The position numbers and the translations under genes are program-made. Positions 1 to 40,355 of a stretch of DNA of 40,355 nt are shown here, piece by piece (within the stretch, counting starts at the first letter, position 1; every line of letters starts with the position of its first letter). This DNA comes from a virus, in IMG/VR virus record IMGVR_UViG_3300044960_000297, positions 1 through 40,355 of that record; one strand, given 5' to 3'. The notes under the pieces were generated by a model. The model did no database searches, was not told the origin of the DNA, and worked only from the letters and a program-made list of their open reading frames with translations.

Positions 1-113
1 CAGTATGTTCGCCGTTGTGGTTAACGACTCCGATACGTTTGCTGTTGTGGTTAACGACTCCGATACGTTTGCTGTTGTGGTTAACGACTCCGATACGTTT
101 GCTGTTGTGGTTA
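1..113. repeat. Left copy of terminal direct repeat
   Basis: Bases 1-113 are identical to 40241-40353; the match breaks at base 114 (G here, A at 40354). This shows that the contig closes on itself or carries a terminal redundancy. The repeat is a 20-base lead-in followed by three copies of a 30-bp unit (21-50, 51-80, 81-110). Each unit contains CGATACGTTT and GTTAAC across its joins. The left copy leaves the array after three units, while the right copy is still inside a fourth when the window ends, so copy number differs or assembly collapsed the array. Confidence 0.9.
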
Positions 114-255
114 GCGGCGGGCCATTCCACCACCGCAACGATCCCTTCATGCTGCAACCGTAACGATACGCCAGTGTGGCGCTAAAAGCCGCAGAATTCC
201 TACATCGTTCCGGCCGCGTATTATTCTTCGTTGGCAACTAGCAACGAAATCTCCC

Positions 256-342
256 CCCACATAAAATCCAAAGCCCACATAAAATCCAAAGCCCACATAA
301 AATCCAAAGCCCACATAAAATCCAAAGCCCACATAAAATCCA
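256..342. repeat. 18-bp tandem repeat array (about 4.8 copies)
   Basis: The unit CCCACATAAAATCCAAAG is repeated without interruption; the fifth copy is partial. The core ACATAAAATCCAA occurs once more, alone, near 653-666. Because 18 is a multiple of three, all frames stay open across it and give spurious repetitive ORFs. No spacers separate the units, so this is not a CRISPR array. The function is unknown; a role as protein-binding array in the junction region is inference. Confidence 0.9.
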
Positions 343-495
343 TTCCGGCTACGAAATTCCGCGCACAGAAATTCGGCAAGCGTAATTATCGAGCGCAGGC
401 CCGGCGGCGCGCGCTGCTGTTCGGGGCACAGAATATTCCGGCGGCGAAACTGTCGTAGGAATGGAATCCCACAGGCCCCCCGACCCCGGGTTTTT

Positions 496-518
496 GGTGG
501 AGCCCCTCGGGCTCCACC
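496..518. other. Perfect 10-bp hairpin with 3-base loop
   Basis: GGTGGAGCCC and GGGCTCCACC form a perfect stem around CTC. A run of five T precedes it on the plus strand and none follows, so it is not a normal rho-independent terminator in either direction. It lies in the non-coding junction region between two repeat arrays. A structural role in DNA or RNA is possible but not shown. Confidence 0.6.
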
Positions 519-550
519 CTAATTCCCCCAAAATAATTGCTCTCGCGTGC

Positions 551-632
551 GCGCGATGGGGCCGAAAAATGCCAAAACAGGTCCCGCAGACGCGCGATGG
601 GGCCGAAAAACGCCAAAACAGGTCCCGCAGGC
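551..632. repeat. 41-bp direct duplication
   Basis: Two adjacent copies of a 41-bp unit (551-591 and 592-632) differ at only two visible positions. Each contains GGGGCCGAAAAA and CCAAAACAGGTCCCGCAG. They belong to the same repeat-rich non-coding stretch and I see no coding support in them. Confidence 0.85.
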
Positions 633-740
633 ACGAAAATTCGCCGCCAGGACACATAAAATCCAATCCAGAAATCGATTTTCACCGGGAGACGGCAATT
701 TATTCCGGCAGAAAAATTAATTTGCCGGCGAAAATTCCCC

Positions 741-938
741 GGGACCCCCGAAAACTCCCCAGGGACCCCCGAAAACTCCCCAGGGACCCCCGAAAACTCC
801 CCAGGGATCCCCGAAAATTCCCCGGGACCCCCGAAAACTCCCCAGGGACCCCCGAAAACTCCCCAGGGATCCCCGAAAATTCCCCGGGACCCCCGAAAAC
901 TCCCCAGGGATCCCCGAAAACTCCCCAGGGACCCCCGG
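741..938. repeat. 20/21-bp tandem array, nine units plus a part
   Basis: The units have the form GGGAYCCCCGAAAAYTCCCC, with or without a trailing A, so the period alternates between 21 and 20 bp. Units with GGATCCCC and ATTCCCC alternate irregularly with units with GGACCCCC and ACTCCCC. A half unit (CGAAAATTCCCC) precedes at 729-740. The period change means frames are not preserved, which argues against a repetitive protein. T7 carries short repeat arrays next to its terminal repeats, so a role in packaging or end processing is a reasonable analogy but unproved. Confidence 0.9.
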
Positions 939-1045
939 GCTGAGCCGCCGCAGAACCCACCGCCAGACCCCGGCCTCACGCTTCTGTGACCAGCCGGCGG
1001 AAGCAGAACCAAGGAATTTCAATGCTTTAGCCTTCTGACCCGGGC

Positions 1046-1074
1046 TTGACTTTTTCTGAATTTTATGCTAGAGC
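1046..1074 (+). promoter_or_regulatory. Candidate extended -10 promoter
   Basis: TTGACT at 1046-1051 is followed after 17 bases by TAGAGC at 1069-1074, preceded by TGC, which gives an extended -10 element (TGCTAGAG). The -35 is good and the -10 poor. Transcription would enter the two hairpins at 1078-1126 at once. No gene start is nearby, the nearest being at 1341. Confidence 0.35.
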
Positions 1075-1077
1075 GAA

Positions 1078-1126
1078 GCCGCTTTATGCGGCGAACGGCG
1101 ACCCTCCCTCTAGGGAGGGGGTCGCC
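1078..1126 (+). other. Two tandem hairpins in a possible leader
   Basis: Stem one is GCCGC / GCGGC (1078-1082 with 1088-1092). Stem two is much stronger: GGCGA and CCCTCCC pair with GGGAGGG and TCGCC (1097-1126, loop TCTA, two unpaired G on the 3' side). No T-run follows, so it is not a classical terminator. If the promoter at 1046-1074 works, these hairpins form the first transcribed bases. They could be an RNA-stabilising leader, a small RNA or a processing site. Confidence 0.5.
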
Positions 1127-1285
1127 GGGACGCAGTAAAGCGACATCGCTCTACGTGGTGTATATCAATCTCTCGGTCATTCATATACCCTCACTAGCGC
1201 TACAGACCGTGCCCGATTCGATGCGGGGTTATCCGGGGTTTGTCATTCAGTCTTGGGTTACCCTCAGTGTATCAGTCTTGCCCGA

Positions 1286-1314
1286 TTGACGCATAGGGAT
1301 TGTCCCTATATAGT
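1286..1314 (+). promoter_or_regulatory. Strong sigma70-like promoter with operator-like inverted repeat
   Basis: TTGACG (1286-1291) and TATAGT (1309-1314) are spaced by exactly 17 bases, each matching five of six consensus positions. The spacer is almost filled by a perfect inverted repeat, ATAGGGA TTG TCCCTAT (1293-1309). A start near 1321 would give a leader of about 20 bases before the ribosome-binding site of the gene at 1341. This is the best promoter in the window and probably drives the rightward lysis and structural operon. The inverted repeat is placed to let a repressor block RNA polymerase. Confidence 0.75.
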
Positions 1315-1340
1315 CCGGCGAAATTCCGCACGGAGGGAAA

Positions 1341-1955
1341 ATGAGCATCCACGACGGTTTCTATCGGCTGGCCGGCGAGCCGGTGGTCGGCATGAATTTA
1401 TGTCCGCCCGACTGCCCCGGGGCGTGCGTGCTGGAAGAGGCGCGGGACCACTTTTCGATTTTCCACCGCCGCCCGACCAAGGTGCTGGTGTGGCGGCTGA
1501 CCTGCGCTGAGTGCGGCGACGTGTTCCGTCTTACGACGGGACCGCGCGATGTGAGGATCGGCCCCCGGTGCCGCGCCTGCTACCACGCTTCGCGCAACGA
1601 CACTCTCCATGATCTCGTGGTGTCGACGCAGAGGCGGTGCGTCGAGGCTGGCGGGCCGTTCACCTTCGCCGTATTCAAGGACGAGGCCCGGCTCACTTGT
1701 GGCCGGGTGCCGGTGACGCGGCAGCATTTCGAGGGCGCTTTCGTGGTCGAGCGGCCGGCCCGGTCCATCTACCGGCTTCGCCGTCCGACGCCGGCTGAGA
1801 TCGATGTGCTGATGGAGGGCTCCCTGCGCCGGGGGCGGCTGCGTGCCGCTGCGCAGACCCCCAAGGCGGAGCCGCCGGTCGACGAATTGCACGCGCTCAG
1901 GCGCAAGGTCGAGGAATTGGAGAAAGCGCTTGCGTCCCTCCGCCGGGACGTGTAA
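1341..1955 (+). CDS. Cysteine-rich putative zinc-binding protein with C-terminal coiled coil
   Basis: This is a 204-residue protein of unknown function. A clear ribosome-binding site (GGAGGG) precedes the ATG, and it is the first gene after the strong promoter at 1286-1314. An N-terminal stretch has CPPDCPGAC near residues 21-29. A second pair of motifs, CAEC and CRAC near residues 55-80, looks like a four-cysteine zinc ribbon. The last 30 residues (DELHALRRKVEELEKAL and on) form a heptad-like coiled coil. A zinc ribbon plus a dimerising helix fits a nucleic-acid-binding or regulatory protein, but no family was recognised. Confidence 0.75.
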   Translation: MSIHDGFYRLAGEPVVGMNLCPPDCPGACVLEEARDHFSIFHRRPTKVLVWRLTCAECGDVFRLTTGPRDVRIGPRCRACYHASRNDTLHDLVVSTQRRCVEAGGPFTFAVFKDEARLTCGRVPVTRQHFEGAFVVERPARSIYRLRRPTPAEIDVLMEGSLRRGRLRAAAQTPKAEPPVDELHALRRKVEELEKALASLRRDV

Positions 1956-1982
1956 TGTAGCAAAACTTTATGGAGGACGGAC

Positions 1983-2333
1983 ATGGACGGATGGATGCTG
2001 CCAGGGGATGAACGGCCGGAGGGGTTTGACGCCCTGGCGGGGCCTCTGCGTCGGTTCAACGCCGCGCTGGCGGAGGTTGTGGCCAGCGGTGCGCCGGGTT
2101 CGATCCGTCTCGATCATTTTGCGGTCGAGGACGGGGAGGAGGGGCCTGTCATTCTCACCTTCGATGGCGGGGCCGAAGAGGATTGGGCCGATGTCGTGAA
2201 GGAGGCCAGGGAGGCGGCTGTTGCGCTCAATGCCGCCGTCCGTGCTGTCGAGGCGCGGGGCAGCTATGTCACGCTGGCGATGGCGGCTGGCCGGCTGTAT
2301 CTTCAAGCGGTCTCACCCCGGTATGGAGGCTGA
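1983..2333 (+). CDS. Hypothetical protein, 116 aa
   Basis: GGAGG lies just upstream of the ATG at 1983. The product is acidic in the middle (DHFAVEDGEEGPVILTFDGG) and alanine-rich and helical towards the end. I recognise no family. It sits between the zinc-ribbon gene and the endolysin, and its TGA at 2331-2333 is one base before the endolysin ATG, so the two are probably translationally coupled. A small phage structural or lysis-timing role is conceivable but nothing in the residues shows it. Confidence 0.7.
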   Translation: MDGWMLPGDERPEGFDALAGPLRRFNAALAEVVASGAPGSIRLDHFAVEDGEEGPVILTFDGGAEEDWADVVKEAREAAVALNAAVRAVEARGSYVTLAMAAGRLYLQAVSPRYGG

Positions 2334-2334
2334 C

Positions 2335-3012
2335 ATGTCGAATGCGGTGCTGCGCGTGTCGGAAGAGGGCATCGCCCTCATCAAGCGCTGGGAGGGTCTG
2401 CGTCTCACGGCGTATGAGTGTGCCGGGGGCAAGTGGACCATCGGCTATGGCCATACCAGGAACGCCAAGCCGGGCATGGCAATTTCGGAGGCGGTGGCGG
2501 ACAAGCTTCTGCGGCAGGACCTTGACGAGGTGGAACGGGCCGTCCGTTCGAAGGTTCTGGTGCCGCTCTCGCAGCATCAGTTTGATGCACTGGTGTCGTT
2601 CGTGTTCAATGTCGGCGCGGCGGCTTTCGAGCGGAGCACCCTCCTCAAGAAGCTCAATGCCGGGCGCTATGACGAGGTGCCCGGTGAGTTGATGAAGTGG
2701 GTATATGCCCAGGGCAAGCGCCTGGATGGGCTCGTCAACCGCAGGGCGGCCGAGGCCGGTCTCTGGGCACGCGGGTCTTTTGTGGCCGGCCGCGATGTCG
2801 AGGCCGATGTCCGGCCGGCTTCTGTCGGCGCTGCGGTCGCGACTGACACAGGCAAGGGCACTCTGGTGGCCTCTCTTGCCGGTCTGGTGGCGGCGCTGTC
2901 GCAGGCGCAGCCGGTTGTCGAGGCGCTCGGCCGTCTGCCGTGGCAGGTTGCGGTGGCGCTGGTGGTCGCGTCTGCGGCCGCTGTCATCGTCTGGCGCTGG
3001 AAGCGGGAGTAG
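2335..3012 (+). CDS. Endolysin, GH24 (T4/P21-type) lysozyme with C-terminal membrane segment
   Basis: A 225-residue muramidase that cleaves the glycan strands of peptidoglycan at lysis. The GH24 signature E-x8-(D/C)-x5-T is intact as E20, C29 and T35, within WEGLRLTAYEC and GKWTIGYGHT. Cysteine occupies the usual aspartate position, a known variant of this family. Further family features follow, including LSQHQFDALVSFVFNVG. Start 2335 is preferred because GGAGG lies at 2324-2328. The unusual part is the C-terminus: after the catalytic domain come an alanine/valine stretch and a hydrophobic segment (VAVALVVASAAAVIVW) ending in WKRE, which looks like a tail anchor. The N-terminus shows no clear signal or SAR segment. 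Confidence 0.92.
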   Translation: MSNAVLRVSEEGIALIKRWEGLRLTAYECAGGKWTIGYGHTRNAKPGMAISEAVADKLLRQDLDEVERAVRSKVLVPLSQHQFDALVSFVFNVGAAAFERSTLLKKLNAGRYDEVPGELMKWVYAQGKRLDGLVNRRAAEAGLWARGSFVAGRDVEADVRPASVGAAVATDTGKGTLVASLAGLVAALSQAQPVVEALGRLPWQVAVALVVASAAAVIVWRWKRE

Positions 3013-3016
3013 CCCG

Positions 3017-3298
3017 GTGGAAAACCAGGACATTCTTGAAGTCCTCCGCACGATCTGGGCTTGCCGCCGCTGTTCCTGTCCGGCGTGCGGGCGGGGCGGT
3101 TATGGCGAATTGCACGATCATGTCTGCACCGGTGGGAAAGGCTGCGTGAATGCGCCCAAGAGGCTGCTCTCGTTCGCGCGTAGGGCGTCTTCGGCGGCGT
3201 GGCATGCGGCGGAAGAGATCAAGACGCTGCGGGCACGTCTTGCCGAGGCGGAACAGCAGATCGGGCGGCTTACTGGCATGGACTATGACGCGCCATGA
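3017..3298 (+). CDS. Small cysteine-rich protein, 93 aa
   Basis: It starts at a GTG with GGGAG eight bases upstream and ends by overlapping the ATG of the next gene (ATGA). The product has CRRCSCPAC near residues 16-24, then a histidine and further cysteines (ELHDHVCTGGKGC). This is consistent with a zinc finger. The C-terminal 40 residues (AAEEIKTLRARLAEAEQQIGRL) form a coiled coil. No family was recognised. It sits between endolysin and membrane genes, so a role in lysis or a moron function is possible. Confidence 0.7.
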   Translation: MENQDILEVLRTIWACRRCSCPACGRGGYGELHDHVCTGGKGCVNAPKRLLSFARRASSAAWHAAEEIKTLRARLAEAEQQIGRLTGMDYDAP

Positions 3299-3399
3299 AA
3301 GAGGACCTGTGGGTTAGTCTGGCGTTCAGGCTCTGCTTCTCGCTCTACTTCATCGTCATGACCGCAGCGCTGGCGGTGCTGGTGCTCGGTTTCTTCTAG
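3295..3399 (+). CDS. 34-aa single-pass membrane peptide
   Basis: The ATG at 3295 overlaps the stop of the gene before it and the frame ends at TAG 3397-3399. The peptide begins MKEDLWVSLAFRLC and is otherwise almost wholly hydrophobic (FSLYFIVMTAALAVLVLGFF). It is one transmembrane helix with charged residues only at the N-terminus. Size, topology and position between endolysin and spanins make it a candidate pinholin or holin-like peptide. The smallest known holins are longer, so this is tentative. Confidence 0.6.
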   Translation: MKEDLWVSLAFRLCFSLYFIVMTAALAVLVLGFF

Positions 3400-3410
3400 G
3401 GAGAAAAGTC

Positions 3411-3827
3411 ATGTTCGAATGGCCTAGCTATGATGATCTCTTTGGCGGCCGGCAGCGCCGGGTCAAGACGTTCCGCCGTGTGGCGCTCGTGGTTGCGGTT
3501 GTTGCGGTTGCGGGTGCTCTGCTGGCGGCCGGCCTGAGCCGCGCTAGGGCGCACACCGCTCCGAGCGGCTGGGCGTATGATACTGAGTGCTGTTCCACCC
3601 GGGATTGCGCTCCTGCTGCGCCTGGAACGGTGAACGAGGTGCGCGGCGGGTATGAGATCGTGCTCCGGCCCGGTAGCCACCCCTCTGCGCGTTCCGTGGT
3701 TGTCCGGGATTTCGTTCCCCATGGTGATCCCAGGATCAGGCCCAGCGGGGATGAATACCGCCACGTGTGCGTCATTCCGGGTTCGCAGCGTGTCCTGTGT
3801 CTCTATGTCCCGCCCGGCGGTGTGTGA
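3411..3827 (+). CDS. Membrane-anchored cysteine-rich protein of the lysis cassette
   Basis: A 138-residue protein with a short cytoplasmic head, one strong transmembrane segment at about residues 24-42 (VALVVAVVAVAGALLAAGL), then an exported domain. That domain has five cysteines, notably ECCSTRDC, and the motifs GWAYDTECC, GGYEIVLRPG and DEYRHVCVIPG. This pattern recurs in unnamed proteins of alphaproteobacteria and their phages, to my recollection. AGAAAAG-type spacing and the ATG at 3411 fit the start. Its stop overlaps the next ATG (TGATG). It may act in the periplasm at lysis or in superinfection exclusion; this is not established. Confidence 0.75.
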   Translation: MFEWPSYDDLFGGRQRRVKTFRRVALVVAVVAVAGALLAAGLSRARAHTAPSGWAYDTECCSTRDCAPAAPGTVNEVRGGYEIVLRPGSHPSARSVVVRDFVPHGDPRIRPSGDEYRHVCVIPGSQRVLCLYVPPGGV

Positions 3828-4051
3828 TGTTCGGCATGCTGTTCGGCCGGCTGTGGGGCATGCTGGCGGCCATGGGGGCCGTGCTGGTGGCTGCGCTTGG
3901 CATCTATCTGCGTGGTCGCAGTGATGCCAAGCGCGCTGCGGAGATCGCGGCGCGGCGCGCTGAGGATGAAAGGAGGAAGAAGGCGGATGAAGCGGCTCGT
4001 GACTATCGCTCTGATGACCTTGTTGACCGCTTGCGCCGGGGCGGGTTCTGA
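3827..4051 (+). CDS. Rz-like inner-membrane spanin (i-spanin)
   Basis: A 74-residue protein with an N-terminal transmembrane helix (about residues 10-28) followed by a highly charged, coiled-coil periplasmic region (DAKRAAEIAARRAEDERRKK). This is the topology of an i-spanin, which links with an outer-membrane lipoprotein to fuse the two membranes at the end of lysis. Its start overlaps the stop of the previous gene. The next gene begins inside it in another frame, the classic nested Rz/Rz1 arrangement. It is short for the class but the architecture is clear. Confidence 0.8.
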   Translation: MFGMLFGRLWGMLAAMGAVLVAALGIYLRGRSDAKRAAEIAARRAEDERRKKADEAARDYRSDDLVDRLRRGGF

Positions 4052-4208
4052 GGTTAGGCCTGCTGTGTGCGACTGGTTGCGCGCCTATTCGCGCGATTTT
4101 CAGGCGCGCGCAGCGGGCGAGTTGGAGGCCCTCAAGACCCCTTCGGCCCTGCGGACCATGATCGAGGACTACGGAGAGCTTCGCGCGCGTATCCGGGCCA
4201 TCTGCTAG
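3987..4208 (+). CDS. Rz1-like outer-membrane spanin lipoprotein (o-spanin)
   Basis: A 73-residue lipoprotein. The signal peptide is MKRLVTIALMTLLTAC with lipobox LTAC, so Cys16 would be lipidated and the mature protein has about 58 residues. AGGAGG at 3971-3976 lies inside the upstream gene and sets the start at 3987. The first 65 bases overlap the i-spanin gene in another reading frame. The mature part is helical and ends in IRAIC, similar in style to small Rz1-like proteins of podoviruses. It should pair with the product of 3827-4051. Confidence 0.8.
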   Translation: MKRLVTIALMTLLTACAGAGSEVRPAVCDWLRAYSRDFQARAAGELEALKTPSALRTMIEDYGELRARIRAIC

Positions 4209-4227
4209 GGACTCGCGCTTATTGCTT

Positions 4228-4791
4228 TCAGTCACCGTAGGCGACCTTGGCAACATTCGGAAGTGGCCCGCCATGACTAGCCCGAGCGGATGCCCGGACC
4301 CCGCCACGCACGGCAGAGCTTCGCTTTCGCCGGATCGCGCCGGCCGGTTCGGGCAACGCTTGCCCTACCGGGGCGGCTTGCGCCGCCCTCGCGCCGCCGA
4401 GGATCACCCTCGCGGCGGCCACGTCGTGGTCGTGGACCGTCCCGCAGCCATCACAGGCCCACTCCCGCACGGAGAGGGGCGATCTCGCGCCGACGTGGCC
4501 GCAGTCCGGGCAGACGCCCGTGCTGCGCGCGAAGCGGTCGTGGACATGCCACGACCTCCCCGCCCATTCAGCCTTGTAGCGAAGGATGCGGAGCATCCCG
4601 CCCAACCCGGCATCGGCCAGAGAACCAGCCATTCGGGTTCGCATCATGCCGCGAAGGCTCAAGTCCTCCACGGCGAAACCTTCGTAGGTGTCTACAAGCT
4701 TGCGCGTGACCTTGTGGATGTAGTCGCGCTGGGCAGCGCCCTTGCTCTTGGCGCAGTCCTTGAGGGCGCGGTCGAGACGCTGGACCGTCAT
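4228..4791 (-). pseudogene. Truncated TnpB/OrfB (IS200/IS605-type) nuclease, C-terminal half
   Basis: 187 residues from the ATG at 4791; full TnpB proteins have roughly 350-400. Seen in order: AAQRDYIHKVTRKLVDTYEG, then FAVEDLSLRGM (RuvC-II glutamate), then LADAGLGGMLRILRYKAEW. These are followed by a zinc finger (CPDCGH, CDGCGT) and HDHDVAAARVIL (RuvC-III aspartate). The N-terminal half with the RuvC-I aspartate and the RNA-binding region is missing, so RNA-guided cleavage is not expected. The ATG overlaps the TGA of the IS1595 fragment (ATGA). A remnant is most likely; a domesticated small protein cannot be excluded because the frame is intact. Confidence 0.85.
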
Positions 4792-4943
4792 CTGCGCCGC
4801 CCGGCGCGGCCTTCGACGGGGATGGCCTCGTTGATGCTCCCGCAGCGGTCGCACACGGGGCCATCCGGCCAGCGCACGCTCTCAAGGTGCGCGCGGCAGG
4901 CTTCGTCGGTGGCGAACTTCCGCATGAAGGAGCGAAGCTTCAT
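4788..4943 (-). pseudogene. IS1595-family transposase N-terminal zinc-ribbon fragment
   Basis: From ATG 4943 to TGA 4788 this encodes 51 residues. The portion ACRAHLESVRWPDGPVC and DRCGS matches the start of IS1595-family transposases, where a zinc ribbon (CxxC) follows the phrase 'LRWP(N/D)G'. The second CxxC and the whole catalytic DDE domain are missing: the frame runs out of homology after about residue 40 and stops at a join with the TnpB fragment. The fragment is below the size at which function is expected. It identifies the right part of the insertion as IS1595-derived. Confidence 0.7.
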
Positions 4944-5036
4944 AGGGCTTTAGTAGCGAATCCCATGATCGAAAGCAATAGGAACCACATGAATTGGTCG
5001 CTTTACGGCGGATCGCAAAGCAGCTAGAAAAAGAGG

Positions 5037-6488
5037 GTGACTAATCCGCTTGCTCTGGCGCGGGCTCTTGTCCGTGAGATGCCCGCGCCACCGCCGCCCG
5101 AGGCCAAGAAATTCGCGCCGAAGACGCCCGAGGACGTATGGGCGTTCTTCGGTCTGACGCCATACCCGCATCAGATCGCGGCCATGAAGCGGCCGCAGCG
5201 CTTTCTTGTCGACGTCTGGCATCGCCGCGCCGGCAAGAGCACGGAGAAGCTGCTCAAGCTGCTGTTTCGGGCCTATCACGCTCCGCTGCCCCGGGCTCGC
5301 TATGCGTTCCTGGGGCCGACCTACAGTCAGGTCCAAGACATCGCTTGGGCGGAGCTTCGGGCTTTCGGGGCAGCCATCCCTGGGGCCGTGATCAAGGAAA
5401 GCCTTATGGCGGTGGTCATACCTACTGCCATCGGCGACTACGCCCGCATAAGGCTGTATGGCGTTGACAGTCCGAAGCAGCGCCTTCGCGGCTCGTATCT
5501 GGATGGGGTTGTGCTGGATGAATTCCAGCATATCCCAGAACATGTCTGGACACAGCAGGTTCGCCCCATGCTGGCGGACAGGTCCCGGGCCTGTATTGAT
5601 GCCTTGGGCCTGCGTAATCAGTGGGCGAATTTCATCGGGACGCCGCTCGGGCGCAACCATCTCTATTCCTTCTTTCAGCGCGCTGAGGCATGGGGGCGTG
5701 GTGATAGTGTAATTGTCAGAACGGGCCAGAAGCTGGAAGAAATCAGGTCTGACCAGTGGGCTGCTCTCAAGTTAACTGTAGAAGACACCAAAGTAATACC
5801 GGAAGACGAGCTAAGAGAAATTCGGGCGACTACTCCGGAAGTAGAGTATGCGCAAGAATTCGATTGCGATTTCGATGCCGGAGTGCTTGGCGCTATTTTC
5901 TCTAACGAATTGCGAGACCTCAAAGCAAGAAATGGCGTGACGGAGTGCCAAGTAAATCCGCATGCTGAGGTTCTCTTGTCTTTCGACTTGGGCCTCAACG
6001 ACTTGACCGTTTGCTGGTTTTTCCAGCGGATAGGTCCGTGGGTAGTTTTTGTCGACTGCATGGAATGGTCCAATGCGGCTATAACTACCATCGTTAAAGA
6101 CATTCAATCCAAGGGATACCGGCTCGGGACGGCCTATTTTCCCCATGATGTGAGACAAAGGGATATGGGCACTGCAAAAACGAGATTGTCTCAGTTTCGA
6201 GAGCTTGGTCTCAAGGCTTTACCCGTGTCTACTAACGTGAGCCTGCAAGACGGCATTGCTGCGACGCGGCGGCTGCTCATGCGGGCGATGTTTGACCGCG
6301 AGCGGTGCGGGCACGCCGTCGAAATCCTGGGGACGTATCGGCGAGAGAAGGACCCGACTACCGGGCTGTTGAGGGCGGAGCCTGTGCATGATGTTTCTTC
6401 GCATTATGCTGATGCGTTGAGAACGGCGGCAGTTGGAATGCCGCGCTGGACAGGCTATACTTTCAAGGGTAGTATGGCGGAGCTTTAG
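5037..6488 (+). CDS. terL: Terminase large subunit (DNA-packaging ATPase/nuclease)
   Basis: A 483-residue packaging motor that binds the portal, pumps DNA into the prohead and cuts concatemers. Walker A is HRRAGKS at residues 62-68, Walker B GVVLDE at about 158-163, and IGTPLGRNHLY is the coupling region. The RNase H-like nuclease shows SFDLGLND (D318), YFPHD, and HYADALR near residues 456-462. The start is uncertain: GTG 5037 directly abuts its only purine-rich tract (AAAGAGG). An upstream ATG at 4989 is in frame but separated by an amber codon at 5025-5027. No small terminase subunit is recognisable, and the usual place for one is taken by the insertion. Bases 5700-6240 are visibly poorer in GC than the rest. 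Confidence 0.95.
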   Translation: MTNPLALARALVREMPAPPPPEAKKFAPKTPEDVWAFFGLTPYPHQIAAMKRPQRFLVDVWHRRAGKSTEKLLKLLFRAYHAPLPRARYAFLGPTYSQVQDIAWAELRAFGAAIPGAVIKESLMAVVIPTAIGDYARIRLYGVDSPKQRLRGSYLDGVVLDEFQHIPEHVWTQQVRPMLADRSRACIDALGLRNQWANFIGTPLGRNHLYSFFQRAEAWGRGDSVIVRTGQKLEEIRSDQWAALKLTVEDTKVIPEDELREIRATTPEVEYAQEFDCDFDAGVLGAIFSNELRDLKARNGVTECQVNPHAEVLLSFDLGLNDLTVCWFFQRIGPWVVFVDCMEWSNAAITTIVKDIQSKGYRLGTAYFPHDVRQRDMGTAKTRLSQFRELGLKALPVSTNVSLQDGIAATRRLLMRAMFDRERCGHAVEILGTYRREKDPTTGLLRAEPVHDVSSHYADALRTAAVGMPRWTGYTFKGSMAEL

Positions 6489-6496
6489 GAGGACTC

Positions 6497-6859
6497 ATGG
6501 CCACTGTAGCCGGCTCTTTTTCTATTGGTGACAACAGGGCGCATTCCATCAGCGTCCAGTGGGCCGACCTGCTGAATGGCGATAACGGTGCGCCGTGGGA
6601 TACGGCCGGGCCTCCGCGCACGCTGTTCGTCTCCGTGCGGGGCACGTTCGGCACTGGTGGCTCTGTCACTCTACAGGGCTCGGCCGATGGGCTGACCTGG
6701 GCTGCGCTGTCGCAGATCGGGGGCGCGGCTGCGACCTTTACCGCCGCTGCCAGCGTTGGCGTTCTTGGCAATCCGAGGTTCATTCGGCCTATTGTTACGG
6801 CCGGCGACGGTTCCACCAGCTTGACGGTTGTGGTTTATGCCACTTCTCAGGTAGGCTAG
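6497..6859 (+). CDS. Small probable structural protein, 120 aa
   Basis: TAGGAGG lies just before the ATG. The product is rich in Gly, Ala, Ser and Thr and has beta-strand-like stretches (RTLFVSVRGTFGTGGSVTLQ, ADGLTWAALSQIGGA, LTVVVYATSQVG). Such small all-beta proteins near the packaging genes are often head decoration or virion-associated proteins. No specific family was recognised. It is the first of four small genes between terminase and portal. Confidence 0.7.
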   Translation: MATVAGSFSIGDNRAHSISVQWADLLNGDNGAPWDTAGPPRTLFVSVRGTFGTGGSVTLQGSADGLTWAALSQIGGAAATFTAAASVGVLGNPRFIRPIVTAGDGSTSLTVVVYATSQVG

Positions 6860-6863
6860 GAGC

Positions 6864-7115
6864 GTGGGGCACGACTCTTTCCTTGAGTTTCTTGACGGCA
6901 AGGTTCCTTCCGCCGTCCCTGACCTTCGGGTGACCGACCCCGGGGACCCGTCGTTCGTTCCGCTGTCGGAGCGGACGGCGCGACAGCAGGCGCGGCTCCT
7001 TATTGCGCTTAACGCGAAGAAGCCTAGACATCGCGCCCTGTTTTCCCGCAAGGAAGAGGCCAGGATGAATACGGTGCTTCCGCTTACCAATCTTGTCTGG
7101 GCGACGGAGGATTGA
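6864..7115 (+). CDS. Hypothetical protein, 83 aa
   Basis: It starts at GTG 6864; the purine-rich tract AGGTAGG at 6849-6855 is the better-spaced ribosome site. The product reads like a small basic head-region protein (LSERTARQQARLLIALNAKK) with no recognisable domain. Its TGA touches the ATG of the next gene, so it belongs to a coupled run of small genes before the portal. A head assembly role is inferred only from position. Confidence 0.6.
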   Translation: MGHDSFLEFLDGKVPSAVPDLRVTDPGDPSFVPLSERTARQQARLLIALNAKKPRHRALFSRKEEARMNTVLPLTNLVWATED

Positions 7116-7355
7116 ATGGCGGCGGTGGTCCCTGGCAGCAACGCCTTCAACCCGGTGCTTTATCGGCAGCTTTTCGGTCGCGAGCCGCCCGGCGGCTCTC
7201 CGGATCGTGCGCGAGCGCCTGCCAGCACCAGCCCCGGCGACCGGGAGACGGCAGAGATGGAGCGGCAGGCGCGGGAGCGCGCAGCCTCTGCGGCTCAGCG
7301 CTTTTCGCTTCTTGGTGGCCGTGCGGCGCTGAGCCGCGCGGGTCTTTTGAGTTAG
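7116..7355 (+). CDS. Hypothetical protein, 79 aa
   Basis: ATG 7116 follows the previous stop immediately, with CGGAGG at 7105-7110. The protein has a proline/serine-rich linker in the middle and a helical C-terminal half (REARER-like, then RFSLLGGRAALSRAGLLS). The ending resembles that of the next gene (ILNAGGLLR): both finish in an R-A/N-A-G-L-L motif, which suggests a shared binding mode. No family was recognised. Confidence 0.6.
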   Translation: MAAVVPGSNAFNPVLYRQLFGREPPGGSPDRARAPASTSPGDRETAEMERQARERAASAAQRFSLLGGRAALSRAGLLS

Positions 7356-7364
7356 GAGGGTGAG

Positions 7365-7595
7365 ATGGGCGGGATTGTCAGCGCGATTTTTGGTGGTGGC
7401 AACAAGCCGGATTATGCTGCCATGCAGGCCGAGGCTGAGGCGCGTGCGGAGGCGCGAGCGAAGAAGGAGAGGGAAGAGGCGGCTCGAAAGGCGGCCGAAG
7501 AGACCCGATCTGTCATGCGCGCACGCGGCGGAAGGGCGGCTACCATCTTGACCGATGAGCGCAGCATTCTTAATGCTGGTGGGCTTCTGCGCTAG
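7365..7595 (+). CDS. Small helical phage protein before the portal, 76 aa
   Basis: AGGAGGGTGAG directly precedes the ATG. The product begins with a glycine-rich hydrophobic head (MGGIVSAIFGGG), followed by a long alanine/glutamate/arginine helix. It ends with GRAATILTDERSILNAGGLL. Similar small proteins lie next to the portal in many T7-like phages of proteobacteria and may be minor virion or connector-associated proteins. The precise role is unknown. Confidence 0.7.
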   Translation: MGGIVSAIFGGGNKPDYAAMQAEAEARAEARAKKEREEAARKAAEETRSVMRARGGRAATILTDERSILNAGGLLR

Positions 7596-7597
7596 GT

Positions 7598-9259
7598 ATG
7601 CCCGCTCTCGATACTCGCGCTGGACTGTTGCGCAGCCGCTATGAGGCGGCTCTTGCCGTGCGCCGTGAGCGCGAGGGCTTGTGGCGCAGTCTACAGGCGG
7701 TAGTCCAGCCGACGTCCTTGTCCTACGAAGAGAACCAGGGTGCGGCGGACACCCGCGAGCGGCGGCTGCTTGACAGCACGGCGGCGGACTCCTTGGAGCT
7801 TTTCGCTTCGTTTCTTATGTCGGAGGTCTTTCTCGCGGGGACTTCCGACGCTGCCATTCGCTTTGTGCCTTCCGATCGGCTGGGGGTGCCTGTCAGGCCG
7901 CATCAGCTTGATCTGGCGGCCCAGCAGTGGTTGCAGGATGTCGCTTTCGCCCTGACTTCCGTCATGTTCTCCGGCAGGAAGTCCGGCGTTGCTGCCATTC
8001 ACAATCTGTGTCTTGATCTTGGTCTCTACGGGGCGGCGTGTATTGCCGTCTGGCGGAGCAAGGACCGGGACGATCCGCTGCCGGTCTTTCGGCACTATCC
8101 TGTCTGGCAGGTCGCGGGCGACAGCGAGGCGGTCTACATCCTGGACGTGATGTCGGCCAGACAGGCCCGTTCGCGCTGGCCGGAACACGATGCTCTGTTT
8201 TCTGCGCGTGTGGCGCATGATCGTCCTGATGCCGTTCAGATTGTCTATGCCTGCCTGTCGGCCAAGGACCCGGACATCGACGATCTGGTCTCGCCCGGCA
8301 TGCGGGCGCTCGGTGCGCCGTATTACGGCGTGTGGATGTATGAGAACAATATTCTGGCCGAGGAACGTTACACCAGCAAGCCGGTGATCTTTGCGCCGTG
8401 GTATAGCGTAGACAATACGCCGTGGGGCCGGTCGCCCGCCATGACGGCGCTTGGTGACGTCTTCCTGGTCAACAACCTCTCTGACATCACCATGCGCGGC
8501 GCGGAGAAGCTGGTTGATCCTCCGCTTGAGGTCCGCGACGGCGCTCTGCTTTCTCCCGCCCGGCTCTATCCTGGTGGGCTGACATATACCGACAGTGACA
8601 ACGCGGCCTTGAAGCCTATCATTCCTCCGGGTGCGAGCCGTATTGAGGTTGGCGTCGAGCTTCTGCGGGACCGGCAGGCCAGGATCGAGCGGGCGTTCTT
8701 CCTTCCGCTGTTTCAGACTGCTAACCCCACCGGCAGCAAGCAGCCCCGCACGGCGTATGAGGTCGCACTGGAAAAGGACGAGCGAAGCCGCGCTATTGCG
8801 CCCATGGTCCTTCGGATCATGGGCAGTGTCTTGGAGCCTCTGGTCCAGCGGCTGCTCGACGTGCTTCTCCGGGACGGCCTTCTTCCTCCGATGCCGGCGT
8901 CGCTCGGCGGGTTCCAGTTGAAGGTGATGACCAATAGCCCGCTCGTCCTGGCGCTACAGCAGACCCGCATGGCCGGGCTTGAGCGCTGGGTTCAGGCGGT
9001 GTCTGTCCTGGCGCAGTCCACCAGCAACCTTGATCCGCTGGACAACATCAATGTGGACAAGGTTGTTCGAATTCTTCATGGGGCTTTCAATGCTCCGGCT
9101 GAAATTCTTCGCTCGCATAGCGAGGTCGAGGAATTGCGGCGGCGGCGCGTTGAGGCTGCGTCGACCATGGCCGATGCTGAGGCTGCGGCAGTGAGTGCCA
9201 AGGCGGCCGCTCAAATGTTGACCGCCGCCAATAAGGCAGGCATAATCGGCACTCGATGA
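7598..9259 (+). CDS. Portal protein (head-to-tail connector)
   Basis: A 553-residue portal of the T7 gp8-like head-tail connecting family. It forms the dodecameric ring at the unique capsid vertex through which DNA enters and leaves. Family-typical segments are visible: REGLWRSLQAVVQP near the start, DSTAADSLELFASFL, NLCLDLGLYGAACIAV, NTPWGRSPAMTALGDV and KLVDPPLEV. QTANPTGSKQPRTAYEV and the helical C-terminus with VEELRRRRVEA follow. Length is normal for the family. The stop overlaps the next ATG (ATGA). Confidence 0.93.
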   Translation: MPALDTRAGLLRSRYEAALAVRREREGLWRSLQAVVQPTSLSYEENQGAADTRERRLLDSTAADSLELFASFLMSEVFLAGTSDAAIRFVPSDRLGVPVRPHQLDLAAQQWLQDVAFALTSVMFSGRKSGVAAIHNLCLDLGLYGAACIAVWRSKDRDDPLPVFRHYPVWQVAGDSEAVYILDVMSARQARSRWPEHDALFSARVAHDRPDAVQIVYACLSAKDPDIDDLVSPGMRALGAPYYGVWMYENNILAEERYTSKPVIFAPWYSVDNTPWGRSPAMTALGDVFLVNNLSDITMRGAEKLVDPPLEVRDGALLSPARLYPGGLTYTDSDNAALKPIIPPGASRIEVGVELLRDRQARIERAFFLPLFQTANPTGSKQPRTAYEVALEKDERSRAIAPMVLRIMGSVLEPLVQRLLDVLLRDGLLPPMPASLGGFQLKVMTNSPLVLALQQTRMAGLERWVQAVSVLAQSTSNLDPLDNINVDKVVRILHGAFNAPAEILRSHSEVEELRRRRVEAASTMADAEAAAVSAKAAAQMLTAANKAGIIGTR

Positions 9260-9495
9260 CGGTCAATCTGGACGAGGCCATTCTGGCGGCGCGGGCGCTT
9301 GCTGGTTCTCCGCAGTGGGAGATTTTGCGGCGCTACCTTGTGGCGCGGTTCGGCTTTACGGAGCGGACCACCCTGGTTGCCGATAGCTTTGCCCAGACGG
9401 CTTTCAACGAGGGTCAGCGGGCCTTGGCGTTGCACCTTGTCGGGTTGGCCGACCGCTTGACTGTCCAGGAACAGAAGGAGAGGAATAATGAGTGA
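9256..9495 (+). CDS. Small Bbp19-like phage protein, 79 aa
   Basis: The ATG overlaps the portal stop. The sequence has a front part around WEILRRYLVARFGF and a helix AFNEGQRALALHLVGLADRL. These recall the small Bbp19-type proteins found between portal and scaffold in many podoviruses, where an N-terminal helix is followed by 'EGxRxxxLxIxxLL'. The function in those phages is not known. Assignment rests on pattern and position only. Confidence 0.65.
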   Translation: MTVNLDEAILAARALAGSPQWEILRRYLVARFGFTERTTLVADSFAQTAFNEGQRALALHLVGLADRLTVQEQKERNNE

Positions 9496-10360
9496 TGCTG
9501 CTGTGGAAGCACCCGCTGTTCCGGCTGGGGACGGCGCTGGAAATGGCGGAGGCGCTGCCGGGCCTGCGGACGGTGCAAGCCGTGCTGTTGCCCAGTCCGC
9601 CCCCCAACCGAAGTCGCCCGGAGCCTGGATCGAGGACATCGCAGACGCCGATCTCAGGAGGCGAGTCGGAAAATTTGCCGGGAAGCCTGTCTCCGACCTT
9701 GCCGCAGCCTACGCGCACGCGGAGAGTCTGATCGGCAGTGATCCGACTCAGCTTGTCAAGGTCGACGAGGCGGCTAAGGCCGATCCTTCCGGGCTCTTGC
9801 GGCGGCTCGGTCTGCCCGACACGCCGGATGCCTACAAGTTTGAGGGCCTGCCCGATGGTGCGCTTTCGGAGGACGATCTCAAGATTTACGCCAAGATGGC
9901 GCACGAGGCAGGCTTGCTGCCGGCTCAGGCTGATAAGCTCATCAAGGCGACGGCTGCTCTGGCCCAGGAACGGGTCAAGCAGGCCGAGGCAGCGCTTGAG
10001 GCTCGGGCTAATGCGCAGATTGACGAGCTTAAGAAGACGTATGGCCGCGAGTTTGACGATATTGTGAAGAGCGCCAAGCAGGCCGCTAAGGAGCTTGATC
10101 TTGTTGACGTGCTTTCCGACGCTGGTCTCGGCACGCATCCCAAGGTCATCTCGGCCCTGGCCAAGATTGGCAAGCTGTTTGCCGAGGCCGGCGGGCCTGC
10201 GGCAGCGGCTGCTCGGGCGGTTGGTCCTCACGAGGCTGCCGAGATGGCCCGAAATTTGAAGCGTCAGCAGCTTGCGGCCGTCATGGCCGGCGATAATGCC
10301 AAGGCCGACTCCCTCCAAGCCGAAATTGACGCCCTCTACCGGCGGGCCTATGGCGGTTGA
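9488..10360 (+). CDS. Capsid scaffolding protein
   Basis: A 290-residue acidic, alanine-rich, helical protein between portal and capsid genes, the standard place for scaffold. The first 40 residues are low complexity. The middle has a recurring scaffold phrase, WIEDIADADLRRRVGKF then KPVSDLAAAYAHAESLIG, and LGLPDTPDAYKFEGLP. The C-terminal third is coiled coil. AGGAGAGG precedes the ATG, and the start overlaps the end of the previous gene. Scaffold guides capsid assembly and is removed before DNA filling. A terminator follows. Confidence 0.88.
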   Translation: MSDAAVEAPAVPAGDGAGNGGGAAGPADGASRAVAQSAPQPKSPGAWIEDIADADLRRRVGKFAGKPVSDLAAAYAHAESLIGSDPTQLVKVDEAAKADPSGLLRRLGLPDTPDAYKFEGLPDGALSEDDLKIYAKMAHEAGLLPAQADKLIKATAALAQERVKQAEAALEARANAQIDELKKTYGREFDDIVKSAKQAAKELDLVDVLSDAGLGTHPKVISALAKIGKLFAEAGGPAAAAARAVGPHEAAEMARNLKRQQLAAVMAGDNAKADSLQAEIDALYRRAYGG

Positions 10361-10409
10361 CTTTAGTTGGTAGCCGTCCTACATTCTGGTCGCACCTCCT
10401 CGACACCTA

Positions 10410-10438
10410 GCCCCCGGGTAGCCCCCGGGGGTCTTTTT
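10410..10438 (+). terminator. Rho-independent terminator after scaffold gene
   Basis: GCCCCCGG at 10410-10417 pairs with CCGGGGGT at 10425-10432 (one G-T pair) around a 7-base loop, followed by CTTTTT. It stops or attenuates transcription just before the capsid promoter at 10447. Confidence 0.8.
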
Positions 10439-10446
10439 ATGGGGTA

Positions 10447-10475
10447 TTGACAAGTTAGTTTCGTCTAAGTATTGT
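10447..10475 (+). promoter_or_regulatory. Sigma70-like promoter for capsid gene
   Basis: TTGACA (10447-10452), a 17-base spacer, then TATTGT (10470-10475). The -35 is perfect and the -10 matches four of six positions. The expected start is near 10482, which gives a leader of about 100 bases before the capsid ATG at 10584. The leader contains ACCGGTCAGGCCGG and GGCTCCGATAACCG. A promoter here lets capsid be made in excess over portal and scaffold. Confidence 0.65.
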
Positions 10476-10583
10476 CTTAGTAATCACCGGTCAGGCCGGA
10501 GATCGGCTCGGGCATAGCGACCCGCAGGCTCCGATAACCGATGTGGTGGTTGTTAGTTTTGGCAGCTTCCACTAGGGGAGACC

Positions 10584-11498
10584 ATGAGCACTTCTATTGA
10601 TAATGCTCTTGTCCGGCAGTTTGGCGATACCGTGCTCATGCTGGCGGAGCAGACGATGGCCCGGGTGCGCGGCGTTGTGCGCACGGTGCCTGTTCGCGCA
10701 GAGATGTGGACGGTCGAGCGCCTCGGCGGCGTCGCGGCTACCGAGGTCGGCACGCGCTTCGAGCAGATCGGGCGCGGCGATATCGAGCACACCCGGCGCT
10801 GGGGCGTCATCCGCGCCTACGATGTCCGGCCGCTGTTCTTCGATAACCTCGACCGGGTGCGGATGATCATTGACTTCCGTTCGCCCTATGCGCGGCGCAT
10901 CGCTTCGGCGCTTGCTCGTGCCATGGACGATACGATCATTGCGGCACTTGACGGGCCTGTCACTTCCGGCAAGACCGCAGGGTCGACGGAAAACTTCCCG
11001 GCTGCGCAGAATGTCTTTTCCTACTCGTCTGGCACGACTCCGGGGCCGCTCAACCTTGATACGCTGCTCCGGGCCAAGGCGAAGCTTCTGGCGGCCGAGA
11101 CCATTACGGACCCGGATGCTCCGGTGAACGTCCTGCTCAACGAGAATGCTTGGCTTTCTCTGATGCAGGATAACCGGTTCGTTAACGGTGACTTCTCGCG
11201 GTTCTATCCGCTTGAGACCGGCCGTCTGCCGCCTTACCTCGGCATGCGTTTCATCCGGTCGCAGCGTCTGCCGGATATCTCGGATGCTGGGTATGACAGC
11301 GGCACGGCGGCGAACCGTGTGTTCATGTTCACTTCCGAGTCCATCGAATTCGGCGAGAACCAGCCCATCGTGCCCGACATCTCGCAGCGCCGGGACCTCC
11401 GTTTGCACCCGTGGCAGGTTTATGCCTGGGGCTCGTGGGGTGCCGTCCGCACGGAGGACGCGCAGGTGGTTCGCATCCTCGCGAAGAAGACCGTCTAA
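10584..11498 (+). CDS. Major capsid protein
   Basis: A 304-residue shell protein of the HK97-fold group found in podoviruses of proteobacteria. Family-like stretches are ARVRGVVRTVPVRAEMWTVE, FDNLDRVRMIIDFRSPYARR, PVNVLLNENAWLSLMQDNRF and a C-terminal VYAWGSWGAVRTED. GGGGAG precedes the ATG. Position directly after scaffold, its own promoter and its own terminator further on all fit the most abundant virion protein. Confidence 0.9.
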   Translation: MSTSIDNALVRQFGDTVLMLAEQTMARVRGVVRTVPVRAEMWTVERLGGVAATEVGTRFEQIGRGDIEHTRRWGVIRAYDVRPLFFDNLDRVRMIIDFRSPYARRIASALARAMDDTIIAALDGPVTSGKTAGSTENFPAAQNVFSYSSGTTPGPLNLDTLLRAKAKLLAAETITDPDAPVNVLLNENAWLSLMQDNRFVNGDFSRFYPLETGRLPPYLGMRFIRSQRLPDISDAGYDSGTAANRVFMFTSESIEFGENQPIVPDISQRRDLRLHPWQVYAWGSWGAVRTEDAQVVRILAKKTV

Positions 11499-11510
11499 GG
11501 AGATAGGAAC

Positions 11511-11951
11511 ATGTCTCAGCTTTCTACGCAGTATGCGGGCTTCGTGGCCAGCCCTCCGTCTCTTGTCAACGCGCGGGATTGGGGCGGCATGGTGCACGGG
11601 GCCTATGCGGTCTATGCGCCGGGTGTCCAGCTTGTCAACGGCTGGGTTGTCCGGCTTGCCCGCATCCCGGCTGGTGCTCGTATCAGGGGCGGCCTGATTG
11701 ACATTACGAATGCGTTCGGGGCGGCTGGCACTCAGGCCAATTTTGGGTTCACTGGTGCCGCGACGCAGTTTCTGACCAATCAGACGCTTTCGGCGGCGAC
11801 TCAGGTCATCTTTGACCGCGAGACGCGCGGCGTCGGCACGCTCGTTCCTGGCAGCAACGGCACTGACGTCGATTTGATCATGACGGTAACTGGCGTTGCC
11901 ACTCCGGTTACCACTGGTCGCCTTGTCATCTGGGTAGACTACGTTCTGTAA
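11511..11951 (+). CDS. Small capsid-linked protein, possible head decoration
   Basis: A 146-residue protein with AAGGAGA before its ATG, co-transcribed with the capsid gene and ended by the same terminator. It is glycine/threonine-rich with alternating hydrophobic residues (GGLIDITNAF, ATQFLTNQTLSAATQVIF, DVDLIMTVTGVATPVTTGR) ending in LVIWVDYVL. This suggests a beta-sandwich. Co-expression with capsid points to a decoration or cement protein; no family was recognised with certainty. Confidence 0.75.
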   Translation: MSQLSTQYAGFVASPPSLVNARDWGGMVHGAYAVYAPGVQLVNGWVVRLARIPAGARIRGGLIDITNAFGAAGTQANFGFTGAATQFLTNQTLSAATQVIFDRETRGVGTLVPGSNGTDVDLIMTVTGVATPVTTGRLVIWVDYVL

Positions 11952-11957
11952 GCCGCT

Positions 11958-12000
11958 GGCGACCGATCTGCTTGACTGTGGATCGGTCGCCTTTTATTTT
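11958..12000 (+). terminator. Strong rho-independent terminator after the capsid unit
   Basis: GGCGACCGATC (11958-11968) and GATCGGTCGCC (11981-11991) form a perfect 11-bp stem with a 12-base loop, followed by TTTTATTTT. It closes the capsid transcription unit. Some readthrough must occur, as the tail genes follow nine bases later with no obvious promoter. Confidence 0.93.
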
Positions 12001-12008
12001 GTGCGGCT

Positions 12009-12671
12009 ATGGCCACGCTCCTTGAGATTTTCAACACGGCTATTCTGAGGGCCGGGGTTCAGCCGCTGGTCTCGGTCGAGGACGATAGCAAGATCAGGCG
12101 TGACTGTGAGCTTTTCTACAAGGAGCGTCGCCGGGGGTTGCTGCGCCAGTATCGTTGGCGTTTCGCCATACGGCGGGTCCAGCTTGCGCCGGTAGAGGGT
12201 GCACCGGCTTTCGGTTTCGCGCGGCTCATGCGGCTTCCCGCCGATTGCGTCACTGTCATTGCAGCATCGCCGGACTTTGAGAGCGGGCGCGAGCTTCTTA
12301 CTGACGCTCCGGCCACTTATCGGGTCGAGGGCGATAATCTGTTGACTGATTATGATGCCATGTATGTCCTTTACGTGGCGGATGTGACCAACACGACCGA
12401 GTTTGATCCTCTCTTTGTAGAGACCCTATCTTTCTTCATGGCCGGTGATCTGTCTTTCAGCATCTCGAATGACAGAGAGCAGGCCAGCACGTGCTATGCC
12501 GAGGCGCGGGAGTCCCTCCGGCGTGCTCGACTGGCCGGGGCTATCGAGCAGCCTGCCGAAATTCCTGATACCTATGGGCTGATCGACTCGCGCGGCCGGA
12601 TGGGACTCGCCATGCGTGCTGGCCGGGTCCTCGGCCCTGTGCGGTATACTCCCGAGGCGGAGCCTCGCTAA
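12009..12671 (+). CDS. Tail tubular protein A (T7 gp11-like adaptor)
   Basis: A 220-residue adaptor that docks under the portal to start the short tail. Characteristic segments are LEIFNTAILRAGVQPLVSVE, RRDCELFYKERRRGLLRQY with YRWRFA, and RLPADCVTV. YVADVTNTTEFDPLFVETL and the helical DREQASTCYAEARESLRRAR follow. Length is as in the family. The TAA shares its last A with the ATG of the tail tubular B gene, which indicates coupled translation. Confidence 0.9.
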   Translation: MATLLEIFNTAILRAGVQPLVSVEDDSKIRRDCELFYKERRRGLLRQYRWRFAIRRVQLAPVEGAPAFGFARLMRLPADCVTVIAASPDFESGRELLTDAPATYRVEGDNLLTDYDAMYVLYVADVTNTTEFDPLFVETLSFFMAGDLSFSISNDREQASTCYAEARESLRRARLAGAIEQPAEIPDTYGLIDSRGRMGLAMRAGRVLGPVRYTPEAEPR

Positions 12672-15052
12672 TGCCCCGTGCTGTCAAGCTTGCGTCGGGC
12701 TGGTCTGCCGGCGAGTGGTCGCCCTATCTTAAGACGCGCGTTGATCTCCCTCAGTATGTTCGCAGTCTTCGCCGCTGCGTCAATTACATTGTGACCCCTG
12801 AGGGTGCGTTGATCCGCCGTCCTCCGACTAAGTATCTCGGGGATACTAAGTTTCCGGATGGTGGCGTGGCAGCTTTTGAGTTTGTGCCCGATTTTTCTGA
12901 TTCTTACGTAGTAGAAGCTGGTGACTTCTACATGCGTTTCTGGACGCAGAATGGTCTCGTCAGGGACGGCTCAAATAATATTATCGAGCTTACTACTCCT
13001 TATTCTGCAAACGAGGTTGGAGAATTGTCTGTATCTCAGGATGCGGACGTTCTTTATATTGTTCATCCCAATCATTTGCCTAGAAAACTTCGCCGGACTT
13101 CTCTAGCGCCGACGTTTGATCTTGTTCAGGTGACGTTCCTGGATGGTCGAGCGCCGCTCAATACTATGAACACGTCTTCTGTAACTATGACCGTATCTGG
13201 AACGTGGCCGTCAGTTACTGTAACTGCTTCGGCAAATACTTTCATTGCCGCCGACGTTGGCCGGACCATCTATATCCGGGACATAAACACGAAGAGGGGC
13301 GTCTATATCAGGATCAATGTAGTGTCTAGCCCTACGGTTGTCTCCGGGACCGGAGTATATCGTGCGGGCGATACTGCCGGGCTTCCTGACACGACGAGAG
13401 ATTGGGCGCTTGGTCTGTTCTCGGCAAACCGGGGCTGCCGCGCTGTCACGTTTCATGAAGGGCGGCTCTGGTATGGTGGATTTACTGACGCGCCGGACGT
13501 GATTGTTGGCAGCGTCAGCAATTCTTTCGACAATTTCGAGACGACCAGCCCGGACCCGACCGTCAATGACGCGGCCAATGCTGACAAGGCCATTACGCGA
13601 CGGGCCAATTCGGGGTCGGTTGAGACCGTGCTCTGGATGTTGTCCGGCGCTGACGTGCTTCTGCTTGGCACGGCGGGTGCGGAGTATATTGTCCGCCCGG
13701 GCGTGGCCGGGTTCTTGACGCCGACCGAGGCTGCGGTGCGGCGCGTCACCGGGCGCGGTTCCGAGCCGTCTGTCCGGCCCATCCGGATTGACAATCAGGC
13801 TTTCTTTACGCAGCGCGGCGGGCAGCGGCTCCGTCAGATCAGATATGACATCGAGAGCGACGGTTTTACTACCGAAGATGCCACACTGCTGTTCTCGCAC
13901 ATGACGCAATCCGGCATCCGTCGTGTGGCCTATCAGCAGTCGCCCTGGTCCGTGTTATGGTTTACTGACAATCTGGATCGCCTTTATGGCATTACCATAG
14001 AGGGTCAGCAGCAGGTTGTCGGCGGACACCGACATTTCATAGGTGGCGGCGTTCGCGGACGTAATGCCAGAGTGTGGGATATTGCTTCCGTTCCCATCGC
14101 GACTCAGCTTGGCGCGGGCCGGGTCGACGGTCTGTTTATGATCGTGCAGCGGACGCTCAACGGTAATCTGGTCCGCAGCATGGAGCTTATTGAGCCTGTC
14201 CCGGCGATTACAGATGAAAGGCAGCCGGCTGAACGTCTTATCTACTATGCAGAAAGCACTGCGTATGTAGATTCCTATAAAAAGCTGAATAATGACTGGC
14301 GAATTACTGACGGCGGAGAAGAAAGCGGGGTTCTTCGTTTTTACGTTTCTGGAACGCCGCCGGCCGTTTCTACGCCTATTGTTCTCCGGGGTCTGGTCTG
14401 GCGTTTTGGTCAGACGATTGTCAGCCGCACGGCGGCTGTGCGCACGCGGTATGTGGTCCAGGCTACGGGGGCGAATTGGTTTACTATCGCTGATCCTGAT
14501 GCGCCGACTGTGGCTTTGACGCCGGCTGATGTCGGGCTGCCCAGCGGCGTCAAGCTGGCGCTTGAGGTGGACGAGTGGTTAGCTCGGGCGGATCAGGTCG
14601 TCACGAGCGTTTCGTTTCCGGCACAGGAAAGCGGCGACAATTATGTTGTGGTCGCGGACGGTCGCGTCGTGTCGTCCGGGACGCTGCCGGAACCCGCTTC
14701 CATCGTGGTCGGGGGTTATACGTTCCGCTCTGAGTTTGAAACCAACGTCCTGTTTTTGCAGGGCTCTGTTCCTGCCGACGCCGGCGAGCCTAGCAGATTG
14801 TCGCATCCGACGCTGTGGTTGTGGGGCGGGATCGATGCCTGGGTTCAGTCCGGCAATGCCCAGCCTCAGCGCGTCGTCACGGCCACTACGGCCAACCTGA
14901 TGGATGCTCTTCCGTCTCCCGCTTTCAGACCCGTAACTGTCCACGTTGATAGTGACGCCATGGATGGGGCGACGATAAGGTGCTACACGGAGAGCCCTTA
15001 CGTATGTGACGTGCTCGGCTTGTCGTATGTCCTTCGCACCAACCCGAGGTGA
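12671..15052 (+). CDS. Tail tubular protein B (T7 gp12-like nozzle)
   Basis: A 793-residue nozzle protein that forms the distal short tail. The start is typical: SGWSAGEWSPYLKTRVDLPQ and the recurring CVNYIVTPEGALIRRPPTKY, then FEFVPDFSDSYVVEAGDFYM. Later NRGCRAVTFHEGRLWYGG, ADVLLLGTAGAEYIV and the beta-rich C-terminal half follow. Size is at the upper part of the family range. GGCGGAG lies before the ATG. The interval 12840-13340 is lower in GC than its surroundings, hinting at a recombined segment. Confidence 0.92.
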   Translation: MPRAVKLASGWSAGEWSPYLKTRVDLPQYVRSLRRCVNYIVTPEGALIRRPPTKYLGDTKFPDGGVAAFEFVPDFSDSYVVEAGDFYMRFWTQNGLVRDGSNNIIELTTPYSANEVGELSVSQDADVLYIVHPNHLPRKLRRTSLAPTFDLVQVTFLDGRAPLNTMNTSSVTMTVSGTWPSVTVTASANTFIAADVGRTIYIRDINTKRGVYIRINVVSSPTVVSGTGVYRAGDTAGLPDTTRDWALGLFSANRGCRAVTFHEGRLWYGGFTDAPDVIVGSVSNSFDNFETTSPDPTVNDAANADKAITRRANSGSVETVLWMLSGADVLLLGTAGAEYIVRPGVAGFLTPTEAAVRRVTGRGSEPSVRPIRIDNQAFFTQRGGQRLRQIRYDIESDGFTTEDATLLFSHMTQSGIRRVAYQQSPWSVLWFTDNLDRLYGITIEGQQQVVGGHRHFIGGGVRGRNARVWDIASVPIATQLGAGRVDGLFMIVQRTLNGNLVRSMELIEPVPAITDERQPAERLIYYAESTAYVDSYKKLNNDWRITDGGEESGVLRFYVSGTPPAVSTPIVLRGLVWRFGQTIVSRTAAVRTRYVVQATGANWFTIADPDAPTVALTPADVGLPSGVKLALEVDEWLARADQVVTSVSFPAQESGDNYVVVADGRVVSSGTLPEPASIVVGGYTFRSEFETNVLFLQGSVPADAGEPSRLSHPTLWLWGGIDAWVQSGNAQPQRVVTATTANLMDALPSPAFRPVTVHVDSDAMDGATIRCYTESPYVCDVLGLSYVLRTNPR

Positions 15053-15057
15053 TTCCA

Positions 15058-15444
15058 ATGGAGTGGCGTAAGGCCCGGCCTATTGATTTCTATTTCATTG
15101 AGCCTGTCGGCCAGCTTGGCGGGCTGTCTTGGCATCTGATCGTGCCTTATATGGCGCTGAGCGCAGTCAATGAAGACCGGCATGCTCTCGGCTCGCCGCA
15201 TGGTGTGGCGGCGCTGATCTGGACGGACACTACCGAAGGCGTGCCCATGGTGCGTGGCATAGTCGGCCGTGCGGCTCTCAAGAATAAGAAGGGGGCTTTG
15301 AGGGCTGCCAGGAAGTGGCTTGATAATAATGCTGCTGGTGCGTATGCTTATCCTGAGGATGACAACAACCCGGCGTTTGCTAGGCTATTGGCGGCGCTCG
15401 GGTTCAAGCGTGTCGATGAAAGGCTCTGGCAGTGGCGGTTCTAG
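15058..15444 (+). CDS. Small virion-region protein with GNAT-like C-terminus
   Basis: 128 residues from ATG 15058, chosen over the overlapping GTG 15049 because GAGGTGA is well placed. The pattern of a short beta region, ALIWTDTTEGVPMVRGIVG, a helix (KKGALRAARKWL) and NPAFARLLAALGFKRVDERLW resembles the C-terminal half of GNAT acetyltransferases. It stands where T7-like phages carry the gp13-type internal virion protein. An acetyl-CoA site is not clearly visible, so enzymatic activity is open. Confidence 0.7.
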   Translation: MEWRKARPIDFYFIEPVGQLGGLSWHLIVPYMALSAVNEDRHALGSPHGVAALIWTDTTEGVPMVRGIVGRAALKNKKGALRAARKWLDNNAAGAYAYPEDDNNPAFARLLAALGFKRVDERLWQWRF

Positions 15445-15941
15445 GGACTATTCTTGCTGGCCTGGGGACTGCGGCGGGCGCTTCTGCGGGGGCTGCGGCC
15501 GGTGGCATTTTCGGGACGGGTCTCTCGTTCTGGCAGCTTGCTGGGGCCGCTTTCAGTGGCATTGCCACTCTGGCGACTATTTCGGGGAACAACGCGGCGG
15601 CCAGCGCTGAGCAGTTTCGTATCAGTCAGCAGCTTGAGGCTGGTGCGCTTGAGGCGGCTCGCACGCGCCGGGCGGTAGAGCGCGAGGGTCAGCAGCTTGC
15701 TGCCCGGCGTGCGGCGTCTCTCGCGGCGCAGGGAGGGACTGGTGTTGGCGGGACGTTTGATCTGCTGATGGAGCCTCTCATGGAGACCAGCCTGGAAGGC
15801 ATCCAGCGGCTGACCGAGATCGAAATGGAGTCGGCGTCTCTGATCCGCCGGTCGCGCGCTGTTTCTAAGGGGACCGCAATGGCCAATATCGGTGCGCTGG
15901 CTTCCGGTGCGGCCAGGGCTTTCTCCCTTCTGAGCAGGTAG
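15432..15941 (+). CDS. Internal virion protein B-like (T7 gp14-like)
   Basis: A 169-residue protein starting at GTG 15432, overlapping the previous gene by 13 bases. The N-terminus is a run of Gly/Ala hydrophobic stretches (ILAGLGTAAGASAGAAAGG, LAGAAFSGIATLATISG). A long helix (EQFRISQQLEAGALEAARTR, RREGQ-like) follows. This layout of membrane-active head plus helix fits T7 gp14, which is ejected into the outer membrane to begin the DNA channel. Order before the gp15- and gp16-like genes supports it. Confidence 0.8.
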   Translation: MAVLGTILAGLGTAAGASAGAAAGGIFGTGLSFWQLAGAAFSGIATLATISGNNAAASAEQFRISQQLEAGALEAARTRRAVEREGQQLAARRAASLAAQGGTGVGGTFDLLMEPLMETSLEGIQRLTEIEMESASLIRRSRAVSKGTAMANIGALASGAARAFSLLSR

Positions 15942-15942
15942 C

Positions 15943-18090
15943 ATGGCGCGCCCCATCCGCGACGAGCCGACCCGCACGGCCGGCGTTGGCGACCCTATGC
16001 GGGCTGCCACTCGGTTCGGCGAGGGGCAGGATTGGATCGATCATGGCACGACTGCGCTCGCCCGGGCTGGCGAGAGTATCGCGAACGTCATTGCCGAGCG
16101 CGTCAGTCGCCAGAACGATCTCGCCGACGCTATCACTGCGACCCGGGCCAAGGCTGACATTTCGGTCCGCGTGCAGGATCGAATTCGAAGCCTCGACCCC
16201 AGGTCGCCGACTTATACCCAGGATGTCAGCAGGATTGTTGACGAGGAAACGGCATCTGTCCTGTCTGGCGTCTCTTTTGCGCGTTCCAGCGCCAGACAGC
16301 AGTTTGAAGCTGATATGGTCGGCGTCAGGGGGCAGCTTACCATTTCGGCGATGTCGCGCCGCGAAAGGGCCTTGGTTGATGACGCCAAGCTGCAGGCGGG
16401 ACAGGTAATCAATCAGGCGGTAGCTGCTGTGTCCGCCGGGGTCTCGCCCGGGCAGGCCATGTTGCGCCTTGAAGCCGAGCTTGCGCCCATTCTTGCGGCC
16501 ATTGACCCTGCGGCGCGGGACCGCGTTCTTTTCGAGGCCCGCTCTGCTCTTGCCGGAGAGGCGGTTAAAGCGCTCGTTGACCGGCGGGATTTCGCCGGGG
16601 CTGAGGCCATGCTGCGGAATTACGGCGAGCAGAAGCTGCTGTCTCCTAGCGACATTCGGGCGATCAGAAGCGGCATTGAGAAGGAGAAGCGGCAGGCCGC
16701 TGCGGAGGCGGCGCTACAGCGCCGCATGGCGGAGGCCGACCTCAGGGATGCAATCGCGACCGCCACGACTGCCGATGAGGCTCGGGCCATTCTTGACGAT
16801 GCAATTCGGCGCGGGGTCCTGCGTCCTGGTTCGCCTCTCGCGCAGACGTTGCGCCGCCGCATTGAGGTCGGCGTCGCCCGCGAACACACGGCCATGGTCC
16901 AGACCATTCTGGACGCGGAGGACAGGCTGAGTCGCGGTGATAGGCTTACCGAAGACCAGGAAATCATGTTCTTCCGGGCGGCCGAACGTTTGGCGGCCGA
17001 TGAGGCGGCTAGGCGGCTCAAGGAGGCCGGAGAGACGGACGAAGCCAAGATTGCCGAGGCCAGGACGGCCGCGCAGTTGGCGGAGCGCGAGCGGCTCGTT
17101 TCGCTGATGTTCAAAACCGATCCGCACCGGGTTCCGACCGTTGTTGCCGGTGCTGCGCGGCGTGTCTTTCCCAGCGCGTCGGATGAGGCCAAGGTCAATT
17201 TTCTGACGAATGTTTTCCAGCGGGCGGGGTTCGCTCCGGGCAATATTCCAGATGCGTTCCGGAAGATGGTTTCCGATCTCGACCCCCGTTTCGGCAGCAT
17301 TCTGGAACAGCTTAACGAAGAGGGCCTTCCGGTGACGGCTAGTGCTTTGGCTGCGGCAGCCCGGGAGTGGGGGCCGCTGGCTTCGGAGCAGAGGGAAGCT
17401 CGCCGCAGTGAGTGGCAGCGCCTTACTGGCGGCTCCAAGCCCAGCCTGAACACGGAAGAGCTACTCAACAGCGCTTTTAAGAGGGAGCTTCGTCTGCGCG
17501 GTGAGACCGCTCAGATAAGCGGGGCCGTGAGGACGCAGGCGCTTCGCCACATGTCGCGGGCCTTTGAATTCGGCCGCGATCCTGAACAGGCGGCGACGGA
17601 GGCGGCACGGTATGTGCTGAACCGGTTCGTTCCTAATCCGCTTGCGCCTGAGCATCGAGAGTGGGCGGCGTATAATCCGGCTCTCGCCATTCCTCCGGAC
17701 CTCAACAGTTTCGGCCGGCCGCATGTCTATGAGGCCGTCAGGGGTCATCTTCTCTTCAAGCTCGCCGAAAATCTTGTTCCGCTGAACGAGGCTCGTAAGC
17801 GCGACGGTCTCCCGGAGCTTGCTCTGCAGGACGTCGATGTCCGCCCCGTGGCGGCCTATGAGGGCGGCCGGGTTGTCGGTATCCAGCTTCTTGTTCGGGC
17901 CAAGCGCGACCCCGGGGCGTCGTGGTATCTTGTGCCGAACGCCGAGACCGGGCAGCCTTGGACCTATCGCACGGTCGGCAAGACCATGGAGCAGTTGCGC
18001 GAAGAGCTTGGGTTGGTGGATGATATCAGGCAGCGCACGCCTCGGGGCGGCAGCCCTGACAGCGTGCCGAGCTTTGGCATGTTCCCGTAA
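15943..18090 (+). CDS. Internal virion protein C-like (T7 gp15-like)
   Basis: A 715-residue, mostly helical protein that directly follows the gp14-like gene. There is strong coiled-coil character in the first 400 residues with many A, E, R and Q. Later segments are less repetitive (HVYEAVRGHLLFKLAENLVP). T7 gp15 is a helical ejectosome component of similar length that lines the periplasmic tunnel. Recognition rests on size, composition and order rather than on a distinctive motif. Confidence 0.8.
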   Translation: MARPIRDEPTRTAGVGDPMRAATRFGEGQDWIDHGTTALARAGESIANVIAERVSRQNDLADAITATRAKADISVRVQDRIRSLDPRSPTYTQDVSRIVDEETASVLSGVSFARSSARQQFEADMVGVRGQLTISAMSRRERALVDDAKLQAGQVINQAVAAVSAGVSPGQAMLRLEAELAPILAAIDPAARDRVLFEARSALAGEAVKALVDRRDFAGAEAMLRNYGEQKLLSPSDIRAIRSGIEKEKRQAAAEAALQRRMAEADLRDAIATATTADEARAILDDAIRRGVLRPGSPLAQTLRRRIEVGVAREHTAMVQTILDAEDRLSRGDRLTEDQEIMFFRAAERLAADEAARRLKEAGETDEAKIAEARTAAQLAERERLVSLMFKTDPHRVPTVVAGAARRVFPSASDEAKVNFLTNVFQRAGFAPGNIPDAFRKMVSDLDPRFGSILEQLNEEGLPVTASALAAAAREWGPLASEQREARRSEWQRLTGGSKPSLNTEELLNSAFKRELRLRGETAQISGAVRTQALRHMSRAFEFGRDPEQAATEAARYVLNRFVPNPLAPEHREWAAYNPALAIPPDLNSFGRPHVYEAVRGHLLFKLAENLVPLNEARKRDGLPELALQDVDVRPVAAYEGGRVVGIQLLVRAKRDPGASWYLVPNAETGQPWTYRTVGKTMEQLREELGLVDDIRQRTPRGGSPDSVPSFGMFP

Positions 18091-18098
18091 GGAAGAAA

Positions 18099-21000
18099 GT
18101 GGCTAACAGGCTGAAAATACTTCCGGCGTCGGATGTTCCGCCGCTCGATTTCGCCGCACAGCCCCCGGCGTTGCTCGACGGCGGGCCGATGGGGCTGTCT
18201 CGCGTTATCGAGGCGCACGAGGCTGCTGTGTTGGGCGATGCTACGCTTGGCGAACAGCTTGGGGCAGCGTTTCGTGATGTGTCTACAGTTTCTGGCGCTC
18301 TCCGCTATTTTCAGAGGCCCACATTCACGCCCGATCCCAGCTTTGATCCGGCTGCGCATCTTACTGGCGAGGACAGGGAGCAGCCCGAAGACGTCATTGG
18401 GCGCTACCTTGAGGCTCAGAGCCTGGAAGAGTTGGAGTGGTTGCGTCAGCAGCAGCGGAGGCGCACGAATATCAACCGCATCGCGGAGTCCGGCCCGTTG
18501 CCGGGGCTTATGGCGAGGATGCTCGCGGCGGTGGTGGACCCGATCAATCTGCTTCCGCTCGGCTGGGTAGCCCAGCCCGCGCGCATTTTCGGGGCCAGCC
18601 TCCGGGTCGGCAGGGTGGCGACGGGGGCGGCGGAGGGTGCTCTCATCGGCGCGGCGGCAACGGCAGCGGCTGAACCTTTCATGCAGGCCGGCGATCCGTT
18701 CCGAACCCTTGGCGACGGCTTTGTGGACATAATGCTCGGCGGCGTGCTTGGTGCCGGCCTTGGCGCTGGACTAAGTGCCGCCCTGCGGCGCGGGCCTCGT
18801 TCCGACGTGGAATTGTCGCTCCGCGATATGGCGATTGAGGCGGAGGCGAAAAGGATCGATGCTCCGCCGGATGTGCTGCGGGCTGCTGTTCGGCAGGCTG
18901 ATGAGGCGCTCGACACGGCGGAGAGGCTCGTTAACGGCCCTGTTCCGCGAGCGGCGGAAGAGCCGCTTGTGGCGCGCATCGATGAGCCGCCCAGGCCGGC
19001 GGCTCCGGCTGGCGGTGCGGCTGTCGTCAATGAAGATGACTATCTTGTCCGCGCGATCCGGCCGGAGCTTACTCGCGTCATCGGGGAGTCCGTTCTCCGC
19101 CCCATCGTGAACACCCTTTCCAGGATTACCGGCGATATTGCTCGCTATCCTGGCTTGCAGCTTGCTCTGAGCCGCTTTAGCGGGGTCCGGGCGGCCATTG
19201 CGTCTATCGCGGATGTCGGCGTTCTTACTCGCGCTTCGCGTGAGCTTACGGAAGAGCAGATCGAGGTCGCCATGAAGGCAGCCGAAGACAGGGGCTACGT
19301 CTTCGGGGCGGCGGAGGAACGGGCCAGGGTCAAGGCCCGGCTTCTTGAGATGAGCCGCGAAGGTCTTCTCACCGTGACCGATTATGCTCCGTTGTTCTCT
19401 CGTATCCAGCTTCTGGAAAACGAGTCGTCTCTGCGCATCGATGACATCGTAAGCTCGACCCGGGCCAAGCTGCGCGAGGCCGGGCTCGACGTTTCGGACC
19501 GTGAGCTTGATCGCATGCTGGCGGAGCACGCGCAGTTTACTGCCAATCCACAGCAGTTTGGTGGCGTCTCTCCCGCCCCTGTAGCGGCTCGGCCTATTCT
19601 CGACGCGGCTCTTGCAGAGGGCCGGGCTCTCATGGATCGGCTGTTTTCTGAGGCTCAGCGGCTGGGTATCATTCCGGAAGAGATCAAGTCCCGCGACATC
19701 GCATACTGGCCGTTGGCCTTTGATCGCGAGGCCATTCTTGCAGATCACCAGGGGTTCCGGAACGCCTTGTTCCGCACACTGAAAGAACAGCAGCGGCGGG
19801 CGCTTGATGTGGTCGAGCCTTTCGAGCAGGCGACGGCGGCTTGGTTTGAGCAGGGCCGGGTCAATAGGGAGTCTGCCAGAGCGGCCCGGCAGGCTAGCGA
19901 TGTGGACAAGGCCAATCGTGAGCTTTACCTTGACTGGCATGCCATGCGCCGCACGCTGGGGCGGTATAATGGCGAGTATAAGCGCATTGCGGCGGCGATG
20001 CGGCGGGCTTACGGGGACCAGTTGGCACCCGGCCAGACCATGGATGCCTGGGTAGCTGAGCAGGCTACTGCCCTTGATGCCGCTGGCGTGAATTACCGGC
20101 AGGCTTTCGCGGACGAATTGAAGGAATACAGTAAGGCTTTAGCCGAAGAGTTGAACGCTGCGGCGCGTGAGGGTCGGAGACCGCGCGCTGAGATCGTTGA
20201 CGTTTCTCCCGGCGAGTGGGCGGCCCGGCGGGCCGAAGAGCGCGGCGACTATGACATGGCGGATGCCATGCGCATTGCGGAGTATGCCCAGGCGCGCGAG
20301 AACCTGGACCGCGCTGTGCAGACATACGACATGTTCCGGAAGGCAAATAACGACGCTTGGCGGGCCATGACGCGCCCGTTCATCAGTGAGGCGGACAAGA
20401 GCAAGTTTCCGCTTGGATACGACATTCCTGCGTTCCGGCCTGCGCGTCCTCTGGCACCGGCGGACTATGAGAAATACCGCAGGCTCGTGCGTGGCGTTAA
20501 CGAGGACGGGACTACTGCGCGGCTCGCCGATGACGCCTCCATCTGGCGGGAAGTGGATGAAATGTTCGATGCTCTCACTGCCGGAGAGGACCCTTACAGG
20601 TTCGCCCAGCTTGGCATGCGTGGCCATCTCAAGCAGCGCGGCATTGAGGTCAACTGGTCGTATATGCAGCCCTATACCGTGCGGTCGTTCCGGGCCATCA
20701 TGGACAGATACATGACTATGGTCGGCCGCGACGTGGAAGTGATGAAGACTTTCGGCACGTGGAAGCCGGACAAAATCATCAAACGACTGTCCAGAGAGCC
20801 TCGCATCATGGCGGAGCGTCTCACTGACGCGGCAGAAAAGGAGTTGAGGTTGGCCCGCGCCTCCGGGGACCAGTCCGCCATTGACGCAGCGGAGCGGAAG
20901 CTGAAAGCGGCCAGGGAAGAGGCGGAAGAGATCATGCGCGAGTTTACTCGCGACGCCGAGGTGCTCAAGGCGATGCTCGCCCAGGCGCGCGGGACTTTCA

Positions 21001-22274
21001 GCCGCCCCCCGAGGACTTCGGCTGAGGCGAAAGCTCAGGCTGCCATTCAGACCGGCATGACGTTCATGTTTCTTACCCGCATGGGTTCGGTCGCTCTCGC
21101 GCAGATTGGTGACGCCACTACGGCCGTCTTGAAGCACGGTCTCGTCAAGTTTGCTGGGTCTTACGTAAAGGCGCTGGCGCAGTCTCTGGCGGAGCTTGTG
21201 CGCGGTAAGGACCCGGGCACTCTGCGGCTCATGCGCATGCTCGGCACTATGTCTGAGGGCGCTATCTTGACGCACAATCGCATTCTGCACGATGTAGCGC
21301 CCAACCCTGCGCAGGGGCCTGTCGGTCGTGCCCTCAACAGGATTGCGCCGGTATTCAGTCGCTTTACTCTCGCGCCGTTCATGAACGACGTCATGCGGCG
21401 CGCCGGGGTCAATCTGGTGCAGGACGATTTTGTTCGCATCGTGATGGGGGACGCCCGTTCGGCCGATGCTCGCAGGCTGTGGGCGCAGAGCGGTATTACG
21501 CCATCGGAACGGGAAATCCTCCGTGACCTTATCAAGAAGCACGCCAGGGAGGATTGGGCCGGCAATCTTGATCTGCACATTGAAGAGTGGATGTCGGCCT
21601 ACCCTGAGCTTGCCGACAAGGTGCGGGCCGCCATCCACCATGGCGCGCAGCGGGTCATCATTACGCCGACAGCCGCTGACACGCCCATTTGGACGCAGAC
21701 TACGCTCGGGCGGCCCGTCACGCAGTTTAAGCGGTTTGTCATTGCCACCGTTCCTCAGCTTCTTATCCCGACTTTTCAGTCGCCGGGGCTTCGGAAGCTT
21801 GAGGTTGCTCTGGCGGCGGCCATGTTCGGCACGCTCTCTGTCATTTCCAGGGACTACAATACGCTTGGCTACATAAAGGACCGCTCGGCCGCGCAGTGGG
21901 TTATTGACTCGCTCAACATGAGCGGCCTTACTTCCATGATCTATGAGCCCGGGGCTACGCTTGCCACCATCAATTCGTATCTGTCCATTGAGAACCAGCT
22001 TACGGGTGAGGTCCCCGAGCGGTATTTTGAGCGAAATCTGGTCGGGCAAATTCTCGGTCCGCTTGCCGGCACGGTCTTCCATGATATCCCGAGGGCGCTT
22101 TGGTTCACGACGGCTGCCCTGTCTGATCGTCTCCGCTATAGTCCGCGCGATGTGGCGGCGTTCAGGTCGCTTATTCCGGGGCAGAACCACATTATTGCCC
22201 GCCACCCCATTGATCTGCTAGAAGCGGAAATAGGTGGTAGAGAGCGCGGCCCTGCTGTGGAAATGCTCAAATGA
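18099..22274 (+). CDS. Internal virion protein D-like (T7 gp16-like ejection protein), 1391 aa
   Basis: The largest gene, from GTG 18099 with AAGGAAG upstream. It holds the place and size of T7 gp16, the ejectosome protein that enters the cell envelope and helps pull in DNA. Hydrophobic Gly/Ala stretches lie around residues 150-230 (PGLMARMLAAVVDPINLLPLG, VLGAGLGAGLSAAL), with long charged coiled coils in the centre. Near residues 985-1000 lies MTFMFLTRMGSVALAQIGD and later ATVPQLLIPTFQSP. I do not see the N-terminal transglycosylase motif that T7 gp16 carries. The stop overlaps the fibre ATG (ATGA). Confidence 0.8.
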   Translation: MANRLKILPASDVPPLDFAAQPPALLDGGPMGLSRVIEAHEAAVLGDATLGEQLGAAFRDVSTVSGALRYFQRPTFTPDPSFDPAAHLTGEDREQPEDVIGRYLEAQSLEELEWLRQQQRRRTNINRIAESGPLPGLMARMLAAVVDPINLLPLGWVAQPARIFGASLRVGRVATGAAEGALIGAAATAAAEPFMQAGDPFRTLGDGFVDIMLGGVLGAGLGAGLSAALRRGPRSDVELSLRDMAIEAEAKRIDAPPDVLRAAVRQADEALDTAERLVNGPVPRAAEEPLVARIDEPPRPAAPAGGAAVVNEDDYLVRAIRPELTRVIGESVLRPIVNTLSRITGDIARYPGLQLALSRFSGVRAAIASIADVGVLTRASRELTEEQIEVAMKAAEDRGYVFGAAEERARVKARLLEMSREGLLTVTDYAPLFSRIQLLENESSLRIDDIVSSTRAKLREAGLDVSDRELDRMLAEHAQFTANPQQFGGVSPAPVAARPILDAALAEGRALMDRLFSEAQRLGIIPEEIKSRDIAYWPLAFDREAILADHQGFRNALFRTLKEQQRRALDVVEPFEQATAAWFEQGRVNRESARAARQASDVDKANRELYLDWHAMRRTLGRYNGEYKRIAAAMRRAYGDQLAPGQTMDAWVAEQATALDAAGVNYRQAFADELKEYSKALAEELNAAAREGRRPRAEIVDVSPGEWAARRAEERGDYDMADAMRIAEYAQARENLDRAVQTYDMFRKANNDAWRAMTRPFISEADKSKFPLGYDIPAFRPARPLAPADYEKYRRLVRGVNEDGTTARLADDASIWREVDEMFDALTAGEDPYRFAQLGMRGHLKQRGIEVNWSYMQPYTVRSFRAIMDRYMTMVGRDVEVMKTFGTWKPDKIIKRLSREPRIMAERLTDAAEKELRLARASGDQSAIDAAERKLKAAREEAEEIMREFTRDAEVLKAMLAQARGTFSRPPRTSAEAKAQAAIQTGMTFMFLTRMGSVALAQIGDATTAVLKHGLVKFAGSYVKALAQSLAELVRGKDPGTLRLMRMLGTMSEGAILTHNRILHDVAPNPAQGPVGRALNRIAPVFSRFTLAPFMNDVMRRAGVNLVQDDFVRIVMGDARSADARRLWAQSGITPSEREILRDLIKKHAREDWAGNLDLHIEEWMSAYPELADKVRAAIHHGAQRVIITPTAADTPIWTQTTLGRPVTQFKRFVIATVPQLLIPTFQSPGLRKLEVALAAAMFGTLSVISRDYNTLGYIKDRSAAQWVIDSLNMSGLTSMIYEPGATLATINSYLSIENQLTGEVPERYFERNLVGQILGPLAGTVFHDIPRALWFTTAALSDRLRYSPRDVAAFRSLIPGQNHIIARHPIDLLEAEIGGRERGPAVEMLK

Positions 22275-23686
22275 CAATCTCCGTTGACCAGTCTCGCGTC
22301 GTTCATGTCGCCAACGGGACGGCGACGTTCTTTTCGTCCTCTCCGATTGAGGGGCTGGACGCGACCAACGTCAAGGTCACCACGATCAGCACGACCGGGA
22401 CCGAAACGGTTCGGGTTCTTGGTGTGGACTATATTATCACAACCGGCGGCATTACGTTCGCCAGCCCGCCCGCCAACGGGACTTCGGTTGTCATTCAGCG
22501 CATCGTTCCTCTGCTACAGCCTGATCAGTATCTCGTGAACGCACCTTTCCCGGCCCGGGTTACCGAGTCGCGGTTCGATCAGGTTGTCATGGGCTTGCAG
22601 CAGCTTTCTGATGAGCTTAACAGGACGCTGCGGGTATCCATTGGCGAGGGGGCTGCTGTTGCTCTGCTGCCTCGACCCGCGCAGAGGGCCAACCGTCTGC
22701 TCGGGTTTGATGCGGCCGGGGCTCCCGTCGCAGTTACTGGTAATCAGATAGGCGATGTCCTGATCACGCCGTTCGGCGAGGCGCTTGTTGCATCGCCGAA
22801 TGCGGCTGCGGCACGGACAGAGTTGGAATTGGGGACGGCGGCACTGTTCGATGTCGGCACCGCTGCGACTGAGATCGTCCAGCTTGATTCGACTGCCAAA
22901 CTGCCTGCCGTCGATGGATCGCAGTTGACTGGTCTTACCGCCAGTCAGATTTCCGGCCTCCCGCCTCCGGTGGGCCTCTCCGAGCATCGCGGTCTGACGA
23001 TTGCGAACACATCGAGCAGTGAGAACACCACGCTTAACGTGTCGTGGTCCAGTCTGATCTTGGAGAATTCTGCTGGCGAGATTGTGCGCGTCGGTGCCGC
23101 AAGTGGAACGGTCGCGATCACGTCGTCTGGGGCGAACGGACTGGACACCGGCACGGAAGCCGCCAACACGTGGTATCACGTGTGGGGCATCTGGGGCTCG
23201 ACGCCCGGCCCTGCGCGCCTGCTCTCGGCGTCCGCCACGTCGCCGACGCTGCCGGCCGGCTACACGCACCGCTGCTACCTCGGAGCGGTATATAACGACT
23301 CGTCAAGCAATTTTGTGCGCATCTCCCAGCGCAGGAAGCGTGTGGACTACACGACGCACCGCACGATCTATGAGGGAGGCGTGGCGGCTGCGACTTGGAC
23401 TGCGATCAGCATTTCGGCCTTCTTCCCGCCTACGGCCGTGGCGATACGCATTGCACAGGGCGGAGACCCTGGAAACGGAATCGCCCCCCGAAGCACAGGA
23501 GTCGGCGGCAGCTATACGCGGCGAGGGAATTTCGGAAACGGGAACGCGATGGGCGTGTTTCCGACCGCGCGTGACGGCTGGGCGACACACGAGATTACGA
23601 TGCCGCCCGGTAATGATACGGTCTACGTTTGGGTCACGACTGCGGTGACTATCACCATGTCCGCCATCGGTTGGAGCTACGAGTGA
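22271..23686 (+). CDS. Tail fibre protein with T7-type N-terminal domain
   Basis: A 471-residue fibre that binds the host receptor. The first 120 residues follow the T7 gp17 tail-attachment pattern: AVxxADGT-like VVHVANGTATFFSSSP, TVRVLGVDYIITTGGITFAS and FPARVTESRFDQVVMGLQQL. A linker with collagen-like or repetitive elements (DSTAKLPAVDGSQLTGLTA) follows. The tip, about residues 240-471, includes WYHVWGIWG, LPAGYTHRCYLGAVYNDSSS and FVRISQRRKRV, a module seen at the end of many unrelated phage fibres. The tip region favours C-ending codons, unlike the T-ending habit upstream, which suggests module exchange. Confidence 0.9.
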   Translation: MTISVDQSRVVHVANGTATFFSSSPIEGLDATNVKVTTISTTGTETVRVLGVDYIITTGGITFASPPANGTSVVIQRIVPLLQPDQYLVNAPFPARVTESRFDQVVMGLQQLSDELNRTLRVSIGEGAAVALLPRPAQRANRLLGFDAAGAPVAVTGNQIGDVLITPFGEALVASPNAAAARTELELGTAALFDVGTAATEIVQLDSTAKLPAVDGSQLTGLTASQISGLPPPVGLSEHRGLTIANTSSSENTTLNVSWSSLILENSAGEIVRVGAASGTVAITSSGANGLDTGTEAANTWYHVWGIWGSTPGPARLLSASATSPTLPAGYTHRCYLGAVYNDSSSNFVRISQRRKRVDYTTHRTIYEGGVAAATWTAISISAFFPPTAVAIRIAQGGDPGNGIAPRSTGVGGSYTRRGNFGNGNAMGVFPTARDGWATHEITMPPGNDTVYVWVTTAVTITMSAIGWSYE

Positions 23687-24048
23687 TGTGGCACTACTAC
23701 CGCACCCCTGCCGGCGTGATCCGGTCGGAAGCGGCGAACCTGCCGTATCCTGCCGCCGCGCCGGAGGACTACGCGGAGCCTCCGCCCCGCCGTCTCGCGT
23801 GGCACGAATTTCGCGACCTTCTGTCTGCGGAGAAGCAGCTTGCCGTTGCCCGGGCCGTGCGGGATGATCCGCGCCTGCTCATTTTCCTGCTCGACGCTGT
23901 GGCGCAGGGCGTCGACCTCGACGGCCCCCGCACTGCGGGAGCCCTTGGTATGCTCGTCGCTTCGGGCCTGATTACGAACGAAGAGCGAGAGACCCTGGCC
24001 AGGGGCCAGCCGATTTCGGCCGCCGAGGCCGCTTCGCGGCAGTCTTGA
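23686..24048 (+). CDS. Hypothetical protein after the fibre, 120 aa
   Basis: The ATG at 23686 shares a base with the fibre TGA. The product starts MWHYYRTPAGVIRSEAAN and is proline-rich near residues 20-36. It ends with a helical domain (GALGMLVASGLITNEERETL). No family is recognised. Genes directly downstream of a fibre are often fibre chaperones or fibre-associated minor proteins, which position alone suggests. The codon choice resembles the fibre tip, so the two may have moved together. Confidence 0.7.
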   Translation: MWHYYRTPAGVIRSEAANLPYPAAAPEDYAEPPPRRLAWHEFRDLLSAEKQLAVARAVRDDPRLLIFLLDAVAQGVDLDGPRTAGALGMLVASGLITNEERETLARGQPISAAEAASRQS

Positions 24049-24055
24049 CGGCGAG

Positions 24056-24319
24056 ATGCACACGGGCTTAGACACCGGCATGGGCTCCGATCAGGTGACA
24101 CACCGCGATCTGGCGGGGCTCGGGTCGCAGCTAGCGGACCTGAGAGAGCGTCTTGCCAGGATTGAAGAGCAGCTTCGGGTTGTCAGGGGGACAGTCGAGA
24201 CGCTTCCGGGGCGCGTGTCGGTCTTGGAGCGCTGGCGCACTCAGGTGCTGGCAATAGGGTCTGCGGTTGCGGCCGCAGTGTCGTTCTTCGTAGCCGAGAT
24301 CAAGCGCATCATCTTCTGA
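24056..24319 (+). CDS. Coiled-coil membrane protein, holin-like (XhlA-like topology)
   Basis: An 87-residue protein with a heptad coiled coil (DLRERLARIEEQLRVVRGTV) and one C-terminal hydrophobic helix (VLAIGSAVAAAVSFFVAEI) ending in KRIIF. This topology is that of XhlA-type lysis proteins and of several phage holin accessory proteins. An alternative ATG at 24080 is possible. It lies just before the replication region rather than in the lysis cassette, so it might be a second lysis component. Assignment is by topology only. Confidence 0.65.
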   Translation: MHTGLDTGMGSDQVTHRDLAGLGSQLADLRERLARIEEQLRVVRGTVETLPGRVSVLERWRTQVLAIGSAVAAAVSFFVAEIKRIIF

Positions 24320-24320
24320 C

Positions 24321-25991
24321 ATGGCGATGCTGTCTTTTCATCCTAGCCACAAGGCTTTCGTGTGGACCGGAACGTTTCAAGAGGCCAAAGACGCGGCCGG
24401 CGATCTGTCAGGCTGGACGCAGACCACTGTCGCACCCGCCGGCATGGTGCGGTATTACACGGCCGACTATCACACCCGGCCCATGTTCAATCCTTGGGCC
24501 GCTCTGCATTTCTGGACGGTAGCGGATGATGAGGCCAAGGCCGCCCTGAAACCGTTCAAGGAGCAATACGATCTGTCGTTTGCCCTGGACGCTCCGCCCC
24601 TCGACATTCCTCTGCCACCGGGCCGGGCGCTGTTCCCTTTCCAGGTGGCAGGCGTGTCCTACTCTCTGGCGAGACCGCATTCGCTTATCGGCGACCCCAT
24701 GGGCCTTGGCAAGACGGTCCAGGCCCTTGCCATGGTCAACATCACGATGGCGCGGCGCGTGCTTGTCATCTGTCCCGCTGCCGTTCTCTGGCAGTGGCGG
24801 GACATGATCAGGGATTGGACTGTTCCTCTGCGTCCCGGGCGGCCGGACGGCGTTTTCGTGATCGCAACGAAGCGGCATGGTGTCCACCCCACGGCTCGCT
24901 TCGTGTTGGTGTCCTATGACCGCATGCGGACGGAGATCGGCCGGGCTCTGGCGCGCGAGCGTTGGGATATGACCATTCTCGACGAGGCGCACTACCTGCG
25001 CAATCATAGCGCGCAGAGAACGCGGGCCGTCCTGGGGGCCTGGGATGAGCGCCAGAAGGCAACGTGGCCGGGGGTCGTAGACAGCAGCGCCCGCGTGGTG
25101 GCGCTGACTGGCACGCCGTTAGTGGCGCGGCCGCGAGAGTGCTACACGCTGGGCCGGGCTCTCGATTGGGAGGCTCTGGGCTGGATGTCCGAGGAAGCGT
25201 TCCAGAGCCGGTTCAATCCGTCCATGACGGAGTGGTGGGAAGACAAGAGCGGGCTCATGCGCCCGCGTCTGATCGAGCGGGTCGGCCGTTTGCCGGAGCT
25301 TCAAGCCCGCCTTCGTTGCGGCTTCATGGTGCGCCGAGAGAAGGAAGCAGCCGCGCCGCAGCTTCCGGCTAAGCTATATTCGGTAATCGAGCTTGGCAAC
25401 GCGGAGACTGACTGCATCGTGCGGGCCGAGAGGCTGCTTGATGTCGATCCTTCCAGCCTTGAGGACATCCCCATTGAGCTTCGCGGCCATGTGGCGGCTC
25501 TCCGCAAAGAGATGGGCATAGCCATGGTTCCGCTGGTGGTGGACTATGTAAAACTGCTGGCGGAGGGAGCAGAAGATGAGCCAGTGGTGCTTTATGCTTA
25601 CCATCTGGAAGTAATCGCGCAGCTTGCTGAGAAGCTCAAGTCGTTGAGGCCCGTCGTTGTGACTGGTTCTACTTCACCTGTTCTTCGCCAGAAGGCGACT
25701 AAGACTTTCGCGGCCGATCCCAATTGCCGGCTGTTCATAGGACAGTTGCAAGCGGCTGGCACCGGCATTGACGGCCTACAGACCCGGGGGCGGCGTATCG
25801 TGTTCGCGGAACCGTCATGGTTGCCATCCGAGAACGAGCAGTGCGTCGATCGGCTGCACAGGGTCGGGCAGACGAGGACCGTGCAGATAGATTTCCTGGT
25901 GCCCCGGGACAGCATGAATGCCCGCATCATAAGCCGGGCAGTCGAGCGGCTGCGGGTGATCCACGTTGCGCTTGACAGCCGGGCAGCGTGA
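24321..25991 (+). CDS. SNF2-family DNA translocase/helicase
   Basis: A 556-residue helicase of the SWI2/SNF2 superfamily 2 group, which uses ATP to move along duplex DNA. Motifs are in order: FPFQ (Q-like, 106-109), Walker A DPMGLGKT (125-132), LVICPAAVLWQW (Ia), DEAH (221-224) and LTGTP (262-266). In the second RecA domain come VLYAYHLEVI, GLQTR and motif VI CVDRLHRVGQTR. The compact size and a single-gene layout fit the phage and SMARCAL1-like branch used for fork remodelling or strand annealing. It opens the replication/recombination block. Confidence 0.93.
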   Translation: MAMLSFHPSHKAFVWTGTFQEAKDAAGDLSGWTQTTVAPAGMVRYYTADYHTRPMFNPWAALHFWTVADDEAKAALKPFKEQYDLSFALDAPPLDIPLPPGRALFPFQVAGVSYSLARPHSLIGDPMGLGKTVQALAMVNITMARRVLVICPAAVLWQWRDMIRDWTVPLRPGRPDGVFVIATKRHGVHPTARFVLVSYDRMRTEIGRALARERWDMTILDEAHYLRNHSAQRTRAVLGAWDERQKATWPGVVDSSARVVALTGTPLVARPRECYTLGRALDWEALGWMSEEAFQSRFNPSMTEWWEDKSGLMRPRLIERVGRLPELQARLRCGFMVRREKEAAAPQLPAKLYSVIELGNAETDCIVRAERLLDVDPSSLEDIPIELRGHVAALRKEMGIAMVPLVVDYVKLLAEGAEDEPVVLYAYHLEVIAQLAEKLKSLRPVVVTGSTSPVLRQKATKTFAADPNCRLFIGQLQAAGTGIDGLQTRGRRIVFAEPSWLPSENEQCVDRLHRVGQTRTVQIDFLVPRDSMNARIISRAVERLRVIHVALDSRAA

Positions 25992-26032
25992 CGATACGTT
26001 CCCGCTGCCTTTCACACCAAAGGAGACACGAC

Positions 26033-26593
26033 ATGGGCGAAACCGTAACAGTGGCGTTTTCTGTCAGGCACAATCTCGGCAACTACGAGCACGCCGAGCT
26101 TAAGGTCGAGGTTGGCGCTGCGGCCGAGCCGGGAGAGGCTCTTTCGAAGGCTTCTGAGCTTCAAGCCCAGCTTGTCAAGCTGGTGTCGCGTGAGCGCTGG
26201 GAAGAGCTACAGCAGGTGCGGCCGGCTGCGGTCGCGACCGTAGAAGTGAAGGCCCCGGCCGCTACGCCGGTGCAAGATGCGACTGAGCCCGCCAAGGCCG
26301 AGGAAGCCCCCGCCCAGAGCGGAGACATCCTGGATGAACAGCCGAAGCGGCGCGGTCGTCCGGCCGGCAAGGTCGAGCCCAAGGACGATACTGGCGACCC
26401 GCTCAGCCTCGAAGAGAGCGGCGCGGCAACGCCTACCGGTTTGCGCCGCAGGATCATCGCCTGGGCTGCGACATCGCCCACCAACCACGCGACACTGACG
26501 CGCACGCTGCAAGTGACTGGTTTCGACAAGCTGCGTGATGTGCCCGATGACGAGCTTCCTGCCCTTGTGGCCGTCCTCGGGCTGGATGTATGA
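26033..26593 (+). CDS. Hypothetical protein with AT-hook-like basic patch, 186 aa
   Basis: AAAGGAG precedes ATG 26033. The N-terminal 65 residues look like a small alpha/beta domain (VTVAFSVRHNLGNYEHAELK). An alanine/proline-rich linker follows, then KRRGRPAGK, which resembles an AT-hook core. The C-terminal 60 residues are helical (TGLRRRIIAWAATSPTNHA, LRDVPDDELPALVAVLG). The stop overlaps the DUF2800 gene start. DNA binding is plausible from the basic GRP patch and the setting among replication genes. No family was recognised. Confidence 0.7.
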   Translation: MGETVTVAFSVRHNLGNYEHAELKVEVGAAAEPGEALSKASELQAQLVKLVSRERWEELQQVRPAAVATVEVKAPAATPVQDATEPAKAEEAPAQSGDILDEQPKRRGRPAGKVEPKDDTGDPLSLEESGAATPTGLRRRIIAWAATSPTNHATLTRTLQVTGFDKLRDVPDDELPALVAVLGLDV

Positions 26594-27687
26594 GCGGTCG
26601 CAGTCACTCGCCATACTCGCCGAGCAGTGCTTTCCGGTGGATGCATTGCTCGGCTTCTGTCGCGCTGTCCCTGAGCGCTGAGGCTCTCGGCCTTGGCGGC
26701 GGGGACAGCCGCGCGGCGCGGATCGGCACGGTGGCCATGGCCATTCTTGAGCGCATGCTGCCGCGCGATGGAGACCCGGGGGCCAGCTTTGAAGACGCGC
26801 TCATGCTCGCATGCGCAGAGGGGATCGTAGACATAACCGAGGTTGAGGCCGACATGCGGCCCACGCTAGAGCGCGCTGTTCAAGTGATCGCCCCTTATGC
26901 CCTGTCGGCGTCGCATTACGGCGTAGAGGCCCTCGTCAATATTCCTCAAATACCCGCGTCGGGGCACGCGGACTTCTACGCGGTTTTTCTTGAGCCGGGC
27001 AAAGAGAAGATAGTAGTCATCGACTACAAGCACGGCGAAGGACTTCTTGTAGAGGCCAAAAAGAACCCGCAGTTGCTTCTCTATGCTGCCGGCGTTGCCG
27101 ACATGTTTAATCTGATCTCGCCGAGTATTCAGGTGACGCTCATCGTTATTCAGCCCAGGCATGTTGCTGGTGGGGTCAAAATTTGGACAACGACACTCGG
27201 CGAGGTGCTGGCTTTTGCTGACGAGGCCGGCGCTCGGGCACGCAGTCAGACATACAAGACCGGCGATCATTGCCGGTTCTGCGCGGCAGCGCCCATTTGC
27301 GGGCTGCGCATCAAGGAGATGGAAGCTGCAGCCAGTTACGATCCTGAGGCCGTAGTCCACGACGCCAGCGGCGAGATCATGGCCAGCGTTCTCGACAAGG
27401 CCCGCCGCGTCAAGGACCTTATCGACAGGACGGAGAAGGCCGCTATCGCCCGGTTGATGGCCGGCCGTGACGTGCCGGGCTGGGCTCTTGGCGAAGGTCC
27501 TGGCAGGCTTGTGTGGAAGAGTGGCGCTGAGGAAGCGCTTGTCGCAGCCTACGGCGAGCGGGCCTATGAGAAATCTCTATTGTCGCCAGCGCAAGTCCGC
27601 GATACGATGCCTGACGGGACGGCACTTGTGGCGCAGCACGCATTCCGCCGTCCCGGCAAACCGACCCTGAAACCGAAAGGAACCTGA
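26590..27687 (+). CDS. DUF2800 RecB/Cas4-like nuclease
   Basis: A 365-residue PD-(D/E)XK nuclease of the phage DUF2800 type. Visible are an N-terminal cysteine in FRWMHCSAS (C20), GHADFYAV with the metal-binding aspartate (D128), VVIDYKHGEG (D145, K147) and PQLLLYAAG (QxxxY helix). A C-terminal cluster CRFCAAAPIC (C228, C231, C237) is included. C20 with the three late cysteines would hold a 4Fe-4S cluster as in Cas4 and AddB. Such proteins are thought to resect DNA ends in phage recombination. The gene pairs with the DUF2815 gene next to it, a common phage arrangement. Confidence 0.9.
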   Translation: MSGRSHSPYSPSSAFRWMHCSASVALSLSAEALGLGGGDSRAARIGTVAMAILERMLPRDGDPGASFEDALMLACAEGIVDITEVEADMRPTLERAVQVIAPYALSASHYGVEALVNIPQIPASGHADFYAVFLEPGKEKIVVIDYKHGEGLLVEAKKNPQLLLYAAGVADMFNLISPSIQVTLIVIQPRHVAGGVKIWTTTLGEVLAFADEAGARARSQTYKTGDHCRFCAAAPICGLRIKEMEAAASYDPEAVVHDASGEIMASVLDKARRVKDLIDRTEKAAIARLMAGRDVPGWALGEGPGRLVWKSGAEEALVAAYGERAYEKSLLSPAQVRDTMPDGTALVAQHAFRRPGKPTLKPKGT

Positions 27688-27688
27688 A

Positions 27689-28345
27689 ATGAAGGCTACT
27701 CCCATCGAAACCCCTGAGCTTCTTGTCACTCGTGCGGCGCTGTTGGAGCCTGACACGGCCCGGAAGATCGGCAACAAGGTCATCGGGAACGACAAATTCC
27801 GCCTTGAGGGGTTCTTTGACCCCACGACTTCCGAGGGTCAGGCTTTCGTGAAGGCGGTCATGGCCGCCGTCAAGGAGACGACCGAGGACGCGGCGGCTGT
27901 CGTTCGCGCCGCCTTCCCGACCGTGGAAGAGCTTATCGAGGCCGCTCGGAGCCGGAAGGTCAAAACGGAAGAAGATGAAACCGCGAAGCGGCGGCGCATT
28001 GCTGCGATGGAGAAGATCGCGGCGCGGTCCGGAGCGAGGGCTAGGAGGCTGCGGGCTTCCACGTCCTACGGGCCGGTCTCCGTCGTGCTCGCTAACGGCC
28101 GTGACGCGACCGCCAAGGACATCTTCCCCGGCGTTACTGCGGTCGCGCAGGTCACGCCCAATGTCTTTGCCGCCGAATTCAAGGGCGGTGAGGACATGCT
28201 GTCGTTCTGGCTCGGCCCGGTTCTGATCGTCCGCTCCGGCGAGCGGCTGTTCGGCGGCGGGCCTAATGCGCGGGATGTGTTCGCGGCGCGCATCTCCGGT
28301 GGTGTGTCTGACCTCGATCTGGGCTCCGAGGAAGTGCCGTTCTGA
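27689..28345 (+). CDS. DUF2815-like single-stranded DNA-binding protein
   Basis: A 218-residue protein directly after the DUF2800 nuclease, with AAAGGAA before the ATG. The DUF2815 group is predicted to have an OB fold and to act as phage SSB. The acidic end with a final phenylalanine (SDLDLGSEEVPF) is the classic SSB tail that recruits partners. A lysine/arginine-rich middle (KVKTEEDETAKRRRIAAMEK) is unusual. The second half carries the beta-like part (SYGPVSVVLAN, VTPNVFAAEFKGGEDML). Confidence 0.85.
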   Translation: MKATPIETPELLVTRAALLEPDTARKIGNKVIGNDKFRLEGFFDPTTSEGQAFVKAVMAAVKETTEDAAAVVRAAFPTVEELIEAARSRKVKTEEDETAKRRRIAAMEKIAARSGARARRLRASTSYGPVSVVLANGRDATAKDIFPGVTAVAQVTPNVFAAEFKGGEDMLSFWLGPVLIVRSGERLFGGGPNARDVFAARISGGVSDLDLGSEEVPF

Positions 28346-28351
28346 ACCTGG

Positions 28352-28371
28352 GAGGGGGCTTCGGCCCCCTC
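28352..28371 (+). terminator. UUCG-capped hairpin between SSB and polymerase genes
   Basis: GAGGGGGC and GCCCCCTC close a TTCG tetraloop, a very stable RNA hairpin. Only TTG follows, so termination would be weak; partial attenuation or protection of the upstream mRNA 3' end is likelier. It lies just before the polymerase start. Confidence 0.6.
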
Positions 28372-28389
28372 TTGATCTGCGGAAGCACA

Positions 28390-30321
28390 ATGATCTACGT
28401 CTCTCTCGATTTTGAGACGCGCAGCGTGCTCGACCTCAAGCGTGTTGGCGCTTGGCGATACGCCTCTGACCGCTCGACCGTCGTGTTGTGTCTGGTATGG
28501 CGTGTCGCCGACGATGCGCGCGTGTGGGTTCCGATGAGAGACCCTCCGCCGGATGATCTGATCAGGCTGGCCGAAGAGGCCGCGCAGGGCCGGGCCGTGT
28601 TCTGCGCCTGGAACGCGGCATTCGAGTGGGCGATCTGGCACCTTAACCTTCGCCCCCGGCTTGGCGAAGCTCTGCCGGAAGTGCCCAGGTCTTCTTGGCG
28701 CTGCACCATGACCGAAGCGCTGATGCAGGGCTGGCCGGGCAAGCTGGAAATGGCGGCGAAAGCTATGAACCTTACCGGCAAAGACCAGCGCGGGGAAGCA
28801 CTTTTACGCCGCTGCGGGGCTACTGGCGAGCGGTTCAACGCCGCAGATTTCCAGGCGCTAGTCGAGTATTGCGTTCAAGACACGGCGGTAGAAGCAAACG
28901 TCAGAAAGAGACTGATAGAATATAAAGGCCCATGGACGGCCAGAGAGCGAAAGATCGAGCTTCTGGACCATGAAATCAACAGGCGCGGCGTTCGCGTTGA
29001 CTTGTCGGCGGCGAAGGCTGTTCTTTTCGCCGTAGAGGAAGCCACGGCGAAATCCAACGCACTGCTGGCGAGTATTACCGGCGGGGTCGTGACTTCTGCT
29101 ACGCAGGCGGCCAGACTTCGCGAATGGGCTGCGGGCCAGGGGGTTCCTCTGCCGGACTTGACGGCAGGCACGGTTGAGCGCGCACTGGCCCGAGATGATC
29201 TGCCGCAACATGTCCGGTCTGTTCTGACGATCCGGGCTTCGGCCGGCGGGTCCGCTGTCAAGAAGCTCCATCCGCTGCTTGAGGTGCCGGACCCCGTGGA
29301 TTGGCGGGCGCGCGGCTTGCTGCAATACCATGGAGCCGCTGCCACTGGCCGCTGGGCCGGCAGACTGATACAGCCCCAAAACTTTCCCCGGCCGCTTCTC
29401 AAGGGTGTGGATGGTGAAGAGCTTATAGAGACCTTCGTCTCGGGACGGGCTCTGGAACGCTGGGGGTCTGACATCTTCTCGGCTGCATCTGACGCATTGC
29501 GCCCGCTCATCACCGCCACACCCGGCAACAGACTGGTGCGGGCCGATTTGAGCGCCATCGAAGCGCGGCTCGTGCTGTGGTTGGCCGGGCACACGGATGC
29601 TATGGCCCTGTTCAAGACGGGGGCTTGCATCTACTGCGAAATGGCGTCGGCCGTGTATGGTCGAGCTATCAACAAAGTCGAACATCCGGAAGAGCGCTTC
29701 GTCGGTAAGGTCATCGTTCTAGGCTGCGGCTATCAGATGGGGCCTGCCCAGTTCTTGGCGCACGCCGAGAGTGTCGGTCTGACGATCACTGAGCAGCAAG
29801 CGGAAGAGTATGTCAATGCCTACCGCCGGCGCTGGTGGCGCGTGCCGAAACTGTGGGCCGGCTTGGAGCGGGCATGTTTCGAAGCGGCCCGGACCGGCCG
29901 CCAGACAAGTTATGGTGGCGTAGACTTCGCCACTCGAAACGGGGCCATCCTGTGCCGGCTGCCTAGCGGCCGGGTGCTGACGTGGCAGGACGCGCAAATC
30001 GCTCCCGGCCGCTTCGGGACTGAACAGGTTTCTGTGCGGCGCGTCAAGGAAGGCCGGTGGGAGCGCGTTGACCTTTACGGCGGCATAATCACGGAGCGGG
30101 TGACGCAAGCACTCGCGCGGGATGTGCTGGCGGAGGCCATTCTCCGCGCAGAGGCTGCGGGCCTTAACGTCGTCCTTACAGTGCACGATGAAATCGTCTG
30201 CGACACGGATGCTCAGGACGCCGAGGCCCGGTTGACGCAGTGTCTGACCGAGCCGCCGCAGTGGGCTCCGGACTTGCCGCTCGCGGCGGAAGCTACGGCT
30301 TCGTTCCGGTATGGGAAGTGA
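28390..30321 (+). CDS. Family A DNA polymerase with 3'-5' exonuclease domain
   Basis: A 643-residue replicative polymerase. The N-terminal proofreading domain begins with SLDFETRS (D7, E9) and includes AWNAAFEWAIW. Polymerase motifs are A, RADLSAIEARLVLWLAG (D about 387); B, with KVIVLGCGYQMG (about 440); and C, TVHDEIVCD (H-D about 599-600). The length is close to that of T7-group phage polymerases. ATG 28390 is preferred over an in-frame TTG at 28372; GGAAG gives a modest ribosome site. It sits in the operon with SSB, resolvase and phosphoesterase. Confidence 0.95.
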   Translation: MIYVSLDFETRSVLDLKRVGAWRYASDRSTVVLCLVWRVADDARVWVPMRDPPPDDLIRLAEEAAQGRAVFCAWNAAFEWAIWHLNLRPRLGEALPEVPRSSWRCTMTEALMQGWPGKLEMAAKAMNLTGKDQRGEALLRRCGATGERFNAADFQALVEYCVQDTAVEANVRKRLIEYKGPWTARERKIELLDHEINRRGVRVDLSAAKAVLFAVEEATAKSNALLASITGGVVTSATQAARLREWAAGQGVPLPDLTAGTVERALARDDLPQHVRSVLTIRASAGGSAVKKLHPLLEVPDPVDWRARGLLQYHGAAATGRWAGRLIQPQNFPRPLLKGVDGEELIETFVSGRALERWGSDIFSAASDALRPLITATPGNRLVRADLSAIEARLVLWLAGHTDAMALFKTGACIYCEMASAVYGRAINKVEHPEERFVGKVIVLGCGYQMGPAQFLAHAESVGLTITEQQAEEYVNAYRRRWWRVPKLWAGLERACFEAARTGRQTSYGGVDFATRNGAILCRLPSGRVLTWQDAQIAPGRFGTEQVSVRRVKEGRWERVDLYGGIITERVTQALARDVLAEAILRAEAAGLNVVLTVHDEIVCDTDAQDAEARLTQCLTEPPQWAPDLPLAAEATASFRYGK

Positions 30322-30322
30322 C

Positions 30323-30703
30323 ATGGGGAAGATGCAGCGTGACAAGGGCAAGCGGGGCGAGCGCGAAGCGGCCAAGCTGCTTTCCGACTTCGGCTATCCT
30401 GCCCGGCGGGCGCAGCAATACAGCGGCGTGGCCGGGACCGCTGATCTGGTCTGCCCGTCATTTGACGACGAAGCAGTCTGCATTGAAGTCAAGAACACGG
30501 CGAGGCCGAACATCAGTGCATGGATCGACAAGGCTTGGCAGGACTGTTTGGCGGAGATGAAGAGCTTCGTCATCATGTGGAAGCGTCCACGGGATGATTG
30601 GTATGTCATCATGCCCGCTGCGACCTTCCTTTCGGTCGCGAGGCGGGGTATCAAGCCCAAGAAACTTCCTGATGGCCTCGGCGATGAAGACGAAACCGAC
30701 TGA
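30323..30703 (+). CDS. Holliday-junction-resolvase-like PD-(D/E)XK nuclease
   Basis: A 126-residue protein starting one base after the polymerase stop, with GGGAAG upstream. The order KGKRGEREAA (E13), GTADLV (D41), CIEVKN (E55, K57) matches the Hjc/archaeal-type resolvase nucleases. These cut four-way junctions formed in recombination and replication, or debranch DNA before packaging. T7 places its own junction resolvase (gp3) in the same gene block. The C-terminus is acidic (GLGDEDETD). Overlap with the next gene suggests coupling. Confidence 0.85.
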   Translation: MGKMQRDKGKRGEREAAKLLSDFGYPARRAQQYSGVAGTADLVCPSFDDEAVCIEVKNTARPNISAWIDKAWQDCLAEMKSFVIMWKRPRDDWYVIMPAATFLSVARRGIKPKKLPDGLGDEDETD

Positions 30704-31745
30704 CACCGCAGAAGTGCGACGGCTCAAGGCGCACATTCGGCGTCTTGAGAGGGCGTTACGTGACGCGGAAGAGCGTGAGCTATCCTTCCGGGAGGTAGAG
30801 AAGACGATCTTCGGTCTAGCGGCGGCACCGCACAATAAGCTCACTTTTCTTTCGAAAGAAGAGCCGCCGGCTGTTCATGCCCCCGGGACGCCTGTTTTGT
30901 GCCTGTCGGACTGGCATGTCGGCGAGGTCGTCAAGTCTACCGAAACTGGCGGCATCAATGCTTTCAACAATTCGATCCTTAAGCGGCGCGTGAAGAAGGT
31001 TCTGGCGTCGACCGTAGACATCGCGAATAATCATATGACCAATCCCAAGTATCCGGAAATAGTGACGCCGCTGCTTGGCGATTTCGTCTCGGGGGAAATC
31101 CACGATGAGTTGACCAGGACTAACGACCTTAGCGTATTTCAGTCAATTCTACGGGCCGCCGATCTTTTGACCGACGCCCTTGTCTTGCTGGCCTCAGTAT
31201 TCGGGAAGGTGAGAGCGCCCGCTGTGTGCGGCAATCATGGCCGGGCCGACAAGAAATTCGCCTCCAAGACTTTCACTTTCCGGAATGCCGACTGGCTTAT
31301 CTATCAGATCGTCAGAGCCCGGCTGCAAGAGGCGGGGCTGAACGATAAAGTCATAGTCTCAGTGGATGAGACGAACGAAGCTCTTTTCGACGTCCACGGC
31401 ACGCGGTTCCTCGCCGTTCACGGACACGATCTCGGCGTCAAGGGCGGGGACGGCATGATCGGCCCCCTCGGCCCCATCATGCGTGGCCGGTTGAAGATGG
31501 AGGCTCAGCAGGCTGCCCAGGGGCGGCGCTTTGATGTCCTGCTCATGGGCCACTGGCATTTTGATGTCTACCTGCCGGGCACCGTCGTCTGCGGAACCCT
31601 GAAAGGGTATGACGAATTTGCCAAGGGCGCTCTGCGGGCCAAGCCGGTCCCTCCGTCTCAAACCCTCTTTTTCGTCCACCCGAGTTATGGTATCACTAGC
31701 CATTGGCGCATCTTTGCTGAGCGCCACACGATGAGAAGGAGATAG
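30684..31745 (+). CDS. Metallophosphoesterase, probable nuclease-associated
   Basis: 353 residues from ATG 30684; an in-frame ATG at 30672 is equally possible since neither has a clear ribosome site. After an N-terminal coiled coil (residues 10-40) come calcineurin-type motifs: LSDWHVGE (D76, H78), GDFVSGE (132-138), CGNHGR (N184, H185), VHGHD and MGHWHFD. These bind two metal ions. The set is that of phage SbcD/Mre11-like or DNA-repair phosphoesterases, so a DNA substrate is a fair guess given its neighbours. The start overlaps the resolvase end. Confidence 0.85.
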   Translation: MKTKPTDTAEVRRLKAHIRRLERALRDAEERELSFREVEKTIFGLAAAPHNKLTFLSKEEPPAVHAPGTPVLCLSDWHVGEVVKSTETGGINAFNNSILKRRVKKVLASTVDIANNHMTNPKYPEIVTPLLGDFVSGEIHDELTRTNDLSVFQSILRAADLLTDALVLLASVFGKVRAPAVCGNHGRADKKFASKTFTFRNADWLIYQIVRARLQEAGLNDKVIVSVDETNEALFDVHGTRFLAVHGHDLGVKGGDGMIGPLGPIMRGRLKMEAQQAAQGRRFDVLLMGHWHFDVYLPGTVVCGTLKGYDEFAKGALRAKPVPPSQTLFFVHPSYGITSHWRIFAERHTMRRR

Positions 31746-31751
31746 CACACC

Positions 31752-32066
31752 ATGCCTGACAACACTTCGGCTCGTCTGCTCAACACCGCCGCTGCGCTCG
31801 TCGATGGAGATCGCAAGGCGCGGCACGGCGCGAACAGGCGGGCGGCCTTCGCTGCCACCGCCGCTCTCTGGAACGCATACCTCATGAGCCGGGAAGACCC
31901 GGACGATCTGATTACCGCCAGGGATGTAGCGTGGATGATGGTATTGTTAAAGATTTCGCGATCCAACCAGGGAGATCAGAGCTTCGATGACCACTATGTC
32001 GATGCTTGCGGCTATGCCGCCATCGCCGGCGAAATCTCTATTGACCGATACGGCTCTACAGTCTAA
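31752..32066 (+). CDS. DUF6378-like phage protein, 104 aa
   Basis: The sequence DGDRKARHGANRRAAFAATA, then LWNAYL, LITARDVAWMMVLLKISR and DDHYVDACGYAAIAGEI follows the DUF6378 pattern common in phages: a GDR..HG start, helix, and 'DNYVDAAGYAAL' end. The function of this family is not known to me; its conserved acidic residues recall all-alpha NTP pyrophosphohydrolases, which would fit nucleotide metabolism. AAGGAG precedes the ATG. Confidence 0.8.
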   Translation: MPDNTSARLLNTAAALVDGDRKARHGANRRAAFAATAALWNAYLMSREDPDDLITARDVAWMMVLLKISRSNQGDQSFDDHYVDACGYAAIAGEISIDRYGSTV

Positions 32067-32107
32067 AGAGCGCATGGTATCGTTTCGTCTTACCCGTGAG
32101 AGGGATC

Positions 32108-32365
32108 ATGCCTGAGCAGCTTATGACCATCGCCGAAGCGGCCCGCTACTGCAGCGTCACGCCGAGCGCTATTCGGCGCGCCTTCCGGGAGAGCGGCGGA
32201 CCGCTTCACGAAATGGCGTCGCCCATGCAGTATGGGGCGCGCATCGTGCAGGGGGTCAGCAAGGCAGACGTCGACCGGCTCCGGGCCGCCGGTTTCCTGT
32301 GCAGCCGCCCCGGCCGGCGACGCGGCGGCATCACCCGGCGCAAGGTCTTCAACGCCGCCAGCTAG
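32108..32365 (+). CDS. Small helix-turn-helix DNA-binding protein
   Basis: 85 residues from ATG 32108, with GAGAGGG upstream; a GTG at 32096 is the alternative. MTIAEAARYCSVTPSAIRRA is a typical winged-helix/excisionase-like DNA-binding start. A possible wing (YGARIVQGVSKADVDRLRAA) and a strongly basic tail (RPGRRRGGITRRK) follow. It could regulate phage promoters, for instance the inverted repeat at 1293-1309, or assist primase loading; neither is shown. It is the only clear HTH protein in the window. Confidence 0.75.
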   Translation: MPEQLMTIAEAARYCSVTPSAIRRAFRESGGPLHEMASPMQYGARIVQGVSKADVDRLRAAGFLCSRPGRRRGGITRRKVFNAAS

Positions 32366-32376
32366 GAGGTAGCTCC

Positions 32377-32931
32377 ATGAATGAAGTGCTTGAAGCCGCG
32401 ATCAGGTGGTCGCGGCGGATGGACTGGCCTGTATTCCCAACCCGAAACAAAAAGCCATTGACGGGTGGGCAAAGTTGGAAGACCTACGCCAGCCGAAACC
32501 CGGACAAAATCCGGGCGATGGACTGGGAAGAGGCTGACGGCTACGGTGTCGCCCTGCCGGACGATTGGCTGGTCATCGATCTTGATGCGGTCGACAGCCC
32601 GCACGGGCCTAATCTTGAACCGGCAATGAAGACCTTGAAGAAGGAGATGCCGGGCGCGGCGGAGTGCATCCACAACGGCACGGCGCTTTGCGTTCTCACT
32701 CCGCGCGGCGGGATGCATGCCTATTTCCGGCACGACAAGTCTTTCGACCTCTCGCAGACGAAATACCCGAATGTTGATCTGCGCGTTGGTGGAAAGGGCT
32801 ATGTCGTAGGCCCGGAGAGCCCGGGCTATCATGTCATCATTTGGGGCGAAGCCGACGTGCGCCATGCTCTCAGCAGGCTTGATGCGCCTGTCGCACAGTG
32901 CCTCGCCCCTTTCCTGACCGCCCGGCGCTAA
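32377..32931 (+). CDS. Primase-polymerase (prim-pol) domain protein
   Basis: A 184-residue protein holding just the bifunctional primase/polymerase domain. Motif I is VIDLDAVD (D68, D70), motif II GGMHAYF (H114), motif III NVDLRVGGKGYVVGP (D134). TAGGAGGT gives a strong start. It makes primers for replication. In many phages this domain is fused to the helicase that follows. Here the frame stops at TAA 32929-32931 and the helicase continues in the -1 frame, with a slippery-type heptamer just before the stop, so a fused product by frameshifting is possible. Confidence 0.9.
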   Translation: MNEVLEAAIRWSRRMDWPVFPTRNKKPLTGGQSWKTYASRNPDKIRAMDWEEADGYGVALPDDWLVIDLDAVDSPHGPNLEPAMKTLKKEMPGAAECIHNGTALCVLTPRGGMHAYFRHDKSFDLSQTKYPNVDLRVGGKGYVVGPESPGYHVIIWGEADVRHALSRLDAPVAQCLAPFLTARR

Positions 32932-34337
32932 AAAGCCTATCCGCACAATCAAAGGCTGCTGCGGACCTGCTGCTGGGCGAAAAGGCTGACAATCAGCCGA
33001 GCGGAGAGGACCATCTTCGCTTCGTGCTGGCGTGCCATCTCCGCGATCTCGGCTTCTCGGAAGAGCAGGCCCGAGCCCGGCTGCACGTGTGGAACGAGCA
33101 TGAGTGCCGATATCCTCGGGACCCGGCCGAGATAGACAAGGCGGTCACTAACGCCTACACCTATGCGCGCGATGTGCCCGGCAACCGGGCCATCCCGACT
33201 GCCCATGAAGCTTTCGCCGCCAGGATCGAGGCGGAACAGCCGGAACCCGTGCCAGAGACACCGCTCGGCCGGATGCTGGCCACCCTGCGCTCCTACGGCT
33301 ACAGGGCGCACGGGCACACTGCCGATCAGGTCGACAGCATTCCGCCGCCGTCATGGCTTGTGCCGGGCTACATCATGACCGAAGGCTTTACCCTGCTCTA
33401 CGGTCCGCCCAAGAACGGCAAGAGCTACGTAGCCCTCGATCTTGCCCTTGCGGTCGTGCACGGCAAGCCGTGGCTTGGCCATGTCGCCCTGCCGGTCGAG
33501 CCCGGGGCTGTCCTGTATCTGGCGCTGGAAGGCATGTATGAGACGCTGCGCCGCGCCAAGGCGTGGTGCAAGCATCATGGCGTGGAACCTTCCGACAAGC
33601 TGTATGCCATCAGCGGCCTTCGTTTCTATGACGACAGCATCAATCCGGCGCTAAAGGCTGCCATCGCCGCAATACCGGACCTGCGCTGCATCGTCATTGA
33701 CACCCTGGCCCGGGCCGCCGTGGGGCTGGACGAAAACTCCGCCCGGGACCAGGGCTTCCTGGTCGATCGGCTAGATCGTCTTGCCGAAGATGCCAAGGTG
33801 CCGGTGATCGCCGTGCATCACACGGGCAAGGACGTGTCGCGCGGCACCCGAGGGTCGAACGCTCTGCCCGCAGCCGCCGCAGGGTCCATCCTGGTGCAGC
33901 GGCGCGACGATGGCTGTCTGGCGCTCAGTGTGACGGATATCAGGCGCGGGTCTGGTGGCCGGCCCATGATCTTGCGGCCGATCCCCGTCGAGACCGAGGG
34001 GGAGATCGTGTGGCAGGCGCGGCCGGACATGGAGGCGGACGGTGCGCCGGTGCCGCGCGGCAGCGTGGATGCCGAAATCCTGCGCGCGGTCGTGTCCGCC
34101 CTGTGCTCCGGAGTGGACACGGAAATCATAACCGAGAGCCGCTTCCTTGCGAAAGTCGCAGCCCATGCGCCCGCGCACCTCGACCAGACCGTAGTCAGGC
34201 GGACTGCCGAGCGGCTGCTCGACACGCTGCCGGCCCTGCGCGAGCGCCGCACGGCCCACGGCGTGGCCTTGCTACAACCCGAGGATCGGGCTACATTGGA
34301 GCGTCACTTAGAGGGACACAATGGCGAAGCAGGATAA
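32898..34337 (+). CDS. RepA-like replicative helicase (AAA_25) with primase C-terminal-like region
   Basis: Up to 479 residues if started at GTG 32898, inside the prim-pol gene and without a good ribosome site. Residues 20-95 (SGEDHLRFVLACHLRDLGFS, ARLHVWNEHECRYP) resemble the PriCT module that links prim-pol to helicase. Next come Walker A GPPKNGKS (169-176), VLYLALEGM, Walker B CIVIDTL (D268) and AVHHTGKD with RGTRGSNAL. It would form a hexameric ring unwinding DNA ahead of the polymerase. Lack of an obvious independent start supports production as a fusion by frameshifting or by coupling. Confidence 0.9.
   Translation: MPRPFPDRPALKSLSAQSKAAADLLLGEKADNQPSGEDHLRFVLACHLRDLGFSEEQARARLHVWNEHECRYPRDPAEIDKAVTNAYTYARDVPGNRAIPTAHEAFAARIEAEQPEPVPETPLGRMLATLRSYGYRAHGHTADQVDSIPPPSWLVPGYIMTEGFTLLYGPPKNGKSYVALDLALAVVHGKPWLGHVALPVEPGAVLYLALEGMYETLRRAKAWCKHHGVEPSDKLYAISGLRFYDDSINPALKAAIAAIPDLRCIVIDTLARAAVGLDENSARDQGFLVDRLDRLAEDAKVPVIAVHHTGKDVSRGTRGSNALPAAAAGSILVQRRDDGCLALSVTDIRRGSGGRPMILRPIPVETEGEIVWQARPDMEADGAPVPRGSVDAEILRAVVSALCSGVDTEIITESRFLAKVAAHAPAHLDQTVVRRTAERLLDTLPALRERRTAHGVALLQPEDRATLERHLEGHNGEAG
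32907..32965 (+). promoter_or_regulatory. Candidate -1 ribosomal frameshift site with pseudoknot potential
   Basis: The heptamer C CCT TTC (32907-32913) lies in the prim-pol frame as X XXY YYZ. Slipping by -1 continues into the helicase frame and bypasses the TAA at 32929. Downstream, AGCCT (32934-32938) can pair with AGGCT (32953-32957), and TCCGCA (32940-32945) with TGCGGA (32960-32965). The arms interleave as in an H-type pseudoknot. The spacer of about 20 bases is longer than the usual 5-9, which weakens the case. Confidence 0.4.
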
Positions 34338-34983
34338 CAAGGGCAGGATCGGCATCAACACGGCGGTGCGCGCCGCCATGTCGGCTACTGACCGCGAAGC
34401 GCTGAGAAAGAAGATCGAGGCCATGACGCCTAACGAGCGGGCGGCGCGCCTGACCAGCGTGCGGGCTTACCGCCGGCAGATCGATGTGGCGCTGGTCCAG
34501 GCCATGCAGGGCAAGCTTAGCCCCGGCACGCTCAAGGAGATCGTCGCAGCGGCCCGGGAAGGCGCGGCCCTGCTCATGAGCGAGAAGCTTCTGGAAGCGA
34601 AGAGCATCAAGGACGTCGAGCCGGTGCACGAGGCCGGGCCGGACGGCGGGGCCAAACTGCCCGAATACATCCCGGAGTATCAGAGCGTCAAGGTCGAGCG
34701 CACTACCGGCATCGGGCCGACCGGCGAGCCCATCGATACGACGGTGGTCACGGTCGAGGGCGGGCCGGAGCTTGCGAGGAAGGTCGCTGCTCTTGATGTG
34801 GGGGCGGCCGTTGACCGGCACGTGCCGGAAGCCCTCCCCGAGCAGCCGAAAGAGTCCATGACGGCCAAGCTTACGCGCGAAAGCACCATGGGATCAGGGG
34901 GCACGGCCGTCGCGCCCTCCGACCACACGGTGGACCCCGGCGAGGTCGAATTCGCAGTTGAAGCGGTCGACGATGAGGATTGA
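34321..34983 (+). CDS. Hypothetical protein, 220 aa
   Basis: The ATG at 34321 overlaps the helicase end; AGAGGGA is upstream. The first 110 residues are basic and helical (TDREALRKKIEAMTPNERAA, RQIDVALVQAMQGKLSP, EIVAAAREGAALLMSEKLLE). The rest is acidic and probably disordered, ending AVEAVDDED. A helical head and acidic tail would suit a small terminase or an adaptor, and no other small terminase is seen. The place at the end of the replication operon does not favour that. The function remains unknown. Confidence 0.7.
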   Translation: MAKQDNKGRIGINTAVRAAMSATDREALRKKIEAMTPNERAARLTSVRAYRRQIDVALVQAMQGKLSPGTLKEIVAAAREGAALLMSEKLLEAKSIKDVEPVHEAGPDGGAKLPEYIPEYQSVKVERTTGIGPTGEPIDTTVVTVEGGPELARKVAALDVGAAVDRHVPEALPEQPKESMTAKLTRESTMGSGGTAVAPSDHTVDPGEVEFAVEAVDDED

Positions 34984-35236
34984 GGCTGTCGGGCTGCCGA
35001 TCCACGCAGCCGCCGAAGAGGGGCTTATCAGTCATGACGAGCCCTTGGCGGTAGAACACGTTCCGTCCGGCCATCGCCTAGTAGCGAAGCTAAAGCCGGA
35101 CGGAACGGTCATAACCCTGCACGGTGCCATTCTGCTCGGCTGCGTCACCATCGCAGCCGGGCCAGTCACGTTTCCACCGCCGCGTAAAGAAGACGGAAAC
35201 GAGCCCCCTTCGGCCGCTCTGACGGCAGGCGGTTAG
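34973..35236 (+). CDS. Hypothetical protein, 87 aa, last gene of the rightward operon
   Basis: The ATG at 34973 overlaps the end of the previous gene. The product has a beta-like core (SGHRLVAKLKPDGTVITLHG, AILLGCVTIAAGPVTF) and a charged proline-rich end. It overlaps the 3' end of a minus-strand gene by 71 bases (35166-35236). Both frames look reasonable; this one has the weaker C-terminal part. No family was recognised and no terminator is visible. Confidence 0.55.
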   Translation: MRIEAVGLPIHAAAEEGLISHDEPLAVEHVPSGHRLVAKLKPDGTVITLHGAILLGCVTIAAGPVTFPPPRKEDGNEPPSAALTAGG

Positions 35237-35384
35237 TCGGCAACCATTCGACGACGAAGGTGCCGGTGAGGTTGCCGCTGCGCACCATGATAGCCTCTGG
35301 CAGATCATCCCCGGCCGCCTTGGCGGCTTCCTTGACAGCCTGCGCAGCCGTATTCCAGAGATCGGCATCAGGCCGCTTGCTCAT
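35166..35384 (-). CDS. Hypothetical protein, 72 aa
   Basis: The last gene of the leftward operon. It starts at 35384 with GGAGGG upstream on the minus strand and overlaps the gene before it by 17 bases. The protein starts with a charged helix (MSKRPDADLWNTAAQAVKEA), followed by beta-like stretches (EAIMVRSGNLTGTFVVEWLP, ARFRLLYAAVET). Its 3' end converges with and overlaps the rightward operon. No family was recognised. Confidence 0.6.
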   Translation of the reverse strand: MSKRPDADLWNTAAQAVKEAAKAAGDDLPEAIMVRSGNLTGTFVVEWLPTNRLPSERPKGARFRLLYAAVET

Positions 35385-35607
35385 GCTGACCCTCCGCCGT
35401 ATCAATGAAGAACATGCGCATGTCATAGAGCCGGTATCCGGACGGTGCGCCGGCCTTGTCATAGGTCCAAGCCACCTCCCAGAACACCCGCACCGGACGG
35501 CCTTCAATCGTGCCAGTAACCGCCACAGAAGACAGCAGGCGGTTTATCTCCCAAGCCCTGCGCACATAGCGCTCGGCCCGGGACCTCAGGTCCAATTCAT
35601 CAGCCAT
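35368..35607 (-). CDS. Hypothetical protein, 79 aa
   Basis: It starts at 35607 with GGAG upstream and overlaps the previous gene by eight bases. A helix (LDLRSRAERYVRRAWEINRL) leads into SSVAVTGTIEGRPVRVFWEV and AWTYDKAGAPSGYRLYDMRM, probably a small beta sheet. It ends in an acidic and glutamine-rich tail. No family was recognised. Tight packing supports a real gene. Confidence 0.6.
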   Translation of the reverse strand: MADELDLRSRAERYVRRAWEINRLLSSVAVTGTIEGRPVRVFWEVAWTYDKAGAPSGYRLYDMRMFFIDTAEGQHEQAA

Positions 35608-36004
35608 AGACAGTCTCCTTCTGTTGCAACACGTCTTGCATTTTCAGACCGCGACGCGGCACTGGCCAGACAGCCAGAAGCGTCGAAAGCCATGACGACA
35701 GCACGCCAAGGCGCAGCGCGTCAAGGTCGACATAGGCAGTCCCGCACCACACGAGACGGCAGCCGTCCGCGACAGGCTCCATGACCAAGTATGGCGTCAC
35801 GCTGATGGGCGGCCAGTCCGAAGACGGGCCGAGGGCATTGAGCACACCGTCCAGCAACAGGACGGCATGCACCCGGCCGAGCGGGATCACCCGAAGCCAT
35901 CGCTCCCCATAGACGAAAGAGCAGTAGGCCCTCGGAGCCCGCCACCTGAAACGCACGCCGTCCTTGGGCAAGTGCGCGCAGGACAGATGGACCTCTGGGA
36001 TCAT
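35600..36004 (-). CDS. Hypothetical protein, 134 aa
   Basis: The start at ATG 36004 (MIPEVHLSCAHLPKDG) is chosen because it overlaps the stop of the gene before it by four bases. Cysteines and histidines near the start and tryptophan-rich stretches (FRWRAPRAYCSFVYGERWLR, LSSWLSTLLAVWPV) suggest a compact globular protein. GRVHAVLLLDGVLNAL fits the core. No family was recognised. Confidence 0.6.
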   Translation of the reverse strand: MIPEVHLSCAHLPKDGVRFRWRAPRAYCSFVYGERWLRVIPLGRVHAVLLLDGVLNALGPSSDWPPISVTPYLVMEPVADGCRLVWCGTAYVDLDALRLGVLSSWLSTLLAVWPVPRRGLKMQDVLQQKETVYG

Positions 36005-36297
36005 GGCCGCGCCTGCTCTTCCTCGATCCGGCATGTCTCAAAGCGCGCCGGGTCGATGTGCGTGACGTTGACCTCCCGCACGAAGCGCCTAGCATCCGCT
36101 TCCGCACTTTCGCGGGTGCGGCCGTGCCCGACCATGATGCGGCCAGCCCGGCCGCCAACGTCGAACAGGACCATCCACTCGCCCGGCTTGATGCCGGCAG
36201 TCCGGGCCAGTTTCAGGATTTTAGACGCTTCTGCGTTTCGCGGTGGCGGGTATCCAGCCGCGATAAGCGCGTCGGCAAGCGAGATTGTCTGCACCAT
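36001..36297 (-). CDS. Hypothetical protein, 98 aa
   Basis: The start at 36297 has CGGAG upstream on the minus strand. The product has a short N-terminal helical part (SLADALIAAGYPPPRNAEA) and a beta part (KPGEWMVLFDVGGRAGRIMV). A helix ESAEADARRFVREVNVTHID precedes an acidic end. The overall order (helix, sheet, helix) is regular but matches no family I know. The start codon falls inside a GTGATCCCATGG motif that recurs in the right arm. Confidence 0.6.
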   Translation of the reverse strand: MVQTISLADALIAAGYPPPRNAEASKILKLARTAGIKPGEWMVLFDVGGRAGRIMVGHGRTRESAEADARRFVREVNVTHIDPARFETCRIEEEQARP

Positions 36298-36301
36298 GGG
36301 A

Positions 36302-36517
36302 TCACTCCGTGAGACTCGCATCAAGCCGCAAGATTTCGTCTCGCGCCTTGGCCACATCCAACCAGGCGCGACGGCACACGCGCAACCATCCGATGGCGCG
36401 AGCCCTGGGGTCTGCAAGGCGGCGCGACAGTGCCGCCATGCCCGGGTCGACGGCGGGACGGCCCAGCGCCGGAACCGCCCGCCCCCTCACATCAACGATC
36501 CAGTCTGTCCTGTTCAT
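36302..36517 (-). CDS. Hypothetical protein, 71 aa
   Basis: AAAGGAG precedes the ATG at 36517. The protein is small, basic and rich in Arg, Ala and Trp (DWIVDVRGRAVPALGRP, AIGWLRVCRRAWLDVAKARD). Five bases separate it from the next gene of the operon. No family was recognised. Confidence 0.6.
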   Translation of the reverse strand: MNRTDWIVDVRGRAVPALGRPAVDPGMAALSRRLADPRARAIGWLRVCRRAWLDVAKARDEILRLDASLTE

Positions 36518-36547
36518 GGCTTTCTCCTTTGCTAGCGCCCCGTGGGA

Positions 36548-36901
36548 TCACGTGGCACAGTCGACGTCGGGCCGGAAAGTCCTTACCGGCACCCGGAAGG
36601 TTTCATCATCCCACAGCCTTGCGATAGGGTGCAGCTTGTCGGTCTTCATGAAGAGGTCAGTCGCCCCGTCATGGGCAAACGACTTGACAAAGAGCGGGAT
36701 GTCAAGAACCTGAAACGCGGCATTGATCCGCCGCCGGGTCTCGCGGTCATGGTAGCCGCCCGTAGAGACGAACACGTTGCCATCGCCGTCGACCCGGACG
36801 ATGTTCACTCCATAGTAGGACACGACCGTCTCATGGCGAACGAGGGTGCCCGCGAAAGCGCGGCCGGTCCTCGGGTTGATCAGCTTCTCGCTCTTGCGCA
36901 T
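36548..36901 (-). CDS. Hypothetical protein, 117 aa
   Basis: The start at 36901 lies four bases after the stop of the acidic protein gene. Sequence features include GTLVRHETVVSYYGVNIVRV, GDGNVFVSTGGYHDRETRRR and INAAFQVLDIPLFVKSF. These look like a small alpha/beta domain with several conserved-type glycine and aspartate turns. A similar style appears in small phage proteins of unknown role. The ribosome site is weak (GAAGAG), so coupling with the upstream gene is likely. Confidence 0.65.
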   Translation of the reverse strand: MRKSEKLINPRTGRAFAGTLVRHETVVSYYGVNIVRVDGDGNVFVSTGGYHDRETRRRINAAFQVLDIPLFVKSFAHDGATDLFMKTDKLHPIARLWDDETFRVPVRTFRPDVDCAT

Positions 36902-36905
36902 GGCA

Positions 36906-37412
36906 CTACTCTTCATCCTCTTCATCGTCAGGTTCAGGTTCGAACCCGTAATCCTCCAAATCGTAGTCGTTGACTTCGAAAATGACGCGATCATTAAGGC
37001 CGGTCTCGAAGGCGTCCACCATCTCGCAATGGTTGGGCCAGTCCTCAATGTAGTAGTCCTCAGCGCCGTTCTCTTCCGCCGCCCTGATTGCCTCTTCCTT
37101 GGTCTTGAACGGCCCGATTGCATCGTCCGGGTCTCCATTCAGAACGACAGCAAATCCGCCGTCGCCAAACTTGGAGAAGTCCGGCCCAGCCTTCCATGCG
37201 GCCGAGAGACAGAGCATTTCGTGGTATTGCTTGACGTTCTCGGGCGTGACTACTGAGCCCAGACCTACCCAATCGAAGGTCTTGTTGATCGCATCGCCGA
37301 TGCGGGGCAGGCAGTCCATCGACAGGCCGGTGGCATGACGCCAGCCCTGCCTGTAGGCGTCGGCCAGATAGACGTTCGCTTCATACTCTTTCGGCACAAC
37401 GATCTTAGGCAT
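36906..37412 (-). CDS. Strongly acidic early protein, 168 aa
   Basis: The first gene of the leftward operon, with GGAGGT and two adjacent ATG codons; 37412 is the better spaced. The N-terminal two thirds look globular (KEYEANVYLADAYRQGWRHA, HEMLCLSAAWKAGPDFSKFG, PFKTKEEAIRAAEENGAE). The last 50 residues are extremely acidic, ending DDEEDEE. Early, acidic phage proteins are sometimes DNA mimics that block restriction or other host DNA-binding proteins. That role is an inference from composition and position. Confidence 0.75.
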   Translation of the reverse strand: MPKIVVPKEYEANVYLADAYRQGWRHATGLSMDCLPRIGDAINKTFDWVGLGSVVTPENVKQYHEMLCLSAAWKAGPDFSKFGDGGFAVVLNGDPDDAIGPFKTKEEAIRAAEENGAEDYYIEDWPNHCEMVDAFETGLNDRVIFEVNDYDLEDYGFEPEPDDEEDEE

Positions 37413-37438
37413 CATCACCTCCATCGGTTGCGGGCGCA

Positions 37439-37467
37439 TTGTTATCAGTCCTGCCCGGCTATGTCAA
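37439..37467 (-). promoter_or_regulatory. Sigma70-like promoter for the leftward right-arm operon
   Basis: On the minus strand, TTGACA (37467-37462), 17 bases, then TAACAA (37444-37439, followed by T). The -35 is perfect; the -10 is moderate. The expected start near 37432 lies about 20 bases before the first ATG. It should drive the seven genes from 37412 to 35166. Confidence 0.65.
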
Positions 37468-37572
37468 GCCATTTTCGCGCCCGGCCAGCCGCCACCCGCT
37501 TCATCCTGCCGCCGCCCCCGCAGCGCGCCGGTCACTGGCGCAATGGGCGGGCCGCTATCGGTTCGCGGGACT

Positions 37573-37671
37573 GCCCCATGGGATCACGGCCGATGGCAAT
37601 CGCGCCCCGGGCCTGCATTCCTGCTATGCCTTCCGGGCATGGCTTGCTGGCATGAATTTTGCGCAAACCTG
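37573..37671. repeat. Copy A of a roughly 95-bp duplicated intergenic block
   Basis: The first 32 bases (37573-37604) are identical to 38870-38901, and CTGGCATGAATTTTGCGCA (37647-37665) is identical to 38943-38961. The spacing between the two blocks differs by one base (74 against 73). The intervening bases are partly conserved. Copy A precedes, and copy B follows, the rightward operon 37851-38822. Confidence 0.85.
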
Positions 37672-37850
37672 CTATGTGTCTGGCGCATGCCGGATGCCAT
37701 GCGTGCTGATCATACCTTCCGAGCCCGGGTTGTGTCCAGCAGATATAGCTTTAGTGCAGATCTGACATGTGATAAAAGCGCGGCTCCCGCTTGCCGGTTC
37801 GTGGGACTATCGCATTGCGGCATCGTGCCGTGTCCACTAGGAGAGTGACA

Positions 37851-38072
37851 ATGGTGCACGAATGGGAGCATGATCGCATCGCGGATCGTCTTGTCACACT
37901 GGCGTTGCGGGCAGAGCGTGACGGCCGCTTGCGCTTCGCGGCAGCACTCTACCGCGCGGCCGGGACGATCTTCGCTGCGGTCGCACGTGATGCGAGCGAT
38001 CCGGATGCACGCCACTATGCGGCACTCTGCCGCGAATGGGCACGTAAGGCAATCGGAGGCGACAATGAGTAA
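37851..38072 (+). CDS. Small helical early protein, 73 aa, tandem paralogue 1
   Basis: AGGAGAG precedes the ATG. The body is a helical hairpin of TPR-like character (LVTLALRAERDGRLRFAAAL, YRAAGTIFAAVARDA, ARHYAALCREWARK) ending in AIGGDNE. It resembles the next gene in AA(A/S)LYRxA, VA and Y(A/V)AL positions and in the identical last seven residues. The end of this gene also carries the ribosome site and start of the next one. The function is unknown. Confidence 0.65.
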   Translation: MVHEWEHDRIADRLVTLALRAERDGRLRFAAALYRAAGTIFAAVARDASDPDARHYAALCREWARKAIGGDNE

Positions 38073-38292
38073 CAATCCGGATGTAGTGGCCGCGTGTGCT
38101 GCGGTTGCGGCCGTGCGCGGCAGGCACCACGATGCGGCCTCGCTCTATCGTGAGGCTGCACGTCTGTATCGCAGCGTAGCCGCCAGCATGCCCGGCTCAC
38201 TCGGCGAGACCCTGTATGTGGCACTCGCCAACCATGCCGAGAACATGGCGGATCATTACGACAATCAGGCAATCGGAGGCGACAATGAGTGA
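38065..38292 (+). CDS. Small helical early protein, 75 aa, tandem paralogue 2
   Basis: The ATG at 38065 lies inside the end of paralogue 1, with CGGAGG just upstream. The sequence AVRGRHHDAASLYREAARLY, then RSVAASMPG and LYVALANHAENMADHYDNQ follows the same helical layout and ends in AIGGDNE. The DNA encoding this end is repeated almost exactly from paralogue 1. It again provides CGGAGG and ATGAGT for a following short frame, as expected of a duplicated cassette. Confidence 0.65.
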   Translation: MSNNPDVVAACAAVAAVRGRHHDAASLYREAARLYRSVAASMPGSLGETLYVALANHAENMADHYDNQAIGGDNE

Positions 38293-38359
38293 CAAGACAG
38301 AGATCACAGCCGCGACAAAGATCGCCCTCATTGTGTCAAAAACCGCAGATAGAGAATAA
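38285..38359 (+). CDS. 24-residue ORF, possible remnant of a third paralogue
   Basis: It begins at the ATGAGT that closes the second junction repeat, so it has a good ribosome site (CGGAGG). The frame runs MSDKTEITAATKIALIVSKT and stops at TAA 38357-38359. There is no matching AIGGDNE end. It is either a tiny peptide or what is left of a deleted third copy. Confidence 0.4.
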   Translation: MSDKTEITAATKIALIVSKTADRE

Positions 38360-38423
38360 CCATGGTCCGTGCTGACATCGACCGCGCTTCTGACTGCGAA
38401 GATGAAATGAAAGGAAGGTGACC

Positions 38424-38822
38424 ATGATCTACCGTGAGGCTGCAATCATCCTGCCGACGAATGCGGGCGCAGATGCACACGAATATATGCGCAATGCGCT
38501 TCTGAACACGTTCGGCGACTACACTGCGGTTCCGGCTAGCGGCGGATGGCGCGACCCGAACGGCCATGACGTGGTCGAAGCGGGATCGCTCTACATCGTG
38601 GCCGTGCCATGTGTGATGGCGGTTCCTGCCGAGGTTGGCGGACCGGTCCAGCGTTCGACGGAACAGGACTGGATCGGAGCCCGCGCAGCGTTGCTGCACA
38701 TCGCGTCCCGCGCAGCAAGCCTCGGCCGTCAAATTTGCGTCTACACGCGCCTGCCGCCAGACGGCAACATCCTGTTAGTAAAACCGTCTGGCGCTAGCCT
38801 CAATCCAGACGCGGAAGCCTGA
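38424..38822 (+). CDS. Hypothetical protein, 132 aa
   Basis: AAAGGAAGG precedes ATG 38424. The protein starts with an alpha/beta-looking stretch (MIYREAAIILPTNAGADAHE, YMRNALLNTFGDYTAVPASG). It contains VVEAGSLYIVAVPCVM and ends with ARAALLHIASRAASLGRQIC, VYTRL. The repeated pattern of strand and helix suggests a ferredoxin-like fold of the kind seen in small phage proteins of unknown function. It is the last gene of the rightward right-arm operon and is followed by a hairpin. Confidence 0.7.
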   Translation: MIYREAAIILPTNAGADAHEYMRNALLNTFGDYTAVPASGGWRDPNGHDVVEAGSLYIVAVPCVMAVPAEVGGPVQRSTEQDWIGARAALLHIASRAASLGRQICVYTRLPPDGNILLVKPSGASLNPDAEA

Positions 38823-38828
38823 TCGGCG

Positions 38829-38856
38829 GAGGGACAGCCTTCACGGGCTGTCCCTC
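38829..38856 (+). terminator. Terminator-like hairpin after the rightward right-arm operon
   Basis: GAGGGACAGCC (38829-38839) and GGCTGTCCCTC (38846-38856) form a perfect 11-bp stem with a 6-base loop, seven bases after the gene stop. The following ATTCCTT is a poor T-run, so termination may be partial. Confidence 0.7.
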
Positions 38857-38869
38857 ATTCCTTCGGGCC

Positions 38870-38967
38870 GCCCCATGGGATCACGGCCGATGGCAATCGC
38901 GTCCTGGGGATGCATACCTGCCATGTGTCCGGCGCATAGCTCCTGGCATGAATTTTGCGCATACCTG
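38870..38967. repeat. Copy B of the roughly 95-bp duplicated intergenic block
   Basis: See copy A at 37573: identical over the first 32 bases and again over CTGGCATGAATTTTGCGCA (38943-38961). Copy B lies in the convergent gap after the rightward operon. With copy A it therefore frames that operon as direct repeats about 1.3 kb apart. Confidence 0.85.
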
Positions 38968-39017
38968 CCATGCATGATCCTAACACGCGGCAGGCATGCG
39001 TGCCAAGCAGGGCTTGT

Positions 39018-39040
39018 TGGCATGATCCTGGCGCATGCCA
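39018..39040. repeat. TGGCATG/CATGCCA inverted repeat
   Basis: TGGCATG (39018-39024) and CATGCCA (39034-39040) are separated by nine bases. They lie in the non-coding convergent gap 38823-39130, which also holds repeat copy B and many related GGCATG and CATGCC words. A protein-binding site is possible. Confidence 0.45.
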
Positions 39041-39094
39041 GCCATGCAGCGTCCCTCTAGACCATTCTGGCATCGCAACGGTTGCGGCACGAGG

Positions 39095-39122
39095 AAGGGG
39101 CGGCCCGTGCGAACCGCCCCTT
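39095..39122. terminator. Hairpin terminator in the convergent gap
   Basis: AAGGGGCGG (39095-39103) and CCGCCCCTT (39114-39122) form a 9-bp stem with a 10-base loop. It lies just beyond the last gene of the leftward operon that ends at 39131. It carries TTT on the plus side and CCTTCCT on the minus side, so it may serve both directions. Confidence 0.7.
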
Positions 39123-39130
39123 TGACTGCC

Positions 39131-39376
39131 TTACAGGGCGATTAGGTCATGGCACGTATCGCACGGCTCGCCCAGACCGAATTCGTCGGTATCGAACACG
39201 GGGTGGACGGGGTTGCCCTCACGATCAATCAACCCGTCCGCAGGCATCCCATGCTCATCCAGCCGTGTGTCCTGCCCAGACGCGACGAGACGGCCCGCCT
39301 GCCACGCCCGGCGCGCACACGTCGGGCAATTGATGCCCGCCTCATACGTGTAGGCCACGATACGAACCATCGGCAT
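39131..39376 (-). CDS. Small putative zinc-binding protein, 81 aa
   Basis: The start at 39376 has AGGAGG upstream on the minus strand. CPTC near residues 17-20 and CDTC near 72-75 would together bind one zinc ion. Between them lies an acidic loop (GQDTRLDEHGMPADGLIDRE). The sequence GNPVHPVFDTDEFGLGEPC leads into the second pair. Similar small two-CxxC proteins are common among phage early genes. The precise role is unknown. Confidence 0.75.
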   Translation of the reverse strand: MPMVRIVAYTYEAGINCPTCARRAWQAGRLVASGQDTRLDEHGMPADGLIDREGNPVHPVFDTDEFGLGEPCDTCHDLIAL

Positions 39377-39419
39377 TGTCACCTCCTGGTCACGGATGCA
39401 GTGAGAGGGCGAGACTGCT

Positions 39420-39707
39420 CTATGGCGTCTCCAATCGGACGCGCACCGGGCGGCCGTCAGCGCCAACCCACGCGACAAACCAACGGCCGCTATCACTGCG
39501 CGCCACGCCGAGACGGACGCCATACGGCGCAACAATCTCACAGGCTCGGGCGCGGGACCGCTCGTAGCGTGCACCGTAGCTCCTGGCGCGACCCTGCAAC
39601 TCGGCACCAGAGAGAACGCCGGGCACGTGACCACACGTGATCACGTGCCGGACGTAGCTGCCCCGGACCGGGGCGGCGATCACCACAACCGGGAGACTGT
39701 TACACAT
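39420..39707 (-). CDS. Hypothetical protein, 95 aa
   Basis: GGAGG precedes the ATG at 39707. The product is basic and has a beta-rich start (SLPVVVIAAPVRGSYVRHVI) and a helix (ARSYGARYERSRARACEIVA). The end is GRWFVAWVGADGRPVRVRLE. The final half resembles a small sheet with a conserved-type W-F-V pattern. No family was recognised. Confidence 0.6.
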   Translation of the reverse strand: MCNSLPVVVIAAPVRGSYVRHVITCGHVPGVLSGAELQGRARSYGARYERSRARACEIVAPYGVRLGVARSDSGRWFVAWVGADGRPVRVRLETP

Positions 39708-39709
39708 GG

Positions 39710-40036
39710 TCAGTCCTCCCGCCCGCTAGACGTGCCGATCCTGTCGGCGTGTGCGAGTGCCTCCGCCGCGAGTGCCTCGCGCATCGCGGCCACACTGCGG
39801 CAGTGGACCGAGTAGGGCACGCCGCCACCGCCGGCGACGGCGCTTTCCTTGACCTCCCGCTCCGCTGCGAGTCGCATCAGCGCGGCGGACGTGCGCCAGT
39901 AGCTAGCGGCGAGCGTGGGATATCGTCCCCACGCTCGCTCCGCCTCGTCCGCCAACAAATCAGCAATGCTCGCCGCATGCAGCCGAACGAGATCGAGCGC
40001 AGCGCGCTCGGTAGGAGTCAGAACGTTACTGTTCAC
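39710..40036 (-). CDS. Hypothetical helical protein, 108 aa
   Basis: The start is put at GTG 40036 because GAGGGA lies upstream; the in-frame ATG at 40072 lies in a strong hairpin and has no ribosome site. The product is nearly all helix (TPTERAALDLVRLHAASIAD, AASYWRTSAALMRLAAEREV, SVAAMREALAAEALAHADRI) with a glycine-rich linker. It is the first gene of the leftward operon next to the terminal repeat. No family was recognised. Confidence 0.6.
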   Translation of the reverse strand: MNSNVLTPTERAALDLVRLHAASIADLLADEAERAWGRYPTLAASYWRTSAALMRLAAEREVKESAVAGGGGVPYSVHCRSVAAMREALAAEALAHADRIGTSSGRED

Positions 40037-40059
40037 GGTTGGTCCCTCACTCGTCGCCC

Positions 40060-40080
40060 CGCGCGGCACCATGCCGCGCG
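40060..40080. other. Perfect 9-bp hairpin upstream of the leftward operon
   Basis: CGCGCGGCA (40060-40068) and TGCCGCGCG (40072-40080) pair around a 3-base loop. On the minus strand it lies between the promoter candidate and the GTG at 40036, within the leader. It may stabilise the mRNA or act as an operator. Confidence 0.5.
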
Positions 40081-40087
40081 ATCACGC

Positions 40088-40119
40088 AGCATACTGGCAC
40101 GGCCCGAGTGTTGTGTCAA
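40088..40119 (-). promoter_or_regulatory. Weak promoter candidate for the leftward end operon
   Basis: On the minus strand TTGACA (40119-40114) is perfect, but the best -10, TATGCT (40093-40088), is 20 bases away, which is longer than optimal. It is the only clear -35 upstream of the gene starting at 40036. Confidence 0.35.
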
Positions 40120-40142
40120 ACCCGGCGGGCGGCGGCAGATAG

Positions 40143-40227
40143 GATACGTTTCCTGACTCCGGCGGGCTCAGACTGCGGCCCTGCCGATGCACTAGCGATA
40201 CGTTTCCGGCAAGGCTTCGATACGTTT
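40143..40227. repeat. Dispersed GATACGTTT iterons
   Basis: GATACGTTT followed by CC occurs at 40143-40151, 40197-40205 and 40219-40227, before the regular array begins. The same nine bases stand in every 30-bp unit of the array (40272, 40302, 40332; and 32, 62, 92). Repeated short sites with irregular then regular spacing, next to a likely origin or end region, look like binding sites for an initiator or packaging protein. Confidence 0.65.
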
Positions 40228-40240
40228 CCGGATGCGGTGG

Positions 40241-40355
40241 CAGTATGTTCGCCGTTGTGGTTAACGACTCCGATACGTTTGCTGTTGTGGTTAACGACTC
40301 CGATACGTTTGCTGTTGTGGTTAACGACTCCGATACGTTTGCTGTTGTGGTTAAC
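40241..40355. repeat. Right copy of terminal direct repeat and 30-bp array
   Basis: It matches bases 1-113 exactly, then continues with AC into a fourth 30-bp unit where the left copy leaves the array. Units begin at 40261, 40291 and 40321. The right end of the non-coding stretch 40037-40355 consists of this repeat, the dispersed iterons and a GC-rich leader region; no gene is seen in it. Confidence 0.9.

What the first reader, a model, noticed from the sequence alone, without database searches (positions are those of the whole stretch)
4220..4980. IS1595 zinc-ribbon fragment joined to a TnpB C-terminal half
Two transposase families meet in one minus-strand unit with an exact ATGA stop-start join (4788-4791), flanked by a 10-bp inverted repeat. 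The TnpB part keeps the RuvC-II glutamate, zinc finger and RuvC-III aspartate but lacks RuvC-I and the RNA-binding half. Its frame remains open over 187 codons, which is long for a dead gene in a compact phage. It may be recent debris or a domesticated small protein.
Basis: partly seen in the sequence, partly recalled or inferred. Interest (0 to 1): 0.5.

Follow-up and report, generated by a model that had tools for sequence, protein, structure and literature searches.

The report
Shrunken two-gene IS1595-TnpB insertion sequence
A phage carries a shortened, probably inactive copy of a bacterial jumping gene that normally pairs a cut-and-paste transposase with a CRISPR-like RNA-guided nuclease; the fragment is ordinary decay, but its full-length parent family is an unusual and testable pairing.

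Summary
Window 4214-4986 (minus strand) is a complete 773-bp non-autonomous insertion sequence. It is an internal-deletion derivative of a two-gene IS1595-family element that itself encodes an IS1595 DDE transposase followed by a full-length TnpB. A parent 95-97% identical lies in Crenalkalicoccus roseus (L005/L006). Two deletions removed most of tnpA plus the TnpB N-terminus, and a middle stretch including RuvC-I. Their joins share 5 and 10 bp. The ATGA stop-start is accidental: the ATG is an internal TnpB methionine. The open frame is what a recent deletion in a gene under purifying selection would leave; I see no sign of domestication. The parent family is more interesting. I found 8 two-gene loci; 3 of the 6 family copies with both flanks known have exact 8-bp target duplications. 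An RNA fold at the right end is supported by covariation and reaches into the terminal repeat. A one-sided motif (CGNNCA, then A/T A/T) precedes the target in 8 insertions and is absent in 6 control IS1595 elements. This suggests a TnpB-omegaRNA module captured by a DDE insertion sequence, with the motif as its TAM (inferred, not shown).

The parts
4214..4986 (-). complete mini-element (non-autonomous IS1595-TnpB derivative), 773 bp, opposite to the phage genes
   Evidence: ends fixed by comparison of copies and by exact 8-bp target duplications in relatives
4966..4986 (-). left end / terminal repeat (GGTTCCTATTGCTTTCGATCA on the minus strand)
   Evidence: shared with L005, L003, L012, L021
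4214..4234 (-). right end / terminal repeat (...GAAAGCAATAAGCGCG on the minus strand)
   Evidence: shared with L003, L012, L014, L015, L017, L021
4788..4943 (-). truncated IS1595 transposase: zinc-ribbon N-terminus, 51 aa
   Evidence: Pfam Zn_ribbon_IS1595; 6 synonymous and 0 nonsynonymous differences from L005 over 133 bp
4800..4810 (-). deletion join 1 (998 bp of L005 lost: rest of tnpA plus TnpB residues 1 to about 78 in L003 numbering); shared CCGGG
4722..4734 (-). deletion join 2 (383 bp in L005 numbering across an assembly gap; about TnpB residues 98-248 of L003, including RuvC-I at 184); 10-bp shared GCCCGGCGCG with one substitution in the window
4228..4791 (-). TnpB remnant, 187 codons, in frame across join 2
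4214..4344 (-). omegaRNA-scaffold-like region, retained; covarying fold that ends in the right terminal repeat
4987..5000 (-). left flank: CGACCA (4995-5000) then 8-bp target ATTCATGT (4987-4994); fits the family motif CGNNCA then A/T A/T

Best explanation
The region is a miniature, non-autonomous copy of a two-gene IS1595-family insertion sequence (DDE transposase gene, then a full tnpB, between terminal repeats). Shown: the ends and both gene remnants are collinear with a complete parent, and two internal deletions joined at short shared sequences account for everything between. Inferred: the copy makes no working transposase or nuclease. It could still be moved in trans by a full-length copy because both ends are intact, and it could lend its right-end RNA to an intact TnpB. 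Inferred for the parent: TnpB uses an omegaRNA whose scaffold runs into the right terminal repeat and whose guide is the flanking DNA; after excision it recuts the empty site next to a TAM-like CGNNCA motif, so the element is copied back.
For: Window pieces match L005/L006/L002 at 97.0% over 495-496 bp, 94.7% over 187 bp and 95.5% over 89 bp, collinear with two gaps. Base-by-base joins share 5 bp (CCGGG) and 10 bp. Intact relatives: L003 has tnpA 305 aa and tnpB 410 aa overlapping as GTGA. Eight distinct two-gene loci were found: L003, L012, L013, L021, L026, L005, L043, L084. Exact 8-bp duplications: L012, L043 and L026. L003, L043 and L026 TnpA hit Zn_ribbon_IS1595 and DDE_Tnp_IS1595; their TnpBs hit OrfB_IS605 and TNB. 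L003 TnpB matches the solved TnpB chains 8h1j and 8bf8 at 1.3e-48. RNA fold: 16 of 40 pairs changed on both sides against 5.7 in shuffles, 0 of 500 reaching it. Left-flank motif: 0 of 10000 random placements reach it, against 4018 of 10000 for 6 control IS1595 elements.
Against: The window copy has no target duplication: ATTCATGT on one side, AGTCCCTA on the other; L003 and L021 lack one too, so 3 of the 6 family copies with both flanks known. The parent in L005 ends at a contig edge, so its own right end was not seen, and it contains Ns in or beside both genes. No second copy of the mini-element was found, so its mobility is untested. No clean empty site was found: L027 lacks the element upstream of terminase but has a different neighbouring gene. 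In L026 the right repeat pairs with the scaffold less well than a copy of its left repeat would. Motif and guide position are correlative.
Confidence: 0.9

Rival explanations
1. A domesticated small protein: the 187-aa TnpB C-half (zinc finger plus partial RuvC) was kept by the phage for a new role.
For: Frame open over 187 codons; join 2 is in frame. Window against L005 shows few amino-acid changes: 5 nonsynonymous (353 sites) and 7 synonymous (127 sites) in the C-half.
Against: Those differences also cover the time before the deletions, when the full gene was selected, so they do not show selection on the fragment. RuvC-I and the N-terminal half are missing. Differences hit conserved residues (DRD to DHD, Leu to Ser). 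No other record has the chimera: the RE-pattern scan of viral contigs returned 13 stretches, none with this deletion.
Confidence: 0.04
2. A true chimera: two separate insertion sequences (IS1595 and a TnpB element) landed next to each other and recombined.
For: Each remnant belongs to a different protein family.
Against: Complete relatives carry both genes in the same order, overlapping or abutting, inside one pair of ends, and the window pieces are collinear with that parent.
Confidence: 0.02
3. An assembly chimaera: short-read assembly joined different phages at a repeated element, so that flanks and perhaps joins are artefacts.
For: No target duplication in the window copy; L003 and L021, also metagenome contigs, lack one too. 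Left/right tetranucleotide distance 0.225 is near the top of the 0.141-0.243 range for segments of the same size.
Against: The distance is within that range, GC is 0.625 against 0.620, and a spanin/endolysin block beside the terminase is plausible phage order. The left flank still fits the family motif.
Confidence: 0.12
4. For the parent family: the one-sided CGNNCA motif is an oriented target preference of the IS1595-type transposase, not a TnpB TAM, and tnpB is just one more passenger gene.
For: Six control IS1595 elements of 2.0-3.2 kb carry other, unrelated extra ORFs. The controls' transposases are only 33-41% identical to L003 TnpA, so their lack of motif does not prove that the composites' transposase lacks the preference.
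Against: The motif is not mirrored on the right in the three copies with exact duplications (11/12 against 3/12 matching positions, Fisher p 0.003), which is odd for a symmetric DDE transpososome (general knowledge). The right-end RNA fold is conserved.
Confidence: 0.35

Closest known systems
IS1595 family insertion sequences
   Same: Zn_ribbon_IS1595 plus DDE_Tnp_IS1595 transposase, terminal inverted repeats, 8-bp target duplication, extra genes common
   Different: the extra gene is a full tnpB overlapping or abutting tnpA; the right terminal repeat doubles as part of a conserved RNA fold; the window copy has lost the catalytic domain
IS200/IS605, IS607 and IS1341 elements with tnpB
   Same: TnpB with RuvC I-III and zinc finger; conserved RNA at the 3' end of tnpB and right end; motif beside the left end (compare the ISDra2 reRNA and TAM passages, PMC8612924)
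   Different: DDE transposase, inverted repeats and target duplication instead of a Y1 or serine transposase; the survey passages seen (PMC9956272) recognise only IS605, IS607 and IS1341 groups
Fanzor1 in eukaryotic and viral DDE transposons (Mariner, IS4-like, MuDr, Sola; PMC3627910 passages)
   Same: TnpB-family nuclease captured by DDE transposons with terminal repeats
   Different: these are bacterial/phage TnpBs with an IS1595 transposase
MITE-like internal-deletion derivatives of insertion sequences (general knowledge)
   Same: both ends kept, coding capacity lost by internal deletion
   Different: two separate deletions, the second in frame, which leaves a long open frame; only one copy seen

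Membership tests
IS1595 family (parent element) | zinc ribbon plus ISXO2-like DDE transposase | tested here: met
   L003, L043, L026 TnpA: PF12760 and PF12762 above curated cut-offs
IS1595 family (parent element) | terminal inverted repeats and 8-bp target duplication | tested here: met
   exact in L012, L043 and L026; absent in window, L003, L021
IS1595 family (window copy) | complete transposase | tested here: not met
   51-aa zinc-ribbon stub only; the window copy is a derivative, not an autonomous member
TnpB RNA-guided nuclease (parent) | RuvC-I Asp, RuvC-II Glu, RuvC-III Asp, C4 zinc finger, OrfB domains | tested here: met
   alignment A1, Pfam, PDB relatives 8h1j/8bf8; one Cys of the finger is altered in L003 (CPATG)
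TnpB RNA-guided nuclease (window copy) | complete catalytic triad and N-terminal half | tested here: not met
   residues 1 to about 78 and about 98-248 deleted, including RuvC-I
omegaRNA | structured RNA from the tnpB 3' end through the right end, guide from flanking DNA | tested here: inconclusive
   covarying fold, 0 of 500 shuffles, but no Rfam match and no RNA data; guide position is inferred
TnpB TAM | short motif 5' of the target at the empty site, required for cleavage | tested here: inconclusive
   CGNNCA then A/T A/T at the left flank of 8 insertions; cleavage not testable here
MITE-like derivative | both ends intact, internal deletion, mobilised in trans | tested here: inconclusive
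   ends and deletions shown; no second copy found

The most novel reading that the evidence does not exclude
A lineage of bacterial and phage DDE (IS1595) insertion sequences has merged its right terminal repeat with a TnpB omegaRNA, so that the same bases serve the transposase and the guide RNA. TnpB survivorship, not the transposase, fixes a one-sided CGNNCA motif at the insertion sites. In phages the module may act as a homing drive against empty-site competitors, which could explain three phage loci that kept an intact tnpB and right end after losing the left end and all or most of tnpA. The window copy would be a decayed, guide-only satellite.
Probability: 0.4. Interest if true: 0.72.

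Novelty: new variant of a known kind. Interest (0 to 1): 0.5.

Why it matters
The window fragment alone is ordinary. Its parent family matters because, in the papers seen here, bacterial TnpB is described with Y1 or serine transposases, while capture by DDE transposons is described for eukaryotic Fanzor. A bacterial DDE insertion sequence with tnpB lets one ask whether RNA-guided recutting of the empty donor site helps a cut-and-paste element that leaves target duplications, and whether target motifs of insertion sequences can be imposed by nuclease survivorship rather than by the transposase. I did not search ISfinder or subscription journals, so priority is not established.

Tried and rejected
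DNA and genome searches. Distant blastn of 3400-6488 against phages found no match. tblastn of L003 TnpB found 0 of 72,556 plasmid records at E<=1e-40, and 140 of 50,697 phage records at E<=1e-20, all under 60% identity. Genome draws: L003 TnpB in 2 of 299 genomes of the parent's family and 1 of 385 of its class; L003 TnpA at E<=1e-40 in 30 of 299; L043 TnpA in 3 of 398 (phylum) and 1 of 385 (class). The two new phylum hits, L082 and L083, have no tnpB hit in the fetched stretch. Of 13 RE-pattern stretches, 6 (L029, L032, L034, L036, L037, L038) had neither gene and were dropped as chance or unrelated.

Rejected ideas. (a) A guide inside the element, between the conserved GAATGTTG and the right repeat: this stretch varies in length among relatives but is identical in L012 and L013, which sit at different sites; pairing of the scaffold with the right repeat points to a guide outside. 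(b) An automatic search for target duplications gave many spurious low-score pairs (10-12 of 16 end matches); these were ignored, and only pairs with 13 or more matching bases were used. L026 was missed by that script and read by eye. (c) Strict co-divergence of TnpA and TnpB: L021 is discordant (TnpA 72-73%, TnpB 56-61% to L003), so some exchange is likely.

Limits. The motif statistics were made after seeing the motif; the random-placement control allows for position but not for choosing the feature. The density figure is post hoc and I do not rely on it. The 8 insertions include two of the same element (L012, L013) and two close relatives (L005, window); with one per lineage (6) the result is still 0 of 10000, although its best six columns then start at -9. 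Left flanks show no homology to each other at 1e-3. The structure-prediction tool was not used.

Full report
What is there. The minus strand of 4220-4980 holds a 51-aa IS1595 zinc-ribbon ORF (4788-4943) and a 187-codon TnpB C-half (4228-4791) between a short inverted repeat. The window is a virus record with no other copy of the stretch. The element lies between a spanin/endolysin block and the terminase large subunit, opposite to the phage genes.

What it comes from. Searching for the two proteins brought a complete parent: L005/L002 (a viral contig) and L006/L023 (Crenalkalicoccus roseus). The window aligns to it collinearly in three pieces: 94.7% over 187 bp, 95.5% over 89 bp and 97.0% over 495-496 bp, with two gaps. 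Gap 1 removes 998 bp: the rest of tnpA and the first roughly 78 residues of TnpB. Gap 2 removes 383 bp in L005 numbering, across an assembly gap; by the L003 protein this is about residues 98-248, including RuvC-I at 184. The joins share CCGGG and a 10-bp GCCCGGCGCG that has one substitution in the window. Two deletions therefore explain the apparent chimera. The ATGA overlap is an accident: the ATG is the internal Met of RAAQMTVQ.

The full-length family. L003 shows the intact layout: left repeat, tnpA (305 aa), GTGA overlap, tnpB (410 aa), right repeat. L043 and L084 form a second, deeper branch; L043 TnpA is 48% and its TnpB 33% identical to L003. Three more viral loci (L014, L015, L017) keep an intact tnpB and right end but no left end and no more than a tnpA remnant. 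Pfam and PDB comparisons confirm both proteins. The family is rare in the draws made.

Ends and target. Comparing copies sets the ends 6 bp outside TATTGC...GCAATA, so the window element is 4214-4986. L012 and L043 and L026 have exact 8-bp duplications (ATCATCTG, AGGGTACG, TTAAAAGT). The window copy, L003 and L021 have none. Missing duplications are often due to recombination or adjacent deletion (PMC11708052, abstract); assembly chimaerism is the other possibility, and composition does not exclude it.

A one-sided motif. Counting back from the left end, 8 insertions have C 8/8 at -14, G 7/8 at -13, C 7/8 at -10, A 8/8 at -9, A/T 8/8 at -8 and A/T 7/8 at -7; the 8-bp target occupies -8 to -1. 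No random placement among 10000 in the same flanks scores as high, with 8 insertions or with one per lineage (6). Six control IS1595 elements without tnpB (L045, L046, L047, L054, L076, L077), all with exact duplications, show nothing (4018 of 10000), nor do 10 right flanks (8183 of 10000). In the three composites with duplications the motif matches 11 of 12 positions on the left and 3 of 12 mirrored on the right (the positions were counted by eye). I read it as a candidate TAM; an oriented transposase preference is the main rival. The feature was chosen after looking at the data.

A right-end RNA. The last 130 or so bases, from the tnpB 3' end through the right end, fold into a common structure in 8 elements: 94.3% of cells paired, 16 of 40 pairs with changes on both sides against a shuffled mean of 5.7 (0 of 500), and far fewer when slid. 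The structure was derived from these same sequences, which favours it over slid versions. Helix 1 alone has compensatory changes in 5 of 5 pairs. Helix 4 pairs a conserved UGUUGC with the GCAAUA of the terminal repeat: 6 of 6 pairs in six elements and 5 of 6 in four. L043 keeps it through UGCUGA/UCAGUA, where its right repeat differs from its left repeat in the direction that restores pairing; L026 goes against the pattern. Rfam has no matching family at the thresholds used. ISDra2 reRNA likewise covers the tnpB 3' end and right end, with about 16 nt of flank as guide, and its TAM lies at the donor joint (PMC8612924, passages). By analogy the guide here would be the flank beyond the right end; this is inferred.

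State of the window copy. Between window and L005 the zinc ribbon has 6 synonymous and 0 nonsynonymous differences; the TnpB C-half has 7 synonymous (127 sites) and 5 nonsynonymous (353 sites). This is the mark of a parent under purifying selection and a young deletion, which is enough to explain the open frame. Two nonsynonymous differences alter residues conserved in the relatives: Arg to His in DRD, and Leu to Ser. The product lacks the RuvC-I Asp and the N-terminal half, so nuclease activity is not expected. Both ends and the RNA region survive, so mobilisation in trans is possible but unshown.

Literature. Full-text searches of the held library: IS1595 with TnpB, 5 papers, none about the linkage from titles and abstract starts; TnpB with DDE, 26 papers, none evidently about a bacterial DDE insertion sequence with tnpB from titles and abstract starts; further searches. 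Passages read: PMC9956272 (groups IS605, IS607, IS1341), PMC3627910 (Fanzor1 in Mariner, IS4, MuDr, Sola and Helitron), PMC10711439 (one passage). Abstract read: PMC11870625, TnpB as a gene drive for insertion sequences in plasmids. ISfinder and subscription papers were not searched.

Verdict. The finding is real and explained: a decayed, miniature copy of a two-gene insertion sequence. The value lies in the parent family, a bacterial DDE insertion sequence with a TnpB-omegaRNA module, which gives specific, testable predictions.

Noticed in passing
L014, L015, L017: Three viral loci keep an intact tnpB and right end of this family after losing the left end and all or most of tnpA; possibly retained for TnpB function.
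   Followed up: partly
L021:2564-3004 and L051 near its end: A variant of the composite element has a third ORF (146 aa, no Pfam match) between the left end and tnpA; L051 shows the same kind of arrangement at a contig edge.
   Followed up: partly
L045, L046, L047, L054, L076, L077: Other IS1595-family elements with exact target duplications carry unrelated extra ORFs; two (L045, L047) look like PIN-domain toxin genes by eye (not tested).
   Followed up: partly
window 3411-4208: Overlapping lysis cassette: Rz-like spanin (3767-4051) and a nested Rz1-like small protein (by position; PHROG of unknown function) ending at 4208, five bases before the element's right end.
   Followed up: partly
L005:961-2082: A further transposase-like gene (IS630-like by eye, not tested) is inserted in the same tape-measure-like gene of the Crenalkalicoccus provirus that holds the parent element.
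   Followed up: no
L049: Two related IS1595 transposase genes lie in tandem (4001-4819 and 5256-6062).
   Followed up: no

Follow-up and report, generated by a model that had tools for sequence, protein, structure and literature searches.

A programmed −1 frameshift probably joins the primase-polymerase and helicase of a divergent phage lineage

The window analysed here, which is an entire virus record of 40355 bases, probably uses a programmed −1 frameshift to obtain two products from one replication locus, a 184-aa primase and a 653-aa primase-helicase fusion, as judged from its sequence. A sequence-only reading of this DNA had proposed that primase and helicase are joined in this way, and comparison with other phages supports the proposal: the frame relation, the overlap of the two reading frames and the lack of a conserved helicase start all recur in four relatives. 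Programmed −1 frameshifting itself is well known, but searches of the open-access literature gave no example in a prim-pol/helicase gene.

The prim-pol ORF (32377..32931; this feature and all those described below lie on the + strand) is taken as the 0 frame. It begins at ATG 32377, ends with TAA 32929-32931 and encodes a 184-aa protein that matches Pfam Prim-Pol PF09250 (E=1.7e-15; 58.2 bits, above the cut-off of 22.8), with the DLD, H and D motif residues all in place. Its ribosome-binding site, located by sequence and anti-SD energy at 32362..32371 in the TAGGAGGT region, is strong (AGGAGGT, −11.5 kcal/mol with anti-SD). The helicase frame (32883..34337) is −1 with respect to prim-pol: it opens after TGA 32880 and runs from 32883 to TAA 34335-34337. 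ORFs 32377-32931 and 32883-34337 thus overlap, and the helicase carries on in the −1 frame from within a prim-pol gene that stops at 32931, exactly as had been noticed earlier. The helicase is AAA_25/RepA-like (PF13481, E 3.9e-43; 147.8 bits, above the cut-off of 27) and contains Walker A GPPKNGKS and Walker B IVIDT. Its N-terminal part resembles PriCT_1 (PF08708) weakly, slightly under the cut-off (E 6e-4; 19.8 bits against 21.1), and is referred to here as PriCT-like only. Since the helicase frame is open only from 32883, any shift must occur in the 16 codons of 32883-32931.

This overlap holds a single X_XXZ_ZZN motif, the slippery heptamer C_CCU_UUC at 32907..32913 (C CCT TTC in the DNA). 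It is exactly in phase with the prim-pol frame, in agreement with the sequence-only reading. Among the 9320 in-frame codons of the genome, 2 carry a motif of the type H_HHU_UUY and 11 carry any X_XXZ_ZZN, corresponding to ~0.003 and ~0.02 expected occurrences in the overlap, respectively. All tetramers and heptamers were measured in E. coli by Sharma et al. 2014 (PMC4066793); C_CC.U_UU.C is named there as a high-level frameshifting motif, H_HH.U_UU.Y heptamers are among the best, and the tetramers rank A_AAG >> U_UUC > U_UUU. For E. coli, then, the earlier description of the heptamer as not among the most efficient does not hold, although E. coli may not represent the case of the host. Among the listed genes, the only other phased CCCTTTC lies at 24635-24641, within an SNF2-type helicase-like ORF (24321-25991); there is no reason to suppose that it is used.

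Pattern scans of viral contigs using aligned helicases yielded four relatives with split genes: L099 (IMGVR_UViG_3300031812_000030), L100 (3300043543_000112), L101 (3300043543_000028, the same contig as L019) and L102 (3300028735_000040). They come from three other metagenomes, with protein identities to the window of 38-40%. Each of the four has its helicase in the −1 frame, overlapping the prim-pol end, and the local bases are different. In a phylogenetic tree the window and the four relatives form one clade (99/97), apart from the sampled single-chain relatives. The earlier view of related proteins as single fused chains is correct for distant relatives only, among which 17 ORFs carry Prim-Pol and AAA_25 in one chain; the nearest ones are split like the window, and none of them has a single open frame at this point. 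The arrangement is known from these five genomes only. Scans of viral and genome collections with patterns from single proteins gave no near relatives, and tblastn of prim-pol against phages gave no match at 1e-5. A search for prophage copies in bacterial genomes returned five weak matches, and the one inspected, L105, was of different architecture. L112, a prim-pol match, was rejected on the same grounds.

The slippery heptamer as such is not conserved. Each of the four relatives has an in-phase U_UUU followed by CC[CU]UGGGCCGCCGG, a weaker tetramer located ten codons before the stop, compared with five for the motif of the window. The codon preceding UUU encodes S, F, S and L, yet its final base is U each time, against a background of 8-17% T-ending codons at these loci. 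The window and its relatives thus have the type of slip in common (UUY to UUU) and differ in motif sequence. With regard to the two features that the sequence-only reading had singled out for comparison, the frame relation is kept in four of four relatives, and the heptamer only in kind, as a UUY-based slip. When the window and the relatives were inspected by eye for a shared upstream SD stimulator, only L099 and L101 had an AAGGA, at ~15 nt upstream.

The region between the two domains provides a further view of the −1 frame. Linkers in the five genomes are 30, 42, 42, 46 and 47 codons long, and all of them keep the −1 frame and are free of stops. Their variable columns fall 4, 5 and 8 times on codon positions 1, 2 and 3, a small third-position excess that agrees with translation. 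Within the overlap, the changes in the relatives track the 0 frame and so do not demonstrate translation of the −1 frame there.

Downstream of the heptamer, RNA folding predicts a set of nested stems. After a 5-nt spacer (32914..32918), the 5′ arm of an 8-bp outer stem, P1 (32919..32926, CGCCCGGC), pairs with its 3′ arm at 32972..32979 (GCUGGGCG); P1 encloses a 3-bp inner stem, P2 (32934..32936 with 32969..32971), which in turn encloses the inner hairpin P3 (32940..32965, UCCGCA/UGCGGA). A stem of at least 8 pairs that is equally close and of equal or better energy follows 1.4% of codons; the probability that both heptamer and stem occur by chance in the overlap of the window is ~0.003 x 0.014 if the two are independent. 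The predicted layout is the same in the window and its relatives (a long P1, a one-sided bulge of 7 nt in the 5′ strand, P2 and P3), with the nested long stem beginning 5-6 nt downstream of the slip site in all five genomes. When 171 windows of 90 nt were ranked by structure z-score across each locus, this region had z-scores of −4.7 (rank 1) in L099, −5.1 (rank 1) in L100, −2.4 (rank 11) in L101, −3.3 (rank 2) in L102 and −2.1 (rank 16) in the window. The predicted structure is strong in three of four relatives and moderate in L101 and the window. RNAalifold recovers P1 and P2 unguided, with U-A replaced by C-G in one pair of P2; covariation counts in four sequences are no higher than those in shuffles. 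A covariance model built from the relatives gives no match at the window site, where layout is shared and sequence is different, and thus does not establish that the RNA structures descend from a common ancestor.

The sequence-only reading had proposed an H-type pseudoknot at 32934-32965, at the end of a spacer of about 20 bases. The complementary segments are indeed there (UCCGCA 32940-32945 and UGCGGA 32960-32965, the arms of P3), and the pseudoknot, which begins ~20 nt from the heptamer, was set aside as the main stimulator in favour of the 8-bp stem. With P1 the predicted distance shrinks from 20 to 5 nt, and the nested long stem starting there is the likely stimulator.

Taken together, these features suggest the following mechanism. 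Ribosomes would begin at the prim-pol ATG 32377, and most of them would end at TAA 32929, giving the 184-aa primase-polymerase. Some would stall at the nested stem 5 nt past C_CCU_UUC, where the Pro and Phe tRNAs may re-pair on CCC UUU and reading would continue in the −1 frame to 34335. The product would be a Prim-Pol/linker/AAA_25 helicase fusion of 653 aa, composed of 179 prim-pol residues and 474 of the −1 frame, with the junction peptide ...CLAPFPDRPALK; the helicase would be made only, or mainly, as this fusion. The frames, the motif, the potential for structure and the conserved arrangement are seen in the sequences; we infer slippage itself and, with it, an efficiency that would govern the ratio between free primase and primase-helicase. 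The likely purpose, by analogy with dnaX and its tau and gamma products, is to set this ratio. For the lineage as a whole we consider it likely that the replicative primase-helicase is recoded, that a UUY slip stimulated by a long nested stem sets the ratio, and that this has been kept over ~60% residue divergence.

The best-surviving alternative, which we regard as improbable, is that two separate proteins are made, with the helicase starting at GTG 32898 or GTG 33024 and coupled to the prim-pol end. Phages often have overlapping genes with coupled translation, and some other genes of the window also lack an SD. GTG 32898 is the sole ATG/GTG/TTG of the helicase frame inside the overlap, and the codons opposite it in the relatives are NTG, three times CTG and once TTG; it has no SD (+0.6 kcal/mol), which bears out the earlier remark that the helicase lacks a good ribosome site. 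The next candidates are GTG 33024, with GGAGAGG ~14 nt upstream, and then GTG 33087; a start at 33024, however, would truncate the PriCT-like region. No helicase start codon is conserved among the window and the four relatives. In L102 the helicase frame has no ATG/GTG/TTG before 5007, 62 nt beyond the prim-pol stop, and the TTG at 5007 is not conserved. Two separate proteins would moreover have no need to hold the −1 frame across changes in linker length, nor to have a motif and a structure at the right spacing.

A change of frame made by RNA polymerase slippage instead of the ribosome is very unlikely. The relatives do have runs of 4-6 T adjoining CCC, but these runs are short, and the window has CCCC and TTT only; reported bacterial transcriptional slippage involves runs of ~9 A or T (PMC5009743). 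That a gene truly in one frame was broken by a mistake in sequencing or assembly, or by a recent frameshift mutation, has next to no probability: the distant relatives are single chains and the record comes from IMG/VR, a collection of assembled viral contigs, but the same −1 break occurs in four other contigs, drawn from three further metagenome data sets, at ~39% protein identity to the window and with different local bases, which excludes the sequencing error that had been offered as an alternative. Judged by these sequences, the split is real and old, not an error.

Programmed −1 frameshifting at the prim-pol/helicase junction has counterparts in several known systems. Bacterial dnaX similarly has a −1 slip in a replication gene, two products with a common N-terminus and a downstream stem-loop stimulator, and in a few bacteria its long form is the frameshift product, as here (PMC5009743). 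It differs in being a clamp loader gene with an A_AAA_AAG site and an upstream SD stimulator, no conserved counterpart of which was seen in the window and its relatives. In IS3/IS911 OrfA-OrfAB, two ORFs in −1 relation are likewise fused by slippage, with a structure a few nucleotides downstream, in IS911 one of elaborate nested stems (PMC4066793, PMC5009743); that system produces a transposase and mostly uses A_AAG-type motifs, whereas here a phage primase-helicase is combined with UUY-type motifs. The phage tail assembly chaperone G/GT is also a conserved-frameshift gene pair in which one product is an extended form of the other, but it serves tail assembly, not replication. Single-chain Prim-Pol-PriCT-AAA_25 phage proteins (e.g. 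L002 and L005) have the same domain order and similar length (~600-690 aa for the nearer single-chain relatives vs 653 for the predicted fusion), but are encoded in one open frame without a separate primase product. Phage T7 also makes two primase-helicase forms from one gene, gp4A and gp4B; it does so with an internal start and its short form is helicase only, in contrast to a frameshift and a primase-only short form here.

Documented phage frameshifts are mostly in tail chaperones. In the open-access literature we came across no programmed frameshift assigned to a prim-pol/helicase gene, and no recoded primase or helicase in PMC3711429, PMC10885494 or PMC5009743. If the frameshift does set primase-helicase tethering, a subunit ratio of a phage replisome would be a coded and testable quantity. 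Gene callers would then misannotate the helicase start in such phages.

The surroundings of the locus offer further observations. The gene order polA, metallophosphatase-like gene, small upstream gene, prim-pol and helicase is found in both the window and L019. A head-tail connector/portal-like protein is encoded at 7598-9259, with 23-27% identity to the Pelagibacter phage HTVC010P and Bordetella phage BPP-1 groups; no phage in the collection is closer by this protein than these groups, which places the window in a divergent podovirus-like lineage. The same 30-bp tandem repeat occurs at both record ends (7-113 and 40247-40355), which suggests a near-complete genome that is terminally redundant or circular; despite this common unit, the ends do not form an exact direct repeat. 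The first kilobase is rich in more tandem arrays, at 256-342, 550-630 and 729-937, with units of 18, 41 and 21/62/83 bp.
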